NCBI GenBank assembly: GCA_020444075.1
Contig: JAHLLR010000024.1
Location: forward strand, 1-64,000
Length of the DNA stretch: 64,000 bases
Source of the DNA: Deltaproteobacteria bacterium
GTDB taxonomy: Bacteria > Desulfobacterota > Desulfobacteria > Desulfobacterales > Desulfosarcinaceae
Direction: 5' to 3'
The notes under the pieces are model-generated. The model was given only the letters and a program-made list of their open reading frames with translations, had not been told where the DNA came from and ran no database searches. Below, piece after piece: positions 1 to 64,000 of this stretch. Made by a program: the position numbers and the translations under genes. How positions within the stretch are numbered: position 1 is the first letter of the stretch; each line of letters begins with the position of its first letter.

Positions 1-88
1 GTGAAGGGTGAAGGGAATCCCTTTGGCCCTGAAAGGCTTCAACCTTCGGTCTATTTGCCGGACGAATCGAAGATTCGACATTTTTGGC

Positions 89-116
89 TTGCGACGTCAC
101 ACTAATTTTGTTAAAT
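89..116 (+). promoter_or_regulatory. candidate sigma-70 promoter for the rpsB operon
   Basis: TTGCGA at 89-94 and TTAAAT at 111-116 are separated by 16 nt and lie in a locally AT-rich patch upstream of rpsB. Each hexamer matches its consensus at about four of six positions. This is the best -35/-10 pair I find before rpsB, but it was picked by eye. Confidence 0.3.
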
Positions 117-146
117 AAACTCGTTTTAAATTCACACGTCCGTGGA

Positions 147-184
147 CCTGATCCCGGTGCTCTCTTCGGAGAGTCGGATTCAGG
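147..184 (+). promoter_or_regulatory. rpsB 5'-leader hairpin (possible S2 autoregulatory element)
   Basis: The transcript can fold into a two-part stem. CCTGATCC (147-154) pairs with GGATTCAGG (176-184) with one bulge, and CTCTC/GAGAG (160-164/169-173) closes on a UUCG tetraloop. It lies about 45 nt before the rpsB start. Ribosomal-protein S2 operons are often controlled by a structured leader bound by S2; that role here is inference from position and fold. Confidence 0.4.
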
Positions 185-227
185 GGGGAAGCGGGCGAAG
201 GAAAAACCAACCCACAAGGAGAAAACA

Positions 228-1124
228 ATGGCTTACGTGACAATGAAAGAACTGCTGGAAGCCGGTGTCCATTTCGGTCACCAGACCAAACGCTGGAACC
301 CCAAGATGAAACCATACATCTTCGGGGCCAGAAACGGCATCTACATCATCGATCTGCAAAAAACCGTGAGAATGTTCAGGAATGCCTATGATTTCATCGT
401 GGACACGGTCGCGTCCGGGAAATCGGTCCTGTTCGTGGGCACGAAGAAACAGGCCCGTGAATCCGTCTACGAAGAGGCCAATCGGGCCGAAATGTTCTAT
501 GTTCAAAACCGCTGGCTGGGCGGCATGCTGACCAATTTTCAGACAATCAAGAAAAGCGTCGACCGCCTGAACTACCTCAACACCATTGAAAACGATGGAT
601 CCATCAATCTGTTTCCCAAAAAAGAACGCCTGAAGCTGGGCAAGGAACGCCTGAAACTGGACAGCACGTTAGGTGGTATCCGCACCATGACCAAACTTCC
701 CGGCGCCATTCTGGTCATCGATCCGGGAAATGAAGCTATTGCCGTGCGTGAGGGCCGCCGCCTGGGCATCCCCATCGTGGCCATCGTGGACACCAACTGT
801 GATCCCGATGTCATCGATCACGTCATCCCCGGCAATGACGACGCTATCCGGGCCATTCGACTGGTTACCTCGAAAATGGCGGATGCCTGTATCGAGGGCC
901 GGGACCGATACAATGAACGTCAGCAGGCAAAATCAGACAAGGGTGAAGAAGAAACCGAGCTGGAGACCGCCGCGGCAGAACTCAAGCCCGGTGAACGCAA
1001 GGTGATCTCCGACGGGTCCGACGGACCGGTGGTCGAAATCATCCGCAAAGGCACATCTGTTGCCGAAACTATCGAACCTAAAGAGGAAGCAGCGTCCTCA
1101 GAAGCAGAATCGACGGGAGAATAA
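228..1124 (+). CDS. rpsB: 30S ribosomal protein S2
   Basis: Structural protein of the small ribosomal subunit, on the solvent side between head and body. The 298-residue product carries the S2 hallmarks [15 protein letters not shown] near the N-terminus, GTKKQA, and [10 protein letters not shown]. The ATG at 228 is chosen because AAGGAG lies just upstream and because the frame extended to 84 would add about 48 residues unlike S2. The protein is some 55 residues longer than the roughly 240-residue E. coli S2, owing to a Glu-rich tail after about residue 240. It is followed after 5 nt by tsf, the usual bacterial pairing. Identity is certain; the tail is the only unusual point. Confidence 0.97.
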
Positions 1125-1129
1125 ATCAC

Positions 1130-1729
1130 ATGTCAGGTATCAGTGCAGCAATGGTCAAGGAACTCCGGGAAAAGTCCGGAGCCGGAATCATGGATTGTAA
1201 AACCGCCCTGGGCGAGTGTGACGGCGACCTTGAAAAGGCCATCGACTTTCTGAGAAAAAAGGGAATTGCCACCGCCGCCAAACGGGCCGGGCGGGCCACT
1301 TCCGAAGGCACCGTGCAATCCTACATTCATATGGGCGGCAAAATCGGGGTCATGGTGGAAGTGAACTGCGAAACCGATTTTGTGGCCAAGACGGACGATT
1401 TTAACGACTTTGCCAAAAACATCGCCATGCATATCGCGGCCACCAACCCGGTGGGGATTGTTCCCGAGGATGTCCCCCAGGCGGTGGTCGACCGGGAACG
1501 CGAAATCTACAAGGCGCAGGTTCTCGAGATGGGCAAGCCCGAGCAGATGGTTGAAAAGATTGCCGAAGGCAAGCTGAACAAGTTCTTCAAGGACAGTTGC
1601 CTGATGAATCAGCAGTATGTCAGGGAACCGGACAAGACGATCGCCGATTACCTCAACGAAGTGATCGCCAGAACCGGTGAGAAAATTACCATCAAACGAT
1701 TCGCCAGATTTCAGATCGGAACGGAATAG
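1130..1729 (+). CDS. tsf: translation elongation factor Ts
   Basis: Guanine-nucleotide exchange factor that regenerates EF-Tu-GTP in the cytosol. The N-terminal UBA-like helical domain with [18 protein letters not shown] (residues 21-38) and the TDFVAK core motif (82-87) that contacts EF-Tu are both visible. At 199 residues it is the short form seen in many bacteria; E. coli EF-Ts is about 283 residues with a duplicated core subdomain. The ATG at 1130 lies 5 nt after rpsB, so the two are almost certainly cotranscribed. The stop is followed 2 nt later by the pyrH start. Confidence 0.97.
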
Positions 1730-1731
1730 CG

Positions 1732-2445
1732 GTGGCGGCCAAATTCAAACGGATCCTGCTCAAGCTGAGCGGTGAAGCCCTGATGGGCGATCAGGGCTTC
1801 GGCATCTGTCCCAATATGCTTTCCTACGTGGCGGGAGAGGTGCGCTCCATCGTTGAGCTGGGGGTGCAATTGGCCATTGTGGTCGGCGGCGGAAATATTT
1901 TCCGCGGCGTGGCGGCCGGTGCTTTCGGCATGGAGCGGACATCGGCCGATCACATGGGCATGCTGGCCACGGTTCTCAACAGCCTGGCCCTGCAGGATGC
2001 CCTGGAAAAACGGGGCATTCAGACCCGGGTGCAGACGGCCATCTCCATGCATGAGGTGGCCGAACCCTATATCCTGCGCCGGGCGCTGCGCCATCTGGAA
2101 AAAGGGCGGGTGGTCATCTTTGCCGCCGGCTCCGGAAATCCCTATTTTACCACCGACACGGCGGCGGTTCTGCGTGCCAAGGAAATTCATGCAGAAATCC
2201 TGCTTAAAGCCACCAAGGTCAACGGGCTGTATGACTCCGATCCTGAACGCAATGTCGATGCCCGGTTCATCAAGACCATCAGTTATATGGAAGTGCTTGA
2301 ACGGCAGCTGCGGGTCATGGACATGACGGCCATTTCCCTGGCCATGGACAATCATCTGCCGTTGATGGTGTTCAACCTGAAAGAAAAGGGAAACATTTTA
2401 AAGGTGGTCAGCGGAGAAGACGTCGGAACCACCATCGGCGGATAA
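1732..2445 (+). CDS. pyrH: UMP kinase
   Basis: Amino-acid-kinase-fold enzyme phosphorylating UMP to UDP with ATP in pyrimidine nucleotide synthesis. The 237-residue protein opens with the phosphate-binding segment [14 protein letters not shown] and has the nucleotide-binding [15 protein letters not shown] region in its second half, as expected for the hexameric bacterial enzyme. The start is GTG at 1732, two bases after the tsf stop, so translation is probably coupled. The rpsB-tsf-pyrH-frr order is among the best conserved in bacteria. Confidence 0.96.
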
Positions 2446-2508
2446 ACGCCGGTTCGACCTGCCCGCCGCGTTAACTCTCTACCCCCGTGCAAACGAGGTG
2501 ACTCAGCC

Positions 2509-3066
2509 ATGATCGAATCCACACTTCAGGAAACCAAAGACCGGATGGGCAAGACCATCATGGATCTTAAAAACGAGCTCAAGCGGATAAGGACCGGACG
2601 GGCGTCGCTGTCTCTTCTGGACGGCATCCGGGTGGATTACTACGGCACGCAGACCCCACTGAACCAAATGGCCTCGCTGTCGGTGCCCGAAAGCCGCCTG
2701 ATCGTCATTCAACCCTGGGATGTTTCCGCGATCAAGGAGATCGAAAAGGCCATTTTAAAATCCGATCTTGGTCTTACCCCCTCCAGCGACGGCAAACTGA
2801 TCCGGATTTCCATCCCGCCGCTGACCGAGGAGCGCCGCAAAGACCTGGTCAAGGTGGTCAGCAAGATGTGTGAGGAGCACAAGATCGCCACCCGCAACAT
2901 CCGCCGGGACTCCAACGAACTGCTCAAGGGCTTTAAAAAAGACGGCGACATTTCGGAAGACGATGCCTTCAAGGCCCAGGACAGTGTCCAGAAGGTCACC
3001 GATGAGTATATTGCCAAAATAGACGAGATATACAAAAGCAAAGAGAAAGAGATCCTTGAATTCTAG
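2509..3066 (+). CDS. frr: ribosome recycling factor
   Basis: Acts with EF-G to split the post-termination ribosome. The 185 residues match the family length, and the sequence shows the three-helix-bundle/hinge pattern with [19 protein letters not shown], the INxxPxA-like hinge replaced by [13 protein letters not shown], and [11 protein letters not shown] in the C-terminal helix. ATG at 2509 follows a 63-nt gap after pyrH, with GAGGTGA (2494-2500) as ribosome-binding site. It is the fourth gene of the translation cluster. Confidence 0.97.
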
Positions 3067-3079
3067 TTCATCCGCTTCC

Positions 3080-3808
<729 letters not shown>

Positions 3809-3837
3809 CCCGGTCAGCAACGGCCCTAAGGACGCCC

Positions 3838-4644
3838 ATGCACCTGAAACGCTGGATCACCGGAATTGTCGCCCTGCCGATCATCTACCTCCTGGTGTCA
3901 GCCGGCGGCATGGTCTTCACACTGTTGATTGCGGCCGTCAGTGTGATAACCCTGTGGGAGTATTACCGGGCGGTCTTTAAATCGAATGCCGACGGTCCGG
4001 CGCGACTGATCCCTCTGCTCGGACTTTGCCTGTCTCCGGTTATCATCTGGTCGGTATCCCGGGGAGCGCTGATCCACATCCCGTTGATTCTTGCCGTGGA
4101 CCTTATCGTTGTGGCCGGATTGACCCTGCCGCTTTTCAAAGACGATACCCAGGCTCCCCATCGGGTGGGCAAGCAGGTGCTGGGGCTGGTTTACATTCCC
4201 GTTTTTCTGTCTTTTCTGGTTCTCATCCGCTTTGGCGAGAGCGGCGCCCAATGGATTTTCTGGATTCTCTGCATCGTGGCCGCCGGCGACACCGGAGCGT
4301 TTTATTCAGGCACCTACCTGGGTCGCCACAAGCTTTGCCCCTGGGTCAGCCCCAAAAAGACCATCGAGGGCAGCCTGGGCGGACTGGCCGCCAATATCCT
4401 GGTGGCCTTGCTGTTTAAAATGATTCTGCTCCCCTCGCTGGCGACATGGCCATGCATCGTCTTTGCGGTGGTCATCGGGATCGCCGGGCAGGTGGGCGAC
4501 CTGTTTGCATCTGAATTCAAACGATCGGCCGGCATCAAAGACTCCGGGACGCTGCTTCCCGGACACGGGGGGTTTCTCGACCGGCTGGATGCCCTTCTGT
4601 TTGCCTCTCCGCTTGCCTATCTGCTGAAAATCAGTATATTCTGA
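3838..4644 (+). CDS. cdsA: phosphatidate cytidylyltransferase
   Basis: Integral membrane enzyme making CDP-diacylglycerol from phosphatidic acid and CTP, the branch point of phospholipid synthesis. The 268 residues contain about eight hydrophobic segments. The family signature sits near the C-terminus ([13 protein letters not shown], then [18 protein letters not shown]). ATG at 3838 lies 29 nt after uppS. The uppS-cdsA-dxr-rseP order is common in Gram-negative bacteria and groups envelope lipid functions. Confidence 0.95.
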
Positions 4645-4681
4645 TCGGGATTGTAAATCCGGCGCGAGAGACACCACGACC

Positions 4682-5845
4682 ATGAAATCACTTTCCATAC
4701 TGGGGGCAACCGGCTCTATCGGTTCCAATGCCCTCGACATTGTAAGGCAATTCCCGGATCGGTTCACGGTGAATGCGCTGACCGCCAAGACCCGGGTGGC
4801 GGCGCTGGCCCGGCAGATTGTCGAGTTCACCCCCCGGATGGCCGCCGTGATCGACGCCGAGCATGCCCGACAATTGAAGGCGCTGCTGCCGCCGACCGCT
4901 GACGTGGAGATTGTCTTTGGCGAGGCCGGGTATGTTGAGGCCGCCACCTGTCCCGAAACCGACATGGTGCTGGGTGCCATGGTGGGATCGGCCGGTCTGG
5001 TGCCGACCCTTGCCGCCATCGATGCCGGTAAGGACATCGCCCTGGCCAACAAAGAAACCCTGGTCATGGCCGGCGCCCTGGTGATGGAGAAAGTCGCCCG
5101 CCGTGGCGTTAAACTGATGCCTGTGGACAGCGAGCACAGTGCCATCTTCCAGAGCATGGCCGGTCAGGGGCGCAACGGGGTCCGTGAGATCCTGCTGACC
5201 GCCTCCGGCGGCCCGTTCCTGAAACGGCCGGCCACGGATTTTAACGCCATCACCCCCCAAGACGCCCTGCGGCACCCCAACTGGTCCATGGGCAGAAAAA
5301 TTTCCATCGACTCGGCCACGCTGATGAACAAGGGCCTGGAAGTGATCGAAGCCCGGTGGCTTTTCGGTATCGACTTCCAGCGGATCAAGGTCGTGGTCCA
5401 TCCCCAGAGCATCGTTCATTCGATGGTGGTCTACCAGGACGGCGCGGTGATCGCCCAGATGGGCGTTCCGGACATGAAGGGGGCCATTGCCTACGGCCTC
5501 TCCCATCCCCGGCGGTTGCCGCTGGATGTCCCGGCACCCGATTTTGCCCATATCGGTCAGCTTACCTTCGAAGAACCGGATCTGGAGCGGTTTCCCTGCC
5601 TGGCCCTGGCCTATCGGGCCGGTGAACAGGGGGGAACCCTGCCGGCCGTGCTCAATGCCGCCAATGAAGTGGCCGTGGACGCGTTTCTCGACAACCGGCT
5701 GCCTTTTGTGGGGATTTACCCGATCATCGACCAGACCCTGAACCATCATACCGGAGTATATGGCGCTGACCTCGGTCAGCTAATCGAGGCGGACCGCTGG
5801 GCCAGAGAGACGGCCGACACGCTGGTCCGCCGACAGGAGCGTTAA
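4682..5845 (+). CDS. dxr: 1-deoxy-D-xylulose 5-phosphate reductoisomerase
   Basis: NADPH-dependent rearrangement and reduction of DXP to 2-C-methyl-D-erythritol 4-phosphate, the committed step of the non-mevalonate isoprenoid pathway. It supplies the precursors used by the nearby uppS. The NADPH fold starts at once (GATGSIGSNALDIV). The metal/substrate site residues lie in PVDSEHSAIFQ and NWSMGRKISIDSATLMNKGL. The 387-residue length is normal. The ATG at 4682 is 37 nt after cdsA. Confidence 0.96.
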   Translation: MKSLSILGATGSIGSNALDIVRQFPDRFTVNALTAKTRVAALARQIVEFTPRMAAVIDAEHARQLKALLPPTADVEIVFGEAGYVEAATCPETDMVLGAMVGSAGLVPTLAAIDAGKDIALANKETLVMAGALVMEKVARRGVKLMPVDSEHSAIFQSMAGQGRNGVREILLTASGGPFLKRPATDFNAITPQDALRHPNWSMGRKISIDSATLMNKGLEVIEARWLFGIDFQRIKVVVHPQSIVHSMVVYQDGAVIAQMGVPDMKGAIAYGLSHPRRLPLDVPAPDFAHIGQLTFEEPDLERFPCLALAYRAGEQGGTLPAVLNAANEVAVDAFLDNRLPFVGIYPIIDQTLNHHTGVYGADLGQLIEADRWARETADTLVRRQER

Positions 5846-5855
5846 CGTATCGCCT

Positions 5856-7220
5856 ATGACCACTAATGTATTCGCCTTTGTCGTCGTTCTCGGTATCCTC
5901 ATTTTTTTCCATGAACTGGGCCATTTTCTGGTTGCCAGGCTGTTTGGTGTCGGGGTGGAGAAATTCTCCCTGGGCTTCGGGCCGCGCCTGTTCGGCCGAA
6001 CCGTGGGAATGACCGATTACCGTATTTCCGCCATCCCGCTGGGGGGGTACGTCAAGATGGTGGGCGATGAACCCGACGCCGAACTCGACCCGGAGATGAT
6101 TCCTTATTCGTTCACCCACAAACATGTGTTCAAGAAAATCATGATCGTAGCGGCCGGCCCGTTTTTCAACCTGCTGCTGGCCGTCATCATCTATGCCGGC
6201 TTTTTTACCTTCATCGGCACCGAGGATATCCGCCCGGTCGTCAACCATGTGGTCAAGGAAAGCCCGGCCGAACGGGCCGGCCTGAAGGCCAACGATGTGG
6301 TGGTGGCCATCAACGGATCGACGGTCGCCTCCTGGAGCGATATCAACCGCCTGATCGCCGATGGCCAGGGAAGTGAAGTGCGCATTACCGCCAGGCGTGA
6401 TGGAACCCTTTTCGATGTCGCCGTCACGCCCCAGACCAAGGTGGCCAAGGATCTTCTGGGGGACGATGCCCCTTACTACGACATTGGATTCTCCGGACTG
6501 GCGCCGCTCAAGGCCGTGGTCGGCGACGTCGCCGACGGCTACCCGGCTAAAAAAGCCGGCATGCAGCCAGGGGATCTGATCGTTGCCATCGACGGTCACC
6601 CGGTAGACAGCTGGAATACGATGAAAGCGATCATCTCCCAAAGCAAGGGCGAGCCGCTGGCGGTCCGGTTTGTTCGCGGAGAAGAAACCCGGACGATCGA
6701 TATCACGCCGGTTCTGTACAGTGAGGAAAATGTAATCGGGGAAAAGGTGGACAGCTACCGGATCGGTATTTCGACGCCGGGCATCAATATCCCCGAGGCC
6801 GATCGCATCACCATCAAGCGGGGACCCTTCCAGGCGGTTGTGGAGAGTGTGGATCAGACCTACCAGATCTCCCGGTTGACCCTCCTGAGCATCGGCAAGC
6901 TGATCAAGGGGACGGTCTCCACCAAGACGTTGGGCGGTCCGATCATGATTGCGGAAATGGCCGGGCAGCAGGCCAAGGCGGGGTTTACCAACCTGATCTT
7001 TTTCATTGCCGTGCTGAGCATCAACCTGGCCGTGCTCAATTTTCTGCCTATCCCGGTCCTGGATGGCGGTCATCTGATGTTCTTTTTCATCGAGGCGGTC
7101 ATTCGGCGCCCCATCAACATCCGCATGCGCGAAATCGCCCAGCAGGCCGGTATTTTTCTCCTGATTCTGCTGATGATTTTTGTGTTTTACAATGATATCA
7201 TGCGCATTTTTTCAAACTGA
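5856..7220 (+). CDS. rseP: RIP metalloprotease RseP (site-2 protease)
   Basis: Membrane-embedded zinc protease that cuts anti-sigma factors and leftover signal peptides within the lipid bilayer. HELGH with the zinc ligands H19 and H23 lies in the first membrane segment. A second conserved motif, NFLPIPVLDGGHL, lies in a C-terminal membrane segment. Two PDZ domains lie between them (around residues 125-205 and 215-300), each recognisable from A-G-L/M-x-x-x-D-x-V/I-V-A-I-N/D-G patterns. At 454 residues it is the two-PDZ form typical of Gram-negatives. It starts 10 nt after dxr. Confidence 0.95.
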   Translation: MTTNVFAFVVVLGILIFFHELGHFLVARLFGVGVEKFSLGFGPRLFGRTVGMTDYRISAIPLGGYVKMVGDEPDAELDPEMIPYSFTHKHVFKKIMIVAAGPFFNLLLAVIIYAGFFTFIGTEDIRPVVNHVVKESPAERAGLKANDVVVAINGSTVASWSDINRLIADGQGSEVRITARRDGTLFDVAVTPQTKVAKDLLGDDAPYYDIGFSGLAPLKAVVGDVADGYPAKKAGMQPGDLIVAIDGHPVDSWNTMKAIISQSKGEPLAVRFVRGEETRTIDITPVLYSEENVIGEKVDSYRIGISTPGINIPEADRITIKRGPFQAVVESVDQTYQISRLTLLSIGKLIKGTVSTKTLGGPIMIAEMAGQQAKAGFTNLIFFIAVLSINLAVLNFLPIPVLDGGHLMFFFIEAVIRRPINIRMREIAQQAGIFLLILLMIFVFYNDIMRIFSN

Positions 7221-7302
7221 AGGATGCCAAGGATCCAATGATGAAGATTACCTTCAAGACTCAGCATTAAAAATTCAACATTCATATCCGGATGGGTAAA
7301 TC

Positions 7303-10299
7303 ATGCCGCAACGAATCGAAATCACGTTAAAAGAGCAGCTTCTGGATGCCGAGGGGCAATCCCTTCGCCTCAAGGCCAAGAACTATTTTGATATCGATCT
7401 GCACCAGGTGCGCACGATTCACATCGTCACCATCGATGCGGATCTGACCACCCAGCAGGTTGAACGGGTCCGCACGGAGATATTCACCAATCCGGTAACC
7501 CAGGTGTCCTCCCTGCAGCCGCTGGATGTGGATTTCGACTGGATCGTGTGGGTCGGATTCCGTCCCGGCGTTCGGGACAACCCCGGCGCCACCGCCGTTG
7601 AGGCGGTGGAAGACCTGCTGCGGCTGCGACTCAAACCCGGCGAAGCCGTCTATACGTCAAAACGCTACTGCCTGAAGGGCAGCGGCGTCACCCGCAAGGA
7701 TGCCGAAAAGATTGCCGGCGAGCTGCTGGCCAACGACATTATCCAGCAGTGGGCGGTGTTCGATTCCAGCCAGTGGGACCCGACTGTCGGCATCGGGTTT
7801 ATCATCCCCAAGGTGATGCTCGACCACCAACCCGAGGTGACCACGCTCTCCATCGACAGCGACGAAACGCTGGCCCGGCTCAGCGACGAGCGCAGCCTGT
7901 CCCTCAACCCCAGGGATATCCCCACCATCCGGTCCTATTTCCTGAAACCGGAGGTGCAGCACCAGCGCCGGCAGGTATCTCTGTCCGACCCGACGGACGT
8001 GGAGCTGGAATACATCTCCCAGGCCCGCAGCGATCACTGCAATCACAACACCTTTGGCGGCCGGTTCCATTACCGGGACCTGGAGACCGGAAAAGAGGAA
8101 ACGCTCGACAGCCTGTTCAAGACCTATATCCAGGGTCCCACCCTGGCGCTGAAAAAGAAAAAACCCTGGGTGGTCTCCGTATTGTGGGACAATGCAGGGG
8201 TGGGGCGTTTTGACGACGGCCACAACTACGTGATTACCGGCGAAACCCACAACTCGCCTTCGAACATGGAAGCCTACGGCGGCGCCATCACCGGCATCGT
8301 CGGCATTTACCGGGACCCCATGGGTACAGGCAGGGGCTCCCGATTGATCATGGGCAGCTACGGCTACTGTGTCGGGCCGCGTGATTACGCGGGCGATCTC
8401 AAACCGCGGCTGCACCCCAGACGGCTGCTGGACGGTGTCATCGAAGGGGTGCGCGACGGCGGCAATAAAAGCGGCATTCCCACGCCTTTCGGGCAGGTGA
8501 TGTTTCACCCGGGATACCTGGGAAAATGCCTGGTTTTCGTGACGGCCCTGGGAATCATGCCGGCGGAAATCAACGGTGAACCCTCGGATCAAAAAACCAT
8601 CCTGCCCGGCGACCTGGCCATTATGCTGGGCGGCCGGGTGGGCAAGGACGGCATTCACGGCGTGACGGCCTCTTCGGCTTCCTTTTCCGAACACACGCCG
8701 GCCGGCCACGTACAGATCGGGGACCCGTACACCCAGAAAAAGATGCACGATTTTCTGCTGGAAGCCCGTGACGAAGGGCTGATCCGCTTTATCACCGACA
8801 ACGGCGGCGGAGGACTTTCCTCCTCCATCGGCGAGAGCGCGCTTTTCTCCAATGGGTGCAATATCCAGCTCGAAAAAGTGCCCCTGAAATATGACGGCCT
8901 GGACCAGTGGGAGATCTGGATCTCCGAATCCCAGGAGCGCATGACCGTGGCCATCGATCCCACGCATCTGGACCGCTTCATGGCGTTGAGCCGGCAGCAT
9001 GCCGTCGAAAGCACCGTGATCGGCACCTACACCGATACCGGGAAACTCCACATCACCTACAACGGGGCCACCTGCGCCTACATCGATCTGGATCTGCTTA
9101 CATCGGCTTTTCCCCAATGGGAGTTCGAGGCGGTCTGGCGACCGCCGGCCTTGCGCGGCCTGACCGAGCCGGTGCTGGGCGTTCCGGAAGCGTGTGAGCC
9201 GCTTATCCTGGATATGCTGGAGCGACCCAACGTCTGTTCGAAAGAGTGGGTGTGCCGCCAGTACGACCATGAGGTGCAGGGCACCAGCGTGATCAAACCC
9301 TTGATCGGCGCAGGGCGGGATGTGCCCACCGATGCGGCCGTGATTCGTCCGGTGCTGACATCGCAGCGGGGCCTGGTTTTTTCGCAGGCATTGATCCCCA
9401 TGTATTCGGCCATCGATGCCTATCACATGACCACCTGCACCATCGACGAGGCCGTTCGCCGGGCCATCGCCGTGGGCGGGGATCCGGACCATCTGGGCGG
9501 CGTGGACAATTTCTGCTGGCCCACCATCCAATACGATCCGCTGAAAAATCCCGACGGCAGGCATAAGGCCGCCCAGCTGGTGCGTTCGTGCCGGGCGCTC
9601 GAAACGATGTGCCTGGCCTATGGCATTCCGCTGCTGTCCGGCAAAGACTCGATGTACGTGGATGGGCATCTGCCGGGCCGCTATGGTGAAACCCATAAGG
9701 TTTCGGCGCTGGAGACCCTCCAGTTCTCGGTTACCGGCGTGATCCGTGACGTAGGCCGATGCCTCACCATGGATGCCAAAGTACCCGGTGACCGGGTCTG
9801 GGTTGTCGGTGCCACCAGAAATGAGTTGGGCGGGTCGGAGTACTATGAGCATTTGGGCCATGTGGGTGTAAATGTCCCCGAGGTCGACCCCGACGGCTTT
9901 GCGGCCCGCTATCGCACCATGGCCGAAGCGGTGAAAAAGGGGCTTCTGGCTTCCTGCCACGGCATTTATCGTGGCGGGCTGGCCGTTCATCTGGGACTGG
10001 TGGCCATGGGCGGCGAATTGGGCCTGACGGTGGACCTGGCCAAGGTCCCGTCGGACGGCGTCGATCGGGACGACACCCTGCTGTTTTCGGAAAGCGCCGG
10101 GCGGTTTATCGTTACGGTGGCGCCGGATAACCAGGATGCCTTCGCTGCGCTGTTTGCCGGGCAGCCGGCAGCCTGTGTGGGCGAGGTGACCGAGACGCCG
10201 CAATTGAAAATTGCCGGCATGAATGGTAATTGCATCGCGGCATTGACTGTTGAACGGATGAAGTCGGCCTGGAAAAGGCCTTTTGGGGATCTGATATGA
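7303..10299 (+). CDS. purL: phosphoribosylformylglycinamidine synthase, PurS-PurL fusion
   Basis: ATP-dependent conversion of FGAR to FGAM in purine synthesis. The product has 998 residues. The first ~165 look like a PurS-type alpha/beta region, and the rest contains the two AIR-synthase-like halves, with THNSPSNMEAYGGAITGI, DNGGGGLSSSIGESA and PLLSGKDSMYVDG visible. That is longer than stand-alone Bacillus-type PurL (about 740) but lacks the C-terminal glutaminase of the ~1300-residue E. coli form. The glutaminase is supplied by the next gene, which overlaps by 4 nt (ATGA). The ATG at 7303 follows an 82-nt gap after rseP, so transcription may restart there. Confidence 0.93.
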   Translation: MPQRIEITLKEQLLDAEGQSLRLKAKNYFDIDLHQVRTIHIVTIDADLTTQQVERVRTEIFTNPVTQVSSLQPLDVDFDWIVWVGFRPGVRDNPGATAVEAVEDLLRLRLKPGEAVYTSKRYCLKGSGVTRKDAEKIAGELLANDIIQQWAVFDSSQWDPTVGIGFIIPKVMLDHQPEVTTLSIDSDETLARLSDERSLSLNPRDIPTIRSYFLKPEVQHQRRQVSLSDPTDVELEYISQARSDHCNHNTFGGRFHYRDLETGKEETLDSLFKTYIQGPTLALKKKKPWVVSVLWDNAGVGRFDDGHNYVITGETHNSPSNMEAYGGAITGIVGIYRDPMGTGRGSRLIMGSYGYCVGPRDYAGDLKPRLHPRRLLDGVIEGVRDGGNKSGIPTPFGQVMFHPGYLGKCLVFVTALGIMPAEINGEPSDQKTILPGDLAIMLGGRVGKDGIHGVTASSASFSEHTPAGHVQIGDPYTQKKMHDFLLEARDEGLIRFITDNGGGGLSSSIGESALFSNGCNIQLEKVPLKYDGLDQWEIWISESQERMTVAIDPTHLDRFMALSRQHAVESTVIGTYTDTGKLHITYNGATCAYIDLDLLTSAFPQWEFEAVWRPPALRGLTEPVLGVPEACEPLILDMLERPNVCSKEWVCRQYDHEVQGTSVIKPLIGAGRDVPTDAAVIRPVLTSQRGLVFSQALIPMYSAIDAYHMTTCTIDEAVRRAIAVGGDPDHLGGVDNFCWPTIQYDPLKNPDGRHKAAQLVRSCRALETMCLAYGIPLLSGKDSMYVDGHLPGRYGETHKVSALETLQFSVTGVIRDVGRCLTMDAKVPGDRVWVVGATRNELGGSEYYEHLGHVGVNVPEVDPDGFAARYRTMAEAVKKGLLASCHGIYRGGLAVHLGLVAMGGELGLTVDLAKVPSDGVDRDDTLLFSESAGRFIVTVAPDNQDAFAALFAGQPAACVGEVTETPQLKIAGMNGNCIAALTVERMKSAWKRPFGDLI

Positions 10300-11111
10300 G
10301 CACAAAACCGAACGTACTGGTGCTGACGGGTTTCGGCCTCAACTGTGACCATGAAACCGCCTATGCCTTCGAACTTGCCGGCGCCGTGGCCAAGCGGGCA
10401 CACATCAACGCCCTGATCGCCGGGGACGTGCGTCTGGACGATTTTCAGATCCTGGCCTTCGGCGGCGGCTTCAGCTGGGGAGACGATCATGGTGCCGGGG
10501 TGATTCAGGCCCTGCGCCTGAAGACGAACATCGGCGACCGGCTGCTCGATTTCGTGGCCGCACAGAAGCTGATCATCGGCATCTGCAACGGATTCCAGAC
10601 CCTGGTCAACCTCGGGCTGCTGCCGGGGATCGACGGGGATTACACCCGGCGATCCGTGGCCGTCACCTACAACGACTGCGGCAACTTCCGGGATCAATGG
10701 GTGCACCTGAAGATCAATCCCGACGCGGCATGCGTATTCACGCAAGGCATGAAAACCCTCGAACTGCCGGTCAGGCACGGCGAGGGAAAATTCTATGCGG
10801 AAAGCGAAACACTGAAAACACTGACGGAAAACAACCAGATCGCCATGCAATACGCCATGCCGGACGGCCGGCCGGCCAACGGTGTCTTTCCTCACAATCC
10901 CAACGGCTCCCTGGTTGACATCGCCGGCATCTGCGACCCAAGCGGCCGCATCTTCGGCCTGATGCCGCACCCGGAAGCCTACAACCACGTCACCAACCAC
11001 CCGGACTGGGCACGGAAGATGGAAATGCAAAAGCGGGCCGGGATGAGCGGAAAGGGAGAGGCCGGGGAAGGTATCCGGATTTTTGAGAATGCCGTGGCCT
11101 GTTTTGAATGA
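10296..11111 (+). CDS. purQ: phosphoribosylformylglycinamidine synthase glutaminase subunit PurQ
   Basis: Class I glutamine amidotransferase that releases ammonia for PurL. The nucleophile cysteine lies in IIGICNGFQTL and the His/Glu pair in GLMPHPEAYNH. At 271 residues it is about 45 longer than the small PurQ of PurSQL systems, closer to the glutaminase domain of one-chain enzymes. Its ATG overlaps the purL stop, so the two chains are probably made in equal amounts. The stop in turn overlaps the start of the acyltransferase gene at 11108, linking the purine genes to the LPS cluster in one transcript. Confidence 0.93.
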   Translation: MSTKPNVLVLTGFGLNCDHETAYAFELAGAVAKRAHINALIAGDVRLDDFQILAFGGGFSWGDDHGAGVIQALRLKTNIGDRLLDFVAAQKLIIGICNGFQTLVNLGLLPGIDGDYTRRSVAVTYNDCGNFRDQWVHLKINPDAACVFTQGMKTLELPVRHGEGKFYAESETLKTLTENNQIAMQYAMPDGRPANGVFPHNPNGSLVDIAGICDPSGRIFGLMPHPEAYNHVTNHPDWARKMEMQKRAGMSGKGEAGEGIRIFENAVACFE

Positions 11112-12034
11112 AAAAAAAGAGACAACCGACAAGAGCCGATTTAGCAGTCTGTGCGATCATCTTCCGGTTGATGCGAACCCTGGGTCGTATACCCCGGCCT
11201 CTTGCCCGAAAGGTGGGGAATTTCTTGGGTGACGCAGGTTTCCGGCTCGATCGGAGGCACCGGGAAATCACCTTGAATAATCTTGCGTTTGCCATGGGCG
11301 CTGAATTGGATGGTGAGCAGCGATGGCGCACGGCGAGAGCCGTTTTCCGCAACCTGGGACAAATCCTGTTTGAAGTGGGCTGGTCCCTGCGGGCACCGGC
11401 TTCAGAGTTAAACCATACGGTCCGCATCGATGGGTTGGACAATTACCGCGCCGCATGGGAAAAAGGCCGGGGGGTCCTGACGATCACCGCCCACATGGGC
11501 AACTGGGAACTGTTGTCGATTGTCGCGGAAAGGTCGAGCATACCTATCAACGTGGTATACCGACCGTTGGATTATATGCCCTTGAATCTTTTTTTTGAAA
11601 AGCTGAGGTCACGATTTGGAGCCCGGCTGATACCCTCCAGCCATGCCATGTTGCGGATCGTGCGTGCGCTGAAGAAAAAAGAGGTGGTTTCCATTCTGAT
11701 GGACCAGAGTGTGGATTGGTACGACGGCGTATGGGTGGATTTTTTTGGACGGCGGACATGCACCAGCAAGGGTGTGGCATTGATTGCCCTGAAAACCGTG
11801 GCTCCGGTGCTGCCGGTCTTTTTATATCGGGAAGACTCGGGATTCCGCGCCGTGTTCGGCAAAGAAATCCCGCTTGTGGTCACCGGCGATAAAACCAGCG
11901 ACATCGAAAGCAATACCCTGAATTACAGCAAGGCCATCGAAAAGGGCATCCGCAGGCATCCCGAGCAATGGTTCTGGGTCCACCGGAGATGGAAAAAAAG
12001 GCCCTACTGCCCGTGGCCGAGAATCCCAGCATGA
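11108..12034 (+). CDS. lipid A biosynthesis (KDO)2-lipid IVA acyltransferase family
   Basis: Inner-membrane LpxL/LpxM (HtrB) family enzyme that adds a secondary acyl chain to lipid A on the cytoplasmic face. The H-x4-E catalytic motif is seen as HMGNWE around residue 130, preceded by a basic N-terminal helix. The 308-residue length fits the family. Which acyl position or chain length is used cannot be told from sequence. It overlaps purQ by 4 nt and precedes two heptosyltransferases, so the context is LPS core assembly. Confidence 0.88.
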   Translation: MKKKRQPTRADLAVCAIIFRLMRTLGRIPRPLARKVGNFLGDAGFRLDRRHREITLNNLAFAMGAELDGEQRWRTARAVFRNLGQILFEVGWSLRAPASELNHTVRIDGLDNYRAAWEKGRGVLTITAHMGNWELLSIVAERSSIPINVVYRPLDYMPLNLFFEKLRSRFGARLIPSSHAMLRIVRALKKKEVVSILMDQSVDWYDGVWVDFFGRRTCTSKGVALIALKTVAPVLPVFLYREDSGFRAVFGKEIPLVVTGDKTSDIESNTLNYSKAIEKGIRRHPEQWFWVHRRWKKRPYCPWPRIPA

Positions 12035-12062
12035 CTCCAAATTCAACTATTCTGCCGATAAA

Positions 12063-13103
12063 ATGACCCCGGAAGCGAAAAAAAAGATCAAGCGTCTGCT
12101 GATCCGGTCCACCAACTGGATCGGTGATGCGGTGATGACCACGCCGGCGGTTCGCGCCATTCGGCATAATTTCCCCGGCGCCCATATCAGCCTGCTGGCC
12201 AAACCCTGGGTGGCTCCGGTGTTTGCCCACAGTCCGCACGTGGACCAAATCATCATCTACGAAGCCAATGGCCGGCACCGGGGCATCCGAGGAACGGTCC
12301 GCCTGGCCAGGGATCTGAGGGCTTACCGCTTTGATGCGGCGATTCTGCTGCAAAATGCCGTCGAGGCGGCCCTGATTGCCTTTATGGCCGGCATTCCTCA
12401 TCGAATCGGGTTCGACACCGACGCCCGGCGGTTGTTGTTGACCCATCCGGTGCGATGCACCCGGGCGATTAAATCGATCCATCAGACCGGCTATTATCTC
12501 AAAATGATAGAGGGGGCCGGATTGGTTGGCGGAGGACAACATCTTGAACTGAGCATAGGGATCGAAGACAGGCAGCGGGCGGAGCGGACCCTTTCGGCGC
12601 ATGGCATCACGCCTGACCGCCGGGTTGTCGGGCTGAACCCCAGCGCCACCTTCGGTCCGGCCAAACAGTGGTTTCCCGAACGGTACGCTGCCCTGGGGGA
12701 TCGTCTGAGCAATAATCTTGATGCCACCATCTTACTATTCGGCGGGCCGTCGGACCGGAAGCTGGGGCAGGACATTGTCCGGATGATGGCCGCCCCGATC
12801 ATCGATCTGAGCGGCAGGACCAGCCTGGGTGAGGCCATGGCCCTGATCGATCGATGCAACGCCTTTGTCACCAACGATTCAGGCCTCATGCACGTGGCGG
12901 CGGCGCTGAACACACCCCTGGTGGCCATTTTTGGCTCAACCAACTCTACCACCACCAGTCCATACAGTGAAACGAGCCGGATCGTTCGCGTCCCCATCGA
13001 ATGCAGTCCGTGCATGCAGCCGGTCTGCCCGCTGGGCCACATGAACTGCATGAAACAGGTAACCGTTCAGATGGTGTCCGATGCCGTCGAGGACCTGCTG
13101 TGA
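12063..13103 (+). CDS. waaF: lipopolysaccharide heptosyltransferase II
   Basis: GT9-family enzyme adding the second L-glycero-D-manno-heptose to the LPS inner core. The N-terminus (RSTNWIGDAVMTTPAVRAIR) and the ADP-heptose-binding region (TNDSGLMHVAAALNTPLVAIFG) are characteristic. A C-terminal Cys-rich stretch (CSPCMQPVCPLGHMNCM) is usual for WaaF. Length is 346 residues. The stop overlaps the GTG of the next heptosyltransferase by 4 nt. Confidence 0.92.
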   Translation: MTPEAKKKIKRLLIRSTNWIGDAVMTTPAVRAIRHNFPGAHISLLAKPWVAPVFAHSPHVDQIIIYEANGRHRGIRGTVRLARDLRAYRFDAAILLQNAVEAALIAFMAGIPHRIGFDTDARRLLLTHPVRCTRAIKSIHQTGYYLKMIEGAGLVGGGQHLELSIGIEDRQRAERTLSAHGITPDRRVVGLNPSATFGPAKQWFPERYAALGDRLSNNLDATILLFGGPSDRKLGQDIVRMMAAPIIDLSGRTSLGEAMALIDRCNAFVTNDSGLMHVAAALNTPLVAIFGSTNSTTTSPYSETSRIVRVPIECSPCMQPVCPLGHMNCMKQVTVQMVSDAVEDLL

Positions 13104-14179
13104 ATATCCTCATCGTCAAACTTAGTGCCATCGGCGATGTGATCCATACCCTGCCGGCCCTGAGCGCCCTTCGCGCCCGCTATCCGGCGGCGCACATCAC
13201 CTGGCTGGTGGAAGCGGCCGCCGCGGACCTGGTGGTCGGTCACCCCGCCCTGGACCGCGTGATGGTTTCCCACCGCAAACGCTGGATCCGGCAGCTGAAG
13301 GGGCTGCAGCGATGGCGGGCGCTTTCAGAAATCCGCCGGTTCTGGCGCGACCTGCGCGATACCCGTTATGATATCATCATCGATTTTCAGGCCCTGCTCA
13401 AAAGCGGTCTGCTGGTATGGCTGGCCAGGGGCGAGCGCAAGATCGGCTTCGACAAGGGCATGCAGCATCAGGAGCATAGCTATTTGTTGCTGAACGAACG
13501 CATACCGCCCGTGGACATGGAGGTGCATGCCCTGACCCGGGGGTTGATGCTTTTACGCGCCATTGGCATAGAAGCGAAATCGGTGGTTTACGATGTTCCC
13601 GTGTCCGCTGACGACCGCCGCCGGGTCAGGACCATGCTGGAGAGCGAGGGCATCGACGGCTCCCGCCCCCTAGTGGCCATCAACCCCGTGGCCTTGTGGG
13701 AAACCAAGCTTTGGCGCAACGATCGTTTCGCGTTGCTGGCAGACCGGTTGATCGCTGAACACGAGGTGGATGTCGTCTTTACCGGAGGGCCCGGCGACCG
13801 GGCGGTCATCCACGACATCCGCCGGAGGATGGCGTCGCCGTCCGTCGATTTTTCAGGGCGCACGACACTTACCATGCTGGCGGCCCTGTTTCAGCAGTCG
13901 GCCCTGATGGTGACCACCGATACCGGCCCCATGCACCTGGCCGCAGCGGTCGGCACCACGGTGGTGGCCCTGTTCGGACCCACCGCCTCCTGGCGTACCG
14001 GCCCCTTTGGCGAGGGGCATCAGGTGATTCGGACGGCGCCGCCCTGCAGCCCCTGCTTCAAACGCCGGTGCGATGTGCACCGATGCCGGTGCATGACGGA
14101 CATTACGGTGGCGCAGGTGCTGGATGCCGTTAAACCGATCCTGCTCGACCCCGGCAGGACGAATGTGGTGTCTTCGTGA
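13100..14179 (+). CDS. waaC: lipopolysaccharide heptosyltransferase I
   Basis: GT9-family enzyme adding the first heptose to Kdo2-lipid A. The start is taken as GTG at 13100 (359 residues) because it gives the canonical beginning NILIVKLSAIGDVIHTLPAL and overlaps the waaF stop by 4 nt; an upstream ATG at 13001 would run back through waaF. The donor-binding motif TTDTGPMHLAAAVGTTVVALFG and the Cys motif CSPCFKRRCDVHRC are present. WaaC and WaaF side by side, with gmhA and hldE 7 kb away, show that this cell builds a heptose-containing core. Confidence 0.92.
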   Translation: MNILIVKLSAIGDVIHTLPALSALRARYPAAHITWLVEAAAADLVVGHPALDRVMVSHRKRWIRQLKGLQRWRALSEIRRFWRDLRDTRYDIIIDFQALLKSGLLVWLARGERKIGFDKGMQHQEHSYLLLNERIPPVDMEVHALTRGLMLLRAIGIEAKSVVYDVPVSADDRRRVRTMLESEGIDGSRPLVAINPVALWETKLWRNDRFALLADRLIAEHEVDVVFTGGPGDRAVIHDIRRRMASPSVDFSGRTTLTMLAALFQQSALMVTTDTGPMHLAAAVGTTVVALFGPTASWRTGPFGEGHQVIRTAPPCSPCFKRRCDVHRCRCMTDITVAQVLDAVKPILLDPGRTNVVSS

Positions 14180-14967
14180 GCGTTTCGATCATTGTAACCA
14201 CATACAATCGTCCCGCTGCACTGACGAAAGTACTGAACGGGTTGGCCCATCAAACCTGCGCCGTTGACGAAGTCATCGTTGCCGATGATGGTTCGGATCA
14301 GGAAACGGCGAGGGCCATAAAGAAAATAGGCACAGCTGTGCCCTATCCGCTTGTGCATGTCTGGCATGAGGATCAGGGTTTCAGGGCGGCCAAGATCAGA
14401 AATGACGCCGTCAGGCAATCATCCGGGGAGTACATTGTGCTGCTGGATGGCGACTGCATCCCCAACCGGCATTTTGTGAAAGACCACATCCGGCTGGCGA
14501 GAAGAGGTTCCTTCTTTCAGGGCAAACGGGTGCTTGTAGAGAAAGCGGCGGCCGGTGCCTTCGAATGGCAGCACGCCAATTCCCCTCAAACGCTGATGAA
14601 ATACATGCTTTCCGGAAGCCTCGGGAATCCTCACCATCTGCTGCGCTGCTCATGGTACCCCCTGTTGACCTCACCGGGCCTTTCGGGTACGCGCAGCTGC
14701 AATATGGGCCTTTTCAAATCGGATCTTTTTGCCGTCAATGGGTTTAATGAGGACTTTGTGGGTTGGGGGAGAGAAGATTCCGAGCTGGTGGCTCGACTAT
14801 ACCGCTACGGACTCCGAAGGAACGTTCATCCCTTTATGGCAATCTGCTTTCATCTGTGGCATGCCGAAAACAGCCGAGAAGAATTGGCCCGCAATGATGA
14901 ATTGTTGAGAAAGGCGCTACTATCCAATGACTATTACGCTCCTCGGGGACTGGCTAAAAGATCCTGA
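14176..14967 (+). CDS. family 2 glycosyltransferase with galactosyltransferase-like C-terminus
   Basis: Soluble or peripheral GT-A-fold sugar transferase. The N-terminal nucleotide-sugar site is clear: SIIVTTYNRPAALTKVL, then VIVADDGSD and LLDGDCIP as the DxD-type metal site. The second half has GWGREDSELVARLYRYG, the conserved block of the galactosyltransferase/chondroitin-polymerase-like C-terminal domain. 263 residues. Start GTG at 14176 overlaps waaC by 4 nt. The gene end overlaps the O-antigen ligase by 41 nt, an unusually long overlap for this cluster. Donor and acceptor are unknown; outer-core assembly is the inferred role. Confidence 0.85.
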   Translation: MSVSIIVTTYNRPAALTKVLNGLAHQTCAVDEVIVADDGSDQETARAIKKIGTAVPYPLVHVWHEDQGFRAAKIRNDAVRQSSGEYIVLLDGDCIPNRHFVKDHIRLARRGSFFQGKRVLVEKAAAGAFEWQHANSPQTLMKYMLSGSLGNPHHLLRCSWYPLLTSPGLSGTRSCNMGLFKSDLFAVNGFNEDFVGWGREDSELVARLYRYGLRRNVHPFMAICFHLWHAENSREELARNDELLRKALLSNDYYAPRGLAKRS

Positions 14968-16159
14968 CACCACCACCGGCCAGAAGGCCCTGTATGCAGC
15001 TGTGGCGCTGACCTTTTTCTGCCTGCCTCTGGGCACCGCGCCGTCGACCCTCGCCGGTGCCCTCGCCGCAGGCATCTGGCTGTTTTCCGGCATCGCCCTG
15101 AAACGGCGCCGCATCTACACGGCGTCTTACTGGTGGCCGGTGTTCGCGCTCATTGTTTTACATTGGGTTGGATTGCTTTATACCCACGACACCACCGGCA
15201 TCGGCATGGAATATGCGGGAAAGACCTATTGCTGGCTGTTCGGCCTCGCGGTGGCGGCCATTCCCTTTCAGCGGTGTTGCGCCATCCGATTGGTCCAGGC
15301 GTTTATGCTGGGACTGGGAATCAACGTCTTGGCGGCCATTGCCCAGATCACCTTCCAGCTGCCGGACAGATTCAATCAACACCGGGGCCTCGGGCCGGAT
15401 TACAGCACCCTGTCCGCCTACCTCATCGTCGGCATGATGATGGGCGCTTTTTTCCTGAACCGGGAGACTGGGACAAAAATCCGCATCGCTCTTGCGGGAC
15501 TCATCGGGCTATACTTTTTTCATTTTGTGATTCTACAGAGCCGGGCCAGTTATGTGGCCTTCGTTCTTCTGGCTCCTTTTATCGGATATACCCTTTTCAA
15601 AAGCAAAAAGTTGCTTAAAACCGCTGGCGTTTGCTTGCTGATACCCGGTTTGATGATGCTTTCCCCCATTGTGCGAACCCGAATCGCCCAGACGGTCAAC
15701 CAGCTGAACTATCACCTGCAGGCCGATTCCCAAAAGGCGTGGGGCAACACCTATTCCCGGAAGGAGGAACGGCTCTACCTGTGGAACGGGGCCTTGAGAA
15801 TTATCAAGCAGCATCCGCTGGTCGGTGTGGGCACGGGAGGATACCAGACCGCGCTGAAAAATATTGACAGCGATCCCGACGTGCCGTTGATGTCCCACCC
15901 TCACAACAATTTCCTTCATATCGCAGTCAGTTTCGGTGCCGTCGGCAGCGCGGTTTTTCTGTGGTTTTTATATGTGGCGATTGCCAACGGCTGGCGGCAC
16001 CGGCAGACGGCCGAGGGGTATATGCTGCTTTCGGTTGTCCTGGTGATGGTGGCCACAGGGATCTTCAACACCCAGATTCTGGATGTGGGTACCGCTTTTC
16101 TGCTGTCGCTGGCCATCGGCCTGCAACCTTCGTTTTTGAGGAACCCTGCCGATGGCTGA
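14927..16159 (+). CDS. O-antigen ligase family membrane protein (WaaL-like)
   Basis: Polytopic inner-membrane protein of 410 residues with roughly ten to twelve hydrophobic segments and a large periplasmic loop near residues 260-330. That loop carries RLYLWNGALRIIKQHPLVGVGTGGYQ and then HPHNNFLHIAVSFG, the Wzy/WaaL hallmark (basic residues and a PLxGxGxG turn followed by a His-rich loop). WaaL joins undecaprenyl-linked O-chain to lipid A-core in the periplasm; a Wzy-type polymerase cannot be excluded from sequence alone. ATG at 14927 lies within the end of the preceding gene. Confidence 0.82.
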   Translation: MTITLLGDWLKDPDTTTGQKALYAAVALTFFCLPLGTAPSTLAGALAAGIWLFSGIALKRRRIYTASYWWPVFALIVLHWVGLLYTHDTTGIGMEYAGKTYCWLFGLAVAAIPFQRCCAIRLVQAFMLGLGINVLAAIAQITFQLPDRFNQHRGLGPDYSTLSAYLIVGMMMGAFFLNRETGTKIRIALAGLIGLYFFHFVILQSRASYVAFVLLAPFIGYTLFKSKKLLKTAGVCLLIPGLMMLSPIVRTRIAQTVNQLNYHLQADSQKAWGNTYSRKEERLYLWNGALRIIKQHPLVGVGTGGYQTALKNIDSDPDVPLMSHPHNNFLHIAVSFGAVGSAVFLWFLYVAIANGWRHRQTAEGYMLLSVVLVMVATGIFNTQILDVGTAFLLSLAIGLQPSFLRNPADG

Positions 16160-16949
16160 TGTCACCCCGGCCCCCCTGTCTGTAGCCGTTATCGCCGGTG
16201 ATGAGGCGGATCGAATCGAAGCGTGCCTTCAAAGCCTCGCTTTTGCAGACGAAGTCATTGTCGTCGTGGATGCGCGAAGCCGGGACGAGACCCTTGAGAT
16301 TGCTCGATCTTACGGATGCCGAACGTTTTCCAAGGAGTGGCTCGGGTTTGCCAGGCAGAAACAATATGCCGTCGATCTGGCAAGAAATGACTGGGTATTG
16401 ATTCTGGATGCCGATGAGCGGGTCCCTGAGCAGACTGCCGAAAGCATGACGCGATTGCTCTCCGAAACGGGCCCTGGCGTTGCTGCTTATGGCATTCTGA
16501 GAAAAAATTTTTTCCATGGGCGCTGGATCCGCCGGTGCGGGTGGTGGCCCGATCGCGTGGTTCGGCTGGTCAACCGGAAGAAAGGCCGCTTCAGCGACCA
16601 TTGGGTTCACGAACATTGGGTGGTCAATGGACCGGTAAAAAATCTTGACCTGGTGATCGAGCATCAAAGCTTTCGCAATTATGCCGATCTGATCGATAAA
16701 ATGCAAAATTATTCAACGCTGGCGGCGATGCAGATGAAAGCCAAAGGCCAATATGCCCAGTGGTGGCAACCGCCGTCTCACGGTCTGTGGACGTTTTTAC
16801 GAACCTATTTTCTGGAGTTGGGCCTCCTGGAAGGAATCGACGGCCTGATCATCTCACTTCTCAACGCCGGCGGGTCTTTTTTGAAATACGCCAAGCTGAG
16901 AGAACTATGGCAATACGGCGATTCGCGGAATCATGAGAAGATTCAATAA
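16152..16949 (+). CDS. family 2 glycosyltransferase (WaaE/KdtX-like)
   Basis: GT-A enzyme of 265 residues similar in layout to the LPS-core beta-1,4-glucosyltransferases. It has an N-terminal nucleotide-binding strand (LSVAVIAGDEADRIEACL), DEVIVVVDARSRDET, and the metal-binding LILDADERVPE. Downstream is the conserved H-W-V-H-E pattern (FSDHWVHEHW) also found in WaaE. A C-terminal hydrophobic stretch (GLLEGIDGLIISLLNAGGSF) may attach it to the membrane. It overlaps the ligase gene by 8 nt. Transfer of a glucose-like residue to inner-core heptose is an inference. Confidence 0.83.
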   Translation: MADVTPAPLSVAVIAGDEADRIEACLQSLAFADEVIVVVDARSRDETLEIARSYGCRTFSKEWLGFARQKQYAVDLARNDWVLILDADERVPEQTAESMTRLLSETGPGVAAYGILRKNFFHGRWIRRCGWWPDRVVRLVNRKKGRFSDHWVHEHWVVNGPVKNLDLVIEHQSFRNYADLIDKMQNYSTLAAMQMKAKGQYAQWWQPPSHGLWTFLRTYFLELGLLEGIDGLIISLLNAGGSFLKYAKLRELWQYGDSRNHEKIQ

Positions 16950-16976
16950 AACCGGGTCGTATCGAAGCGCGGGAAG

Positions 16977-18107
16977 ATGGACTCTAAACTGAAAATTGTG
17001 CACACGGAAAGCCACCGGGAATGGGGAGGGCAGGAGCGGCGGGTTTTCAGCGAATGCCTCTGGATGAGCCGGAAAGGTCACCATGTTGTGGTTATCGCCC
17101 CTGCCCGATCACCGCTTTATGAGAGGGCCGGCGAACATGGATGGGAGACCCATGCCGTTGCTTTCAACAAATTCGGCATGATCAGGGACGCCTGCTTTTT
17201 GCGCAAGCTTTTGCGCACCATGCGCCCCGATGTTTTAAACACCCATGGCAACCTAGACAGCAAGGTGGGGCTGTGCGCGGCATGGGGTTTGGAAATTCCG
17301 TGCGTTATCCGGACGCGTCACAGCACGCCTGCGGTCAGCAACTCCTGGTATAACCGGCTGCTTTATCGGAAATTGTGTCACCACATATTTACGACGGCCG
17401 ACTGCATTACGCGACAGATAATGGACGATCTCGATATCCCCCACGACCGGATCGCGACGATACCCAGCGGGATTGACTGCCCCACGGGGCTGATGGATCG
17501 TCGGCAGGCCAGGCATCGCTTGGCCAGTGAGATCGGTGTAGAAAGTGATTCCGCCTTTATCGGCTTTGTCGGAAGGCTGTCCGGCGAGAAGGGGCTGCAT
17601 GTCCTGATCGATGCCTTCGCACGTATTGAAGACCAGTTGCCCCGTCATCACCTCGTGATCGTGGGGGAAGGGGGTATTTTTGAGGCGCTGCAGGAGCAGA
17701 TTCGAGAACAAAAGAATGAAAACCGGGTCCACCTGTTGGGTTATCGCGACGATCCGTGGCCCTATTTCCGTGCCTTTGATTGCCACGTGCTGGCCAGTTC
17801 AGAGTTTGAGGGGGTCCCCCAGGCCATGTTGCAGGCCATGTTTGCCGGATGCCCGGTGATTGGCACCCGGGCCGGAGGGATTCCTGATATCGTCATTGAT
17901 CGGGAAACCGGGCTCCTGGTTCCCCCCGATAACCCGCAGCGCTTATCCGAGGCCATCCTCAAGACAATCCAGGAGCCCAAGGATGCCGAAAAAAGGGCTG
18001 CGCGGGCCCGTCACTCTGTATGGGAAAACCACACGATCGATGCCATGGGAGAAAAAATTCTACGGGTATACAGGTTGCAGGTAACCGAACAAGCTGAAAA
18101 TCCGTGA
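16977..18107 (+). CDS. family 4 glycosyltransferase
   Basis: GT-B-fold, retaining glycosyltransferase of 376 residues. The N-terminal domain begins KIVHTESHREWGGQERRVF, the WGGQE loop that binds acceptor in many LPS transferases. The C-terminal domain has GFVGRLSGEKGLHVLIDAF and the nucleotide-sugar E-x7-E region SSEFEGVPQAMLQAMFAG. It is the last + strand gene of the LPS core cluster and runs toward msbA, which is on the opposite strand. Substrates cannot be inferred. Confidence 0.86.
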   Translation: MDSKLKIVHTESHREWGGQERRVFSECLWMSRKGHHVVVIAPARSPLYERAGEHGWETHAVAFNKFGMIRDACFLRKLLRTMRPDVLNTHGNLDSKVGLCAAWGLEIPCVIRTRHSTPAVSNSWYNRLLYRKLCHHIFTTADCITRQIMDDLDIPHDRIATIPSGIDCPTGLMDRRQARHRLASEIGVESDSAFIGFVGRLSGEKGLHVLIDAFARIEDQLPRHHLVIVGEGGIFEALQEQIREQKNENRVHLLGYRDDPWPYFRAFDCHVLASSEFEGVPQAMLQAMFAGCPVIGTRAGGIPDIVIDRETGLLVPPDNPQRLSEAILKTIQEPKDAEKRAARARHSVWENHTIDAMGEKILRVYRLQVTEQAENP

Positions 18108-18192
18108 ATTGCGGCAACGATCCATTTTCCCGGCCGCCTGTCGTGGGGCAGACAGTTGGTCGGTCACTCCGACTACCGCAGGAACCGTCACC

Positions 18193-20016
18193 TCAAACAG
18201 CTTCGTCTTTCTCATATACCGCCTCATCCGGTCCCGCATTGGCCGCATATTGCATCCGGTAGAGCTTGTCGTACTCGCCTTTACGGGCCAGGAGCGATCC
18301 GTGCGTGCCTTCTTCCACGATACTGCCGCCTACAACCACGGCGATGCGATCGGCACCGGCAATGGTGGAGAGCCGATGGGCGATCACCACGGTGGTCCGT
18401 CCGTGCATCAGGTTTTCCAGCGCTTTTTGAACGACGGCTTCCGCTTCGGAATCCAGGGCTGAGGTGGCTTCGTCCAGAATCAGGATGGGTGCGTCCTTGA
18501 TCAGTGCGCGGGCGATGCACAGGCGCTGTTTTTCGCCTCCGGAGAGGCGGCCGCCCAACTCGCCGATCATGGTGTCGTATCCATTGGGAAATCGCAGGAT
18601 GAAATCGTGGGCAAAGGCCGCTTTTGCCGCGGCAACGATCTGGTCTTCCGTGGCATCGGGCCGGCCGTAGGCGATATTGTCCCGCACCGTTTCATTGAAT
18701 AAAATAGGCTCCTGGGTGACAATGGCGATCTGGCGGCGAAGGTCGGCTACGGCCATATCGCGGACATCGATGCCGTCGATGCGGATATGGCCGCCGGTCA
18801 CATCGAAAAAACGCGGAATCAGGTTGGCGATGGTGCTTTTACCACCGCCGCTCATGCCCACCAGAGCCAGCACCTGACCCTTGTCGATCCTCAGATCGAT
18901 GCCCCTGAGAACATCTTTTTCACCATAACTGAAATGCACATTGTCAAATTGCACATCGTGGGAACCGGAGGGCATCGGATGGGGGGTGGCGGGATCCTGG
19001 ATGTCGGATGAGGTCTCCACGATATCGAAAACCCGGTCGGAGGCGGCCAACCCCTGCTGAATGGTGTTGTTCAGATGGCTCAGTTTTCGGACAGGATCGT
19101 ATAAGAGCAGAACGCAGGCGAGAAAGCTCATGAACGTCCCCGGCGTTGTCTTGCCGGCAATGACCTCCGATCCTCCGTACCAGATGACGAAGGCGATGCC
19201 CAGACCCCCGAAAAACTCCATAATGGGCGAAGAGAGCGCACGCACCTTGACCCCTTTGATTTCCAGGTCGAAGAGTCGACGGGTCTGGTCGAAGAAGCGC
19301 TGCTTTTCGTGCGGTTCCATGCCGAAGGCCTTGACAATCTTGTTGCCGGCGAAAGTTTCGTGCAGAAACGCACTGAGTTCGGCCATGGCCTGCTGGCAGC
19401 CGGTGCTTACCCGCCGGACTTTTCTCCCCAGGATGAAGATCGGCCAAAAGGCCACCGGCAGAATAAAAAAGGCCAGGATGGCCATGCGCCAGTTCTGATA
19501 GAAGATGACCGCCGTCAGGCCGACAACGGTCGCGACATCACGCAGGGAACCGGTGACGGCCGTGGATACCATCGCTTTGAGAATATTCACATCATTGGTG
19601 ATGCGCGACATGAGCGTACCGGTGCGTTCTTTCTGGAAAAAGGCCAGCGGCAGATCCTGGATCCGGTCATACAGCTGGTTGCGCAAGCGGCGAATGATGT
19701 CTTCGCCGACGTAGTTCATGAAATATTCCTGGCCGTATCGTCCCAGGCCGTTTACCAGAAAAATGCCAATCACCAGCAGCGGCAGCAGCAACAGGCCGGT
19801 GGTATCCTTGTTAACGAAAATATCGTCGATGACCGGCTTGATCATATATCCCATCGCGGTGGTGGCGCCTGATATCATCAAACTGGATCCTGCTGCGAAA
19901 ACCAGGCGCGTACTGTTTTTCCTGATCAGGGACAAGATCCGCCGATGCCGGTCTTTCAAGTCGATCGGAAAGAATTGTTTCACTTTCGTTTCCCTTTTTG
20001 CTCTGTCAATACGCAA
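18193..20016 (-). CDS. msbA: lipid A export ATP-binding/permease protein MsbA
   Basis: ABC half-transporter that flips core-lipid A across the inner membrane. The 607 residues comprise a six-helix transmembrane domain (about 30-330) and an ABC domain with Walker A GMSGGGKSTIANL, signature LSGGEKQRLCIARAL and Walker B ILILDEATSALD. Family membership is clear; the MsbA assignment rests on the surrounding LPS genes, and general multidrug exporters look alike. It is transcribed opposite to the LPS operon, and its start faces the heptose operon across a 250-nt divergent region. Confidence 0.88.
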   Translation of the reverse strand: MRIDRAKRETKVKQFFPIDLKDRHRRILSLIRKNSTRLVFAAGSSLMISGATTAMGYMIKPVIDDIFVNKDTTGLLLLPLLVIGIFLVNGLGRYGQEYFMNYVGEDIIRRLRNQLYDRIQDLPLAFFQKERTGTLMSRITNDVNILKAMVSTAVTGSLRDVATVVGLTAVIFYQNWRMAILAFFILPVAFWPIFILGRKVRRVSTGCQQAMAELSAFLHETFAGNKIVKAFGMEPHEKQRFFDQTRRLFDLEIKGVKVRALSSPIMEFFGGLGIAFVIWYGGSEVIAGKTTPGTFMSFLACVLLLYDPVRKLSHLNNTIQQGLAASDRVFDIVETSSDIQDPATPHPMPSGSHDVQFDNVHFSYGEKDVLRGIDLRIDKGQVLALVGMSGGGKSTIANLIPRFFDVTGGHIRIDGIDVRDMAVADLRRQIAIVTQEPILFNETVRDNIAYGRPDATEDQIVAAAKAAFAHDFILRFPNGYDTMIGELGGRLSGGEKQRLCIARALIKDAPILILDEATSALDSEAEAVVQKALENLMHGRTTVVIAHRLSTIAGADRIAVVVGGSIVEEGTHGSLLARKGEYDKLYRMQYAANAGPDEAVYEKDEAV

Positions 20017-20140
20017 GCTTCTCTAATCCAGCGTGTCCGATATTTAACCCATGGGATGCCTTTTGTAAACGATGCGGTTGAAAGTGGCGCCGTTCACGAT
20101 CGACAGGGAAGAAAATACGAATCGGCTTTCCGGATAGCCA

Positions 20141-20169
20141 TTGCCAATCCTGACCCGACGCTATATAAA
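20141..20169 (+). promoter_or_regulatory. sigma-70-type promoter of the heptose operon
   Basis: TTGCCA (20141-20146) and TATAAA (20164-20169) are exactly 17 nt apart, each matching consensus at five of six bases. They lie in the divergent region between msbA and the gene starting at 20268. The predicted transcript would have about 90 nt of leader. Confidence 0.6.
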
Positions 20170-20267
20170 AGTGACAACTGAACAGCGGCCGTGTTCTGCC
20201 GTTCGTGCGGCCCCGGCGACCCATGACATGCCCCGACAGGTGAGACAATAGAAATGGAAGCAAAATC

Positions 20268-21221
20268 ATGCCCTATTCCGAGATTGATCTTTCTAAAATC
20301 AAGACCTACCCGGCATCGGCACGGGTCTCAACGGTAACGACGGCCCTTGAAGGCCGCCCCCTGAGACCGGGCATGCGCTTTTCAGCGTTTTTGGAGGGTC
20401 TGCCCGCCGTCCTGAAAGCGGATGAACTCAAGGCCGTTGCCCGGGCGGTAGTGGATGCCAGGCGCCTGAAAAAACCGATATTGGTCATGATCGGCGGTCA
20501 TGTCATCAAAACCGGTTGCGCGCCCGTGCTTGCCGGTCTCGCTGCCGACGGCTTCATCACCCACCTGGCCTCCAATGGCGCGGCGGCCATTCATGATACG
20601 GAACTGGCGCGGTTCGGCCACACCTCTGAGGATGTGGCCTCTCAACTGGAAGACGGATCCTTCGGCATGGCGTCGGATACGGCCCTTCTGGTCAACGATG
20701 CAGCCAGACGGGCAGCCGCCGGCCGGGAAGGGTTCGGCGAGGCGGTGGGGGCGATGCTGCTTGAAGAGGACGCACCGCATGTCCACCGCGCCTTGATCGT
20801 CTGCGCCCATCAATTGAAGATTCCCTACACCCTTCACGTGGCCCTGGGTACCGATATCGTCCATCAACACCCGACGGCCAGCGGTGCCGCCATCGGTGAG
20901 GCCTCGCTCAGGGATTTCCGTATCTTTGCCTCGACCGTGTCCAAGCTGGGTGGCGGGGGTGTGGTGATCAACATCGGCAGCGCGGTCATCATGCCGGAGG
21001 TTTTTTTGAAGGCGCTGGCCGTGGCTCGCAATCTGGGTCATCCGGTCAAGGATTTCACCACGGCCAATTTTGACATGATTCAGCACTACCGCCCCGGCGT
21101 CAATGTGGTCCGGCGGCCGGTCCTCGCCGGCGGCAGCGGTTATGCCATAACCGGACACCATGAAATCATGATTCCCCTGCTTGCCGCAGCGATTTATGAA
21201 TACGCGGAAGTCGGGGCCTGA
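20268..21221 (+). CDS. conserved-looking protein of unknown function leading the heptose operon
   Basis: 317 residues, soluble, no signal peptide or membrane segment. I do not recognise it with certainty. Glycine-rich turns following hydrophobic strands (ILVMIGGHVIKTGCAPVLAG; GGGVVINIGSAVIMPEVFL; PVLAGGSGYAITGHHEI) suggest a nucleotide- or dinucleotide-binding alpha/beta fold. A distant relation to deoxyhypusine-synthase-like folds is a guess. Repeated His/Asp/Glu motifs (IHDTELARFGHTSEDVA; GTDIVHQHPTASGAA) could form an active site. It is preceded by its own promoter and followed after 73 nt by gmhA and hldE, so a link to ADP-heptose or sugar-phosphate metabolism is likely but unproven. Confidence 0.75.
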   Translation: MPYSEIDLSKIKTYPASARVSTVTTALEGRPLRPGMRFSAFLEGLPAVLKADELKAVARAVVDARRLKKPILVMIGGHVIKTGCAPVLAGLAADGFITHLASNGAAAIHDTELARFGHTSEDVASQLEDGSFGMASDTALLVNDAARRAAAGREGFGEAVGAMLLEEDAPHVHRALIVCAHQLKIPYTLHVALGTDIVHQHPTASGAAIGEASLRDFRIFASTVSKLGGGGVVINIGSAVIMPEVFLKALAVARNLGHPVKDFTTANFDMIQHYRPGVNVVRRPVLAGGSGYAITGHHEIMIPLLAAAIYEYAEVGA

Positions 21222-21294
21222 TTCTGGGCATCGGAAAAATGCTGCAAATCAACCCCGTGTATGCTATTTCGAAACCAAGGAGATCGTCATTACC

Positions 21295-21870
21295 ATGCTG
21301 AATACCATGATCGACGCGCATGTCCAGTGCCTGCAAAACCTGAAAGCCATCGAACCGGCCCTGGAGCGGGCGGGCGATATGCTTCTGGCGTGCCTGCTCG
21401 GCGGCGGCAAGATAATGATTTGCGGCAACGGCGGAAGCGCCAGTGACGCCCAGCACTTTGCCGCCGAAATCGTGGGCCGGTTTGAGCGGGAACGGCGGGC
21501 CTATCCGGCGGTGGCCTTGTCCACGGATACATCTATCCTGACCGCCGTGGGAAATGACTACGGGTATGATGAAGTGTTTGCCCGCCAGGTGGACGGCCTT
21601 GGCCGACCGGGTGATGTCCTGATCGGCATTTCCACTTCCGGGCACTCGGAAAACGTTATCCGGGCCATCAGGCGAGGCAAATCTTTGGGCATGAAGACCG
21701 TGGGCCTGCTGGGAAAGGACGGCGGCGCCCTCAAACCTCTGGTGGATCAGGCCATCGTGGTGGGCAGTGACACCACGGCCCGCATCCAGGAGACCCATAT
21801 CTTTATCCTGCACTATTGGGCCTGGCAGATAGAGAGCGGGCTGCCCCAAACCCGTGGAGAACAGGTGTGA
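21295..21870 (+). CDS. gmhA: D-sedoheptulose 7-phosphate isomerase
   Basis: First enzyme of ADP-heptose synthesis, converting sedoheptulose 7-phosphate to D-glycero-D-manno-heptose 7-phosphate. Single SIS domain of 191 residues with CGNGGSASDAQHFAAEIVGR and GISTSGHSENVIRAI. The start is ATG 21295, not the in-frame codon at 21181, because AAGGAG lies at 21277-21282 and the earlier stretch overlaps the upstream gene and is not GmhA-like. The stop overlaps the GTG of hldE by 4 nt. Confidence 0.94.
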   Translation: MLNTMIDAHVQCLQNLKAIEPALERAGDMLLACLLGGGKIMICGNGGSASDAQHFAAEIVGRFERERRAYPAVALSTDTSILTAVGNDYGYDEVFARQVDGLGRPGDVLIGISTSGHSENVIRAIRRGKSLGMKTVGLLGKDGGALKPLVDQAIVVGSDTTARIQETHIFILHYWAWQIESGLPQTRGEQV

Positions 21871-23384
21871 GCGCCATTTCCCTCCATGAACATCTGGCCG
21901 ACCGGCTGAATCGCGCCACGGTTCTCGTGGTGGGGGATCTGATGCTGGACTGCTACTACTGGGGAGATGTCCGCCGGATTTCTCCGGAAGCGCCTGTTCC
22001 GGTGGTTCGGGTTAAGGAAAAAACGTTCTCCCTGGGCGGTGCGGGAAACGTCGCTGCCAATCTGTCCGGGCTCGGGTGCAGCGCCGCCGTCATCGGAGTG
22101 ATCGGTCAGGATGCTGCGTCACACCAGGTTCAGAGCCTGCTCTCCGCATTTCAAATCGCAGACCATTGCATCGCCGATGCCGGGCGGCCCACCATCACCA
22201 AGACCCGGATCATGGCCAGCAAACAGCAGGTGGTGAGACTGGACGAAGAGGACGGAAGTGATATCGGCCCCGGGACCACCGATCGCATTCTTTCGGCTGT
22301 ATTGGAAATGCTACCCCGGGTGAACGCGGTTATCCTGTCGGATTATGGTAAAGGCATGTTTGCTTCCTACGACTTCATTCAGGCCATGATCCGTGCATGT
22401 AAAAGAGAAAACGTTCCGGTATTCATCGACCCCAAGGGCAGGGAGTGGGATCGTTATGCCGGTGCCACCTGCGTCACCCCCAACACCGCGGAACTGGAAC
22501 TGGCGGCCGGCAGCGAAGTAAAAACAGAAAGGGAGCTGACTCCCATCGCCCGGGATCTTCGACGGCGGTTGGCTCTGGACTGGCTGCTGGTCACCCGGGG
22601 GCCCAAGGGCATGGCCCTGTTCGGCAACGATGCCGCGCCGGTGATGATTGCTGCCCAGGCCAGGGAGGTGTTCGATGTATCCGGTGCCGGGGACACGGTT
22701 ATTGCCACCCTGGCCGCCTGCGTGGCCGCGGGAATGAATTTTTGCGATGCAGCATCGGTGGCCAATACCGCCGCAGGCATCGTGGTGGGCAAGCTGGGCA
22801 CCCAGCCGGTGCGTTGGCTTGAACTGGAGCGGGGTCTGGAGGACGTGTCGCAGCGTAAGCCCGCGTCGACGCTGTGGAAAGTGGCCGACGTCCAGGAGGC
22901 CTCGGCGCGGCTTTCCCGGTGGCGGCAGGCCAGGCAGCGGATTGTTTTCACCAACGGCTGCTTCGATCTGTTGCATCCCGGCCATGTCAGCCTGCTTCAC
23001 CAGGCCCGGCATCTGGGGGATCGGCTGATTGTAGGATTAAATACGGACGCATCCATCCGACGGCTTAAGGGGGAGCAGCGGCCCATACTTCCGGGAAAAG
23101 ACCGGGCCGCCATCCTCAGCGCGCTGGAGGACGTCGATATGGTGGTATTTTTTGATGAAGATACCCCCTTGAATCTCATCAACCAACTCAAGCCGGACAT
23201 CCTGGTCAAAGGTGCGGATTACCGGGTTGCGGACGTGGTCGGCAAATCGATCGTGGAGTCGTATGGCGGTCAGGTCCGCCTGGTGGATATTCTCCAGGGG
23301 CACAGTACGACTGCCATTGCCCGCAAACTGTCCGGAACAAAAGAAGAAGGAGTAAAAGATGGCCATCAACCAGGAACTGCTTGA
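21867..23384 (+). CDS. hldE: bifunctional heptose 7-phosphate kinase / heptose 1-phosphate adenylyltransferase
   Basis: Two fused enzymes of ADP-heptose synthesis in 505 residues. The N-terminal PfkB-type kinase (about 1-325) has FSLGGAGNVAANLSGLG and the DVSGAGDTVIATLAA anion hole. The C-terminal nucleotidyltransferase (about 350-495) has FTNGCFDLLHPGHVSLL with the HxGH motif and VGLNTDASIRRLKG. GTG at 21867 overlaps the gmhA stop, which fixes the start. A separate phosphatase (GmhB) and epimerase (HldD) would complete the pathway and are not in this window. Its 3' end overlaps the next small gene by 26 nt. Confidence 0.95.
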   Translation: MSAISLHEHLADRLNRATVLVVGDLMLDCYYWGDVRRISPEAPVPVVRVKEKTFSLGGAGNVAANLSGLGCSAAVIGVIGQDAASHQVQSLLSAFQIADHCIADAGRPTITKTRIMASKQQVVRLDEEDGSDIGPGTTDRILSAVLEMLPRVNAVILSDYGKGMFASYDFIQAMIRACKRENVPVFIDPKGREWDRYAGATCVTPNTAELELAAGSEVKTERELTPIARDLRRRLALDWLLVTRGPKGMALFGNDAAPVMIAAQAREVFDVSGAGDTVIATLAACVAAGMNFCDAASVANTAAGIVVGKLGTQPVRWLELERGLEDVSQRKPASTLWKVADVQEASARLSRWRQARQRIVFTNGCFDLLHPGHVSLLHQARHLGDRLIVGLNTDASIRRLKGEQRPILPGKDRAAILSALEDVDMVVFFDEDTPLNLINQLKPDILVKGADYRVADVVGKSIVESYGGQVRLVDILQGHSTTAIARKLSGTKEEGVKDGHQPGTA

Positions 23385-23532
23385 CATCCTCGCCTGCCCC
23401 CAGTGCAAAGGGGAAATCCGCCTCAACGACACCGAAGACGGTCTGATCTGCGAAACCTGCCGGCTGGTGTACGAAATCCGCGACGACATCCCCATCATGC
23501 TGATCGAAGAGGCCAAACCGCTTAACCCATGA
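23359..23532 (+). CDS. Trm112-like zinc-ribbon mini-protein
   Basis: 57-residue protein beginning MAINQELLDILACPQCKGEI, with a second Cys pair (CETC, residues 31-34) and the ending DDIPIMLIEEA. This is the pattern of the YcaR/Trm112 family: CPxC plus a second CxxC pair and an IPxML tail. Trm112 proteins stabilise and activate methyltransferases in eukaryotes; the bacterial role is poorly defined. ATG at 23359 has GAAGGAG (23346-23352) as ribosome-binding site, lies within the end of hldE and overlaps the DUF4416 gene by 4 nt. Confidence 0.85.
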   Translation: MAINQELLDILACPQCKGEIRLNDTEDGLICETCRLVYEIRDDIPIMLIEEAKPLNP

Positions 23533-24062
23533 GCCTGCCCCAGCTTCCCACGCCCGCCAAACTTATTGCGGGCTTTTTCGTGAAAGACAAGGCCCTTGCC
23601 GCGGATATCGTCAAGGATCTGCAGGACCGATTGGGCCCTGTGGACATGATCAGCGCCTGGCTTAATTTTGATTTCACGACGTATTATGAAAAAGAGATGG
23701 GTGCGCCGCTGAGTCGCCGACTGGTTGTATTTAAAACGCTGGTTGAGCAGACGGAACTCGCCGCGATCAAACGGATGACCAATGCGGTGGAACAAGGATA
23801 CCAGAGGCAGGGGAAGCGTCGGGTCAATATCGATCCGGGATATCTGCTTCCGGAACGATTCGTTCTGGCCACCGGGAAAAACTTTACCCATCGTATTTAC
23901 ATTGGCCAGGGCATATATGCGGACCTGACGCTGATCTATCAGAAGGGGGCCTTTCGGGTCCTGCCCTGGACCTACCCCGATTATGCCGACAGGCGCCTGA
24001 TTGACTTTTTGACCCTGGTCCGAAATAAGTACATGCTGGATTTAAAACAATTGAAGGATTGA
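23529..24062 (+). CDS. DUF4416 family protein
   Basis: 177-residue soluble protein matching, from memory, the DUF4416 family. Conserved-looking features are PTPAKLIAGFFVKD at the start, FDFTTYYEKEMG in the middle, and IDPGYLLPERFVLATGKN followed by RIYIGQGIYADLTL and LPWTYPDY. Function unknown. It overlaps the Trm112-like gene by 4 nt and stands 3 nt before yicC, so it belongs to the same transcript. No membrane segment. Confidence 0.8.
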   Translation: MSLPQLPTPAKLIAGFFVKDKALAADIVKDLQDRLGPVDMISAWLNFDFTTYYEKEMGAPLSRRLVVFKTLVEQTELAAIKRMTNAVEQGYQRQGKRRVNIDPGYLLPERFVLATGKNFTHRIYIGQGIYADLTLIYQKGAFRVLPWTYPDYADRRLIDFLTLVRNKYMLDLKQLKD

Positions 24063-24065
24063 ATC

Positions 24066-24947
24066 ATGATCAAAAGCATGACCGCTTATGCCCGGGCGGA
24101 AATTCAGGCAATGCCTTACACGGTTCGTGTGGAAGTGCGTTCATACAACAGCCGGCACCTGGATGTGGCCTTAAAGCTCTCCCACGGGTTCGAATCGCTG
24201 GAGGAGCGGATAAAAGGCGTCATCGCCGAAACCGTGGCCCGTGGGCGCGTGGATATTCGGGTGCAGATCCACGATGAGTCGGAGGCGGGTATCGCCTTCG
24301 ACGTTAATCTGCCGCGGGCCCGGGCTTATCACGATGCATTGACCCAACTGAACCGGGCCTTGGGCCTGACCGGCCGGATGACCATCGAGACGGTCCTGGC
24401 GGCGGGCAGCCTGATCCAGGCGGTGGAGGTGGAAAAAGACATGGATGCCATATGGCCGCAACTGGAACCCTGCCTGAGGACGGCCATGACCGATCTGGAT
24501 GCCATGCGGCGGGTGGAAGGGGATAACATGGCCCGGGACTTCCGGCAGCGCCTGGACGCCATCGAGACCATGCTGGAGGAGATCGGCGACTTGGCCGCGC
24601 AGTTGCCGGAAATGGTGCGTCAGCGGCTGAAAGAGCGCATCGACGCCCTCACCCACGGTGTCGTGGAGATCGATCAGACGCGCATCGCTCAGGAGGCGGC
24701 CCTGTTGGCCGATCGAAGCGATATCTCCGAGGAGATCGTCCGGGCCACAAGCCATATCCAACAGTTCCGGGCACTGATGGAAGACGATACGCCGGCCGGC
24801 AGACCGCTGAATTTTCTGCTCCAGGAGTTCAATCGGGAGTTTAACACCATGGGGTCGAAATCGGGCAAGGCCGCCATGTCGCATATCATTGTGGCGGTGA
24901 AATCGGAGCTCGAGAAACTGCGCGAGCAGGTTCAGAACGTGGAATAG
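24066..24947 (+). CDS. YicC family endoribonuclease
   Basis: 293-residue YicC/YloC protein. The N-terminal domain starts MIKSMTAYARAE with SYNSRHLDVALKL; the C-terminal DUF1732 part has TRIAQEAALLADRSDISEE and ends SHIIVAVKSELEKLREQVQNVE. Members of this family have been reported as RNA endonucleases affecting small-RNA turnover in E. coli. It precedes remA-like and gmk, an order shared with many bacteria. ATG at 24066. Confidence 0.9.
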   Translation: MIKSMTAYARAEIQAMPYTVRVEVRSYNSRHLDVALKLSHGFESLEERIKGVIAETVARGRVDIRVQIHDESEAGIAFDVNLPRARAYHDALTQLNRALGLTGRMTIETVLAAGSLIQAVEVEKDMDAIWPQLEPCLRTAMTDLDAMRRVEGDNMARDFRQRLDAIETMLEEIGDLAAQLPEMVRQRLKERIDALTHGVVEIDQTRIAQEAALLADRSDISEEIVRATSHIQQFRALMEDDTPAGRPLNFLLQEFNREFNTMGSKSGKAAMSHIIVAVKSELEKLREQVQNVE

Positions 24948-24970
24948 CAATGGATTGAGAAGGGAAGGGG

Positions 24971-25225
24971 ATGGGAAAAAAACTGCTGAACATCGGCTTC
25001 GGCAACACGGTTGTGGCCGAACGGGTGGTATCCATTGTTTCGCCCAGTTCGTCGCCCATGAAGCGGCTGAAAGACGAAGCCCGCAATGAAAGGCATCTGG
25101 TCGACGCGACCCAGGGCCGCCGTACGCGGGCCATCATCATCATGGACAGCAATCACATTGTGCTGTCGGCCATCCAGTTCGAAACCATCTCCCAGCGTTT
25201 CGAAGACCTGATAACGGAAAAGTGA
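24971..25225 (+). CDS. RemA-like regulator (DUF370)
   Basis: 84-residue DUF370/RemA family protein with [21 protein letters not shown] and the DNA-binding-type [20 protein letters not shown]. In Bacillus, RemA is a ring-forming DNA-binding activator of biofilm matrix genes. In Gram-negatives its role is undefined, and its steady position between yicC and gmk is the main clue. It has GGGAAGGGGATGG-type sequence upstream of ATG 24971 and precedes gmk by 6 nt. Confidence 0.87.
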
Positions 25226-25231
25226 TAACTG

Positions 25232-25834
25232 ATGACCCATTTGATGCAAACCGACGGGAAGGACGGGAAGAGGATACCTGGCGGCCGGCTCTTTGTGGTC
25301 TCCGCGCCGTCCGGAGCCGGCAAAACCACCCTGTGTAATGCGGTGCGCCGGTACCTGCCCGACCTGGTCTATTCGGTAAGTTCGACCACCCGGCCGCCCC
25401 GTGAAGGGGAGCAGGAGGGCCGGGACTACTTCTTTGTCACCGAAGCGCAGTTCCGCGAAGGTATCGACAAGGGGAAATGGGCGGAATGGGCCCGGGTCCA
25501 TGACAACTATTACGGCACCGCCGCCCGGTTCATCGAGGATCATCTGGACGCCGGCCGGGATGTCCTGCTGGATATCGACGTTCAGGGCGCCGCGCAGATT
25601 TTGAAACTCTACCCGAATGCGGTCACCATTTTCATCATGGCGCCTTCCATGGAAATCCTCCGCCAGCGGATTACCGCCAGAGGACTGGACAGTGGTCCGG
25701 TGATCGACAAACGCATGAAGAACGCGGAAGCTGAAATCGCCTGCCGGGGGATGTACCGGCACCTGCTGGTCAATGATGACCTGGAGGCAGCCGTCGCCCG
25801 GTTTGTGTCAATATTAAAAGGCGGGGCTGCCTGA
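25232..25834 (+). CDS. gmk: guanylate kinase
   Basis: Phosphorylates GMP to GDP. P-loop VVSAPSGAGKTTLCNAV near residue 25; GMP-binding STTRPPREGEQEGRDYFFV; lid region with arginines near residues 150-160. The 200-residue length is normal. The ATG at 25232 adds about 15 residues before the kinase fold; ATG 25244 is a possible alternative, and neither has a strong ribosome-binding site. The rlmB start follows after 1 nt. Confidence 0.95.
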   Translation: MTHLMQTDGKDGKRIPGGRLFVVSAPSGAGKTTLCNAVRRYLPDLVYSVSSTTRPPREGEQEGRDYFFVTEAQFREGIDKGKWAEWARVHDNYYGTAARFIEDHLDAGRDVLLDIDVQGAAQILKLYPNAVTIFIMAPSMEILRQRITARGLDSGPVIDKRMKNAEAEIACRGMYRHLLVNDDLEAAVARFVSILKGGAA

Positions 25835-25835
25835 G

Positions 25836-26618
25836 ATGGCCGGAATAACAAAAAAACGAAGGATTGCGCCGGATACCCGGGAGGTGCTCTACGGATTTCA
25901 TCCCGTAATGGAAGCGTTGACTGCCGGTAGGCGAACGATCTATAGCGTGATGATGGATCGGACGGCGCTCTCCGAGCGTCAGACCCAGGTGGTAGAACTG
26001 GCGGAAAGGCAGCGGATTTCCTGGCAGACGGTTTCACCCGACCAGATTCGCGCGGTCTCCGGCAGCGACCAGCACCAGGGGGTTGCCGCCGCTGCGTCGG
26101 CCATGCCCACCGATTCCATTGAATCGATCGTTTCAGAAATCCGCCGGGACAGCGGCACCTGCCTGCTGGTGCTTCTGGACAGCATTGTGGATCCGAACAA
26201 TCTGGGGGCCATTGTCCGCACCGCCCACTGTGCGGGCGCCCATGCGCTGGTGATTCCCAAGGATCGCGCCGTCGGGGCGACGCCGGCGGTGTCAAAGGCT
26301 TCCGCCGGCGCCCTGGAGCACACGCGGCTGTGCCGGGTGACCAATCTGGCCGGCACCATTCAATGGCTGAAAAAAGAGGGCGTCTGGGTGGCCGGCCTGG
26401 CCATGCAGGCGAAACAGACTGTTTTTCAGGCGGACCTGAAAGGTCCCCTGGCCCTGGTGGTGGGGGGAGAGGAAAAGGGCCTGCGTCCGCTGGTCCGGCA
26501 GTATTGCGATTACCTGATCTCCATCCCGCTGCGCGGCCGTGTGGATTCGCTCAACGCATCAGCGGCCGCGGCCGTGGTGCTTTACGAAGCCTTCCGGCAA
26601 CGCCAGACAACGGCATGA
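25836..26618 (+). CDS. rlmB: 23S rRNA (guanosine-2'-O)-methyltransferase RlmB / TrmH family
   Basis: SPOUT-fold SAM-dependent methyltransferase. The N-terminal substrate-binding domain (LYGFHPVMEAL) is followed by the three SpoU motifs: DSIVDPNNLGAIVRTA, VVGGEEKGLRP, and IPLRGRVDSLNASAAAAVVLYE with the knotted C-terminus. RlmB methylates G2251 in the peptidyl-transferase P-loop. The exact target cannot be proven from sequence, but the 260-residue length with the N-terminal L30-like domain favours RlmB. Separated from gmk by 1 nt. Confidence 0.88.
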   Translation: MAGITKKRRIAPDTREVLYGFHPVMEALTAGRRTIYSVMMDRTALSERQTQVVELAERQRISWQTVSPDQIRAVSGSDQHQGVAAAASAMPTDSIESIVSEIRRDSGTCLLVLLDSIVDPNNLGAIVRTAHCAGAHALVIPKDRAVGATPAVSKASAGALEHTRLCRVTNLAGTIQWLKKEGVWVAGLAMQAKQTVFQADLKGPLALVVGGEEKGLRPLVRQYCDYLISIPLRGRVDSLNASAAAAVVLYEAFRQRQTTA

Positions 26619-26672
26619 ATTAAAAAGAAGAAGATCGCCCCCAGTTTTCCTTAATCTTAGGAGGAACGGCCC

Positions 26673-27896
26673 ATGGCAAATTCAGAAAAGATCAAAAAGA
26701 ACAGCGACGGCAGCCTGGACGTGCCGGATCATCCTGTTGTTCCTTTCATCGAAGGCGACGGCATCGGTCCCGATATCTGGCGGGCCACCCGGTCGGTCAT
26801 CGACGCCGCGGTTGAAAAGACCTACGCCGGGGATCGGAAAATTTCATGGAAGGAACTGCCCGTAGGTGAAAAGGGATATGCGGAAACCGGCAGCTATCTG
26901 CCCCAGGAGGCCCTGGAGGCCATTGAAGCCAATGTGGTGGCCATCAAAGGGCCGCTGACCACGCCCATCGGCAAGGGGATACGGAGTCTCAACGTGGCCA
27001 TCCGCCAGAAGTTGGACCTGTATGCCTGCGTCCGTCCGGTGCGTTATATCGAAACGGTTCCCAGCCCCATGAAACATCCGGAAAAGATCAACATGGTGGT
27101 GTTCCGGGAAAACACCGAAGACCTTTATGCGGGCATCGAATGGGCCTCCGGAAGCGATGAGGCCAACACCGTGGCTGATTTTTTCAAAACCAAAATGGGG
27201 GTTGAACTGCCGCCCGCGTCCGGCATCGGCATCAAGCCCATCAGTCCGGCCAATACCAAGCGCCTGGTGGCCAGCGCCATCGTCCATGCCCTGGAAAACG
27301 GTTTTCCCAGCGTTACCCTCATGCATAAAGGCAACATCATGAAGTTCACCGAAGGTGCCTTTGCCCAGTGGGGTTATCAGGTGGCCAGGGAGCGCTTCGG
27401 CGACCGGACGATCACCGAAGCGCAGCTCTACGACACCTACGACGGAAAGGCCCCCGAGGGAAAAGTGGTGATCAAGGACCGGATTGCGGATATGCTTTTC
27501 CAGCAGGTGCTGCTGCGGCCCGATGAATACAGCGTCATCGCCACACCCAACCTCAACGGGGACTATCTATCCGACGCCCTGGCCGCCCAGGTGGGTGGGC
27601 TGGGCATGGCGCCGGGGGCCAATATCGGGGATACCTGCGCCGTGTTCGAAGCCACCCACGGTACCGCCCCGAAATACACCGGCATGGATAAGGTCAATCC
27701 CGGCTCCCTGATTTTGTCCGGCGCCATGATGCTTGATTACATGGGATGGAAAGAGGCGGGTACCACCATTCGCGATGCCGTACAGGCGGCCATTAAGGCC
27801 CGCCGGGTGACCTACGACCTGGCGCGGCAGATCGAGGGGGCGCAGGAAGTGAAATGCTCCGAGTTTGCCGCGGCCATCGTCGGGCAGATGCAATAA
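26673..27896 (+). CDS. icd: isocitrate dehydrogenase (NADP-dependent type)
   Basis: Oxidative decarboxylation of isocitrate to 2-oxoglutarate. The substrate site is seen in [22 protein letters not shown], containing the serine that is phosphorylated in E. coli. Cofactor and metal sites appear in [20 protein letters not shown] and [13 protein letters not shown]. 407 residues, the usual homodimeric bacterial size. ATG at 26673 has a strong ribosome-binding site (TAGGAGGAA) 10 nt upstream. In sulfate reducers this enzyme serves either an oxidative citric acid cycle or glutamate supply. Confidence 0.95.
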
Positions 27897-27905
27897 GGCG
27901 CTGGC

Positions 27906-28703
27906 GTGCTGAGCCGGACGATGCAGCCCGATGCGCTGCAACGACTGCTCAATAGTATGGCTGATGCGCTGTTCCCGGCCAAATGTCTGGGATGCGGCCG
28001 GCTTTTCCAGCAGGACGCCGGAACGCCGCCCACGGGCCATCCAAATGGTTTTTCCGCCGCGATGGCCGCTCATTTTTGTCCGCCTTGCCGAGATACATGG
28101 GTAGCCGTGGCATCCCCGTTGTGTTCACGGTGCGGGCTGGTATTCAAAAGCCGCGAGGGCGAGGATCATCTTTGCGGCCGATGCCTGGATCGTCCCGGTG
28201 CATTCACCCGGGCCCGTGCTGCCGGTGTCTATGCAAATGCCCTGCAAAGCGCTATCCATGCGCTGAAATTCAAGAGCCAGGTGAGCCTGGCCGGTCCGCT
28301 GGGAGCGCTGCTTTTCGATACGTTCCGGCACCATTGGACGGATGGCGACATCGATGTGGTGGCTCCGGTACCGCTGCACCGTCACCGATTCCGGCGACGG
28401 GGGTTCAACCAGGCATACCTGCTGGTTCGACGATGGGCGTTGCCCGATGCGATCCTCGTCGTCCGTGACCTGCTGGTGAGAACCCGGGCCACGGCGCCCC
28501 AGACCGGATTGGACCGGAAACAGCGGCAGATCAATATCCGAAATGCCTTTTCCGTGAGCCGTCCCGGTCAAAGCACCGGCAAGCGGGTGCTGCTGGTGGA
28601 CGACGTGCTGACCACCGGTGCTACTGCAGACGCCTGTGCCGCTGCCCTGATCCGGGATGGAGCCAGGCGGGTGGATGTGTTGACTTTGGCCCGGGCACTG
28701 TAG
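27906..28703 (+). CDS. ComF family phosphoribosyltransferase-like protein
   Basis: 265 residues with paired cysteine ribbons near the N-terminus (CLGCGRLF; CPPCRDTW; CSRCGLVF; CGRC) and a type I PRTase domain carrying the PRPP loop VLLVDDVLTTGATADAC near the C-terminus. ComF proteins act in DNA uptake in competent bacteria and occur widely as single copies elsewhere, with an unclear biochemical role. The start is GTG 27906, 9 nt after icd; ATG 27921 is an alternative. A palindromic element follows its stop by 8 nt. Confidence 0.9.
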   Translation: MLSRTMQPDALQRLLNSMADALFPAKCLGCGRLFQQDAGTPPTGHPNGFSAAMAAHFCPPCRDTWVAVASPLCSRCGLVFKSREGEDHLCGRCLDRPGAFTRARAAGVYANALQSAIHALKFKSQVSLAGPLGALLFDTFRHHWTDGDIDVVAPVPLHRHRFRRRGFNQAYLLVRRWALPDAILVVRDLLVRTRATAPQTGLDRKQRQINIRNAFSVSRPGQSTGKRVLLVDDVLTTGATADACAAALIRDGARRVDVLTLARAL

Positions 28704-28711
28704 TTCTGTAA

Positions 28712-28854
28712 GTGTCCATCCAGAAACGGCATCTTTTGACCCAGGCCGGTGTTCTCGCTCGGCCTAAATCCTCAACGTGGCGCTGCCACGCCTGCGGTTT
28801 CGACATCGCTGCGGCCTGGGCCTGAACCAAAAGCTACCCTTTCTGGAAGGACAC
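28712..28854. mobile_element. MITE/REP-like palindromic element
   Basis: A 143-nt non-coding block bounded by 15-bp inverted repeats with one mismatch: GTGTCCATCCAGAAA (28712-28726) and TTTCTGGAAGGACAC (28840-28854). The symmetry continues inward (ATCTTTTGACCCAGGCC against the reverse of GGCCTGGGCCTGAACCAAAAG). A perfect internal hairpin, CGTGGC-GCT-GCCACG, lies at 28776-28790. It has no reading frame. No clear target-site duplication is visible. This architecture fits a miniature transposable element or a large REP-type palindrome; multi-copy status cannot be tested from one window. Confidence 0.5.
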
Positions 28855-28888
28855 CATATTGCAATTTTTGGATATATAGGGAGGCCGC

Positions 28889-29683
28889 TTGTTTCTGGTA
28901 AAAAATAGGCAAAACTATCTGTTTCAATTCCCGCCGCTCCTGAAGATGCCGGGACTGGTCCATGCCGTCGCGAGCCGAATCGGGGGAAACAGCCGACCGC
29001 CTTTTGACGGAATGAACATGAGCCACGGGGTTGGGGACGATCCGGAGGCGGTTACGGCCAACCGGAAACGATTGCGGCAAATTACCGGCAATGGTATTTG
29101 CGTGTACACCCGCCAGAATCACGGCACCTCGATCCGGGCGATCACCCGGGACGCCGTGGCCCGTGGAGAGGCGGTTCAAACGGAACCGGTGCCGGCCGAT
29201 GCGTTGATTACCGATGTGCCCGGTGTCCGGTTGCTGATCCAGACGGCAGACTGCCAGGCGGTGATGCTTTTCGATCCGCAAAAGCGCGTGGTGGCCAACA
29301 TTCACTGCGGCTGGCGGGGCAGTGTGGCCGATATCATCGGCCATACCGTCTTGCGGATGATCTCCGGATTCGGCTGTGACCCCGGGCGGATGATTGCTGC
29401 CATCGGCCCTTCCCTGGGGCCCTGCTGCGCCGAATTTGTCAACTTTCAAGATGAAATTCCGCGGCCATTGTGGCCTTTTCGCGTGGGGGCGCACCATTTT
29501 GATTTTTGGCGCATCAGCCGGCATCAGCTGATCACGGCCGGTCTTTCGGATGGCAACGTACACGGCTCCGGCATCTGTACCCGCTGCAATCCCCACCTCT
29601 TTTTTTCATACCGGGCCGCGCCGAAAACCGGTCGTTTCGCCGCCCTGATCGGATTGGATGAGAATATCGCTTCGAGGCATTGA
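28889..29683 (+). CDS. pgeF: peptidoglycan editing factor PgeF (laccase-domain, YfiH family)
   Basis: 264-residue Cu-oxidase_4/YfiH family protein. The metal-binding His/Cys set is seen in RQNHGTSI, TADCQAVMLFD, HCGWRGSVADI, GPSLGPCCAEF and CTRCNPHLFFSYR. E. coli YfiH removes wrongly incorporated L-Ser from muropeptides, and other members act as purine nucleoside phosphorylases or deaminases. The start is a TTG at 28889 giving FLVKNRQNYLFQFPPL; it is the most plausible because the frame is family-like from the first residues. It lies 34 nt after the palindromic element. Confidence 0.87.
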   Translation: MFLVKNRQNYLFQFPPLLKMPGLVHAVASRIGGNSRPPFDGMNMSHGVGDDPEAVTANRKRLRQITGNGICVYTRQNHGTSIRAITRDAVARGEAVQTEPVPADALITDVPGVRLLIQTADCQAVMLFDPQKRVVANIHCGWRGSVADIIGHTVLRMISGFGCDPGRMIAAIGPSLGPCCAEFVNFQDEIPRPLWPFRVGAHHFDFWRISRHQLITAGLSDGNVHGSGICTRCNPHLFFSYRAAPKTGRFAALIGLDENIASRH

Positions 29684-29687
29684 AAGC

Positions 29688-30485
29688 ATGATCGCACAAG
29701 ACACCATCGTATTATGGAACCAGCCGGCAGCGCCGGGCTATTACCGGATGGGCCTGGCCTGTGCCACCGGTTTCGACACCGCCAGGCCCGGACAGTTCGT
29801 CATGGTCCGCACCGGCACCGAAGCCACCCCGCTGTTGCGCCGGCCCTTTTCCTTGTTGGGTTTAATCCGGGAAGGGGACCGGGTGACCGGGATCGAGATC
29901 CTGTTTAAAGTCGTGGGCAAGGGAACCCAACGGTTGTCCCGTTGCCGGGAAGGCGACCGGTTGTCCGTCATCGGACCGCTGGGGAATGCCTTTCTGGTGC
30001 CCGAAACCTGCCGTCAGCTGATTCTCGTGGCCGGTGGGGTCGGCGTGCCTCCCATCCGCTTTCTGGCCCAGTCGATGCTGGAGCGGGAGGGTGGCTTCAG
30101 CCGTTGCGTGGTATTCGTCGGTGGCCGGACCAAGGACGATCTGGTCTGCATCACCGAATTCGATCTGCCCGGATTTTTACTGGATGTATCGACGGATGAC
30201 GGCAGCCAAGGGAATCAGGGGATGGTAACCCGCAGTCTGGAAAAGGCATTGGATGCCGGTCCGGCGGATCTTATCTGTGCCTGCGGCCCGTCGGGGATGC
30301 TCAAGGCGGTTTCCGTCATAGCATTAGAGCGCGGTATTCCCTGCCAGGTTTCCATCGAGGCCATGATGGCCTGCGGAATGGGTGCTTGTCTGGGGTGTGC
30401 CGTAAAATTGCAGGACGACGAAACCCGCTACCGGCACGTCTGCGTGGACGGTCCGGTTTTTGATGCTCACCGGCTCGCCTGGTGA
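29688..30485 (+). CDS. dihydroorotate dehydrogenase electron transfer subunit (PyrK-like)
   Basis: Iron-sulfur flavoprotein of the ferredoxin-NADP reductase superfamily, 265 residues from ATG 29688. FAD site LLRRPFSLLG; NAD site VAGGVGVPPIRFLA; C-terminal [2Fe-2S] cysteines in MACGMGACLGC and YRHVCVDG. In type 1B dihydroorotate dehydrogenases PyrK passes electrons from PyrD to NAD. No pyrD lies nearby, so an alternative redox partner is possible. An in-frame ATG at 29658 inside pgeF would add ten residues; 29688, 4 nt after the pgeF stop, is preferred. Confidence 0.83.
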   Translation: MIAQDTIVLWNQPAAPGYYRMGLACATGFDTARPGQFVMVRTGTEATPLLRRPFSLLGLIREGDRVTGIEILFKVVGKGTQRLSRCREGDRLSVIGPLGNAFLVPETCRQLILVAGGVGVPPIRFLAQSMLEREGGFSRCVVFVGGRTKDDLVCITEFDLPGFLLDVSTDDGSQGNQGMVTRSLEKALDAGPADLICACGPSGMLKAVSVIALERGIPCQVSIEAMMACGMGACLGCAVKLQDDETRYRHVCVDGPVFDAHRLAW

Positions 30486-30606
30486 TGGTTTTCGGCGCTG
30501 TGGATCCAATTTGAGATTGACTTGGACCCCGAGCTGTGTTAGACGCACATATTCCGATCAAGGCCTGATCTGACGCCACTCTGCGGTCGGAGAAGGGTCG
30601 AATCCC

Positions 30607-30825
30607 ATGAACAAAGAAACGCGAACGTGGATACGAGATCTGGCTTACTACTCTAGCCTGGGATTCTCGGTGTCGCTCTCCATTTTTATCGGACTCGGGA
30701 TCGGGGTGTACCTGGACAGGCGCTTTGACACAACACCATGGTTGACGCTTGTCTTTTTGGGGTTCGGCATCGCCGCCGGATACCGCAACATCGGCCTGGC
30801 TATTAAAAAGAGCCGGAAACTGTGA
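30607..30825 (+). CDS. AtpZ/AtpI family ATP synthase accessory protein
   Basis: 72-residue protein with two hydrophobic segments (about 15-35 and 42-60) separated by YLDRRFDTTPW, the pattern of the small AtpZ/AtpI family placed in front of F0 genes. Family members are thought to help c-ring assembly or to form a cation channel with AtpI. It begins the F0 operon after a 121-nt gap from pyrK and is followed 25 nt later by the second accessory gene. Confidence 0.82.
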   Translation: MNKETRTWIRDLAYYSSLGFSVSLSIFIGLGIGVYLDRRFDTTPWLTLVFLGFGIAAGYRNIGLAIKKSRKL

Positions 30826-30850
30826 CCCGAAGCAGCGAAACATTTTTATA

Positions 30851-31237
30851 GTGAATATTCAGCAGCGCTTACTCACATTCGTTACCCGATCCAACTGGGT
30901 GCTTCTGGCTTCGGTCAGCCTGCTGGGCCTGCTGGCAACGACACCGGCATTCGCCCGGGGAATCATTTTCGGCGGGCTCATCGTCACGATCAATTTTCAC
31001 CTGCTGGCCAAAACCCTGAACAAGGCCCTTCGCCCCCAGCAGCTGACTTCTCCCAACGTGGTCCTGATCAAGTATTACATCCGATTCATCATCAGCGGCG
31101 TGATCATCTTCCTCCTCATCAGCCAGAAGGTGGTCAATCCCATCGGTCTGTTCATCGGTCTTTCCGTCGTGGTGGCCAGCATCACCCTGGCCACCATGGT
31201 TGAGCTCAAAAAACTATTTTTCAAGGAGGCGGTCTAA
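30851..31237 (+). CDS. atpI: ATP synthase subunit I
   Basis: 128-residue membrane protein with four hydrophobic segments, placed between the AtpZ-like gene and atpB, as is typical for AtpI/UncI. AtpI assists assembly of the c-ring in several bacteria. The start is GTG 30851 (NIQQRLLTFVTRSNW); extending upstream to 30749 would overlap the previous gene and add a non-membrane stretch, so it is rejected. Stop and atpB start are 2 nt apart. Confidence 0.8.
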   Translation: MNIQQRLLTFVTRSNWVLLASVSLLGLLATTPAFARGIIFGGLIVTINFHLLAKTLNKALRPQQLTSPNVVLIKYYIRFIISGVIIFLLISQKVVNPIGLFIGLSVVVASITLATMVELKKLFFKEAV

Positions 31238-31239
31238 GG

Positions 31240-31929
31240 ATGGAGCATCCCTATCTATTTTTCGTGAAGATTTTCGAAGCGATCGGGCTGGGGCATTTCG
31301 CCCACGTTTATCCCCACGTGGTCTACTCCTGGGTCCTCATGGCGATCCTGATCATTGCCGGCGCCCTGGCCACCAAAACCATCTCCATGATACCGGGAAA
31401 AGCCCAGAACCTGTTTGAAGTGGTCGTCTCGGGCATCGAGGAGTTCATGGTGGAAACGGCCGGTGAAGAGGCGCGATGGCTCTTTCCCCTGGCGGCCACT
31501 ATTTTTCTCTACATTTTCATCGGCAACCTGATCGGAATCGTCCCCGGGTTCTTCCCGCCCACCGCCAACCTCAATACCACGGCCTCCTGCGCCATCGTGG
31601 TGGTGGTGTTCACCCACATCATCGGGGTCAAATACCACGGCGTCAAATACATCAAACACTTTATGGGGCCGGTCTGGTGGATGGCGCCGCTGATCTTTAT
31701 CATCGAGATCATCGGACACCTGGCACGGATCCTGTCACTCTCTTTCCGTCTGTTCGGAAACATGATGGGCCACGAGATCGTTCTGGCCATTCTTTTCGGC
31801 CTGGCCGGCGCATTCTTTGCCCCGCTGCCGATCATGGCCCTGGGTATTTTCGTGTCATTCGTGCAAGGATTCGTTTTCTTTCTCCTTTCCATCATTTACT
31901 TCTCCGGGGCCATGGAACACGCCCACTGA
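31240..31929 (+). CDS. atpB: F0F1 ATP synthase subunit a
   Basis: Membrane stator subunit forming the ion half-channels. 229 residues, five to six transmembrane segments. The essential arginine lies in SLSFRLFGNMMGHEIV. The N-terminal region (MEHPYLFFVKIFEAIGLGHFAHVYPHV) matches the deltaproteobacterial type. AGGAGG lies just before ATG 31240. The F1 genes and the b and delta subunits are not in this window, so the ATP synthase is split over at least two loci. Confidence 0.94.
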   Translation: MEHPYLFFVKIFEAIGLGHFAHVYPHVVYSWVLMAILIIAGALATKTISMIPGKAQNLFEVVVSGIEEFMVETAGEEARWLFPLAATIFLYIFIGNLIGIVPGFFPPTANLNTTASCAIVVVVFTHIIGVKYHGVKYIKHFMGPVWWMAPLIFIIEIIGHLARILSLSFRLFGNMMGHEIVLAILFGLAGAFFAPLPIMALGIFVSFVQGFVFFLLSIIYFSGAMEHAH

Positions 31930-31955
31930 TGGGGAAGCCTTAAAAGGAAGCCCGT

Positions 31956-31994
31956 CGATTCCCCGATGCGGATCACCCCGCTATCGGGGAATCG
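31956..31994 (+). promoter_or_regulatory. strong hairpin in the atpB-atpE spacer
   Basis: CGATTCCCCGAT (31956-31967) and ATCGGGGAATCG (31983-31994) form a perfect 12-bp stem. It continues inward as GCGG/CCGC (31968-31971/31978-31981) after one bulged base. There is no T run, so it is not a simple terminator. Placed between the single-copy subunit a gene and the multi-copy subunit c gene, it could protect or process the downstream mRNA and raise atpE expression; that function is inference. Confidence 0.5.
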
Positions 31995-32068
31995 GCTTGA
32001 GTTCAATCGGTTTGGGGTAACTGGAAGAAGCCCTAATCATCAATCTTTTAAAGGAGGTAGTGTAGGAT

Positions 32069-32350
32069 ATGGAAGCTCAAGCATTGCAGTTCTTCATCGC
32101 GTGTGTGACAGCAGCTGGTTTTGGTATTGCAGTGGCCGCCTTCGGTTGCGGTATCGGACAGGGCATGGGCCTCAAGTCCGCCGTTGAGGGTATCGCCCGG
32201 AATCCAGAAGCTTCCGGTAAGGTCACCGTGACCATGTTGATCGGTCTGGCCATGATCGAGTCTCTGTGTATTTACGCACTCGTTGTGGCTCTGATCCTGA
32301 TCTACGCGCATCCCCAGGCAGGCGCTATTGCAGCATTGTTCGCAAAGTAA
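32069..32350 (+). CDS. atpE: F0F1 ATP synthase subunit c, with sodium-type ion-site residues
   Basis: Ring-forming rotor subunit, 93 residues, two transmembrane helices around the polar loop ARNPEASGK. The ion-binding carboxylate is E64. The residues that bind Na+ in the Ilyobacter c-ring (Q32, E65, S66, Y70) are all present here at the same spacing as Q31, E64, S65 and Y69. The remaining sites differ: M62 stands for Val63 and L66 for Thr67. The ribosome-binding site is very strong (AAAGGAGGT, 32050-32058), as expected for a subunit needed in many copies. A terminator follows at 32381. Confidence 0.95.
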
Positions 32351-32380
32351 ATTCTTACCTGCCACAGGAAAATCAAGAAA

Positions 32381-32413
32381 AGGGCCGCGGCAATCAAGCC
32401 GCGGCCCTTTTCC
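32381..32413 (+). terminator. rho-independent terminator after atpE (probably bidirectional)
   Basis: AGGGCCGCGGC (32381-32391) pairs perfectly with GCCGCGGCCCT (32398-32408) around a 6-nt loop, followed by TTT CC TTT. On the opposite strand the stem is followed by TTTTCTTG, so it can also end the uvrA transcript that converges from the right. Confidence 0.9.
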
Positions 32414-32434
32414 CTTTATATCGTGTTGTTGCGC

Positions 32435-35278
32435 TTATCTTCGGTGCAGGATATTTTGCAGATAGCGGCCGGTATGGGATTCGGCCGCCCGGCAGACGGT
32501 TTCCGGGGTGCCGGCAGCCACCACCCTCCCTCCCGCCGCACCTCCTTCGGGTCCTAAATCGATGACATGATCGGCCGTTTTGATTACATCCAGATTGTGC
32601 TCGATCACCACCACGGTATTGCCCGCATCCACCAGGCGGTTGAGGACCCCCAGCAGTTTGCGGATGTCGTCGGGATGCAGTCCCGTGGTGGGTTCGTCCA
32701 GAATATAAAGCGTGTTCCCGGTGTCTCGCTTGCTCAATTCCCGGGCCAGCTTGATCCGTTGGGCTTCGCCTCCGGAGAGCGTCGTGGCGGACTGGCCGAT
32801 GGGGACATAGCCGAGCCCGACATCCACCAGCGTTTGAAGCTTGGATCGGATGACATCGATGTTTTTAAACATGGCCAGGCACTGGTCGACGGTCATGTCC
32901 AGCACCTCGGCGATGTTCTTGCCTTTATAGCGGATTTCCAGCGTTTCGCGGTTGTACCGTCTGCCCTTGCATATGTCGCAGGGGACATAGATGTCGGGCA
33001 GAAAATGCATCTCGATCCGGATGATACCGTCCCCTTCGCAGGCCTCGCACCGACCGCCGCGAATGTTGAAGCTGAATCGACCGGGTTTATAGCCCCGCAT
33101 TCTTGCTTCCGGTGTCCGGCTGAAAAGATCCCTGATCGGTGTGAACAGGCCGGTATAAGTGCCGGGGTTGGAACGAGGGGTCTTGCCGATGGCGGACTGG
33201 TCGATGTCAATGACCTTGTTGATCTTCTCCAGTCCGGTGATCCGCTCGTGGTGACCGGCTGCCAGGTTGAGTTGCTGAAGGCTGCGGATGGCTGCCCGGT
33301 AAAGGGTTTCCAACACCAGGGTGGATTTTCCAGACCCCGAGACTCCGGTGACGCAGGTGAACACACCGGTGGGAAAGGATACGTCGATGTTTTTGAGATT
33401 GTTCTGGCGCGCCCCGACAATGCGGATTTCGCCTTGGCCGGCCGGCCTTCGTTTGGCCGGTACGTCGATTTTCAGCCTGCCGGAAAGATATCTTCCGGTC
33501 AGGGACCGGTCGTCTTTCAGCATCATGGCCGGCGTTCCTTGAAAGACCACATGGCCGCCGTCGATGCCGGCGCCGGGCCCCATGTCGACGACATGGTCCG
33601 CGGCCAGGATGGTCTCTTCGTCATGTTCGACCACCAGCACCGAATTGCCCAGGTCCCGCATATTCATCAGCGTATCCAGCAGCCGCTCGTTATCCCGTTG
33701 ATGCAGACCGATGCTGGGCTCGTCCAAAACATAGAGCACGCCCGTTAATTTCGAGCCGATCTGGGTGGCCAGGCGGATTCGCTGGCTCTCTCCACCGGAC
33801 AGGGTGTGGGCCGGGCGGTCCAGGGTTAAATAGGAAAGGCCCACGTCATTCAGAAATGCCAGACGCGCAGCAATCTCCTTGATGATCCTTTCGGAAATCA
33901 AGCCGCGCTTGCCGCCGGGTCGGAAATCGTTGAAAAATGTCTGCAGCTCCATGATGGATCGAGCGGTTAAATCGCCAACGGACAACCCGTCAATTTTTAT
34001 ATGCCGACTTTCCCTGCGCAACCGTGATCCCATGCAATGCGGACAGGCCGATTCGGCCATATAGCCATTCAGGGTGTTTTTCTCAGTGGGCGATACCGCT
34101 TCGGCATACTGCTGCTGCAAGTGCGGGATGATCCCTTCAAATGGTTTTAAAGTTTTTATGGTGCGACCGTTCTCATGGGCGGTAAAGGGGATCTGCCGGT
34201 CTGCCGAACCATACATGAGCACCGTTTTGAACGCCTCAGGAAGGTCCCGGTAAGCGGTATAGATATCCACGCCGTAAAAGGCGGTGAGATCTTCCAGAAA
34301 CTCTCCAAAGGCCACCGAACGGCGATGGGTCCAGACGGAAAGTGCTCCTTCTCTTAAGGAGAGGTCGGGATTCGGGACGATCTGAAGCGGAGAGAAACTT
34401 TTAATCGAGCCCAATCCATCACAATGGGGACAGGCGCCATGGGGAGAATTGAAAGAAAAACTGGCCGGGGACAGCTCCGGATAGCTGACCCCGCAGCGTT
34501 TGCAGGCGACGTTCTCACTGAAGTGCAGCGTTTCCCTGACCTCCTCCATGGGTTTGCCGACAAAGGCCACTTCTGCTTGGCCTTCGGATCGGGCAATAGC
34601 CAGTTCCAGGGAGTCCGCCAGCCGGTTGCGGATGCCTGGGTTGAGAATCAACCGGTCAACCACCACGTCAATGTGCGGGGAAAGCGGGTCGGAAAGATCG
34701 ACGGCGCGATCCAATTCGTGGATCTTCCCATCGATGCGGACCCGGGCGAATCCATCTTTTCTCAATCGTTTTAACAAGCCTCTGAAACTGCCCCCTGGTT
34801 CATTCGAAAGCGGAGCGAGAACCATGAGCCGGGAGCCTTCGGCCCGTTTCATGACGGCTTCCACCATCTCGTCGATCGTCTGGGAAATGATCGGCTGGCC
34901 GCACTGGTAGCAGTAGGCGATGCCGGCGCGGGCGTAAAGCAGCCGGATGAAATCATAGATTTCGGTTACCGTGCCCACCGTCGACCGGGGGTTGTGAATG
35001 GCGGTTTTCTGCTCGATGGCAATGGCCGGAGAGAGGCCCTCGATCAGATCCACATCGGGCTTTTCCAGCCTCTCCAGAAACTGGCGGGCATAGGTGGACA
35101 GCGATTCCACGTAGCGACGCTGGCCTTCGGCATAGAGGGTGTCGAAGGCCAAGGTGGACTTGCCGGAGCCGGACAGGCCGGTGATTACCACCAGTTGGTT
35201 GCGCGGCAGACGCAGACTGATGTTTTTCAGGTTGTGCTGCCTGGCCCCTTCAATGATAATTTCGTTTATCGTCGTCAC
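32435..35278 (-). CDS. uvrA: excinuclease ABC subunit A
   Basis: DNA damage recognition ATPase of nucleotide excision repair. 947 residues with two ABC modules: Walker A GLSGSGKSTLAFDTLYAEGQ near residue 31 and GVSGSGKSTLVLETL in the second half, with signatures LSGGESQRIRLA and LSGGEAQRIKLA. Zinc-finger cysteine groups are present (CPHCDGLG; CEACEGDG and CDICKGRR). Length and order are canonical. It converges on the F0 operon; pdxA lies 51 nt upstream on the same strand. Confidence 0.97.
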   Translation of the reverse strand: MTTINEIIIEGARQHNLKNISLRLPRNQLVVITGLSGSGKSTLAFDTLYAEGQRRYVESLSTYARQFLERLEKPDVDLIEGLSPAIAIEQKTAIHNPRSTVGTVTEIYDFIRLLYARAGIAYCYQCGQPIISQTIDEMVEAVMKRAEGSRLMVLAPLSNEPGGSFRGLLKRLRKDGFARVRIDGKIHELDRAVDLSDPLSPHIDVVVDRLILNPGIRNRLADSLELAIARSEGQAEVAFVGKPMEEVRETLHFSENVACKRCGVSYPELSPASFSFNSPHGACPHCDGLGSIKSFSPLQIVPNPDLSLREGALSVWTHRRSVAFGEFLEDLTAFYGVDIYTAYRDLPEAFKTVLMYGSADRQIPFTAHENGRTIKTLKPFEGIIPHLQQQYAEAVSPTEKNTLNGYMAESACPHCMGSRLRRESRHIKIDGLSVGDLTARSIMELQTFFNDFRPGGKRGLISERIIKEIAARLAFLNDVGLSYLTLDRPAHTLSGGESQRIRLATQIGSKLTGVLYVLDEPSIGLHQRDNERLLDTLMNMRDLGNSVLVVEHDEETILAADHVVDMGPGAGIDGGHVVFQGTPAMMLKDDRSLTGRYLSGRLKIDVPAKRRPAGQGEIRIVGARQNNLKNIDVSFPTGVFTCVTGVSGSGKSTLVLETLYRAAIRSLQQLNLAAGHHERITGLEKINKVIDIDQSAIGKTPRSNPGTYTGLFTPIRDLFSRTPEARMRGYKPGRFSFNIRGGRCEACEGDGIIRIEMHFLPDIYVPCDICKGRRYNRETLEIRYKGKNIAEVLDMTVDQCLAMFKNIDVIRSKLQTLVDVGLGYVPIGQSATTLSGGEAQRIKLARELSKRDTGNTLYILDEPTTGLHPDDIRKLLGVLNRLVDAGNTVVVIEHNLDVIKTADHVIDLGPEGGAAGGRVVAAGTPETVCRAAESHTGRYLQNILHRR

Positions 35279-35329
35279 GGATTCGGTTGTGTTGAAGGCT
35301 CGGGGTTCATGATTGACGCGGAGCGCTGG

Positions 35330-36349
35330 TTATGGGCTGCAATTGCGGTTCAGCCACCGAACCTGGTCCGCTGCCATGGTGATGGCCGCCACCATGCTTG
35401 CCGGTGAAGCCTCACCGGAGCCGGCAATGTCGTAGGCCGTGCCGTGGTCCACCGATGTGCGGACGATGGGCAGCCCCAAGGTGGTGTTGACGCCGGCATC
35501 AAAATGAATCATTTTAAATGGCCCCAATCCCTGATCATGGTACATGGACACCACCGCATCGAATACACCCTGGGATGCCTTTAAAAAGACGGTATCAGGC
35601 GGGTGCGGGCCGGTGACGATAATTCCCTGAGATGCGGCCAGGTCAATGGCCGGGAGGATTATTTTTTCCTCCTCTGCTCCAAAGAGACCGGATTCTCCGG
35701 CGTGCGGGTTGAGCCCGGCCACGGCGATGCGCGGTGCCGGCAGGCCGAAGCGGGTTTTCAGGGCATGATCGGTCAGCGTGACGATATTCGCTATCCCTTG
35801 TGTGGTCAGTGCTCGAGGGACCTGTTCAATCGGAATGTGAATCGTTGCCAGGACGACCTTGAGCCGGTTGCCGGCCAGCATCATGGCATAATTTCGTGTA
35901 CCGGTGCGCTCTGCCAGAATTTCCGTGTGCCCGCTGAACGGGATATCGGCCATTTTCAAGGCGAGTTTGTTGATGGGGCCGGTGGCGATGGCTGCGATCC
36001 GGCCGGCCATGGCATCATCGATAGCCGTATTCAGGTAGGCCGCCATGGCCATTCCGGAAGCGGGGCTGGGCTTGCCCCACTCCAGCCCTTCGGTGTCGAT
36101 GGCAGCGGGATTGATTACGGGTATGCCATGGTGCCCACGGCGGACATCATTGATCGACGGCACTTCTGCGATCCGCAAACGAACGCCGGTTGACGCTGCC
36201 CCAGCCCGGAGGCGGGTCGCATTGCCGTAAATAACGGGTCGGCAGCATCGCAGGACGCACGGATCGGAAAGCGCTTTGGCAATAATCTCCGGACCGACAC
36301 CTACCGGATCTCCCATGGTGATGCCCACCTGCGGCAAGTTTGCTTCCAT
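35330..36349 (-). CDS. pdxA: 4-hydroxythreonine-4-phosphate dehydrogenase
   Basis: NAD-dependent enzyme of the DXP-dependent pyridoxal phosphate pathway. 339 residues. Metal-binding histidines lie in FSGHTEILAERTG, NPHAGESGLFG and SMYHDQGLGPFKMIHFD. The opening GITMGDPVGVGPEIIAKAL is diagnostic. Some relatives act on D-erythronate 4-phosphate or phthalate-type diols, but the length and motifs fit PdxA. Its upstream side faces the AT-rich gap before the DnaA-like gene. Confidence 0.93.
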   Translation of the reverse strand: MEANLPQVGITMGDPVGVGPEIIAKALSDPCVLRCCRPVIYGNATRLRAGAASTGVRLRIAEVPSINDVRRGHHGIPVINPAAIDTEGLEWGKPSPASGMAMAAYLNTAIDDAMAGRIAAIATGPINKLALKMADIPFSGHTEILAERTGTRNYAMMLAGNRLKVVLATIHIPIEQVPRALTTQGIANIVTLTDHALKTRFGLPAPRIAVAGLNPHAGESGLFGAEEEKIILPAIDLAASQGIIVTGPHPPDTVFLKASQGVFDAVVSMYHDQGLGPFKMIHFDAGVNTTLGLPIVRTSVDHGTAYDIAGSGEASPASMVAAITMAADQVRWLNRNCSP

Positions 36350-37012
36350 TATCTGCTTGGTCCATTTCCGTTGGGTTTAAAAATCCTGCTATCATACTTA
36401 GCCGCTCCGGGTTTGTAAATTCATTTCCATTTATCCCGGCATTCAAATCCCCTCCCTTTTGCCGCCTGACCAGGGCCCAGAATCAAACCAGGGCAAGGGC
36501 GCCGGAGGATGCTCCTGGCGCCTTCGTGTATTATCGTATCAGCACGGTCTGCGACGCATCCGGCGGGCCAGCCAGTCTTTACCGGAATAAAAGTTAAAAA
36601 AAACGAAAATAAGAGCAAAACAGAAAAAAACGAAGAAAAACGGAGTTTACCAGATTGTTGACACTTTGTTGATAACTCCCGATCTGCTTAAAATGCTTAT
36701 GGAAAAATCGCGGGTTTGAAAAACCTTGTATTTCGAAGCAGTTGCTGGGCAAAAATACGATAACTAACAGAAATAAAAGTAAAAAAAAATCTATGTGAGC
36801 ATCTTGTTAGCAAATTGATTAACCGACTGTCTTCCAGATTGACTTGGAACATCCTATTCTGTAAATAACTCGCCAGTCGCTGAATCTTGCGGCTACCTCT
36901 CTGAAAATCTCTAATAATTAACCAAAAGCTGCATATTTTAGACCAGTAGTTGGCTGTTTCGACAAAGCGGCAAAAAAAATTTAAACGTTGCTGAAGGGAA
37001 TTTATTTTTTAA
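36350..37012. other. AT-rich gene-free region upstream of the DnaA-like gene
   Basis: 663 nt with no convincing gene. Short frames on both strands at 36340-36618 have no family resemblance or ribosome-binding site. The left third is GC-rich and contains a strong hairpin (GGCGCC...GGAG/CTCC...GGCGCC, about 36498-36521). From about 36590 the sequence is strikingly A/T-rich with purine-rich runs on the + strand. TTGTTGATAA (36668-36677) and TTGTTAGCAA (36804-36813) resemble distorted DnaA boxes, but no exact TTATCCACA-type 9-mer is present. It must at least hold promoters for pdxA (minus) and the DnaA-like gene (plus). Confidence 0.6.
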
Positions 37013-38353
37013 ATGGACCAAATTTGGACGTCAGTGAAATCGCTGCTCAAGGAAAAAATTCCCGGCCACAGTTATCGAATGTGGATTGAACCCATCGTAT
37101 TTAGCGAAAATGAAAACGGCGCCATCGTACTGTCCTGCCCCAATCTTTTTTCAAAAAAGCGGATTGCCGACAATTATGGTCAAATGATCGAAGATGCCGT
37201 CTCCACGGCGGCAGGCAGGGCCTTCAAGGTTCGCCTAATCGTCGGGCCGTGCCAAGCTGCGGAATGCAAAGAAAAAAAACAGGACCGGCAGATGAAACTG
37301 CCGGATATCGATACGCCCATCCATAGCGGTCGACTGCTCAGAAAAGACTACACCTTCGATCAGTTCGTCGTTGGAAAAAACAGCGATTTCGCATACTCTG
37401 CGGCACTGTCACTGGCAGCGCGCAACCAGGGAAATCAGAACGCCCTTTATCTGCTTTCGAAAACCGGCCTTGGAAAAAGCCACCTCTCCCAAGCGGTGGG
37501 GCACCACATCTTCCAGACATTTCCCAATGAACGGGTCTATTATATCACGGCCGAAGATTTCATGAATGAAATGACCGACTCCTATCGGAGCAACAATATT
37601 CATCGTTTCAAAGAAAAATACCGCCAGAACTGCGACGTTCTGCTGCTGGAGGATGTTCACTTTCTGAGCGGGAAAAGCGGCACTCAAGAGGAGTTGTCCA
37701 ATACGCTGGAGTCGTTAATGAATGCCAATAAAAAAATCATTTACTCCAGCAGCTACCTGCCTTCGGATATCCCCAAACTTAACGATAAACTCAAATCGCG
37801 GCTCTGTTGCGGCCTGATTTCGAAAATCGATGCCCCTGATTACAAGACCCGTCTTCGGATACTTAAACAAACGGCGGTTTCCAGTGGATACACCCTTCCC
37901 GAAGAGGTTATGCAATATCTGGCCTCCGAACTGACCGAAGACGTAAGGCAACTGAAAAGCGGGTTTATCGGTGTCGCCGCCAAGGCATCGCTGCTAGGAT
38001 CGGATGTGGATTTAAACCTTGCCCGGAGCATCGTAAAAAACATCGTCACCTCACGAGAAGGAATCACCCTCGATTCTATCAAGCGGCTTGTCTGTAAATA
38101 CTACAACGTCAGCATTGCTGACATCATCTCCCCCTCCCGACGGCAATCCATCGTCCGGCCGCGGCAAGTGGCCATGTACCTCTCCCGCCAGTACACCGAC
38201 CACTCTCTTCAAACCATCGGCAAGAGTTTCAACCGGTATCATGCAACCACCCTGCATGCCCTGAAGGCAGTGGAAAAGGGCGTCAAGGAAAATGGTCCCT
38301 TTCAGAAACACGTCGAGTTCCTGTCCGAACGTTTGGAAAAAGGAAAGATCTGA
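37013..38353 (+). CDS. divergent DnaA-family protein (replication initiator paralog)
   Basis: 446 residues with all four DnaA domains: domain I (1-78), a short linker, AAA+ domain (about 110-345) and a helix-turn-helix domain IV (350-446). The Walker A region is SKTGLGKS (149-156), with Ser for the usual first Gly. Walker B is LLLEDVHF. The arginine finger (R263) and sensor II arginine (R312) are kept. In the DnaA-box-contacting loop the usual RDHTT reads RYHAT (408-412). dnaN, recF and gyrB are absent. It is most likely a second DnaA with changed nucleotide and DNA recognition, but a lineage-typical sole DnaA cannot be excluded. Confidence 0.85.
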   Translation: MDQIWTSVKSLLKEKIPGHSYRMWIEPIVFSENENGAIVLSCPNLFSKKRIADNYGQMIEDAVSTAAGRAFKVRLIVGPCQAAECKEKKQDRQMKLPDIDTPIHSGRLLRKDYTFDQFVVGKNSDFAYSAALSLAARNQGNQNALYLLSKTGLGKSHLSQAVGHHIFQTFPNERVYYITAEDFMNEMTDSYRSNNIHRFKEKYRQNCDVLLLEDVHFLSGKSGTQEELSNTLESLMNANKKIIYSSSYLPSDIPKLNDKLKSRLCCGLISKIDAPDYKTRLRILKQTAVSSGYTLPEEVMQYLASELTEDVRQLKSGFIGVAAKASLLGSDVDLNLARSIVKNIVTSREGITLDSIKRLVCKYYNVSIADIISPSRRQSIVRPRQVAMYLSRQYTDHSLQTIGKSFNRYHATTLHALKAVEKGVKENGPFQKHVEFLSERLEKGKI

Positions 38354-38368
38354 ATCGGCAGGAAAACA

Positions 38369-39760
38369 ATGGCGATCAATCCTGACTTTCTGGAACACCT
38401 GGAACGCATGGTTGGTAGACCCTATTTTTCCGCCCATCGTGAAGATCTGGTCTGTTACGGTTATGATGCCACTGCCGCCCTTTATGTTCCCGATGCAGTC
38501 GTCTTTCCGGCGTCGGCACGAGAGGTGTCGCAGATCATGAAACTTGCCGCCGATTTCCGAATCCCCGTGATTCCGAGGGGGGGGGGGTCCGGCATGACCG
38601 GCGGCGCCCTGGCCGTCAAGGGCGGCGTTGTCGTTGTCTTCAACCGCATGAACCGGGTCGTTGAGATCGACGAGGAAAATCTCATTGCCCGTGTTCAACC
38701 GGGGGTGGTTACCGCCGAGTTTCAGAATCAGGTGAAACGCCGCGGGCTGTTTTACCCGCCGGATCCTTCCAGCGCCAGCATTTCCACCATCGGCGGCAAC
38801 CTGGCCGAGTGCGCCGGTGGCCCGAAGGCAGTCAAATACGGCGTTACCCGGGACTATGTGCTGGGGCTTGAAGCAGTGCTGCCGACTGGAGAAATCGTCA
38901 AGACCGGGGTGTGCACAGCCAAAGGGGTGGTCGGATACGATCTCACCCGGCTCATCGTGGGATCCGAAGGAACCCTGGCCCTGATTACCGAGGCAACCCT
39001 AAAACTGCTGCCGCTGCCTGAAAGTGTAATTACCATGACGGTGGCCTTTGGCAGTATGAACAGGGCCGCCCATGCGGTTTCTCAAATTATTCGCAGCCAT
39101 GTTGTGCCCCGGACGATCGAATTCATGGATAATGCCTCCATTCGTCTGGCGGAAGATTATCTGCATGTGGGACTCCCGGTGGACGCTGGTGCTCTGCTGA
39201 TCATGGAGGTTGATGGAAGACGGCAGGAAATAGGTGGATTGGCACACACACTGGAAGATCTGAGCCGGCACCTCGGCGCGGTTTCGGTCACCGTGGCTGA
39301 AACCGAAGAACAGGCGCAGCGGCTGTGGCAGGCCAGAAAAGCCATTTCACCGGCGCTGTTCAAACTGGCCCCCCACAAGATCAACGAGGATATCGTGGTC
39401 CCCCGAAGCCGAGTGCCTGATCTGGTAGCCAAGATCGACGGTCTCAGGCGCGAGACCGGCCTGACCATGGTGGCTTTCGGCCATGCCGGTGACGGCAATA
39501 TCCATTTTAACATCATGCTGGACAAATCCGATCAGACCGAACTGGAAAAAGCCAATCGCGCCGTTGACGCCCTTTTCGACACCACCCTGGCTCTGGGCGG
39601 GACCATCTCGGGAGAACACGGGGTGGGTATAACCAAAGCCCCCTATTTTCGGAAAGAGGTCAGTGATGAGGCGATGTCGCTGATGCTGCGCATCAAACAA
39701 GCTTTTGATCCGCTGGGATTGTTGAATCCTGGAAAGATTTTTCCTGAGCCGATCGATTAG
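38369..39760 (+). CDS. FAD-binding oxidoreductase, GlcD/D-lactate dehydrogenase type
   Basis: 463-residue VAO-family flavoprotein oxidising a 2-hydroxy acid such as glycolate or D-lactate. The FAD-binding PCMH domain has IPRGGGSGMTGGALAV and GGNLAECAGGPKAVKYG. The C-terminal cap has FGHAGDGNIHFNIM and GGTISGEHGVGITKAPY. The usual iron-sulfur partner (GlcF/LutA-type) is not adjacent, so the electron acceptor is unknown. ATG at 38369, 15 nt after the DnaA-like gene, suggests cotranscription. The FAD motif is encoded across an uninterrupted run of 11 G. Confidence 0.9.
   Translation: MAINPDFLEHLERMVGRPYFSAHREDLVCYGYDATAALYVPDAVVFPASAREVSQIMKLAADFRIPVIPRGGGSGMTGGALAVKGGVVVVFNRMNRVVEIDEENLIARVQPGVVTAEFQNQVKRRGLFYPPDPSSASISTIGGNLAECAGGPKAVKYGVTRDYVLGLEAVLPTGEIVKTGVCTAKGVVGYDLTRLIVGSEGTLALITEATLKLLPLPESVITMTVAFGSMNRAAHAVSQIIRSHVVPRTIEFMDNASIRLAEDYLHVGLPVDAGALLIMEVDGRRQEIGGLAHTLEDLSRHLGAVSVTVAETEEQAQRLWQARKAISPALFKLAPHKINEDIVVPRSRVPDLVAKIDGLRRETGLTMVAFGHAGDGNIHFNIMLDKSDQTELEKANRAVDALFDTTLALGGTISGEHGVGITKAPYFRKEVSDEAMSLMLRIKQAFDPLGLLNPGKIFPEPID
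38577..38587 (+). repeat. poly-G tract of 11 within the FAD-binding motif
   Basis: Eleven consecutive G encode the end of Arg plus Gly-Gly-Gly in IPRGGGSG of the GlcD-type enzyme. The present length keeps the frame open. A gain or loss of one base would truncate the protein after about 80 residues. Confidence 0.95.
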
Positions 39761-39810
39761 ATGGGGATTAACAACGGAAGTAAACCGGTGATATCCGGGG
39801 CGACTCCTGT

Positions 39811-40014
39811 TTAATTGATTTTCATGACCATGCTGCTGGATGAAACCAGCTCTTCCAACATCTCAAACCGTTCATTCTGATCGTGCTCAATGGCGCACCG
39901 CAGGTTCAGCGCACACCGCTGGCGGCATATCAGATCGTTCTTCCTGTATCTGCCGAAACAGCCCACGTATAGATCTAACGAGAGTTCCCTATCCTGTTCT
40001 GATGGTGTATGCAA
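39811..40014 (-). CDS. small cysteine-motif protein of unknown function
   Basis: 67 residues. Four cysteines are spaced C-x12-C-x3-C-x5-C (positions 19, 32, 36, 42) inside GCFGRYRKNDLICRQRC and ALNLRCAIEHDQ. The surrounding residues look constrained rather than random, and the gene starts 6 nt after the upstream phosphatase stop on the same strand, like an operon partner. The cysteines could bind a metal or an Fe-S cluster. I do not know a named family for it. It could be a chance frame, but composition and placement argue for a gene. Confidence 0.6.
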   Translation of the reverse strand: MHTPSEQDRELSLDLYVGCFGRYRKNDLICRQRCALNLRCAIEHDQNERFEMLEELVSSSSMVMKIN

Positions 40015-40020
40015 ATCCTA

Positions 40021-40791
40021 TTACTCCAATAAGTTGAGAAGTTCGTTATGGATGACGCCGTTGGTGCTCACAATTTCATCCTTGTCGATGGAATAGGGGG
40101 CTCCCGAAAAAACCGTGGTTCGGGCACCGGCTTCTGCGGCTACCAGAAAACCGGCCGCCGTATCCCAGGGTTTAAGATGCTGTTCCCAGAAGCCGTCAAA
40201 GCGGCCACTGGCCACATAGCAAAGATCCAGGGCCGCGGAGCCAAGTCGTCGGACCCCCTGGGCGGCCGTCAGGCATCTGCCGAAACGCTCCATCAACGAA
40301 TCGAACAGGGTCTGGTGGTCGTAGGGGAAACCGGTGACCAGCAGGCTGTCGGCAAGCATGGGGGTGCTGGATACGACAATGGGTGCTCCGTTGAGTTGGG
40401 CTCCCTGGTCCTTGACCCCTACGAAAAGTTCGCCCAGAAGAGGTGCCAGGACGAACCCGGCCAGGATGTGGTCATCGACGGCAAAGGCGATGGAGACACA
40501 AAAGAACGGCAGGTTGTGGGCAAAGTTGGTGGTGCCATCTAACGGATCGATGATCCATCGTCCTCCGCTGCCCTGGCGGGTGCCGCTCTCTTCAGCCAGG
40601 ATGGCGTGGTCGGGAAAGGCTTTGGTGATGGTGTCGATGATGATTGCCTCGGATCGGGTGTCGGCTTCGGTGACGAGATCGATGATCCCTTTCTTGCGGA
40701 CTGACCGAAGCTTGCCGAAATGCTTCTGGAGAACCTTGCCACCGTTGCAGGCAGCAGCGATTCCAACACGTTTGATCCGTTCTATGTCCAT
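40021..40791 (-). CDS. suhB: inositol monophosphatase family protein
   Basis: Mg-dependent sugar/inositol phosphatase of 256 residues. Metal-binding signature: EESG near residue 68, WIIDPLDGTTNFAHNLPFF near residue 80-98, and the C-terminal WDTAAGFLVAAEAGA. In E. coli SuhB also takes part in rRNA antitermination; the substrate here is undetermined. It starts at 40791 on the minus strand, downstream of hflX after a 94-nt AT-rich gap that contains a TTGACA on the minus strand. Confidence 0.9.
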   Translation of the reverse strand: MDIERIKRVGIAAACNGGKVLQKHFGKLRSVRKKGIIDLVTEADTRSEAIIIDTITKAFPDHAILAEESGTRQGSGGRWIIDPLDGTTNFAHNLPFFCVSIAFAVDDHILAGFVLAPLLGELFVGVKDQGAQLNGAPIVVSSTPMLADSLLVTGFPYDHQTLFDSLMERFGRCLTAAQGVRRLGSAALDLCYVASGRFDGFWEQHLKPWDTAAGFLVAAEAGARTTVFSGAPYSIDKDEIVSTNGVIHNELLNLLE

Positions 40792-40885
40792 AAGAGAGAA
40801 CGTTTACAAATATTTCATGCACTCTGTCAACTGAATTGTCAGTTTACCTTTAACTATCTAAAATAATATAAAATATTATACCTGC

Positions 40886-42526
40886 TCAGGAGTTGTTCCC
40901 GTAAAGGTGTTCCACGGCGGCCTCCATTTTTTCCGACAGGGGCTTCAGCGTCGATCGGTTTAATGCACTGACCGCGATCCCATCTAAACTTTGAATCAGA
41001 TGGTCGCGGATTTCGGAATCCACCAGGTCCATTTTATTGAGGACCCGTATCGTGGGTATGCTGCACAGGTTCAGTTCAGCGAGGATGGTTTCAACAGAAC
41101 GGATCTGGTCCGGGTGGCGCGGATTGCTGATGTCAATGATGTGCAGCAGCAAGTCGGCATTTTCCAACTCTTCCAGCGTGGCTCTGAAAGCGGCCATCAA
41201 CTCTTTGGGCAGATCCCGGATAAACCCCACGGTATCGGTGATGATCACCTCGATGTCCCTGGGAAACCGCAGGCGCCGGCTGGAGGGGTCCAGGGTGGCA
41301 AACAGCTTGTTTTCGGCCAGAACCCTGCTTTGGGTCAACTGGTTGAGCAGGGTTGATTTTCCCGCATTGGTATAGCCGATGATGGAGATGATGGGCAGGC
41401 CCTTCTTGCTTCGTCGGCTTCGCTGCTGGCTGCGGTTTTTTTGAACCGTGGCTACCGCCTGCTCAAGGCGCCTAATGCGGTCTCTGGCCCGTCTCCGGCT
41501 GATTTCAAGGCGGGTTTCTCCCGGACCGCGCCCGCCGATGCCGCCTGTCAGGCGAGACATGGCGGTGTCCTTAGTGACCAGTCGGGGAAGGATGTATTTC
41601 AACTGGGCCAGTTCCACCTGAAGTTTACCCTCCCGGGTCTGAGCCCGCTGGGCGAAAATATCCAGGATCAGCTGCGTCCGGTCGATCACTTTAATTTCAG
41701 TGCGGTCGGTAATGGAGCGGATCTGGGAAGGATTGAGTTCCTGGTCGAAGATGATCAATGTGGCACCCCGGTGAAGCGCCATGATGGACAGTTCGTCCAG
41801 CTTGCCGCTTCCCATGAGAAAACGGGGATTGGCTTTTTTACGTTGCTGCAAAACGGTATCGATAATGCTGATATTGGCAGTGCGGGTCAATTCCTTCAAC
41901 TCATCCAGTGAATCAACGGCATCTTTTCGGGATCCGGTAAAAACACTGACCAGCAGGGCGCGTTCCGACCCTGCCTGGCTGGCCGTATCCGTCTTCTTGC
42001 GGGACAATTCGGCTTCGAGCGCCTGAATCATGTCAATGCAGTCGATTTCCGGCCGGTAAGGCGGGATCGGATCCATGATCTGGTAAGGGCTCGATTCGCT
42101 TCCTCCCGGAAGGATGTGGGCCCAGTGGATGGCTTCCGGCGCACCGGTTTCAGTCATGGTGATGACTGCCATGAGATCTAATCGAAGGAGAGCCAGGTCG
42201 GTCAGGTCGTCCTGGGTGAGGGGACTTTCGGTCAGATGCGTGTGGACGCATCTGAGCCCCCGCAGACGGTCCGGTGCCAGCCGGTAATCTTTCAGATCGG
42301 GGATAATAATGCGGTCCACTTCCCCTATCAGGATGTGAGCAATCTTTCCGCTGCGATCGATAAGCAGGCCGATCTGTCGGCTGGTCTCGGCCGAGAGGGC
42401 GCATAGATCTCGGCACAACTCGTGGGAGACGATGGCCTGGGGGGGGACCCGTCGGTGGCTGATATTTTCCAACCGCTTGATTTGGCTGGCTTTAAGCCCT
42501 AACCGGTTGCCGAAGATCTCTTTCAT
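40886..42526 (-). CDS. hflX: GTPase HflX
   Basis: Ribosome-associated GTPase that splits stalled or stressed ribosomes. 546 residues: a long N-terminal HflX domain including GGRGPGETRLEISRRRARDR, then the G domain with G1 GYTNAGKSTLLNQL, G3 DTVGFIRDLP and G4 NKMD. About 120 residues longer than E. coli HflX because of an extra N-terminal segment (first ~190 residues), a variant known in several phyla. It overlaps the end of dnaB by 4 nt, so translation is coupled. Confidence 0.93.
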   Translation of the reverse strand: MKEIFGNRLGLKASQIKRLENISHRRVPPQAIVSHELCRDLCALSAETSRQIGLLIDRSGKIAHILIGEVDRIIIPDLKDYRLAPDRLRGLRCVHTHLTESPLTQDDLTDLALLRLDLMAVITMTETGAPEAIHWAHILPGGSESSPYQIMDPIPPYRPEIDCIDMIQALEAELSRKKTDTASQAGSERALLVSVFTGSRKDAVDSLDELKELTRTANISIIDTVLQQRKKANPRFLMGSGKLDELSIMALHRGATLIIFDQELNPSQIRSITDRTEIKVIDRTQLILDIFAQRAQTREGKLQVELAQLKYILPRLVTKDTAMSRLTGGIGGRGPGETRLEISRRRARDRIRRLEQAVATVQKNRSQQRSRRSKKGLPIISIIGYTNAGKSTLLNQLTQSRVLAENKLFATLDPSSRRLRFPRDIEVIITDTVGFIRDLPKELMAAFRATLEELENADLLLHIIDISNPRHPDQIRSVETILAELNLCSIPTIRVLNKMDLVDSEIRDHLIQSLDGIAVSALNRSTLKPLSEKMEAAVEHLYGNNS

Positions 42527-43884
42527 TCAGTGGCCAGGTTTTCGAACCGGGTGTAAGATTTCAAAAAGGCCAGGGGAGCCATGCCGGTGGGGCCGTTTCG
42601 CTGTTTTGCCAGAATGATTTCCGCCGTGCCCCTGTGGGGGCTGTTTTCATCCCGGTTGTATACTTCATCCCGGTAGATGAAGGCCACCAGGTCGGCATCC
42701 TGCTCCAGGGCACCGGATTCTCTCAGGTCTGACAATTGAGGGCGTTTGTCGCTTCTTTCCTCCAGTTTCCGGTTGAGCTGGGACAGTGCGATGACGGGTA
42801 TGTTCAGTTCCTTGGCCAGAATTTTCAGAGAACGGGAGATGTCTGAGATTTCAAGATCCCGCCGTTCGATATTGGCGTTGCCCCGCATGAGTTGAAGATA
42901 GTCGATGATGATCATGCCCAGGCCCTTGTCCATTTTCATGCGCATGGATTTGGTCCGAATGGACGTGGTAGAAATATCCGGCGAATCATCGATAAAAAGG
43001 GGGGCTTCGGTGAGCCGGCCGGCAGCGTCAGTGATCCGGTTCCAGTCTTCCTTATTCAAGAAACCGCTGCGGATGCGGGATGAATCCACCCGGGCCTCGG
43101 CGCACAGCATACGCAAGGAGAGCTGCTCTTTTGACATTTCAAGGGAAAAAATGGCTACCGGCACCCCGCCTTCGATGGCTGCATTGCGGGCCATATTCAG
43201 GGCAAAGGCCGTTTTTCCCATGGCCGGGCGGGCGGCCAGGATGATCAAATCGGAATTTTGAAATCCAGAGGTTAGGGCGTCCAGTTTTGAAAAGCCGGTG
43301 GTGACACCGGTCACCAGGGCCCGGTTGCCCTGCCGCTCCTCTAACGCGTCGATGTTGGCTTCGATTATCTTGCTGATCGGAAAAAAGGCCTGCTTGGTCT
43401 TTCCTTCGGAAAGTTCGAAAATGGCGCTCTGGGCGAATTCGATGACGTTTTCGACCTCTCCGCGGTCTTCGAAACACCGGTTGGAGATGGCGTTGGAGCG
43501 TTCGATGAGACGTCTTAAAATGGCTTTGTCGTGAATGATCCGTGCATAGTGGTGTGCATTGACCGCCATGGGCACGGCATCCACCAGCCGCGCCAGGTAG
43601 GCGGCGCCGCCGATTTTTTCCAACTCGTCCTTTTCCCTTAGAATATTGCTCAAGGTCACCAGATCGACCGGTTCGCTCTTGGCATACAGCGTCTCTATGG
43701 CGGCAAAGGTGATTTTATGCGCAGTCTTGTAAAAATCATCGGCGGACAGGATTTCGAGAATGTCGATGAGCGTGCTGTTATCGATCAGGATGGCACTGAG
43801 AATGGATTCTTCGGCCTCGATGCTCTGGGGCGGGAGCCTATGGAATGCGGGGTCTTTGGGTGCCGAATGAAGGGTCTCGGGCAT
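42523..43884 (-). CDS. dnaB: replicative DNA helicase
   Basis: Hexameric 5'-3' helicase at the replication fork. N-terminal domain begins PPQSIEAEESILSAIL; RecA-like domain has Walker A AARPAMGKTAFALNMARNAA and the H4 region SDLRESGALEQDADLVAFIYRD. Normal length of 453 residues. It follows rplI in the order rpsF-rpsR-DUF2232-rplI-dnaB, a widespread arrangement coupling translation and replication genes. The 172-nt gap between rplI and dnaB contains short GC-rich hairpins. Confidence 0.97.
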   Translation of the reverse strand: MPETLHSAPKDPAFHRLPPQSIEAEESILSAILIDNSTLIDILEILSADDFYKTAHKITFAAIETLYAKSEPVDLVTLSNILREKDELEKIGGAAYLARLVDAVPMAVNAHHYARIIHDKAILRRLIERSNAISNRCFEDRGEVENVIEFAQSAIFELSEGKTKQAFFPISKIIEANIDALEERQGNRALVTGVTTGFSKLDALTSGFQNSDLIILAARPAMGKTAFALNMARNAAIEGGVPVAIFSLEMSKEQLSLRMLCAEARVDSSRIRSGFLNKEDWNRITDAAGRLTEAPLFIDDSPDISTTSIRTKSMRMKMDKGLGMIIIDYLQLMRGNANIERRDLEISDISRSLKILAKELNIPVIALSQLNRKLEERSDKRPQLSDLRESGALEQDADLVAFIYRDEVYNRDENSPHRGTAEIILAKQRNGPTGMAPLAFLKSYTRFENLATE

Positions 43885-43910
43885 GGACGATCAACTTTTT
43901 GAATGAATCA

Positions 43911-43986
43911 CCCCGCCGCATGCAGCGGGGTATCAATAAAGGATGCAATCAATTTTATCGTCGCAAGCGACGGGGTATCGAACCCC
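43911..43986. repeat. paired hairpin-GGGGTATC repeats between rplI and dnaB
   Basis: Two similar units occur 48 nt apart. CCCCGC-CGCATGCA-GCGGGG then TATC lies at 43911-43934, and CGTCGC-AA-GCGACG then GGGTATC at 43959-43979. The second GGGG also pairs with CCCC at 43983-43986. They could be degenerate REP-like units or mRNA folds that adjust dnaB expression within the operon. Confidence 0.4.
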
Positions 43987-44056
43987 ACGCTTCGCAATAA
44001 CCGCCGGGAGTCTGTTGCCGCTTTGGGGCGGGGGGCTCCCGGTGATCGGTTTTGAA

Positions 44057-44506
44057 TCACGCTTCCTCGGGGACGACTTCCACGGTAATTTCCGGTTTGA
44101 TGCCTTGGTATACGCGGATGGGGACCTTGAACGTGCCGATGGTTTTTATGGGTTCATTGAGCAGCACCATCCGTTTTTCCACCTCGACATCCTGCTTCTT
44201 CAGGGCGTCAATGATGTCCCGAACGGTAACGGAACCGTATAGTTTGTCCGCCTCGTGGACTTTTGATGCGATAGTCACCATGACGGCTTCAAGTCGGTTG
44301 GCCATTTCGCGGGCAAACTCTTTTTCCTTGGCGATCTGCAGTTCAAATTTAGCCTTTTCCTGCTCAAGAAGCTTGCGCTGCTGGGGAGTGGCCGGAACGG
44401 CTTTGCTTTGGGGGAGCAGGTAGTTGCGTGCATATCCGTCCGCCACATTGACTTCGCTTCCGATGATGCCTAACGAACTGATGGTTTCTTTCAAAATTAC
44501 TTTCAT
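44057..44506 (-). CDS. rplI: 50S ribosomal protein L9
   Basis: Large-subunit protein with an N-terminal RNA-binding domain (MKVILKETISSLGIIGSEVNVADGYARNYLLP, signature in pieces), a long connecting helix and a C-terminal domain. 149 residues, normal. A good ribosome-binding site (GGAGGTT) precedes the ATG at 44506. It lies between the DUF2232 gene and dnaB. Confidence 0.97.
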   Translation of the reverse strand: MKVILKETISSLGIIGSEVNVADGYARNYLLPQSKAVPATPQQRKLLEQEKAKFELQIAKEKEFAREMANRLEAVMVTIASKVHEADKLYGSVTVRDIIDALKKQDVEVEKRMVLLNEPIKTIGTFKVPIRVYQGIKPEITVEVVPEEA

Positions 44507-44538
44507 GCTTAACCTCCAAAATAAGGACCGCCGGGATT

Positions 44539-45510
44539 TTACGCGGGCTGGTCCGGTTCACGCTTATTCGTGTCAATTTTTCTAAAATTGATCCACATGT
44601 CAAATAGCCCGATGCAGATGATTACCAGCAAAAATAGTTGTTGGAAAGCGATCATCATGTACAGGACCACCCGAAAGGCACGCGGCAGTTTCTTTTTTTC
44701 AAAGTAAAACGAAACAATGGCGATACCTTGAATGAAATAGATCGTCAGCAGCACCAGCAAACCGTTGACGCCGATCAGCCGGATCTGCGTTGCGGGCAGA
44801 AACATGATGAGGCCGCAGCCGATTACACCCCATATCAACGGTTCGGGAGCCCGCCAGTGATTGAGATGGCCAAAATCCGGAAAAGAAAGCCCCCGGCGTT
44901 CCATGATCGGCCGTGCGGCGATCAAATTGGTCCACGCCACAAACAGGATGGATGCGGCGGCCAGTGACGGCAATATCCGCACCAGCACATATTGAATCTT
45001 GTCAAGGGAGCCGGAAATGGTGTCAATGGTTTCCTGCGGAATGCCAATCCCTTTATACAAGTCAAGGGACAACGCCAGATTCGACGCTACGTACGTTGAA
45101 ACCAGGGCGTATATCCCCGTGTTGGCGACAGTGCAATAAAGCAGGATACCAACCAGACCGGCTCCTAACACAATCCCGCAGGCAGCTAGGACGGTCATTT
45201 CCACGGACAGCTCTTTTTCGAACATTTCGCTCATGGCAAAACCCAGGAACATGAGCCCTGCGAAAAAGAGAATGTCCATGGTTAATCCACCAAAAACGAG
45301 ACCCATTATCGCGATGGCCACCAGCGGAACAATCATGCCGCGGCGTCTGCCCAGTTTGGCCCGGTAAAAAAGAATCGGCAGGGGAATGAACATGGAGAAG
45401 AGAAAACCTACCACCGGCATAAAGACCGATACGGAAAAGATGACGAGGGTGGCCATCACGCCGGTAGCGATATCTTTCGATACTCCACTTTGAAATGGCA
45501 ACGGCGCCAT
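44539..45510 (-). CDS. YybS/DUF2232 family membrane protein
   Basis: 323-residue polytopic membrane protein with about eight hydrophobic segments. The N-terminal GVMATLVIFSVSVFMPVVG and the conserved position between rpsR and rplI identify it as the YybS/DUF2232 type. Function unknown; its steady association with rpsF-rpsR-rplI suggests a housekeeping envelope role. The C-terminal 30 residues are soluble and charged. Confidence 0.85.
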   Translation of the reverse strand: MAPLPFQSGVSKDIATGVMATLVIFSVSVFMPVVGFLFSMFIPLPILFYRAKLGRRRGMIVPLVAIAIMGLVFGGLTMDILFFAGLMFLGFAMSEMFEKELSVEMTVLAACGIVLGAGLVGILLYCTVANTGIYALVSTYVASNLALSLDLYKGIGIPQETIDTISGSLDKIQYVLVRILPSLAAASILFVAWTNLIAARPIMERRGLSFPDFGHLNHWRAPEPLIWGVIGCGLIMFLPATQIRLIGVNGLLVLLTIYFIQGIAIVSFYFEKKKLPRAFRVVLYMMIAFQQLFLLVIICIGLFDMWINFRKIDTNKREPDQPA

Positions 45511-45561
45511 CCGCTTCTCCTGGAAATTGGCGTTCTTGTCCCGCCGGGTGAACCTGACCGA

Positions 45562-45825
45562 CTACAGGTCAAAATTCCCTACATATGGCAGCAGGGCAAT
45601 GGTCCGCGCACGCTTGATGGCATGGGTCAGAGCCCGCTGGTGTTTGGCGCAGGCGCCGGAAATTCTCCGCGGGATGATCTTTCCTCGTTCGGTGGTGAAA
45701 TACTTCAGTGCGCGAGGATCTTTGTAATCGATAACAAGGCTCTGGTCTGCACAGAATCGGCAGACTTTGCGCCGGTGAAAAATTCTTTTTTTCTTTCTTC
45801 GGGGGCGGGGTTTTGAAACAGCCAT
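45562..45825 (-). CDS. rpsR: 30S ribosomal protein S18
   Basis: 87 residues with a basic N-terminus ([16 protein letters not shown]), CRFC, and the core [22 protein letters not shown] typical of S18. Begins 3 nt after rpsF on the minus strand. The extra cysteine pair near the N-terminus marks the Zn-type S18 variant. S6 and S18 bind as a heterodimer in the platform of the small subunit. Confidence 0.97.
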
Positions 45826-45828
45826 AGG

Positions 45829-46260
45829 TTACTCCTCTTTATTTGCTTCGATAGGTTCATTGTTCTCGGTGGGTGCTTCAGTTTCAACGGCGTCGTCAGC
45901 CTTTTCGGCTGCCGCCTGCTCCGCTGCTGCCGCTTTTTCCGCCAGATCGGATTTGATGACGTCAAGGTCAGCATTCTCGTCCAGCAGGACTGTCATGAAC
46001 TTCATGACTTTGTCGTCAATTCTGAAAAACCGTTCCATCTCCTGAACCAATGCCCCGTCACCGCAAAAATCCAATCTCACATAGTGTCCCCGGTTTTTTT
46101 TCCTGATGTCGTAGGCTAGTTTTTTTGTACCCCAGTCATCCGTTTCGATCAGAAACCCCTTATACTGGGGAATCAGGTCGTTTAGCCGCTCAAAGATAGG
46201 CGTTTCCGCCTCCTTCGAGAGGTCCGGGTCAATAATGACGATCGTTTCGTACCGCTTCAT
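45829..46260 (-). CDS. rpsF: 30S ribosomal protein S6
   Basis: 143 residues; starts MKRYETIVIIDPDLSKEAE and contains GTKKLAYDIRKKNRGHYVRLDF, the S6 core. The last ~40 residues form an Ala/Glu-rich acidic tail (EKAAAAEQAAAEKADDAVET) longer than most S6 proteins. ATG at 46260 has AGGAGG upstream. First gene of the operon that runs to hflX. Confidence 0.97.
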   Translation of the reverse strand: MKRYETIVIIDPDLSKEAETPIFERLNDLIPQYKGFLIETDDWGTKKLAYDIRKKNRGHYVRLDFCGDGALVQEMERFFRIDDKVMKFMTVLLDENADLDVIKSDLAEKAAAAEQAAAEKADDAVETEAPTENNEPIEANKEE

Positions 46261-46273
46261 AAAACCTCCTTGT

Positions 46274-46300
46274 GGCTTTGAAGCCCCGGCTCAGGGCCGG
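46274..46300 (-). promoter_or_regulatory. rpsF leader double hairpin (candidate S6:S18 element)
   Basis: On the minus strand CCGGC-CCTGA-GCCGG is followed at once by GGCTT-CA-AAGCC, two adjacent stems ending about 13 nt before the rpsF ATG. Many rpsF operons carry a leader bound by the S6:S18 complex at a CCG-containing loop. The CCGG-rich fold and its position fit, but I could not align it with a covariance model. Confidence 0.4.
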
Positions 46301-46342
46301 AGCAAGGATGAGTGATTCCATCGGAATCAACAAAAATTAATA

Positions 46343-46372
46343 CAAATATCACCAACTGAAAAAAACTGTCAA
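46343..46372 (-). promoter_or_regulatory. promoter of the rpsF-rpsR-DUF2232-rplI-dnaB-hflX operon
   Basis: On the minus strand a perfect TTGACA (46372-46367) is followed after 18 nt by TATTTG (46348-46343) in an AT-rich context. The inferred start would give a leader of roughly 75 nt containing the two hairpins before rpsF. Confidence 0.55.
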
Positions 46373-46431
46373 GCGCTTAGTGCAAATCAGGGCGCTCCAA
46401 ACCTGATTAAAGTTATTTTGTCTTGCACCAT

Positions 46432-46459
46432 AAAAAAAGGGGCGGTGTAACCGTCCCTT
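46432..46459 (-). terminator. rho-independent terminator of tRNA-Lys
   Basis: On the minus strand GGGACGGT-TAC-ACCGCCCC (8 bp with one G-U pair) is followed by seven T. It lies 11 nt beyond the 3' end of the tRNA and is the natural end of its transcript. Confidence 0.85.
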
Positions 46460-46470
46460 GAAAAATTCGT

Positions 46471-46547
46471 TGGTGGGCCGTGAAGGAATCGAACCTTCAA
46501 CCTACTGATTAAGAGTCAGGTGCTCTGCCTAGTTGAGCTAACGGCCC
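46471..46547 (-). tRNA. tRNA-Lys (anticodon CUU)
   Basis: 77 nt on the minus strand folding as a full cloverleaf: acceptor GGGCCGT/ACGGCCC; D arm with TAGCTCAACTAGGCAGAGCA; anticodon stem TGA/TCA with loop CTCTTAA (anticodon CTT, reading AAG); T arm with GGTTCGATTCC; discriminator A and genomically encoded CCA. It has its own promoter (46573-46601) and terminator (46432-46459), so it is monocistronic. Confidence 0.95.
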
Positions 46548-46572
46548 TTTGGTGATACCAAAACAAAAGCGT

Positions 46573-46601
46573 CTAATAACAGCCAAAATAGTGGATGTCA
46601 A
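46573..46601 (-). promoter_or_regulatory. strong promoter of tRNA-Lys
   Basis: On the minus strand TTGACA (46601-46596) and TATTAG (46578-46573) are exactly 17 nt apart, 25 nt before the tRNA 5' end. The -35 is perfect and the -10 matches at four of six positions. Confidence 0.7.
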
Positions 46602-46640
46602 CGCGTTTTTTTTGCCTTTACGGCCGAATAGACAGACCCT

Positions 46641-47399
46641 TTATGCACCCGACCATCCTTTGGCCTTGTTCCGGCTGATTCGCGCTCGATCCCGCTTCCA
46701 TTCATTTTTGCGTTGGCGTGATCTTTTCTTGGATTGATCGCTGGCGGTCGAATCCGTCGTCAGGTCCACCAGGTAGCTTCCCGGTGCCTTTGGAACTGCC
46801 GGGGTTTTGGGCATATCCACCTGCTTGGGACCCGGCTGTTTTTTGGGAGGCGGCGGGCCGCTGAAACTGCCAAGCGGCAAACAGTTTGACAGAAACAATA
46901 GTTTGCCGAAGCGCCATACGGTGGCGCCATTTTTCCGGGCATTTTCCGAATTCACGGTCAGCATTACGGGGCATGGATCGATCCGCCGGCCAAGCCGCAG
47001 GGCCAGGGCCATATCGTTGGATAGGATGATCCGATTCCCGGAGGTGGAGGCGGGCAGGCCTTTTTCCAGAAAGACGGGGTAGGCACGCCGGCGAACCGGG
47101 TAATACAGCAGTTTGGGAAAGGAGTCCGGAATGTACGGAAAAATGAGAAGGGACCGGTCAACGGCGCGGATCAGGTTGTCTTCGATCTCAACCGGTGGTG
47201 AATCGGTTGAGTAGATCGCTTCACGAATCTGAGTCAACCGCACATGGCGCCAACCGGGTTCTTCAGCCAGTGCCTTCATAAAGTCTTTGATTTTTACGTA
47301 GCCGTTCTCGTCGGGAAGCAGGCCGAATTCATCCGGTTGTCGGCCAAGGATATAGATAAGCAATTTTGAGAGTTTATTTACGGATTGGCGGTATTTCAT
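46641..47399 (-). CDS. KptA/Tpt1-like (RNA 2'-phosphotransferase fold) protein lacking catalytic residues
   Basis: 252 residues. The order of motifs follows the KptA/Tpt1 family: LSKLLIYILGRQPDEFGLLP then GYVKIKDFM (winged-helix part); IRAV; LLYYP and FLEKGL; IILSNDMALALRLGRR; FLSNCLP. At the catalytic positions of E. coli KptA it differs: LRH reads LGR, RAVQGHS reads RAVDRSL, LYHGT reads LYYPV and HVHLS reads RIILS. Hence it probably does not transfer 2'-phosphate by the usual mechanism. A Pro-rich linker leads to a strongly basic tail (KKRSRQRKNEWKRDRARISR). It stands just upstream of tRNA-Lys. Similarity was judged from memory and is not verified by a search. Confidence 0.7.
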   Translation of the reverse strand: MKYRQSVNKLSKLLIYILGRQPDEFGLLPDENGYVKIKDFMKALAEEPGWRHVRLTQIREAIYSTDSPPVEIEDNLIRAVDRSLLIFPYIPDSFPKLLYYPVRRRAYPVFLEKGLPASTSGNRIILSNDMALALRLGRRIDPCPVMLTVNSENARKNGATVWRFGKLLFLSNCLPLGSFSGPPPPKKQPGPKQVDMPKTPAVPKAPGSYLVDLTTDSTASDQSKKRSRQRKNEWKRDRARISRNKAKGWSGA

Positions 47400-47518
47400 C
47401 GGTCGTCGGAAAAGTGTGTTGCGTTTGTTGGGTTTAAAATTCGATCAGCCATCATGGAGCAAGCCCGGCTGTCTTCCGCCTTTCAACTTTCGTTCTTTGT
47501 CCTCGGCTTTTGCCCGGC

Positions 47519-47547
47519 TTGACCTGTCAGCGCGTGTTTGGTAGTTT
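47519..47547 (+). promoter_or_regulatory. candidate hemL promoter
   Basis: TTGACC (47519-47524) and TAGTTT (47542-47547) are 17 nt apart in the 218-nt gap between the KptA-like gene and hemL. The -35 is good and the -10 is poor. Nothing else is evident in the gap. Confidence 0.35.
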
Positions 47548-47617
47548 CCGCATCCAACAACCAAAAAGTCAACCGGTTTCATTCCGATCCCATTAAAATC
47601 AGAAAGGATGAAAAGCA

Positions 47618-48901
47618 ATGAACAAGGAGAGATCCACGGTATTGTACAAACGGGCACAGGAACTGATTCCCGGCGGCGTGAACAGTCCCGTAAGGGCTTG
47701 CCGGTCTGTGGGAACGGATCCGTTGTTTATCGACCATGCCGACGGGTGTCGGTTGTTTGACGCCGACGGCAATGCGTATATCGATTATATCGGATCCTGG
47801 GGCCCGATGATTCTGGGCCACCGGCACCCAGCGGTGATCGCGGCCATTTCGTCCGCTCTGGAGAAAGGAACGAGTTTTGGGGCGCCTACCGAATTGGAAA
47901 TTGAACTGGCGGAACTGATCGTCAATGCTGTTTCTTCGGTGGATATGGTGCGAATGGTTAATTCGGGAACGGAAGCCACCATGAGCGCCATCCGGCTGGC
48001 CCGGGGGTATACCGGCCGGGATAAGATCATCAAATTTGACGGCTGTTACCACGGACATGCCGATTCTCTGCTGGTGGAAGCGGGTTCCGGCGTCGCGACG
48101 CTGCAAATTCCCGGCAGTTCTGGCGTTCCCGCCACGTTTGTCGAGCATACCTTATCGCTTCCCTACAATGACATCGATACGGTTGAAAAGGTGATGGCCG
48201 AAAAGGGGGATCAGGTTGCCTGCATCATTGTGGAGCCGGTGGCCGGAAACATGGGGTTGGTGCTGCCTGATGACCGGTTTCTTGAAACCCTCCGTGAAAC
48301 GACAGAAAGGTACGGTGCCATACTCATTTTCGATGAGGTTATGACCGGGTTCAGGGTTGCTTTTGGCGGGGCCCAGGAACGTTATGGCATAACCCCTGAC
48401 CTGACCTGCTTCGGTAAAATTATCGGTGGAGGCCTGCCGGTGGGTGCCTACGGCGGCCGTCGGGAAATTATGGAACACATCGCCCCCATGGGACCCGTTT
48501 ATCAGGCGGGTACCCTGTCCGGTAACCCTTTGGCCATGGCTGCGGGCATAGCGACGTTGAAACAATTAAAAAAACCCGGCTTCTATGAAAACTTGGAGGC
48601 GCAGGCTGAAAGGTTGATCACCGGGCTGACATCAATTGCCGAAAAGGCCCATATTCCCATTTCCTGCGCCAGGTCAGGCGCCATGCTGGGCATGTTTTTT
48701 ACCGATCAACCGGTGAAAAGTTTTGCCGACGCCAAAACATCTGACTTAAAAAGATTCTCGCTATACTACAAAGGGATGCTGGAAAAGGGCATTTATCTGG
48801 CGCCATCTCAGTTTGAGGCTTTTTTTCTGTCCGCTGCTCACGATGGCGAGGCTATCGAACAAACCCTGTCTGCGGCTGAAACCGTTTTTTCCCATCTTTA
48901 G
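47618..48901 (+). CDS. hemL: glutamate-1-semialdehyde 2,1-aminomutase
   Basis: PLP enzyme making 5-aminolevulinate in the C5 tetrapyrrole pathway, needed for haem, sirohaem and cobamides. 427 residues. The PLP-lysine region is [17 protein letters not shown]; the fold-type I aminotransferase motif [15 protein letters not shown] carries the PLP-contacting Asp; and [20 protein letters not shown] is diagnostic. ATG 47618 follows AGAAAGGA by 9 nt. Monocistronic, ending in a strong terminator. Confidence 0.96.
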
Positions 48902-48911
48902 AAAAAGCGCA

Positions 48912-48955
48912 TAAAAAAACCCTTGCCACGGACCATCCGGCAAGGGTTTTTTTTC
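48912..48955. terminator. bidirectional rho-independent terminator between hemL and the small lipoprotein gene
   Basis: AAAAAACCCTTGCC and GGCAAGGGTTTTTTTT form a stem of eight GC/AT pairs extended by A-T pairs, with U tracts on both strands. It serves hemL from the left and the minus-strand gene from the right. Confidence 0.9.
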
Positions 48956-48977
48956 GCTGGCGGTTGTCAGACCCGGG

Positions 48978-49283
48978 TTAAAAGGAATAATTCAAGCGGA
49001 ACCATGGATTCAGATGGTCGCTCCGCTCGTTTGCAGGGTCGAAGGCGGACTCTCCCTGGACATACTCGAGAATGCATTCGACATTGATGTTCAGCGATGA
49101 ATTGGCGGAAATAGACAGGCAGACCCCGTGACCATCATCTGCGTTAAGCGGGGGGAGTGTATTTGTATTGATCAGCGCATAACCGGGGCCGGCAGTTTTA
49201 AACAAGCCATATCCGGAACCGGTGGTGCAGCCACAGAATAAGATTGCCATCGCCGATAACACCAAGAAAACTGTTTTTTTCAT
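48978..49283 (-). CDS. small putative lipoprotein of unknown function
   Basis: 101 residues with a clear signal sequence, MKKTVFLVLSAMAILFCGC, ending in a lipobox-like LFCGC with the modifiable Cys at about 19. The mature part is rich in Asn, Ser and Gly and ends LNPWFRLNYSF. A terminal Phe preceded by alternating hydrophobic residues recalls the last strand of outer-membrane barrels. I do not recognise a family. AAGGATCC lies before the ATG at 49283. Likely periplasm-facing. Confidence 0.7.
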   Translation of the reverse strand: MKKTVFLVLSAMAILFCGCTTGSGYGLFKTAGPGYALINTNTLPPLNADDGHGVCLSISANSSLNINVECILEYVQGESAFDPANERSDHLNPWFRLNYSF

Positions 49284-49393
49284 TTTTGGATCCTTGTTTT
49301 TAATGGCGGTGTCTTGATGTCAGATGTTTCTGTGCATTTTTGTATCGCCCGAGTGACAAAATACGTCTATTTTTGTGAAACCGTCCTCAACCG

Positions 49394-50332
49394 TCAATTA
49401 AAGAAATAATTCATGGGATTGACGGCCACTCCATTTAAGCGGATTTCGTAGTGAAGGTGCGGACCAGTGCTTCGACCCGTATTGCCTACCAGGGCGATGG
49501 CTTCACCCCGTTTCACGCGGTCACCCTTTTTCTTGAGTATCTTCTGCGTATGGCCATATCGGGTCACCATTCCGAATCCGTGTTCGATGGCTACCATTTT
49601 TCCCATGAGCCCTTTGTTGCCTGCATAGGTTACAATCCCGTCTGCCGGTGCAAGGATCGGCGATCCTTCATGCGTGGCGATATCAAGCCCTCGATGAAAC
49701 TCACGGCGGCCGGTAAAGGGTGACTCACGGTATCCGAAACGCGATGAAATCCACCCTTTTAACGGTTGGATGGAGGGGGTGGCGGCCAATAAGTTCCGTT
49801 TTCCTTCCAGTTGGCTGAATATCGACGAAAATGAATTTTTCTGGTTATGGGAGGCCTGATCGATTTCATTGATTTCAACGTGCATATCTCTGACAAGTTC
49901 CTGATAATCCTGTTCTATCATCGTCGAGGGATCCAGGTCTTCCGGATCAGAGCCGCCCACACCAAAGATACTTGACCCATCATTGCCGGGATCAAGATTG
50001 GCAATTATTCGAATTTTTTGTTCGAAATTTCCAAGTTCGGCCAATTTTGTGTTTAATGAGTTAATTTTATTTGAAAAAGCAACGATTTGATTCTGGTGCT
50101 GAACAACCAGTTCTTCTTGTGTTCGCAACGATGAACGAAGACGTTCGACATCCTTCACTTCGGTTTTCAAGCGAAGATAATCGGATATGCCTAAATAAAG
50201 GGCGATTGCTAAAACCATTGATACCATGGCGGCCATCGGAAACAGCATTCTGGGAATGGTTGTCTGTTTGACAGGCGTACCCGCAGCGTCAAAAATCAAC
50301 AGGGTCAGTTTTTTCTTCATCGTCACCATCAT
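49394..50332 (-). CDS. M23 family (LytM-type) metallopeptidase
   Basis: 312 residues: a basic N-terminus, one membrane helix (about 27-48), a coiled coil (about 50-110) and a C-terminal LytM domain (about 195-305). The zinc ligands appear in HRGLDIATHEG and GPHLHYEIRLNG. Anchored in the inner membrane and facing the periplasm; such proteins either cut peptidoglycan cross-links or, like EnvC/NlpD, activate amidases. The key H/D/H pattern is intact, so catalysis is possible. Start at 50332 or at the internal ATG 50320. Confidence 0.9.
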   Translation of the reverse strand: MMVTMKKKLTLLIFDAAGTPVKQTTIPRMLFPMAAMVSMVLAIALYLGISDYLRLKTEVKDVERLRSSLRTQEELVVQHQNQIVAFSNKINSLNTKLAELGNFEQKIRIIANLDPGNDGSSIFGVGGSDPEDLDPSTMIEQDYQELVRDMHVEINEIDQASHNQKNSFSSIFSQLEGKRNLLAATPSIQPLKGWISSRFGYRESPFTGRREFHRGLDIATHEGSPILAPADGIVTYAGNKGLMGKMVAIEHGFGMVTRYGHTQKILKKKGDRVKRGEAIALVGNTGRSTGPHLHYEIRLNGVAVNPMNYFFN

Positions 50333-50352
50333 TGATCAGGCCTGTAAAGGCA

Positions 50353-50709
50353 TTAATTCTGAAAGGTTGCTTGGTTAACCGGAACCAGGTCAACTGTGCA
50401 ATGTCCCTCGAAACGGCCTTCCCGTTCGTTGCTAATGTGACCAATTCGGGTTTCGATCTGTTTCTTTGGGCATTGGGCGTCACTGCTGTAATACGTCATG
50501 TTCAGAACGCAACCGGCCTTGAGTTTGGGAAGAACCGCAGAATTTTCTTTGACCACAACGAACATGGGGCTCGATTCGCTGCGCCATATCTTGAATTGAT
50601 AGAGCGGATGCGGTTCATCGATGGCAAACTCAACGCTGTAAAATCCTGCGGATTTCAATGATTCTTTAAACTTACTGACGGTGCTGGTATTCATTTCAAT
50701 GGCTGTCAT
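50353..50709 (-). CDS. hypothetical protein, 118 residues
   Basis: Soluble, no signal peptide. It starts MTAIEMNTSTVSKFKESL; ATG 50709 is preferred over the frame opening at 50748 because GGAGGT lies 7 nt before it. The middle has alternating hydrophobic residues (YQFKIWRSESSPMFVVVKE) and the second half looks beta-rich (GCVLNMTYYSSDAQCPKKQ, then EGHCTVDLVPV). A PilZ-like small barrel is conceivable, but the RxxxR and DxSxxG c-di-GMP motifs are absent. It lies between the M23 peptidase and the sigma-54 activator on the same strand. Confidence 0.65.
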   Translation of the reverse strand: MTAIEMNTSTVSKFKESLKSAGFYSVEFAIDEPHPLYQFKIWRSESSPMFVVVKENSAVLPKLKAGCVLNMTYYSSDAQCPKKQIETRIGHISNEREGRFEGHCTVDLVPVNQATFQN

Positions 50710-50885
50710 GACAATACCTCCGGGATACAATAATCTGCTCAGGGCCAATTTCTGAATTCAACTGAACAATCTTGAAGCAATTATGATGCCATGAAGAACC
50801 TTAGTCACTGGGCAAACTTCAAGCGCTAACTGGGTATCGGCAGTTTTGGGAAAGTCTTGAATTGGAGTGGCTAAAAAACGCAGGA

Positions 50886-52391
50886 TCAGGCAAGATCCCG
50901 GATGTCATACCGGGTGATCAGTCGTGACAGGTAGGTTCGCTGAATATCCATTACTTTTGCGGCTTTGCTTCTGTTGCCACCGGTATGTTTAAGGTTGAGC
51001 AGGATAAATTCTTTTTTGAATTCATTGAGGGCTTCATCGAGGGTGAGTCCGACTTTCAGGCCGGCGAATTTCGGCAGCGATGAGGCAATGGGCAGATCTT
51101 CCGGCATGATTGTTTTTCCGTTTCCCATTACCACGGCGCGTTCGATGGCGTTCCTCAACTCGCGAATGTTACCGGGCCAGTTGTAGCGGCACATCTTGTC
51201 CATGGCGGCTTCAGATATGGTCAGGTCCGACAGGCCGGTCTCTTTTTTAAACACATCAAGAAAATGCTCGACCAGAAAGGTGACGTCTTCGAGTCGCTCC
51301 CTCAGTGGGGGTATATTGAGTTGAACCACGTTCAGCCGGTAAAACAGATCCTCCCGGAATTTGCCCTCCTCCACCTCTTTCTTCAGATTCTTGTTGGTGG
51401 CCGATAGTACCCGCACATCTACGGTGATGGGGATATTGCCACCGACTCGGTAAAAGACTCCTTCCTGGAGCACACGCAGCAGTTTGGCCTGTATGCCCGG
51501 GGCCATTTCACCGATTTCATCAAGAAAGAGGGTCCCTTCGTGGGCGGTTTCGAACTTTCCGAGTTTGCGGCCTGCCGCACCGGTAAATGCGCCTTTTTCG
51601 TGACCGAAGAGTTCCGATTCTAAAAGGGGCTCGGGAAGGGCTGCGCAGTTCAGAACCACCAGCGGTTTATCTTTGCGGGGGCTTTCACGATGGATCAGAC
51701 GCGCCAGCAGTTCTTTACCCGTGCCGCTTTCTCCTTGAATCAGGGCCGTGGTTTTGGTGCGGGAGAGTTTTTGAGCGTCTTCCAGTACTTTGTTTAAGAT
51801 AATGCTTTTGCCGATGATCTGGTGTCTTTCACCCAACTCCTTCTTCAGGTTCAAATTCTCCTGGCGAACCTGTTCCAGGCTTCGCGCACTGCCGATAGCC
51901 AGGGCGGCGAGGCTGGCAAATTCTTCGAGAACGGCCATGTCCGCCTGGGAAAACTGGGTGGTGTCCTTTTTGTTGATGACCTGAACGACACCGATGATAT
52001 TGCTGTTGATTTTTAAGGGGACGCAGGCCATCGAACGGGTTTCATAATCAATGCTGTCGCTGATTTCACGCATCCACCGGTTGTCCTGCTGGGCATCGGC
52101 AATGAGCAGGGGGTGGCCGGTTTTTGCCACGTGGCCGGCGATTCCCTGGCCAATTTTTATCCGGAATTCTTTGACCTCCTCGCCTTTGGCGCCGGTGGTC
52201 ACCTTGAAATAGAGCGTGTTGGTCGTGGGGTCCAGCAGAAGCAGGGAGGCGGCTTCCGCACGCACGACGCCAGTCGCCGATTCGATAATCAATTGGAGGA
52301 GTTTATCCAGATCCTGTACGGAAGAGACCCAGGATGAAATGGCCTTCAACTGGTCAATGGGGGTGTTGGCATCGCAGGTGTCTGTTTTCAT
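50886..52391 (-). CDS. sigma-54-dependent transcriptional activator with GAF sensor domain
   Basis: 501 residues: GAF domain (about 28-175), AAA+ domain (about 195-425) with Walker [16 protein letters not shown], the sigma-54-contacting GAFTGA loop in [14 protein letters not shown], and LFLDEIGEM, then a Fis-type helix-turn-helix at the end ([20 protein letters not shown]). NifA-like layout without a phosphoacceptor domain, so control is by a small ligand or protein bound to GAF. Its targets are unknown; no clear -24/-12 promoter was found nearby. Confidence 0.92.
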
Positions 52392-52524
52392 AACCTATAA
52401 TCTTTGTGGCGATTAGGCCGGTTATTGGGGAAAAGATAGTTGTTGCCGGGTAAAGAAGTGTTATTAACTCGGCCTCATATTAGCTCATGCATCCATCAGG
52501 TGTCAAATCAAATGATGGATATCA

Positions 52525-53364
52525 TTAAAGATTAGCCTGAGCTGAAGCGATTGTACGGGCCAGCGCGACCAGGGTTTCGCTGCTGGTGCCTTTGATAAAG
52601 ATTCCCTGGTTCGATTGCATGGCCAGAATGCCAAAAGGATTATCGGTCACGTTGATGTCAAACATTAGACCGCCGTTGCCGAGCACCCGGTTGACGATAT
52701 GGTTGGGCAACGTCGTTGCTCCGGCGGTGCCCACAGTGATCAGCAGGCGGGTCCGTTTCGCCGCCTCAAGTGCGCTGTTAAAATGGTAATGGTGTTCGTT
52801 ATAGGTTTCGTCGAACCAGAGTACGTGCGGTCGAAGCCAGTTGCCGCAGGCGGGGCATTTCAGTTGCCGGCATTCGCTGTCAGTCAACATGCTCCCTTTG
52901 GACTTTAGGGGAAGATTCTCAGGCAGGGGAAAGATGTCATCCGTGCAGGCCGATGCACAGCGAGCCTGGAAAATATTGCCATGAATCTGAAGCGTTCGCG
53001 AAAGGCTGTTTCCGGCAATGATGTGCAGGTTGTCCACGTTTTGGGTGATCAGGGTAAATCGGTTTTTAAGATGGAATTCCATGGATGCCAGGGCCCGGTG
53101 ACCGGCGTTGGGCCGGGCTTTTCTGCACAGGCCCATGCGATACAGATACCACGCCCAGACCGCTTCCGGATTTCTGCGGAACATGGCAACCGTTGCCATC
53201 TCCTGGGGATGATATTCTTTGGAACCGATGGTCCAGAATCCTTCAGGTCCCCTGAAGGTAGGAATGCCGCTTTCCGCCGATATGCCGGCCCCGGTGAGAA
53301 CGGTTACGTTTCCATTGCCCTGAATAACTTCAGTCAACAGGTGTTTGGCCGATGTTGTGCTCAA
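52525..53364 (-). CDS. Sir2-family NAD-dependent protein deacylase
   Basis: 279 residues. NAD site GAGISAESGIPTFRGPEGFW; QNVDNLH in place of the usual QNIDxLH; catalytic His in LQIHGNIFQARC; zinc cysteines as C-x3-C (CASAC) and CPAC. It removes acyl groups from lysines with NAD consumption. Bacterial sirtuins range from deacetylases to desuccinylases, and the specificity residues are not decisive here. Transcribed away from mpl across a 230-nt divergent gap. Confidence 0.9.
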   Translation of the reverse strand: MSTTSAKHLLTEVIQGNGNVTVLTGAGISAESGIPTFRGPEGFWTIGSKEYHPQEMATVAMFRRNPEAVWAWYLYRMGLCRKARPNAGHRALASMEFHLKNRFTLITQNVDNLHIIAGNSLSRTLQIHGNIFQARCASACTDDIFPLPENLPLKSKGSMLTDSECRQLKCPACGNWLRPHVLWFDETYNEHHYHFNSALEAAKRTRLLITVGTAGATTLPNHIVNRVLGNGGLMFDINVTDNPFGILAMQSNQGIFIKGTSSETLVALARTIASAQANL

Positions 53365-53594
53365 AAGTATTCACGCTGAATGATGGTTAACGCAGCAGGT
53401 AAAAACGATTGGCTCGGGTGACGATATCTCTCTATAGTGGACGGCCAGCAAGGGAATGCTCGTCGTCACTGGTTGAAAAGGGCAGATGAAGCGCTTGTGA
53501 TTAGACGACAAATCGTCTACAAATAGGTCCATTAGACGCACTGGGTGTGCGCCGCTGAAAACGAACCCCATACGATTTTAAGGAATCGCGCTCC

Positions 53595-55019
53595 ATGATT
53601 CTGCCGGAAAACAACCGAATCCCGAAAAAGGTGAAAACCGTTCACCTGATTGCCGTTTGCGGAACGGCCATGGGTGCCTTAGCCTGCATGCTTAAAGACA
53701 TGGGGTACCAGGTCACCGGTTCAGATAACAACATCTACCCGCCGATGAGCCGCTTCCTGGAGGAAAAGGGGGTTACCATCATGGCCGGGTTTGACCGTTC
53801 CCACCTGACCCACCGGCCGGATCTGGTTGTGGTCGGCAACGCCGTGTCACGGGAAAATGCAGAAGTGGTCGCCACTGCAGAGATGGCGCTGTGTTACTGC
53901 TCCATGCCCCAGGCGGTCAATCGGTTTGCAGCCGCCGGCAAGCGACAGGTTCTGGTGGCAGGAACTCACGGGAAAACAACCACCTCGGCCATTCTTGCCT
54001 GGATCCTTTTTTCCGCCGGCCGGGAGCCTTCTTTTATTATCGGAGGCATTCTGCCCAATTTTATGAGCAACTACCGGACCGGAACGGGAGACTGCATTGT
54101 CATCGAAGCGGATGAGTACGATACGGCTTTTTTCGATAAGGGTCCCAAGTTCCTTCACTATACCCCGGATGCGGCCATCTTGACCAGTGTTGAATTCGAT
54201 CATGCCGACATTTATCGGGATCTGAAACATGTTCGAGACGCTTTCGGGCGTTTCGTCACGAACATCAGGCCGGATTCGATTCTGGTCAGCGTTGACGACG
54301 ATGCCAATGTAGCCGGTCTGACTGGATTGGCATCCTGCAAACAGCTGTCCTACGGCATGAAAGCGGATTCGCCTTGGCGCCTTGGCGAAACATTCATCGA
54401 ACCGCCCGTTACCCGCTTTAAGGTCATCAAGAATGGACAGGATTACGGTATGTTCCGGACTCGGATGATCGGCGCGCACAACCTGAAAAATACTTTGGCG
54501 GCCGTAGCCGTGGCGGATTACCTGGGGGTAGCGCCCGATAAAATCGCCGACGCCTTGAGCCGTTTTGCCGGCGTGAGACGGCGCCAGGAAATCCGCGGTG
54601 AAAAGCGGGGTATCATTGTTATGGACGATTTTGCTCATCACCCCACTGCCGTAAAAGAGACGCTCAGGGCAGTCAGATCCCATTTTTCAAAAAACCGGAT
54701 CGTTGCTGTTTTCGAGCCACGAACGAATTCGAGTATGCGCAAGGTGTTTCAGCAAGATTATGCGACCGTGTTCGGCCCGGCGGATCGAATTTGCGTCAGA
54801 AAACCGTCGTTACTTCAAAAAATACCTGAAGCTGAGCGGTTTTCCAGCGAACAGCTTGTTGCCGAGTTGAAACAGAGCGGTAAGGATGCAGCCCATTTCG
54901 AGGATACGGAATCCATTATTGATGACCTGGCCGAATCATCCATGGGGGGTGATGTGATTCTGATTATGTCCAACGGGGGCTTCGACAATATCCACGAACG
55001 ATTGCTCGAGGCGCTGTAA
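53595..55019 (+). CDS. mpl: UDP-N-acetylmuramate:L-alanyl-gamma-D-glutamyl-meso-diaminopimelate ligase
   Basis: Murein-peptide recycling ligase that rejoins salvaged tripeptide to UDP-MurNAc. 474 residues. MurC-like N-terminus VHLIAVCGTAMGALACML (Mpl has GTAMG where MurC has GIGG), ATP loop GTHGKTTTSAILAW, and the C-terminal domain DDFAHHPTAVKETLRAVR. It implies a meso-DAP peptidoglycan. It is the first gene after the divergent region with sir2. Confidence 0.92.
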   Translation: MILPENNRIPKKVKTVHLIAVCGTAMGALACMLKDMGYQVTGSDNNIYPPMSRFLEEKGVTIMAGFDRSHLTHRPDLVVVGNAVSRENAEVVATAEMALCYCSMPQAVNRFAAAGKRQVLVAGTHGKTTTSAILAWILFSAGREPSFIIGGILPNFMSNYRTGTGDCIVIEADEYDTAFFDKGPKFLHYTPDAAILTSVEFDHADIYRDLKHVRDAFGRFVTNIRPDSILVSVDDDANVAGLTGLASCKQLSYGMKADSPWRLGETFIEPPVTRFKVIKNGQDYGMFRTRMIGAHNLKNTLAAVAVADYLGVAPDKIADALSRFAGVRRRQEIRGEKRGIIVMDDFAHHPTAVKETLRAVRSHFSKNRIVAVFEPRTNSSMRKVFQQDYATVFGPADRICVRKPSLLQKIPEAERFSSEQLVAELKQSGKDAAHFEDTESIIDDLAESSMGGDVILIMSNGGFDNIHERLLEAL

Positions 55020-55126
55020 GCGCTGAAACACAGGTTGTCGGTATACCCCCGAGTCGCGTTGCAAAAAATTATTAGTTTTTGTGAAGCGGTTTATTTTTAA
55101 AAATTTAGCTTTAATTAAAAAATATA

Positions 55127-55155
55127 TTGAAAATTTAAATCAGTGCGCCTAAAAT
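55127..55155 (+). promoter_or_regulatory. sigma-70 promoter of the ribbon-helix-helix-like gene
   Basis: TTGAAA (55127-55132) and TAAAAT (55150-55155), 17 nt apart, each with five of six consensus bases, in an A/T-rich stretch after mpl. Confidence 0.6.
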
Positions 55156-55195
55156 AGGGTCAGTTCGGTTTTAGGGTTGTGGGATGCGAGTTTTC

Positions 55196-55219
55196 CGGTT
55201 TTTCAATATTGAAAAGCCG
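55196..55219. promoter_or_regulatory. 24-bp palindrome, candidate operator
   Basis: CGGTTTTTCAAT and ATTGAAAAGCCG are inverted copies with a single mismatch and no spacer. Centre at 55207/55208, about 45 bp after the predicted -10 and 63 bp before the start of the next gene. The lack of a loop favours a protein-binding dyad over an RNA hairpin. Confidence 0.5.
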
Positions 55220-55282
55220 AGCAATTGAAAACCGTGAAGACGCTCCCGTATTTGATGAGATAAAGTCAGGACGGATTGATCC

Positions 55283-55660
55283 ATGGCTGACGATGCGAAA
55301 CCGGTTCAATTTCCCATGAGTTCGTCCGCCTATGCCAGGTTAAAAAAACGGGCTAAACATGTGGGGTTATCTACCGGTAAATTGGTCGAAAATTTATTGG
55401 CATCTTTGGAACTGCGGCTTCAAAGAGCGTATGCTGCAGCACAAATTGCTGAGACCCAGGTTTCAGAAAAATCTGATAAGTTGATGATCGAGGCAATTCT
55501 GATCGGCGATGGGGAAGGTTGGTCCGATAACTGGGAAAACAAGAAAATGGCACAATATCTTTCGTTTGTGCGCAAAGATATCCTTGATGACGTCAACCCG
55601 TTTTCAACATGGACGCCTAAAATTCACATTGCTGATGATGACGCGGAAAAAGAGGAATAA
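55283..55660 (+). CDS. small putative ribbon-helix-helix protein
   Basis: 125 residues, charged, no membrane segment. The first ~45 residues (PVQFPMSSSAYARLKKRAKH, then VGLSTGKLVENLL) have the strand-helix-helix pattern of ribbon-helix-helix DNA-binding proteins such as CopG/Arc. The rest is helical and acidic toward the end. AT content is higher than in the neighbours. Family unknown. It stands alone behind its own promoter and a 24-bp palindrome, which fits an autoregulated DNA-binding protein. Confidence 0.65.
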   Translation: MADDAKPVQFPMSSSAYARLKKRAKHVGLSTGKLVENLLASLELRLQRAYAAAQIAETQVSEKSDKLMIEAILIGDGEGWSDNWENKKMAQYLSFVRKDILDDVNPFSTWTPKIHIADDDAEKEE

Positions 55661-56088
55661 TTTGATCATCCATTTTCCTACCATAGACTATTCCAGGACG
55701 GTTGTCGTTGCTAATAACTAGTTTTCCGATTGTTAGTGGTAGTAGAACAAGTTAACAGCGTTTACCCTGAAGTCGATAAAAATCTGCCCCGGTATTCCCC
55801 GAAACCCTCATTCGCATCATTGAAAAGTATTAAAGTTATAATAAAGCAATAGGTTGAATATAAAATGAGCCTTTGCTTTTCCCCCCGTTCATTCTGTTGC
55901 TTCGTGTGTTTTCATATAAAAACCTTGACATCGTCATTGCTTTCAATTACTTGCAATTTGCATTTAGAAAAATTAGAAATTTATTTAAAAACAAATAATT
56001 ATAACGGGTTCAATCAACTTCAAAGCGTTTGAATAGACAATTCAAGCCGATTGTTGTTCATTTTCCCGTTTGGGAGCTCTACCCATTA
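55661..56088. other. AT-rich intergenic region before fabH
   Basis: 428 nt without a convincing gene. It includes TTGACA at 55925-55930 (weak -10 TACTTG after 17 nt) and TTGCAA at 55951-55956 with TAGAAA at 55974-55979 (17 nt), two overlapping candidates for the fabH-fabK promoter. A fatty-acid regulator site may exist, but I see no clear palindrome. Confidence 0.5.
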
Positions 56089-57102
56089 ATGAGATATGCT
56101 GCCACAATTACCGGAACCGGCTGCGCGTTTCCTGAAAATCGCGTGACCAATGACGACATCGCCGATCGGTTGGAAAAGAACAATATTTCCACCAACGATC
56201 GGTGGATTCGCGAGCGCACGGGCATTCGCGAACGCCGGTTTTCCAATCTGGACAACCCCGACGAACACAATTCATCCCTTGGCGTGGCCGCAGCCAGAAA
56301 GGCGCTGGACATGGCCGGCCGGACGCCAAGGGACATCGATCAGATCATCTATGCCACCTGTACGCCGGATACCCTGATACCGTCAACGGCGTGCTGGCTT
56401 CAACATAAAATCGATGCCCCCCAAGCATGGGCCATGGATATCAATGCCGCTTGCTCGGGATTTATTTACGGACTGGCCACGGCGGACAAATTCGTCCAGT
56501 CCGGCCAGACCCGGACAGCGTTGGTGGTAGGCGCCGAGGTGCTCAACCCGTTCATCAACTGGCAGGATCGGGGCTCGTGCATTATTTTCGGCGACGGGGC
56601 CGGTGCCGCCGTCGTGGAACGTACCGAACCCGATGCGCCGGCACGCATCCTGTCCAGTCATCTGCTGTCAGACGGGAACCTGTGGGAATTGCTTTATATT
56701 CCCGCCGGCGGATCACGCAAGGAGGTCACCCCCGGGCGCTATTCCAAGAACCTGCATAAAATACGGATGTTCGGCAAAGAGATCTTCAAAGTGGCCGTCC
56801 GCACCCTTGCCGATTTTGCCTCCCGGTCGTTGGAAAGCAACGGCTTCAGCATTGACGATGTCGACTGGTTTATTCCCCACCAGGCTAACTTTCGGATCAT
56901 CGAGGCGGTGGCCAAACGTCTGAATTGTCCCATGGAAAAAGTAGTGGTGAACGTGGACCGGTACGGAAATACATCAGCGGCCACCATTCCCACGGCGTTG
57001 GACAAGGCGGTGAGAGATGGCAGAATTCAGAAGGGACAACTGATCCTGCTCGATTCCTTCGGCGCCGGTCTGACATATGGCGCCATTTTGATGCGCTGGT
57101 AG
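56089..57102 (+). CDS. fabH: beta-ketoacyl-ACP synthase III family protein
   Basis: Condensing enzyme that starts fatty acid synthesis from an acyl-CoA and malonyl-ACP. 337 residues from ATG 56089. The catalytic triad is visible: Cys122 in AACSGFIYGLA, His in IPHQANFRII, Asn in YGNTSAATIP. Close relatives make other ketides or hydrocarbon precursors (OleA-type), so the substrate is not certain. A TTG at 56029 would add 20 residues lacking thiolase-fold features and is not used. It is followed by a FabK-like gene, supporting a lipid role. Confidence 0.88.
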   Translation: MRYAATITGTGCAFPENRVTNDDIADRLEKNNISTNDRWIRERTGIRERRFSNLDNPDEHNSSLGVAAARKALDMAGRTPRDIDQIIYATCTPDTLIPSTACWLQHKIDAPQAWAMDINAACSGFIYGLATADKFVQSGQTRTALVVGAEVLNPFINWQDRGSCIIFGDGAGAAVVERTEPDAPARILSSHLLSDGNLWELLYIPAGGSRKEVTPGRYSKNLHKIRMFGKEIFKVAVRTLADFASRSLESNGFSIDDVDWFIPHQANFRIIEAVAKRLNCPMEKVVVNVDRYGNTSAATIPTALDKAVRDGRIQKGQLILLDSFGAGLTYGAILMRW

Positions 57103-57167
57103 CTTCACTTCAACTACGCGCAAGTGTGATTCGATTCAGGGGCCAATGGTCCCCCCGGAGGAAGAAT

Positions 57168-58181
57168 ATGCTTCTTGACCGATTTTTTGAAAAGGGCAGG
57201 CAGTTTCTGGGTTGTGAGATTCCTATCATGTGCGGCGCCATGACCTGGGTGAGCGATCCCAGATTGGTCAGCCACATGGGGCGCTGCGGTGGTTTTGGCC
57301 TGTTGGCCGGGGGCAATGCGCCAGTCGATGTGCTCCGGGCAGAGATCGAGAAGACCCGGTCCATCTCGGACAAACCCTTCGGCGTCAACCTGATCACCAT
57401 CGCACCGGCGTATCAGGAACAGTTGGCCATGGTGTGTGAGATGGAGTGTCGCGTGGTTGTCTTTGCCGGTTCGATCCCCAAGGAAAATGAGATTCAGCAG
57501 GCCAAGGAGAGCGGCGCACGGGTGATCTGTTTTGCACCGACCGAACAATTGGCCTTGAAGCTGATCAAGATGGGTACGGATGCGCTGATTCTGGAAGGAT
57601 CGGAAGCCGGCGGGCACATCGGGCCGGTATCCCTGACCGTGCTGATCCAGCAAATTTTGTTTAATGTGGAATCGGTGCCGATTTTTGTTGCCGGAGGAAT
57701 CGCCACCGGCCGGATGATGGCCCACCTGCTGATGATGGGGGCTGCCGGTATCCAGATGGGTACGCGTTTTGTCATGTCCGAAGAGTGTGCCGTGCATCCC
57801 AATTTCAAAGAAACTTTCAGACGGGCCAAGGCCAGGGATGCAGTTGCCACCCCCCAGTTTGACAGCCGCCTTCCCGTGATTCCGGTACGTGCATTGAAAA
57901 ATGTGGGAACGAATGAATTCGGGAAACTGCAGCTGAACCTTATCAGAAAACTTGAAGAAAACACCATTGATCGTACGGAGGCCCAGTATGAGGTCGAACG
58001 CTTCTGGATGGGAGCGTTAAAAAATGCCGTCGTTGACGGTGATATGAAAAAGGGATCCCTCATGGCCGGCCAGAGCGTAGGCCTGGCGGATAAAATTCTG
58101 CCCCTTCAGGGTATATTCGATGAACTGGTCAACGATGGCGAGGCTGAAATGCAGCGGCTTCGCACAATTTTTTCAAGCTAA
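57168..58181 (+). CDS. FabK-like enoyl-ACP reductase II / nitronate monooxygenase family
   Basis: FMN-dependent TIM-barrel protein of 337 residues. Flavin-binding elements: CEIPIMCGAMTWVSDPRLV at the start, GSEAGGHIGPVS, GGIATGRMMAHLLMMGAAGI and QMGTRF. FabK reduces enoyl-ACP and replaces FabI in many anaerobes; nitronate monooxygenases share the fold. The fabH partner 65 nt upstream favours fatty-acid synthesis. ATG 57168 is fixed by CGGAGGAAG just upstream. Confidence 0.85.
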   Translation: MLLDRFFEKGRQFLGCEIPIMCGAMTWVSDPRLVSHMGRCGGFGLLAGGNAPVDVLRAEIEKTRSISDKPFGVNLITIAPAYQEQLAMVCEMECRVVVFAGSIPKENEIQQAKESGARVICFAPTEQLALKLIKMGTDALILEGSEAGGHIGPVSLTVLIQQILFNVESVPIFVAGGIATGRMMAHLLMMGAAGIQMGTRFVMSEECAVHPNFKETFRRAKARDAVATPQFDSRLPVIPVRALKNVGTNEFGKLQLNLIRKLEENTIDRTEAQYEVERFWMGALKNAVVDGDMKKGSLMAGQSVGLADKILPLQGIFDELVNDGEAEMQRLRTIFSS

Positions 58182-58218
58182 TCCCTTAGTTTCTTTTCCT
58201 GGTCGCGCCAGTCGGGTG

Positions 58219-58272
58219 TTGACATCTCGTCTTGAATTTGGTTAACCATTACTTTTTTTGAGGTTAACCAAA
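58219..58272 (+). promoter_or_regulatory. BirA operator overlapping promoter, ribosome-binding site and start of birA
   Basis: A perfect 11-bp inverted repeat: TTTGGTTAACC (58237-58247) and GGTTAACCAAA (58262-58272) with a 14-nt spacer, the geometry of known BirA boxes. TTGACA at 58219-58224 could be the -35, placing the left arm over the -10. The right arm contains most of the GAGG ribosome-binding site (58260-58263), and its last A is the first base of the birA ATG. Binding by biotinyl-AMP-loaded BirA would therefore repress its own gene and perhaps the transport genes behind it. Confidence 0.8.
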
Positions 58273-59198
58273 TGGATTCCAAACAGAAAATTTTCAACAT
58301 CCTGAATCGGGCTGAGGGCGTCATTTCCGGTGAAACCCTCAGCGCCGAATTGGGGATCAGCCGGGTTTCCGTCTGGAAACATATCAAGGGACTCATCGAG
58401 TCCGGCATTTCCATCATCTCTTCTCCCACTGGCTATCGCATGACCCTTGATCCGGACAGCCTGGTGCCGTGGGCCTTCGGTGCACGGCAAGATCGCATCC
58501 ATTATTTTCAGGAGACCGGTTCCACCATGGACGAGGCCATGGTCCTGGCGCGAAAAGGCTGCGCCGACTTTACCGTGGTGGTGGCCCAGCGTCAGACCTG
58601 CGGTCGAGGACGTATGCAGCGGACCTGGCTGTCAGCCGATGGCGGCCTTTATTTCACCGTCGTCGTTCGCCCGGATATTCCCATGATGCTGGCCGGCCTG
58701 GTGAATCTGGCGGCGGCCATCGACATGGCAAACCTCCTGCGGTCCATGTACCAGATAGATACATGCTTGAAGTGGCCCAACGACATCCTGGTGAACAGCC
58801 ATAAGATCTGCGGTGTTCTGTCCCAGATGGAAGCCGAAGGGGATCAGGTGGCTCACATGAATATCGGTATTGGTCTCAATGTCAACAACGCTCCGGAAAC
58901 CGAAGAACCCATCGCCATTTCCCTCAGGGCGCTGCTGGGTCGACCCGTGCCGCGCCGGGAGATCCTTGTGGCTTTCCTGGATGCTTTTGAAAAGCGGATG
59001 TTGGCCTTCGATCCCCATGCCGTCCTTGATGAATGGAGATTAAACAATGTGACCCTTGGCCGGCCGGTCCGCGTTATTACCGTTAAGGACAGGGTTGAGG
59101 GAACTGCCGTGGATGTGGATTTCCATGGCGGGCTGATTCTTCAGCTGGCCGATGGGGCCCGTCAAACGGTGATGGTTGGTGACTGTTTTCACCGTTAA
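58272..59198 (+). CDS. birA: bifunctional biotin--protein ligase / biotin operon repressor
   Basis: 308 residues. N-terminal winged helix (about 1-65; ETLSAELGISRVSVWKHIKG) binds DNA; the catalytic domain has the biotinyl-AMP loop CGRGRMQRTW and LKWPNDILVNSHKICGVL; the C-terminal SH3-like part has GRPVRVITVKD. It attaches biotin to carboxylase carrier proteins and represses biotin genes. The operator at 58237-58272 and bioYMN directly downstream agree with the regulatory function. Confidence 0.93.
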   Translation: MDSKQKIFNILNRAEGVISGETLSAELGISRVSVWKHIKGLIESGISIISSPTGYRMTLDPDSLVPWAFGARQDRIHYFQETGSTMDEAMVLARKGCADFTVVVAQRQTCGRGRMQRTWLSADGGLYFTVVVRPDIPMMLAGLVNLAAAIDMANLLRSMYQIDTCLKWPNDILVNSHKICGVLSQMEAEGDQVAHMNIGIGLNVNNAPETEEPIAISLRALLGRPVPRREILVAFLDAFEKRMLAFDPHAVLDEWRLNNVTLGRPVRVITVKDRVEGTAVDVDFHGGLILQLADGARQTVMVGDCFHR

Positions 59199-59308
59199 TG
59201 GATAGATCGACGGCTGAAACGTTTTGGTGGTACCATTATTCTGTTTTATACCCAACGAATCCAATAAACTCGACATACCTTGCGAACCGGAAAAGGAGAA
59301 CGCCTTTT

Positions 59309-59869
59309 ATGGATGCATCTGCACGACAATTGAAACGGATGGTGTATGCGTCCCTCATGGCCGCCCTGACCGCTGCCGGTGCTTACATCGCCATTCCCAT
59401 CGGTCCGGTGCCCATTGTCCTGCAAAACCTGTTCATCATGCTGGCCGGACTGCTTTTGGGCGGCCGGTGGGGATTGATCAGCGTCGCGGTTTATCTGCTG
59501 GCCGGCGCCGCGGGGCTGCCGGTATTCGCCGGTGGAACCGGTGGTGTCGGAAAATTCGTGGGGCCCACCGGCGGATACCTGCTGGGGTTTGCCGCTGCCG
59601 CCTACCTGATCGGCCTCATCTCGGAAAGCGGCCGGGGGCGTGTGGCCATTGATGTGCTGGCCATGGTTGCCGGTACCCTGATCATATACGCCTTCGGCGT
59701 CTCATGGCTGAAGGTGGCCACCGGAATGAGCTTTTCAAAGGCATTCGCCGTGGGGATGCTTCCCTTTCTGATCGGTGATGCCTTGAAAATTGCCGCTGCC
59801 GTTCCCATCGCCAAGGCCCTAAGACCAATGATGGACGGCACTTTCACCGTCGTAAGAACTGCAGGATAA
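59309..59869 (+). CDS. bioY: biotin transporter substrate-specificity component BioY
   Basis: 186-residue membrane protein, six hydrophobic segments, S component of an ECF transporter. Family motifs: IPIGPVPIVLQNLFIMLAG, LAGAAGLPVFAGGTGG and GPTGGYLLGFAAAAYL. ATG 59309 has AAAAGGAG 10 nt upstream; an extension to 59198 is not BioY-like. It follows birA by 110 nt and is probably cotranscribed with bioM and bioN. Confidence 0.93.
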   Translation: MDASARQLKRMVYASLMAALTAAGAYIAIPIGPVPIVLQNLFIMLAGLLLGGRWGLISVAVYLLAGAAGLPVFAGGTGGVGKFVGPTGGYLLGFAAAAYLIGLISESGRGRVAIDVLAMVAGTLIIYAFGVSWLKVATGMSFSKAFAVGMLPFLIGDALKIAAAVPIAKALRPMMDGTFTVVRTAG

Positions 59870-59872
59870 CCC

Positions 59873-60622
59873 GTGTCCATCATTCAGACCTCTCATCTCT
59901 ATCATCGTTTCGCCGACGGCACACAGGGGATCGATGATGTCACCCTGACCTTTAACGAGGGGGAATTCACGGTTATCGCCGGGGCCAACGGTTCCGGCAA
60001 AACCACACTGTTGCGCCACCTGAACGGACTGCTTTTCCCCGAATCCGGAACGGTGACGGTATGCGGCAAATCGGTGAAAGCGGATCCGCTGGCCGCCCGG
60101 CAACAGGTGGGGATGGTGTTTCAGGATGCCGACAGCCAGATTGTCGGTGAAACCGTATACGATGACGCAGCGTTTGGTCCGGAAAACCTGGCACTTGAGC
60201 GGCAGCAGATCCGTCAGCGGGTAAACCAGGCGTTGGCGGCGGTTGATCTTTCCGGGTTTGAAAATAAACAGCCCCACCATCTTTCCGGTGGTGAAAAACG
60301 TCGTCTGGCCATTGCCGGGGTCCTGGCCATGACCCCTCGTGTGCTGCTCATGGACGAACCTTTTTCCAATCTTGACTATCCCGCCACCTGCCGGGTGCTG
60401 AACCATATTCTCGACCTGCACCAAAAAGGGCATACCATTATCATTACCACCCACGACCTGGAGAAGGTCATTGCCCATGCCCAGCGGTTGGTGGTCATGG
60501 CCAGAGGCCGTGTCGTAAAAGACGGGATACCGGCCGAGGTGATCAGCGACATCGAGCGGTGGGGCATCCGACCGCCGTGCTCCGTACAACTGGGTAGAGG
60601 AATCCGGCCATGGGTGAACTGA
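59873..60622 (+). CDS. bioM: ECF transporter ATPase (BioM)
   Basis: 249-residue ABC ATPase. Walker A AGANGSGKTTLLRHLNGL, signature LSGGEKRRLAIAGVL, Walker B VLLMDEPFSNLD. Energises biotin uptake with BioY and BioN at the inner membrane. GTG start at 59873, 3 nt after bioY; its end overlaps bioN by 13 nt. The specific biotin role rests on the neighbours. Confidence 0.88.
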   Translation: MSIIQTSHLYHRFADGTQGIDDVTLTFNEGEFTVIAGANGSGKTTLLRHLNGLLFPESGTVTVCGKSVKADPLAARQQVGMVFQDADSQIVGETVYDDAAFGPENLALERQQIRQRVNQALAAVDLSGFENKQPHHLSGGEKRRLAIAGVLAMTPRVLLMDEPFSNLDYPATCRVLNHILDLHQKGHTIIITTHDLEKVIAHAQRLVVMARGRVVKDGIPAEVISDIERWGIRPPCSVQLGRGIRPWVN

Positions 60623-61350
60623 CCGCCATCGGCTTCAGGCCGGGGCAATCGGTGCTCCACCGGCTGGATCCAAGAACCAAGCAGGCCCTGCTCATGGGGA
60701 TCAGTGTGACGAGCCTGTGGGGCAACCTGTCATTTTTGGCGCTTTTCACCGCCGTGATAATGCTTTCCTTAAATACTGCCGGTATGCGCATTCGCCGGTT
60801 GATTTGTGAAACCCGGTATTTTCTATTTTTTCTCTGCTTTGTCTTCGGAGTTCGAACGATCACTTTTTCTGGCGGATGGACGCCCGCCTTTTCTGCAGAA
60901 ATTGCCGGAGAGGCCCTGATCGTGTGCTGGCGCCTGTTGCTGGTGGTATGCATGGGGGTGCTGTTGATGGCCACCACCCGGACTGCCGATATCCGGGCCG
61001 CCCTGGTCTGGTTCCTGAAACCGGTACCCTTGGTAAACGAAAAAATGGCGGCTACGATGGTCGGGCTGGTGGTCCGTTTTTTGCCGGTAATTCTCTTTCA
61101 AGGGGCGGAGATAGCCGATGCCCAGCGTTCCCGGGGGATTGAAAGACGCAAAAACCCGCTGATCCGGCTTATGAAATTCACGATTCCCTTGTTCCGTCGT
61201 GTATTTTTAAGTGCCGATGAACTGGCCGCGGCCATGCAAGCCCGGTGCTACAGCGAGCACCGAACCCTTCCCGATCTCTTTTTTACCTGGCGTGATGGCA
61301 TGGCGCTGGGAGCCGGGATTTTAATATCCTTGACCGTTCTCCTTCCCTGA
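60610..61350 (+). CDS. bioN: ECF transporter transmembrane component (BioN)
   Basis: 246 residues, about five hydrophobic segments and a coupling region with IADAQRSRGIERRKNP and AAAMQARCYSEH, the two ARG-type coupling motifs of T components. Starts FRPGQSVLHRLDPRTKQALL, typical of CbiQ/BioN. Completes the biotin ECF transporter. ATG 60610 within the end of bioM. Confidence 0.87.
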   Translation: MGELTAIGFRPGQSVLHRLDPRTKQALLMGISVTSLWGNLSFLALFTAVIMLSLNTAGMRIRRLICETRYFLFFLCFVFGVRTITFSGGWTPAFSAEIAGEALIVCWRLLLVVCMGVLLMATTRTADIRAALVWFLKPVPLVNEKMAATMVGLVVRFLPVILFQGAEIADAQRSRGIERRKNPLIRLMKFTIPLFRRVFLSADELAAAMQARCYSEHRTLPDLFFTWRDGMALGAGILISLTVLLP

Positions 61351-61498
61351 ACAGATTCCCAAATCATGACCAACGATTGCTGTACCTCATTGATCCTTGT
61401 GCCTGGGCATCCATGTCACTTTGTTTGACAGGGCAGGGGCGGTGGTGTAAGGCATTACGGCAAAAATCTTAGCAAGGTGGTGTAAAAGGAGTATTGCG

Positions 61499-62863
61499 GT
61501 GAAAATCGTGATTGTGGGTGCCGGTGAAGTCGGGTTTCACATTGCCAGCCGTCTGGCTCAAGAGAACAAGGATGTGGTGGTCATCGATTTTGATCCGGAA
61601 GCCCTGAAACGGCTTTCCGAAAGCCTCGACGTCCAGACGATCACCGGTTCGGGGAGCAGTCCCGCCATCCTGGAAGAAGCCGGCATCCGTGAAGCTGAAA
61701 TCATGCTGGCCGTCACCGATTCCGACGAAGTGAATCTGGTGGCCTGCCTGATGGCCGATACCCTGTCTCCCACCACCAAGAAGCTGGCCCGGCTGCGGGG
61801 AGCCGATTTTGACCGCTACCATGACACGTTCAAGGTAAACGCACCCCATATCGATACCGTCATCAATCCGGACATCGAGGTGGTCCGGACGATCGAACGG
61901 CTCATGAGCGTGCCGGGTGCCGTGGATGTGGGTGAATTTGCCGACGGCCGCATCAAGTTCGTCGGTGTATATCTGGAACCCGGTTCTCGACTGGCCGGTG
62001 TGCGTCTGGCCGATCTGCCGAGTATTCTCAAAGAAGATCGGCCCCTGATCGCCGCTGTTGTTCGTGACGACCAGCTGATCATCCCCAAGGGCGACAACCA
62101 CCTGCGCGACGGAGACCTGGTCTACTTTATCAGCGAAGAGAAAAATCTGTTCAAACACCTCTCCATCTTCGACAAGCACGCCACGCCGGTAAAGCGGGTG
62201 CTGATTGTCGGCGGAGGGCGCATCGGCTATCGCCTGGCCAAACAGCTTGAAGGCAAGCTGCTCTCCTGCAAAGTCATCGAAAAGCGCGCCATCCGGTGCG
62301 ATATTCTGGCCGAGCGATTGGAGCGGACCGTTGTGCTCCACGGTGACGGGTCGGACCAAAGCCTGCTGGTGGAAGAGAATATTCATGACACCGACCTGGT
62401 GGTGACCCTGACCAGTGACGAAGAGACCAACATTTTAACGTCACTGTTAGCCAAACGGCTGGGCGCCAAGAAAACCATCACCCAGATTAATAAATTCAGC
62501 TATTTTTCCCTCATGTCCGCCATCGGTATCGAACAGGTGGTCAGTCCCCGATTGTCGGCCATCAACACCATCCTGCAACATATCCGCAGAGGAAAAGTGC
62601 TTTCAGCGATCTCCATTAAAGGAGAAGAGGGGGAGGTGATGGAAGCGCTTGCCCTGCCCACCTCGGATATTGTGTCCAAGCCTTTGAAAAAAATTGCCTT
62701 CCCCAAGGGATCCATGGTGGCCGGTATTATCCGCCAGGAGGCCATTATCATCCCCAGCGGCGACAGTGTCATCGAACCGGACGACCGGATCATCATTTTC
62801 GCCACCCGCGAGGCCATCCCCGGCGTCGAGAAGATTCTGGCCGTAAAACTGGAGTATATTTAA
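61499..62863 (+). CDS. trkA: Trk system potassium uptake protein TrkA
   Basis: Peripheral regulatory subunit that gates TrkH in response to nucleotides. 454 residues in two RCK units, each with a Rossmann NAD site: VGAGEVGFHIASRLA at the N-terminus and LIVGGGRIGYRLAKQL near residue 240, each followed by a TrkA-C domain. GTG 61499 has AAAGGAG upstream. TTGACA at 61425-61430 in the preceding gap may be a -35, with a poor -10. The trkH start follows the stop with no gap. Confidence 0.94.
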   Translation: MKIVIVGAGEVGFHIASRLAQENKDVVVIDFDPEALKRLSESLDVQTITGSGSSPAILEEAGIREAEIMLAVTDSDEVNLVACLMADTLSPTTKKLARLRGADFDRYHDTFKVNAPHIDTVINPDIEVVRTIERLMSVPGAVDVGEFADGRIKFVGVYLEPGSRLAGVRLADLPSILKEDRPLIAAVVRDDQLIIPKGDNHLRDGDLVYFISEEKNLFKHLSIFDKHATPVKRVLIVGGGRIGYRLAKQLEGKLLSCKVIEKRAIRCDILAERLERTVVLHGDGSDQSLLVEENIHDTDLVVTLTSDEETNILTSLLAKRLGAKKTITQINKFSYFSLMSAIGIEQVVSPRLSAINTILQHIRRGKVLSAISIKGEEGEVMEALALPTSDIVSKPLKKIAFPKGSMVAGIIRQEAIIIPSGDSVIEPDDRIIIFATREAIPGVEKILAVKLEYI

Positions 62864-64000
62864 TTGCGCTGGCGCTATATCCTCAAGACCGTCGGGGTAT
62901 TGACCCTTTTTTTCGGCGGTACCATGGTGGTTCCCCTGGCCTTCGACCTGTTTTCCATGGATCGAAGCCTGATGCCTCTGGTTAAAGCCATGGGCATTAC
63001 ATTGGTTTGTGGTCTCGCCCTGGTGGCGTTGTTCAGACCCGAGAAGACTGACACCATGAGCCAGCGCGAAGGCATGGCCATTGTATCCCTGGGATGGACA
63101 GCCATCGGTCTGTTCGGGGCGCTTCCTTTTTATTATTCCGACGGCTCCTTTTTATTTGTGGATGCGTTCTTCGAGTCCGTTTCCGGATTTACCACCACCG
63201 GATCATCGATTCTGACCGACATCGAAGGATTGAGCCGGGGCCTTTTAGTCTGGCGCAGTTTCATCCAGTGGCTGGGGGGGATGGGCATCATCGTCCTGTC
63301 CATTGCCATCCTTCCCTTTTTGGGCGTCGGCGGCATGCAGCTGTACAAGGCCGAGGTGCCCAGCCCGGTGCCGGACAAGCTCAAGCCCCGCATCCGCGAT
63401 ACGGCATTGATTCTGTGGAAAGTCTACGCCCTGTTCACCGTGGCCGAGACGCTGTTGCTGATGATGGGCGGCATGACTTTTTTCGATGCCTTGAACCATG
63501 CCTTCACCACCATGCCCACGGGTGGCTTTTCAACGAAAAACGCGTCGGTGGCCCACTTTGACAGTGTATATATCGATGCCGTCATTACTGTGTTTATGCT
63601 GCTGGCCGGCATCAACTTCTCACTTCACTACCAGGTTTTAAAGGGGCGTCCGCTGGCTTTCTGGAAAGACTCGGAGTGCCGGTTCTATCTGGTCATGTGT
63701 CTGGTCCTGACCCTTGTGGTCACGGCCAACCTTTACCGCACGGTGTATGCGGATGCCGGCCAGTCATTTCGTTACGCCGCCTTTCAGGTGGTTTCCATCG
63801 TGACTACCACCGGCTACGCGACGGCCGATTATGAATTGTGGCCGGGTATGTCGCAGATCATCATCTTCCTGTGCATGTTTGTGGGAGCGTCGGCGGGTTC
63901 CACCGGCGGAGGCATGAAGTGCCTTCGCATCATGCTTTGCTTCAAGTACTGCTATAAAGAACTTTTTACCATGATCCACCCGCGGGCCGTCTCCCACATC
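62864..64000 (+). CDS. trkH: Trk system potassium channel TrkH (3' end outside the window)
   Basis: The frame opens at a TTG directly after the trkA stop and stays open for 379 codons to the window end, so only the 5' part is seen. Selectivity-filter loops of the TrkH/KtrB family are present: SGFTTTGSSI, TTMPTGGFSTKN and SIVTTTGYATADY; each has the filter glycine that selects K+. FIQWLGGMGIIVLS is also diagnostic. The last visible residues resemble the helix before the fourth pore loop. Forms the membrane channel of the Trk system with TrkA. Confidence 0.92.
   Translation, partial: MRWRYILKTVGVLTLFFGGTMVVPLAFDLFSMDRSLMPLVKAMGITLVCGLALVALFRPEKTDTMSQREGMAIVSLGWTAIGLFGALPFYYSDGSFLFVDAFFESVSGFTTTGSSILTDIEGLSRGLLVWRSFIQWLGGMGIIVLSIAILPFLGVGGMQLYKAEVPSPVPDKLKPRIRDTALILWKVYALFTVAETLLLMMGGMTFFDALNHAFTTMPTGGFSTKNASVAHFDSVYIDAVITVFMLLAGINFSLHYQVLKGRPLAFWKDSECRFYLVMCLVLTLVVTANLYRTVYADAGQSFRYAAFQVVSIVTTTGYATADYELWPGMSQIIIFLCMFVGASAGSTGGGMKCLRIMLCFKYCYKELFTMIHPRAVSHI

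Follow-up and report, generated by a model that had tools for sequence, protein, structure and literature searches.

The dnaA gene in the 64,000 nucleotides of Deltaproteobacteria DNA analysed here (contig JAHLLR010000024.1, in the following the window) probably encodes the DnaA that initiates chromosome replication in a Desulfosarcina-like bacterium of the Desulfobacterales and would act in trans on an origin (oriC) on the dnaN side by means of boxes of the form TTATN(A/G)ACA. The protein falls into a clade of DnaA sequences with serine or alanine at the first position of Walker A, for which the name S-type was coined here. Computation shows that it is the sole copy found, that its residues are order-wide and its clade distinct, that dnaA and dnaN are separated, that the GC skew switches near dnaN and that boxes altered at position 6 are enriched. 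From the sequences, we infer that this DnaA binds the boxes, unwinds the origin, loads the helicase and regulates its own gene.

The dnaA gene and its surroundings

The gene, its domains and its neighbourhood in the window comprise the following features:

36350..37012, + strand: pdxA-dnaA intergenic region, AT-rich, with elements conserved in the order
36667..36675, - strand: predicted DnaA box TTATCAACA, 346 bases 5' of dnaA, a position shared with L173 and L175 of the genus
37013..38353, + strand: dnaA, 446 amino acids, ATG start, the sole DnaA found in the draft genome
37019..37204, + strand: domain I, DnaA_N, residues 3-64 (Pfam)
37337..37819, + strand: domain III AAA+, Bac_DnaA, residues 109-269 (Pfam)
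37457..37480, + strand: Walker A SKTGLGKS, residues 149-156, with S149 in place of the first G
37649..37654, + strand: Walker B E213-D214, corresponding to E. coli D235-D236 (alignment)
37751..37753, + strand: sensor I position S247, corresponding to E. coli D269 (alignment)
38072..38272, + strand: domain IV, Bac_DnaA_C, DnaA-box-binding, residues 354-420 (Pfam)
38234..38248, + strand: contact loop R408-Y409-H410-A411-T412, corresponding to E. coli R432-D433-H434-T435-T436
38369..39760, + strand: GlcD-like FAD-linked oxidase, the gene after dnaA, a pair also present in other families of the phylum

The domains DnaA_N, Bac_DnaA and Bac_DnaA_C all scored above their Pfam cut-offs and the whole protein matched the DnaA model TIGR00362 with 421.7 bits (cut-off 343.9), which confirms the original prediction that all DnaA domains are present. 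The closest sequence match among solved structures was 8btg (E 2.5e-84), which we take to be the DnaA of B. subtilis. An identity as Hda was ruled out, as the Hda model scored 87.3 bits where 194.8 are required and domains I and IV are present. All 61 plasmid records matching the protein showed less than 60% identity, with at most 35.9% among the 15 matches listed.

The gene following dnaA reached 480 bits with TIGR00387, below the cut-off of 567.9, and dnaN of the same genome was found on a separate contig (G000:C93), where it adjoins gyrB. The predicted position of dnaA beside a GlcD-type gene and not beside dnaN is thus correct. The gene for the replicative helicase, dnaB, is located 4 kb downstream of dnaA (window 42523-43884, - strand). 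A scan of the + strand upstream of dnaA for sigma-70-like promoters found none, and an Rfam search returned nothing besides one tRNA. A conserved word, GGTTTGACA, occurs upstream of dnaA in 34 of 77 regions from the order and is possibly a promoter -35 element.

Residues of the nucleotide pocket and the contact loop

Residues were mapped by alignment with E. coli K-12 DnaA. Domains I, III and IV, the Walker lysine (K178=K155), the Arg finger (R285=R263), sensor II (R334=R312) and the equivalents of R399 (R376) and H434 (H410) are shared with TIGR00362, E. coli K-12 DnaA and B. subtilis DnaA (8btg); S156 and D214 are likewise kept. In contrast to these references, six residues are replaced, the contact loop is one residue shorter and the gene is not beside dnaN. 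Three of the replacements had been proposed before and were borne out by the alignment, namely the first Walker A glycine (G172=S149), D433=Y409 and T435=A411. Three more concern the nucleotide site: the Walker B aspartate (D235=E213), the sensor I aspartate (D269=S247) and the box VII arginine (R281=K259).

In the canonical set, G at Walker A position 1, D in Walker B and D in sensor I were present in 35 of 35 sequences, compared to S149, E213 and S247 in the window DnaA. The equivalents of K155, the Arg finger and sensor II (K, R, R) were kept in all 23 aligned sequences from the order. Altered positions were also found in the H and B motifs for binding of single-stranded DNA, with T188 and G223 in the window DnaA; T and G each occur at these positions in 4 of the 23 order members, the own sequence included.

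In the contact loop, the canonical triad D-H-T/S is replaced by Y409-H410-A411. The structure 2z4r, presumably the DnaA of Thermotoga maritima, shares with the window DnaA that no extra residue is present in the FNR-x-H loop, but its loop residues FNRSHPV are different. The DnaA box of Thermotoga maritima also differs from the E. coli box.

The three pocket changes S149, E213 and S247 suggest an ATP handling unlike that of E. coli. According to a part of PMC5742627, sensor 1 of E. coli DnaA helps in the very tight binding of ATP and ADP, and R281 represses the ATPase. Since the equivalents of both are lost in the window DnaA, a nucleotide switch that is looser or timed differently could be the consequence.

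Copy number and distribution in the Desulfobacterales

With 5,588,591 bases in 173 contigs, the draft is 95.75% complete; it yielded a single Bac_DnaA match, though a second dnaA could have been overlooked. Two further matches to Bac_DnaA_C were rejected as IS200-like (Y1) transposases ending in a DnaA_C-like helix-turn-helix. These genes with a PF08299-like C-terminus lie at L032:69-1070 and L033:1444-2352 on contigs C34 and C50.

The order set comprised 60 genomes including the present one, of which 58 showed some Bac_DnaA match and 56 yielded a DnaA (that of G029 being cut by a contig end), with none from G019, G027, G028 and G034. All 56 sequences carry Y-H in the contact loop (55 YHA, one YHG); the first residue of Walker A is S in 54 of them and A in two. 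No second full-length DnaA was found in the 60 genomes; the other PF00308 matches were weak (21 to 50 bits) and covered a partial profile, one of them being the other end of the cut DnaA of G029. For G034, which is 98% complete, no Bac_DnaA match was obtained though dnaN is present, probably due to a gap in the draft.

In a scan of GTDB contigs with named records, 506 relatives were confirmed, and the best 80 loci, which partially overlap with the 56 sequences, were kept. Y-H was present in all of these 80 (77 FNRYHAT and one each of FNRYHGT, FNRYHST and YKRYHAT), with S 74, A 5 and G 1 at Walker A position 1. Their titles include Desulfosarcina, Desulfatitalea, Candidatus Desulfatibia and Candidatus Desulfaltia, and many are MAGs labelled Desulfobacterales, Desulfobacteraceae or Deltaproteobacteria. 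Among 296 genomes of the phylum, a DNA word encoding FNRYH(A/G)T was found in 11 of 13 from the order compared to 3 of 283 others, and the two order genomes without this word, G176 (RMHAT) and G238 (YNRYHAT), still encode an S-type DnaA.

Since the changes recur across the order, they do not arise from chance; the substitutions of the window DnaA are standard in the Desulfobacterales. The prediction of a second initiator or a DnaA-derived regulator was consequently not upheld, as the gene is the sole dnaA found in the draft and its substitutions are those of the lineage.

Separation of dnaA and dnaN

Synteny was scored within loci of a few kilobases. While dnaN adjoins dnaA in all 30 top-scoring canonical loci, this arrangement was seen in none of the 56 genomes of the order set, none of the 80 named loci and none of the 26 S-type loci from a set of 30 phylum genomes (four of the 26 belonging to the order). 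The remaining four loci of this phylum set do contain dnaN and are canonical-like (L270, L271, L272) or odd (L285). The latter, G124:C260, encodes a DnaA with an aberrant P-loop, SKFSSGKT, which is neither canonical nor S-type. In the dnaN loci of the order, gyrB was present and dnaA absent in 38 of 38 cases, some genomes being counted twice.

A strict rule that canonical residues imply linkage to dnaN was rejected: true for the 30 top scorers, it is broken by L301 (G140:C3) and L306 (G111:C2). G140 and G111 contain two DnaA copies each with mostly canonical residues, one linked to dnaN and the other, L301 or L306, away from it.

A GlcD-like gene directly follows dnaA in 19 of 52 order genomes (four more were too short to tell), in 34 of 74 named loci (six too short) and in six S-type loci from outside the order (L275, L279, L283, L289, L296, L297). 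Since the pair also occurs outside the order, this gene order is probably ancient, even if frequently disrupted. At the other locus, dnaN is followed by gyrB, and an RdgC-like gene precedes dnaN in two listed Desulfosarcina genomes. In the present genome the RdgC-like gene reached 25.1 bits (cut-off 25). In both genomes (L148:6956-8147 on the own contig C93, and L150) it is divided between two neighbouring ORFs; in the own genome, the first alone matches RdgC in Pfam.

The S-type clade and genomes with two copies

DnaA sequences were taken from 30 genomes of the phylum, 26 of them outside the order; these were mostly picked for low DnaA scores and therefore do not represent the phylum evenly. 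The S-type pocket is characterised by S or A for the first G of Walker A, E for D in Walker B and loss of the sensor I D, together with a retained Arg finger and sensor II. Accordingly, in the 24 S-type sequences from outside the order, the first Walker A residue is S in 14, A in 9 and G in 1. Walker B starts with E in 22 of them and with D in 2, and the sensor I D is missing from all. Their contact loop is also one residue shorter, and the place of D433 is occupied by D, N, S, T, H, K, R or Q.

In a tree of 45 sequences, 27 S-type sequences including the window DnaA were monophyletic (UFBoot 100). This tree leaves out 17 order members, 19 canonical sequences and six long or redundant ones (L277, L285, L287, L297, L303, L304), E. 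coli is its sole outgroup, and support at the deep nodes is low (about 50 to 75). A FastTree analysis of 87 sequences gave an S-type clade of 46 with a support of 0.908 and L277 just outside.

G071 and G185 each contain a canonical-like and an S-type copy, and each kind pairs across both genomes (100 and 100), which places the split between canonical and S-type DnaA before these genera. G096 contains an S-type copy plus a very divergent copy linked to dnaN. The very divergent second DnaAs next to an S-type copy, L303 (G096:C2, linked to dnaN) and L304 (G240:C128), possibly represent a decaying former main initiator. One part of the second-initiator prediction is thereby retained in modified form: the clade is distinct from the dnaN-linked DnaA and both kinds occur in some other genomes, but not in the present one.

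Genomes such as G071 and G185, with one dnaN-linked copy and the S-type copy elsewhere, or G096 and G240 with their very divergent second copy, could be taken to mean that the window gene, too, accompanies a canonical dnaA next to dnaN and serves as a second initiator or as a regulator derived from DnaA. Nonetheless, this is highly improbable, since the own genome shows no second Bac_DnaA, the 60 genomes of the order set no second full-length DnaA, and the 38 dnaN loci of the order no adjacent dnaA.

A part of PMC3080875 that gives counts without residues, synteny or boxes lists two dnaA genes for Desulfovibrio, Desulfohalobium, Desulfomicrobium and Lawsonia. Several two-copy genomes of the phylum contain an S-type copy, and one might guess that G096 and G240 belong to this group. 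Unlike these genera as counted there, the examined Desulfobacterales yielded the S-type copy alone.

A tentative history, to which slightly less than an even chance is given, would be that the canonical initiator linked to dnaN gave way to an old second DnaA clade, leaving the whole order with a box carrying a purine at position 6, an origin still at dnaN and a pocket without sensor I and the first Walker B D. The pairing of the G071 and G185 copies by kind, with the canonical-like ones at the normal dnaN locus, fits such an old duplication with differential loss. The same finding speaks against a plain vertical divergence of a gene that moved, in which the dnaN-linked copies of the two-copy genomes originate from horizontal transfer. 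This explanation is rather unlikely, although it would agree with the sole outgroup and the weak deep nodes of the tree and with the mostly canonical second copies L301 and L306, whose position away from dnaN indicates that dnaA copies have been gained or have moved outside the S-type as well.

Position of the origin

In many bacteria the origin is located upstream of dnaA. In the closed relatives G003, G005, G008 and G039, the distance between dnaN and dnaA round the circle amounts to 1.3 to 2.8 Mb. For G003, G008 and G039, a two-arc model was fitted to 20 samples of 20 kb per genome. The best fit placed dnaN within the interval of the minus-to-plus switch in all three genomes, and the switch did not fall at dnaA in any of the five best fits per genome. 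The skew was clear in G039 and weak in G003 and G008, where no 20 kb sample exceeded 0.06 and the runner-up fits were close (0.324 vs 0.315 and 0.351 vs 0.338). Neighbouring intervals overlap by one sample, so that dnaN of G003 is also contained in the next interval, ranked third.

Within the window, no lasting change of the skew sign was observed at dnaA. Near dnaN, the sign flips in the own contig C93 as well as in G001, G005 and G008, and in C93 the gene direction flips at the same place. The chromosome records NZ_AP021874.1 and NZ_AP021875.1 (Desulfosarcina alkanivorans and D. widdelii) start at dnaA and have dnaN 2.7 to 2.8 Mb off round the circle; for NZ_AP021874.1 the skew puts the origin near dnaN.

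An origin upstream of dnaA with a misleading skew would be in line with the weak skew of G003 and G008 and with the 700 bp upstream of the gene, where TTATCAACA/TTATTAACA sites and an AT-rich stretch are among the conserved elements. It is nevertheless quite improbable, given the missing skew change in the window, the fits of the three closed relatives and an enrichment of boxes upstream of dnaN that is at least as high. The GC-skew check thus does not support the window locus as an origin.

The DnaA box

Upstream of dnaA, the word TTATNNACA in 77 regions from the order showed A 97, C 7, G 9 and T 4 at position 6, compared to expected numbers of A 6.0, C 2.5, G 2.8 and T 4.5. In 30 canonical regions of the phylum, the values were A 15, C 27, G 0 and T 0 (expected 0.7, 0.4, 0.4 and 0.4). 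With one genome per family, the order retained A 22, C 4, G 2 and T 4 (30 families) and the canonical set A 9 and C 16 (17 families), with a Fisher p of 5e-4 for A vs C; since sites within a genome and in related genomes are not independent, p values serve as guides. C6 boxes upstream of dnaA were found in 3 of the 30 order families. The commonest bases at positions 1-4 and 7-9 are those of the E. coli box, and position 6 alone departs from it. An A at this position is not specific for the order, as some occur in canonical genomes.

Upstream of dnaN, TTATNNACA in 28 genomes (11,056 bp) showed A 29, G 12, C 3 and T 1 at position 6 (expected 1.4, 0.5, 0.6 and 1.1). Of the 30 dnaN loci, one with too little upstream DNA and one with an error in its coordinates (2,589 bases) were dropped. 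In 800 kb of G003 and G039 taken for comparison, the background counts were A 31, G 23, C 7 and T 5; purines are thus commoner at position 6 there too, at far lower density than upstream of dnaN. In the own genome, boxes are located at -190 (TTATAGACA), -173 (TTATTAACA) and -112 (TTATCAACC) from dnaN. No TTATNNAC(A/C/G) site was present in 7 of the 28 regions, including G039 with the clearest skew.

The boxes form no dense arrays, mostly with a few sites per region, and exact scans of the examined pieces for TTATNCACA and TTATYAACA gave at most 2 per 500 bp. The word TGTTRATAAC had 11, 16, 10 and 5 matches in four genomes, compared to 10, 10, 13 and 4 for a reversed-pattern control, and showed no clusters; the word alone is therefore no origin marker.

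Altogether, these counts support TTATN(A/G)ACA rather than TTATNCACA as the likely box upstream of dnaA and dnaN. The altered recognition sequence of the original prediction is in this respect backed by box statistics at two unlinked loci, but it could not be tied to the D-to-Y change. In S-type genomes from outside the order that keep D433, the sites upstream of dnaN showed A 7 and C 2 (10 genomes, two of them without the H434 equivalent), so that Y409 as the sole cause was rejected. The corresponding genomes without D433 gave A 2 and C 1 (8 genomes), and eight further dnaN regions without a DnaA sequence, kept outside this comparison, A 1, C 4 and T 2. A part of PMC8235120 links D433 to base 7, not to base 6. 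The shift may instead be tied to the clade, to T435A or to the shorter loop, the numbers being too small to choose.

The few sites per region without dense arrays, and a shift that Y409 does not explain, could also indicate that TTATN(A/G)ACA is recognised by another regulator of dnaA and dnaN, with DnaA still acting on the canonical box. This is regarded as unlikely, since the word equals the DnaA box except for position 6 and recurs at both classic DnaA targets, where canonical boxes are scarce (as seen for C6 at dnaA). In Cyanothece, TTATCAACA was put forward as a DnaA box (PMC4674748). A lineage-specific box preference is described for epsilonproteobacterial DnaA in a part of PMC5043019, where it is discussed via helix 5 residues (435, 438-439); in contrast to the lineage of the window, in which position 6 changes, the fifth base is fixed as T there and the H. 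pylori consensus keeps C6.

Proposed mechanism and implications

In the favoured explanation, DnaA would be made at an S-type dnaA locus, often linked to glcD, that lies away from the origin. The putative oriC would be situated in the intergenic region between the rdgC-like gene and dnaN, in the own genome at about 30145-30372 of G000:C93. There, DnaA is predicted to bind TTATN(A/G)ACA boxes, to oligomerise through the retained Arg finger R263, to open AT-rich DNA and to load DnaB. Autoregulation could result from binding to the box that lies 346 bases 5' of dnaA.

Among the papers listed by full-text literature searches, with most subscription journals and all preprints outside their scope, none treats the S-type residues, the separation from dnaN or the box shift. 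DnaA is usually regarded as strongly conserved, and origin finders rely on linkage to dnaA and on the box TTATCCACA. Allowing one mismatch in the box, as done in PMC4403523, admits TTATCAACA and excludes TTATTAACA. Since the order departs in gene position, pocket and box, its origins may be missed or misplaced. If the canonical initiator was indeed displaced, the ATP/ADP switch may differ from that of E. coli. The genomes with two copies represent a natural test of the replacement of an essential initiator and of a joint change of a protein and its binding site.
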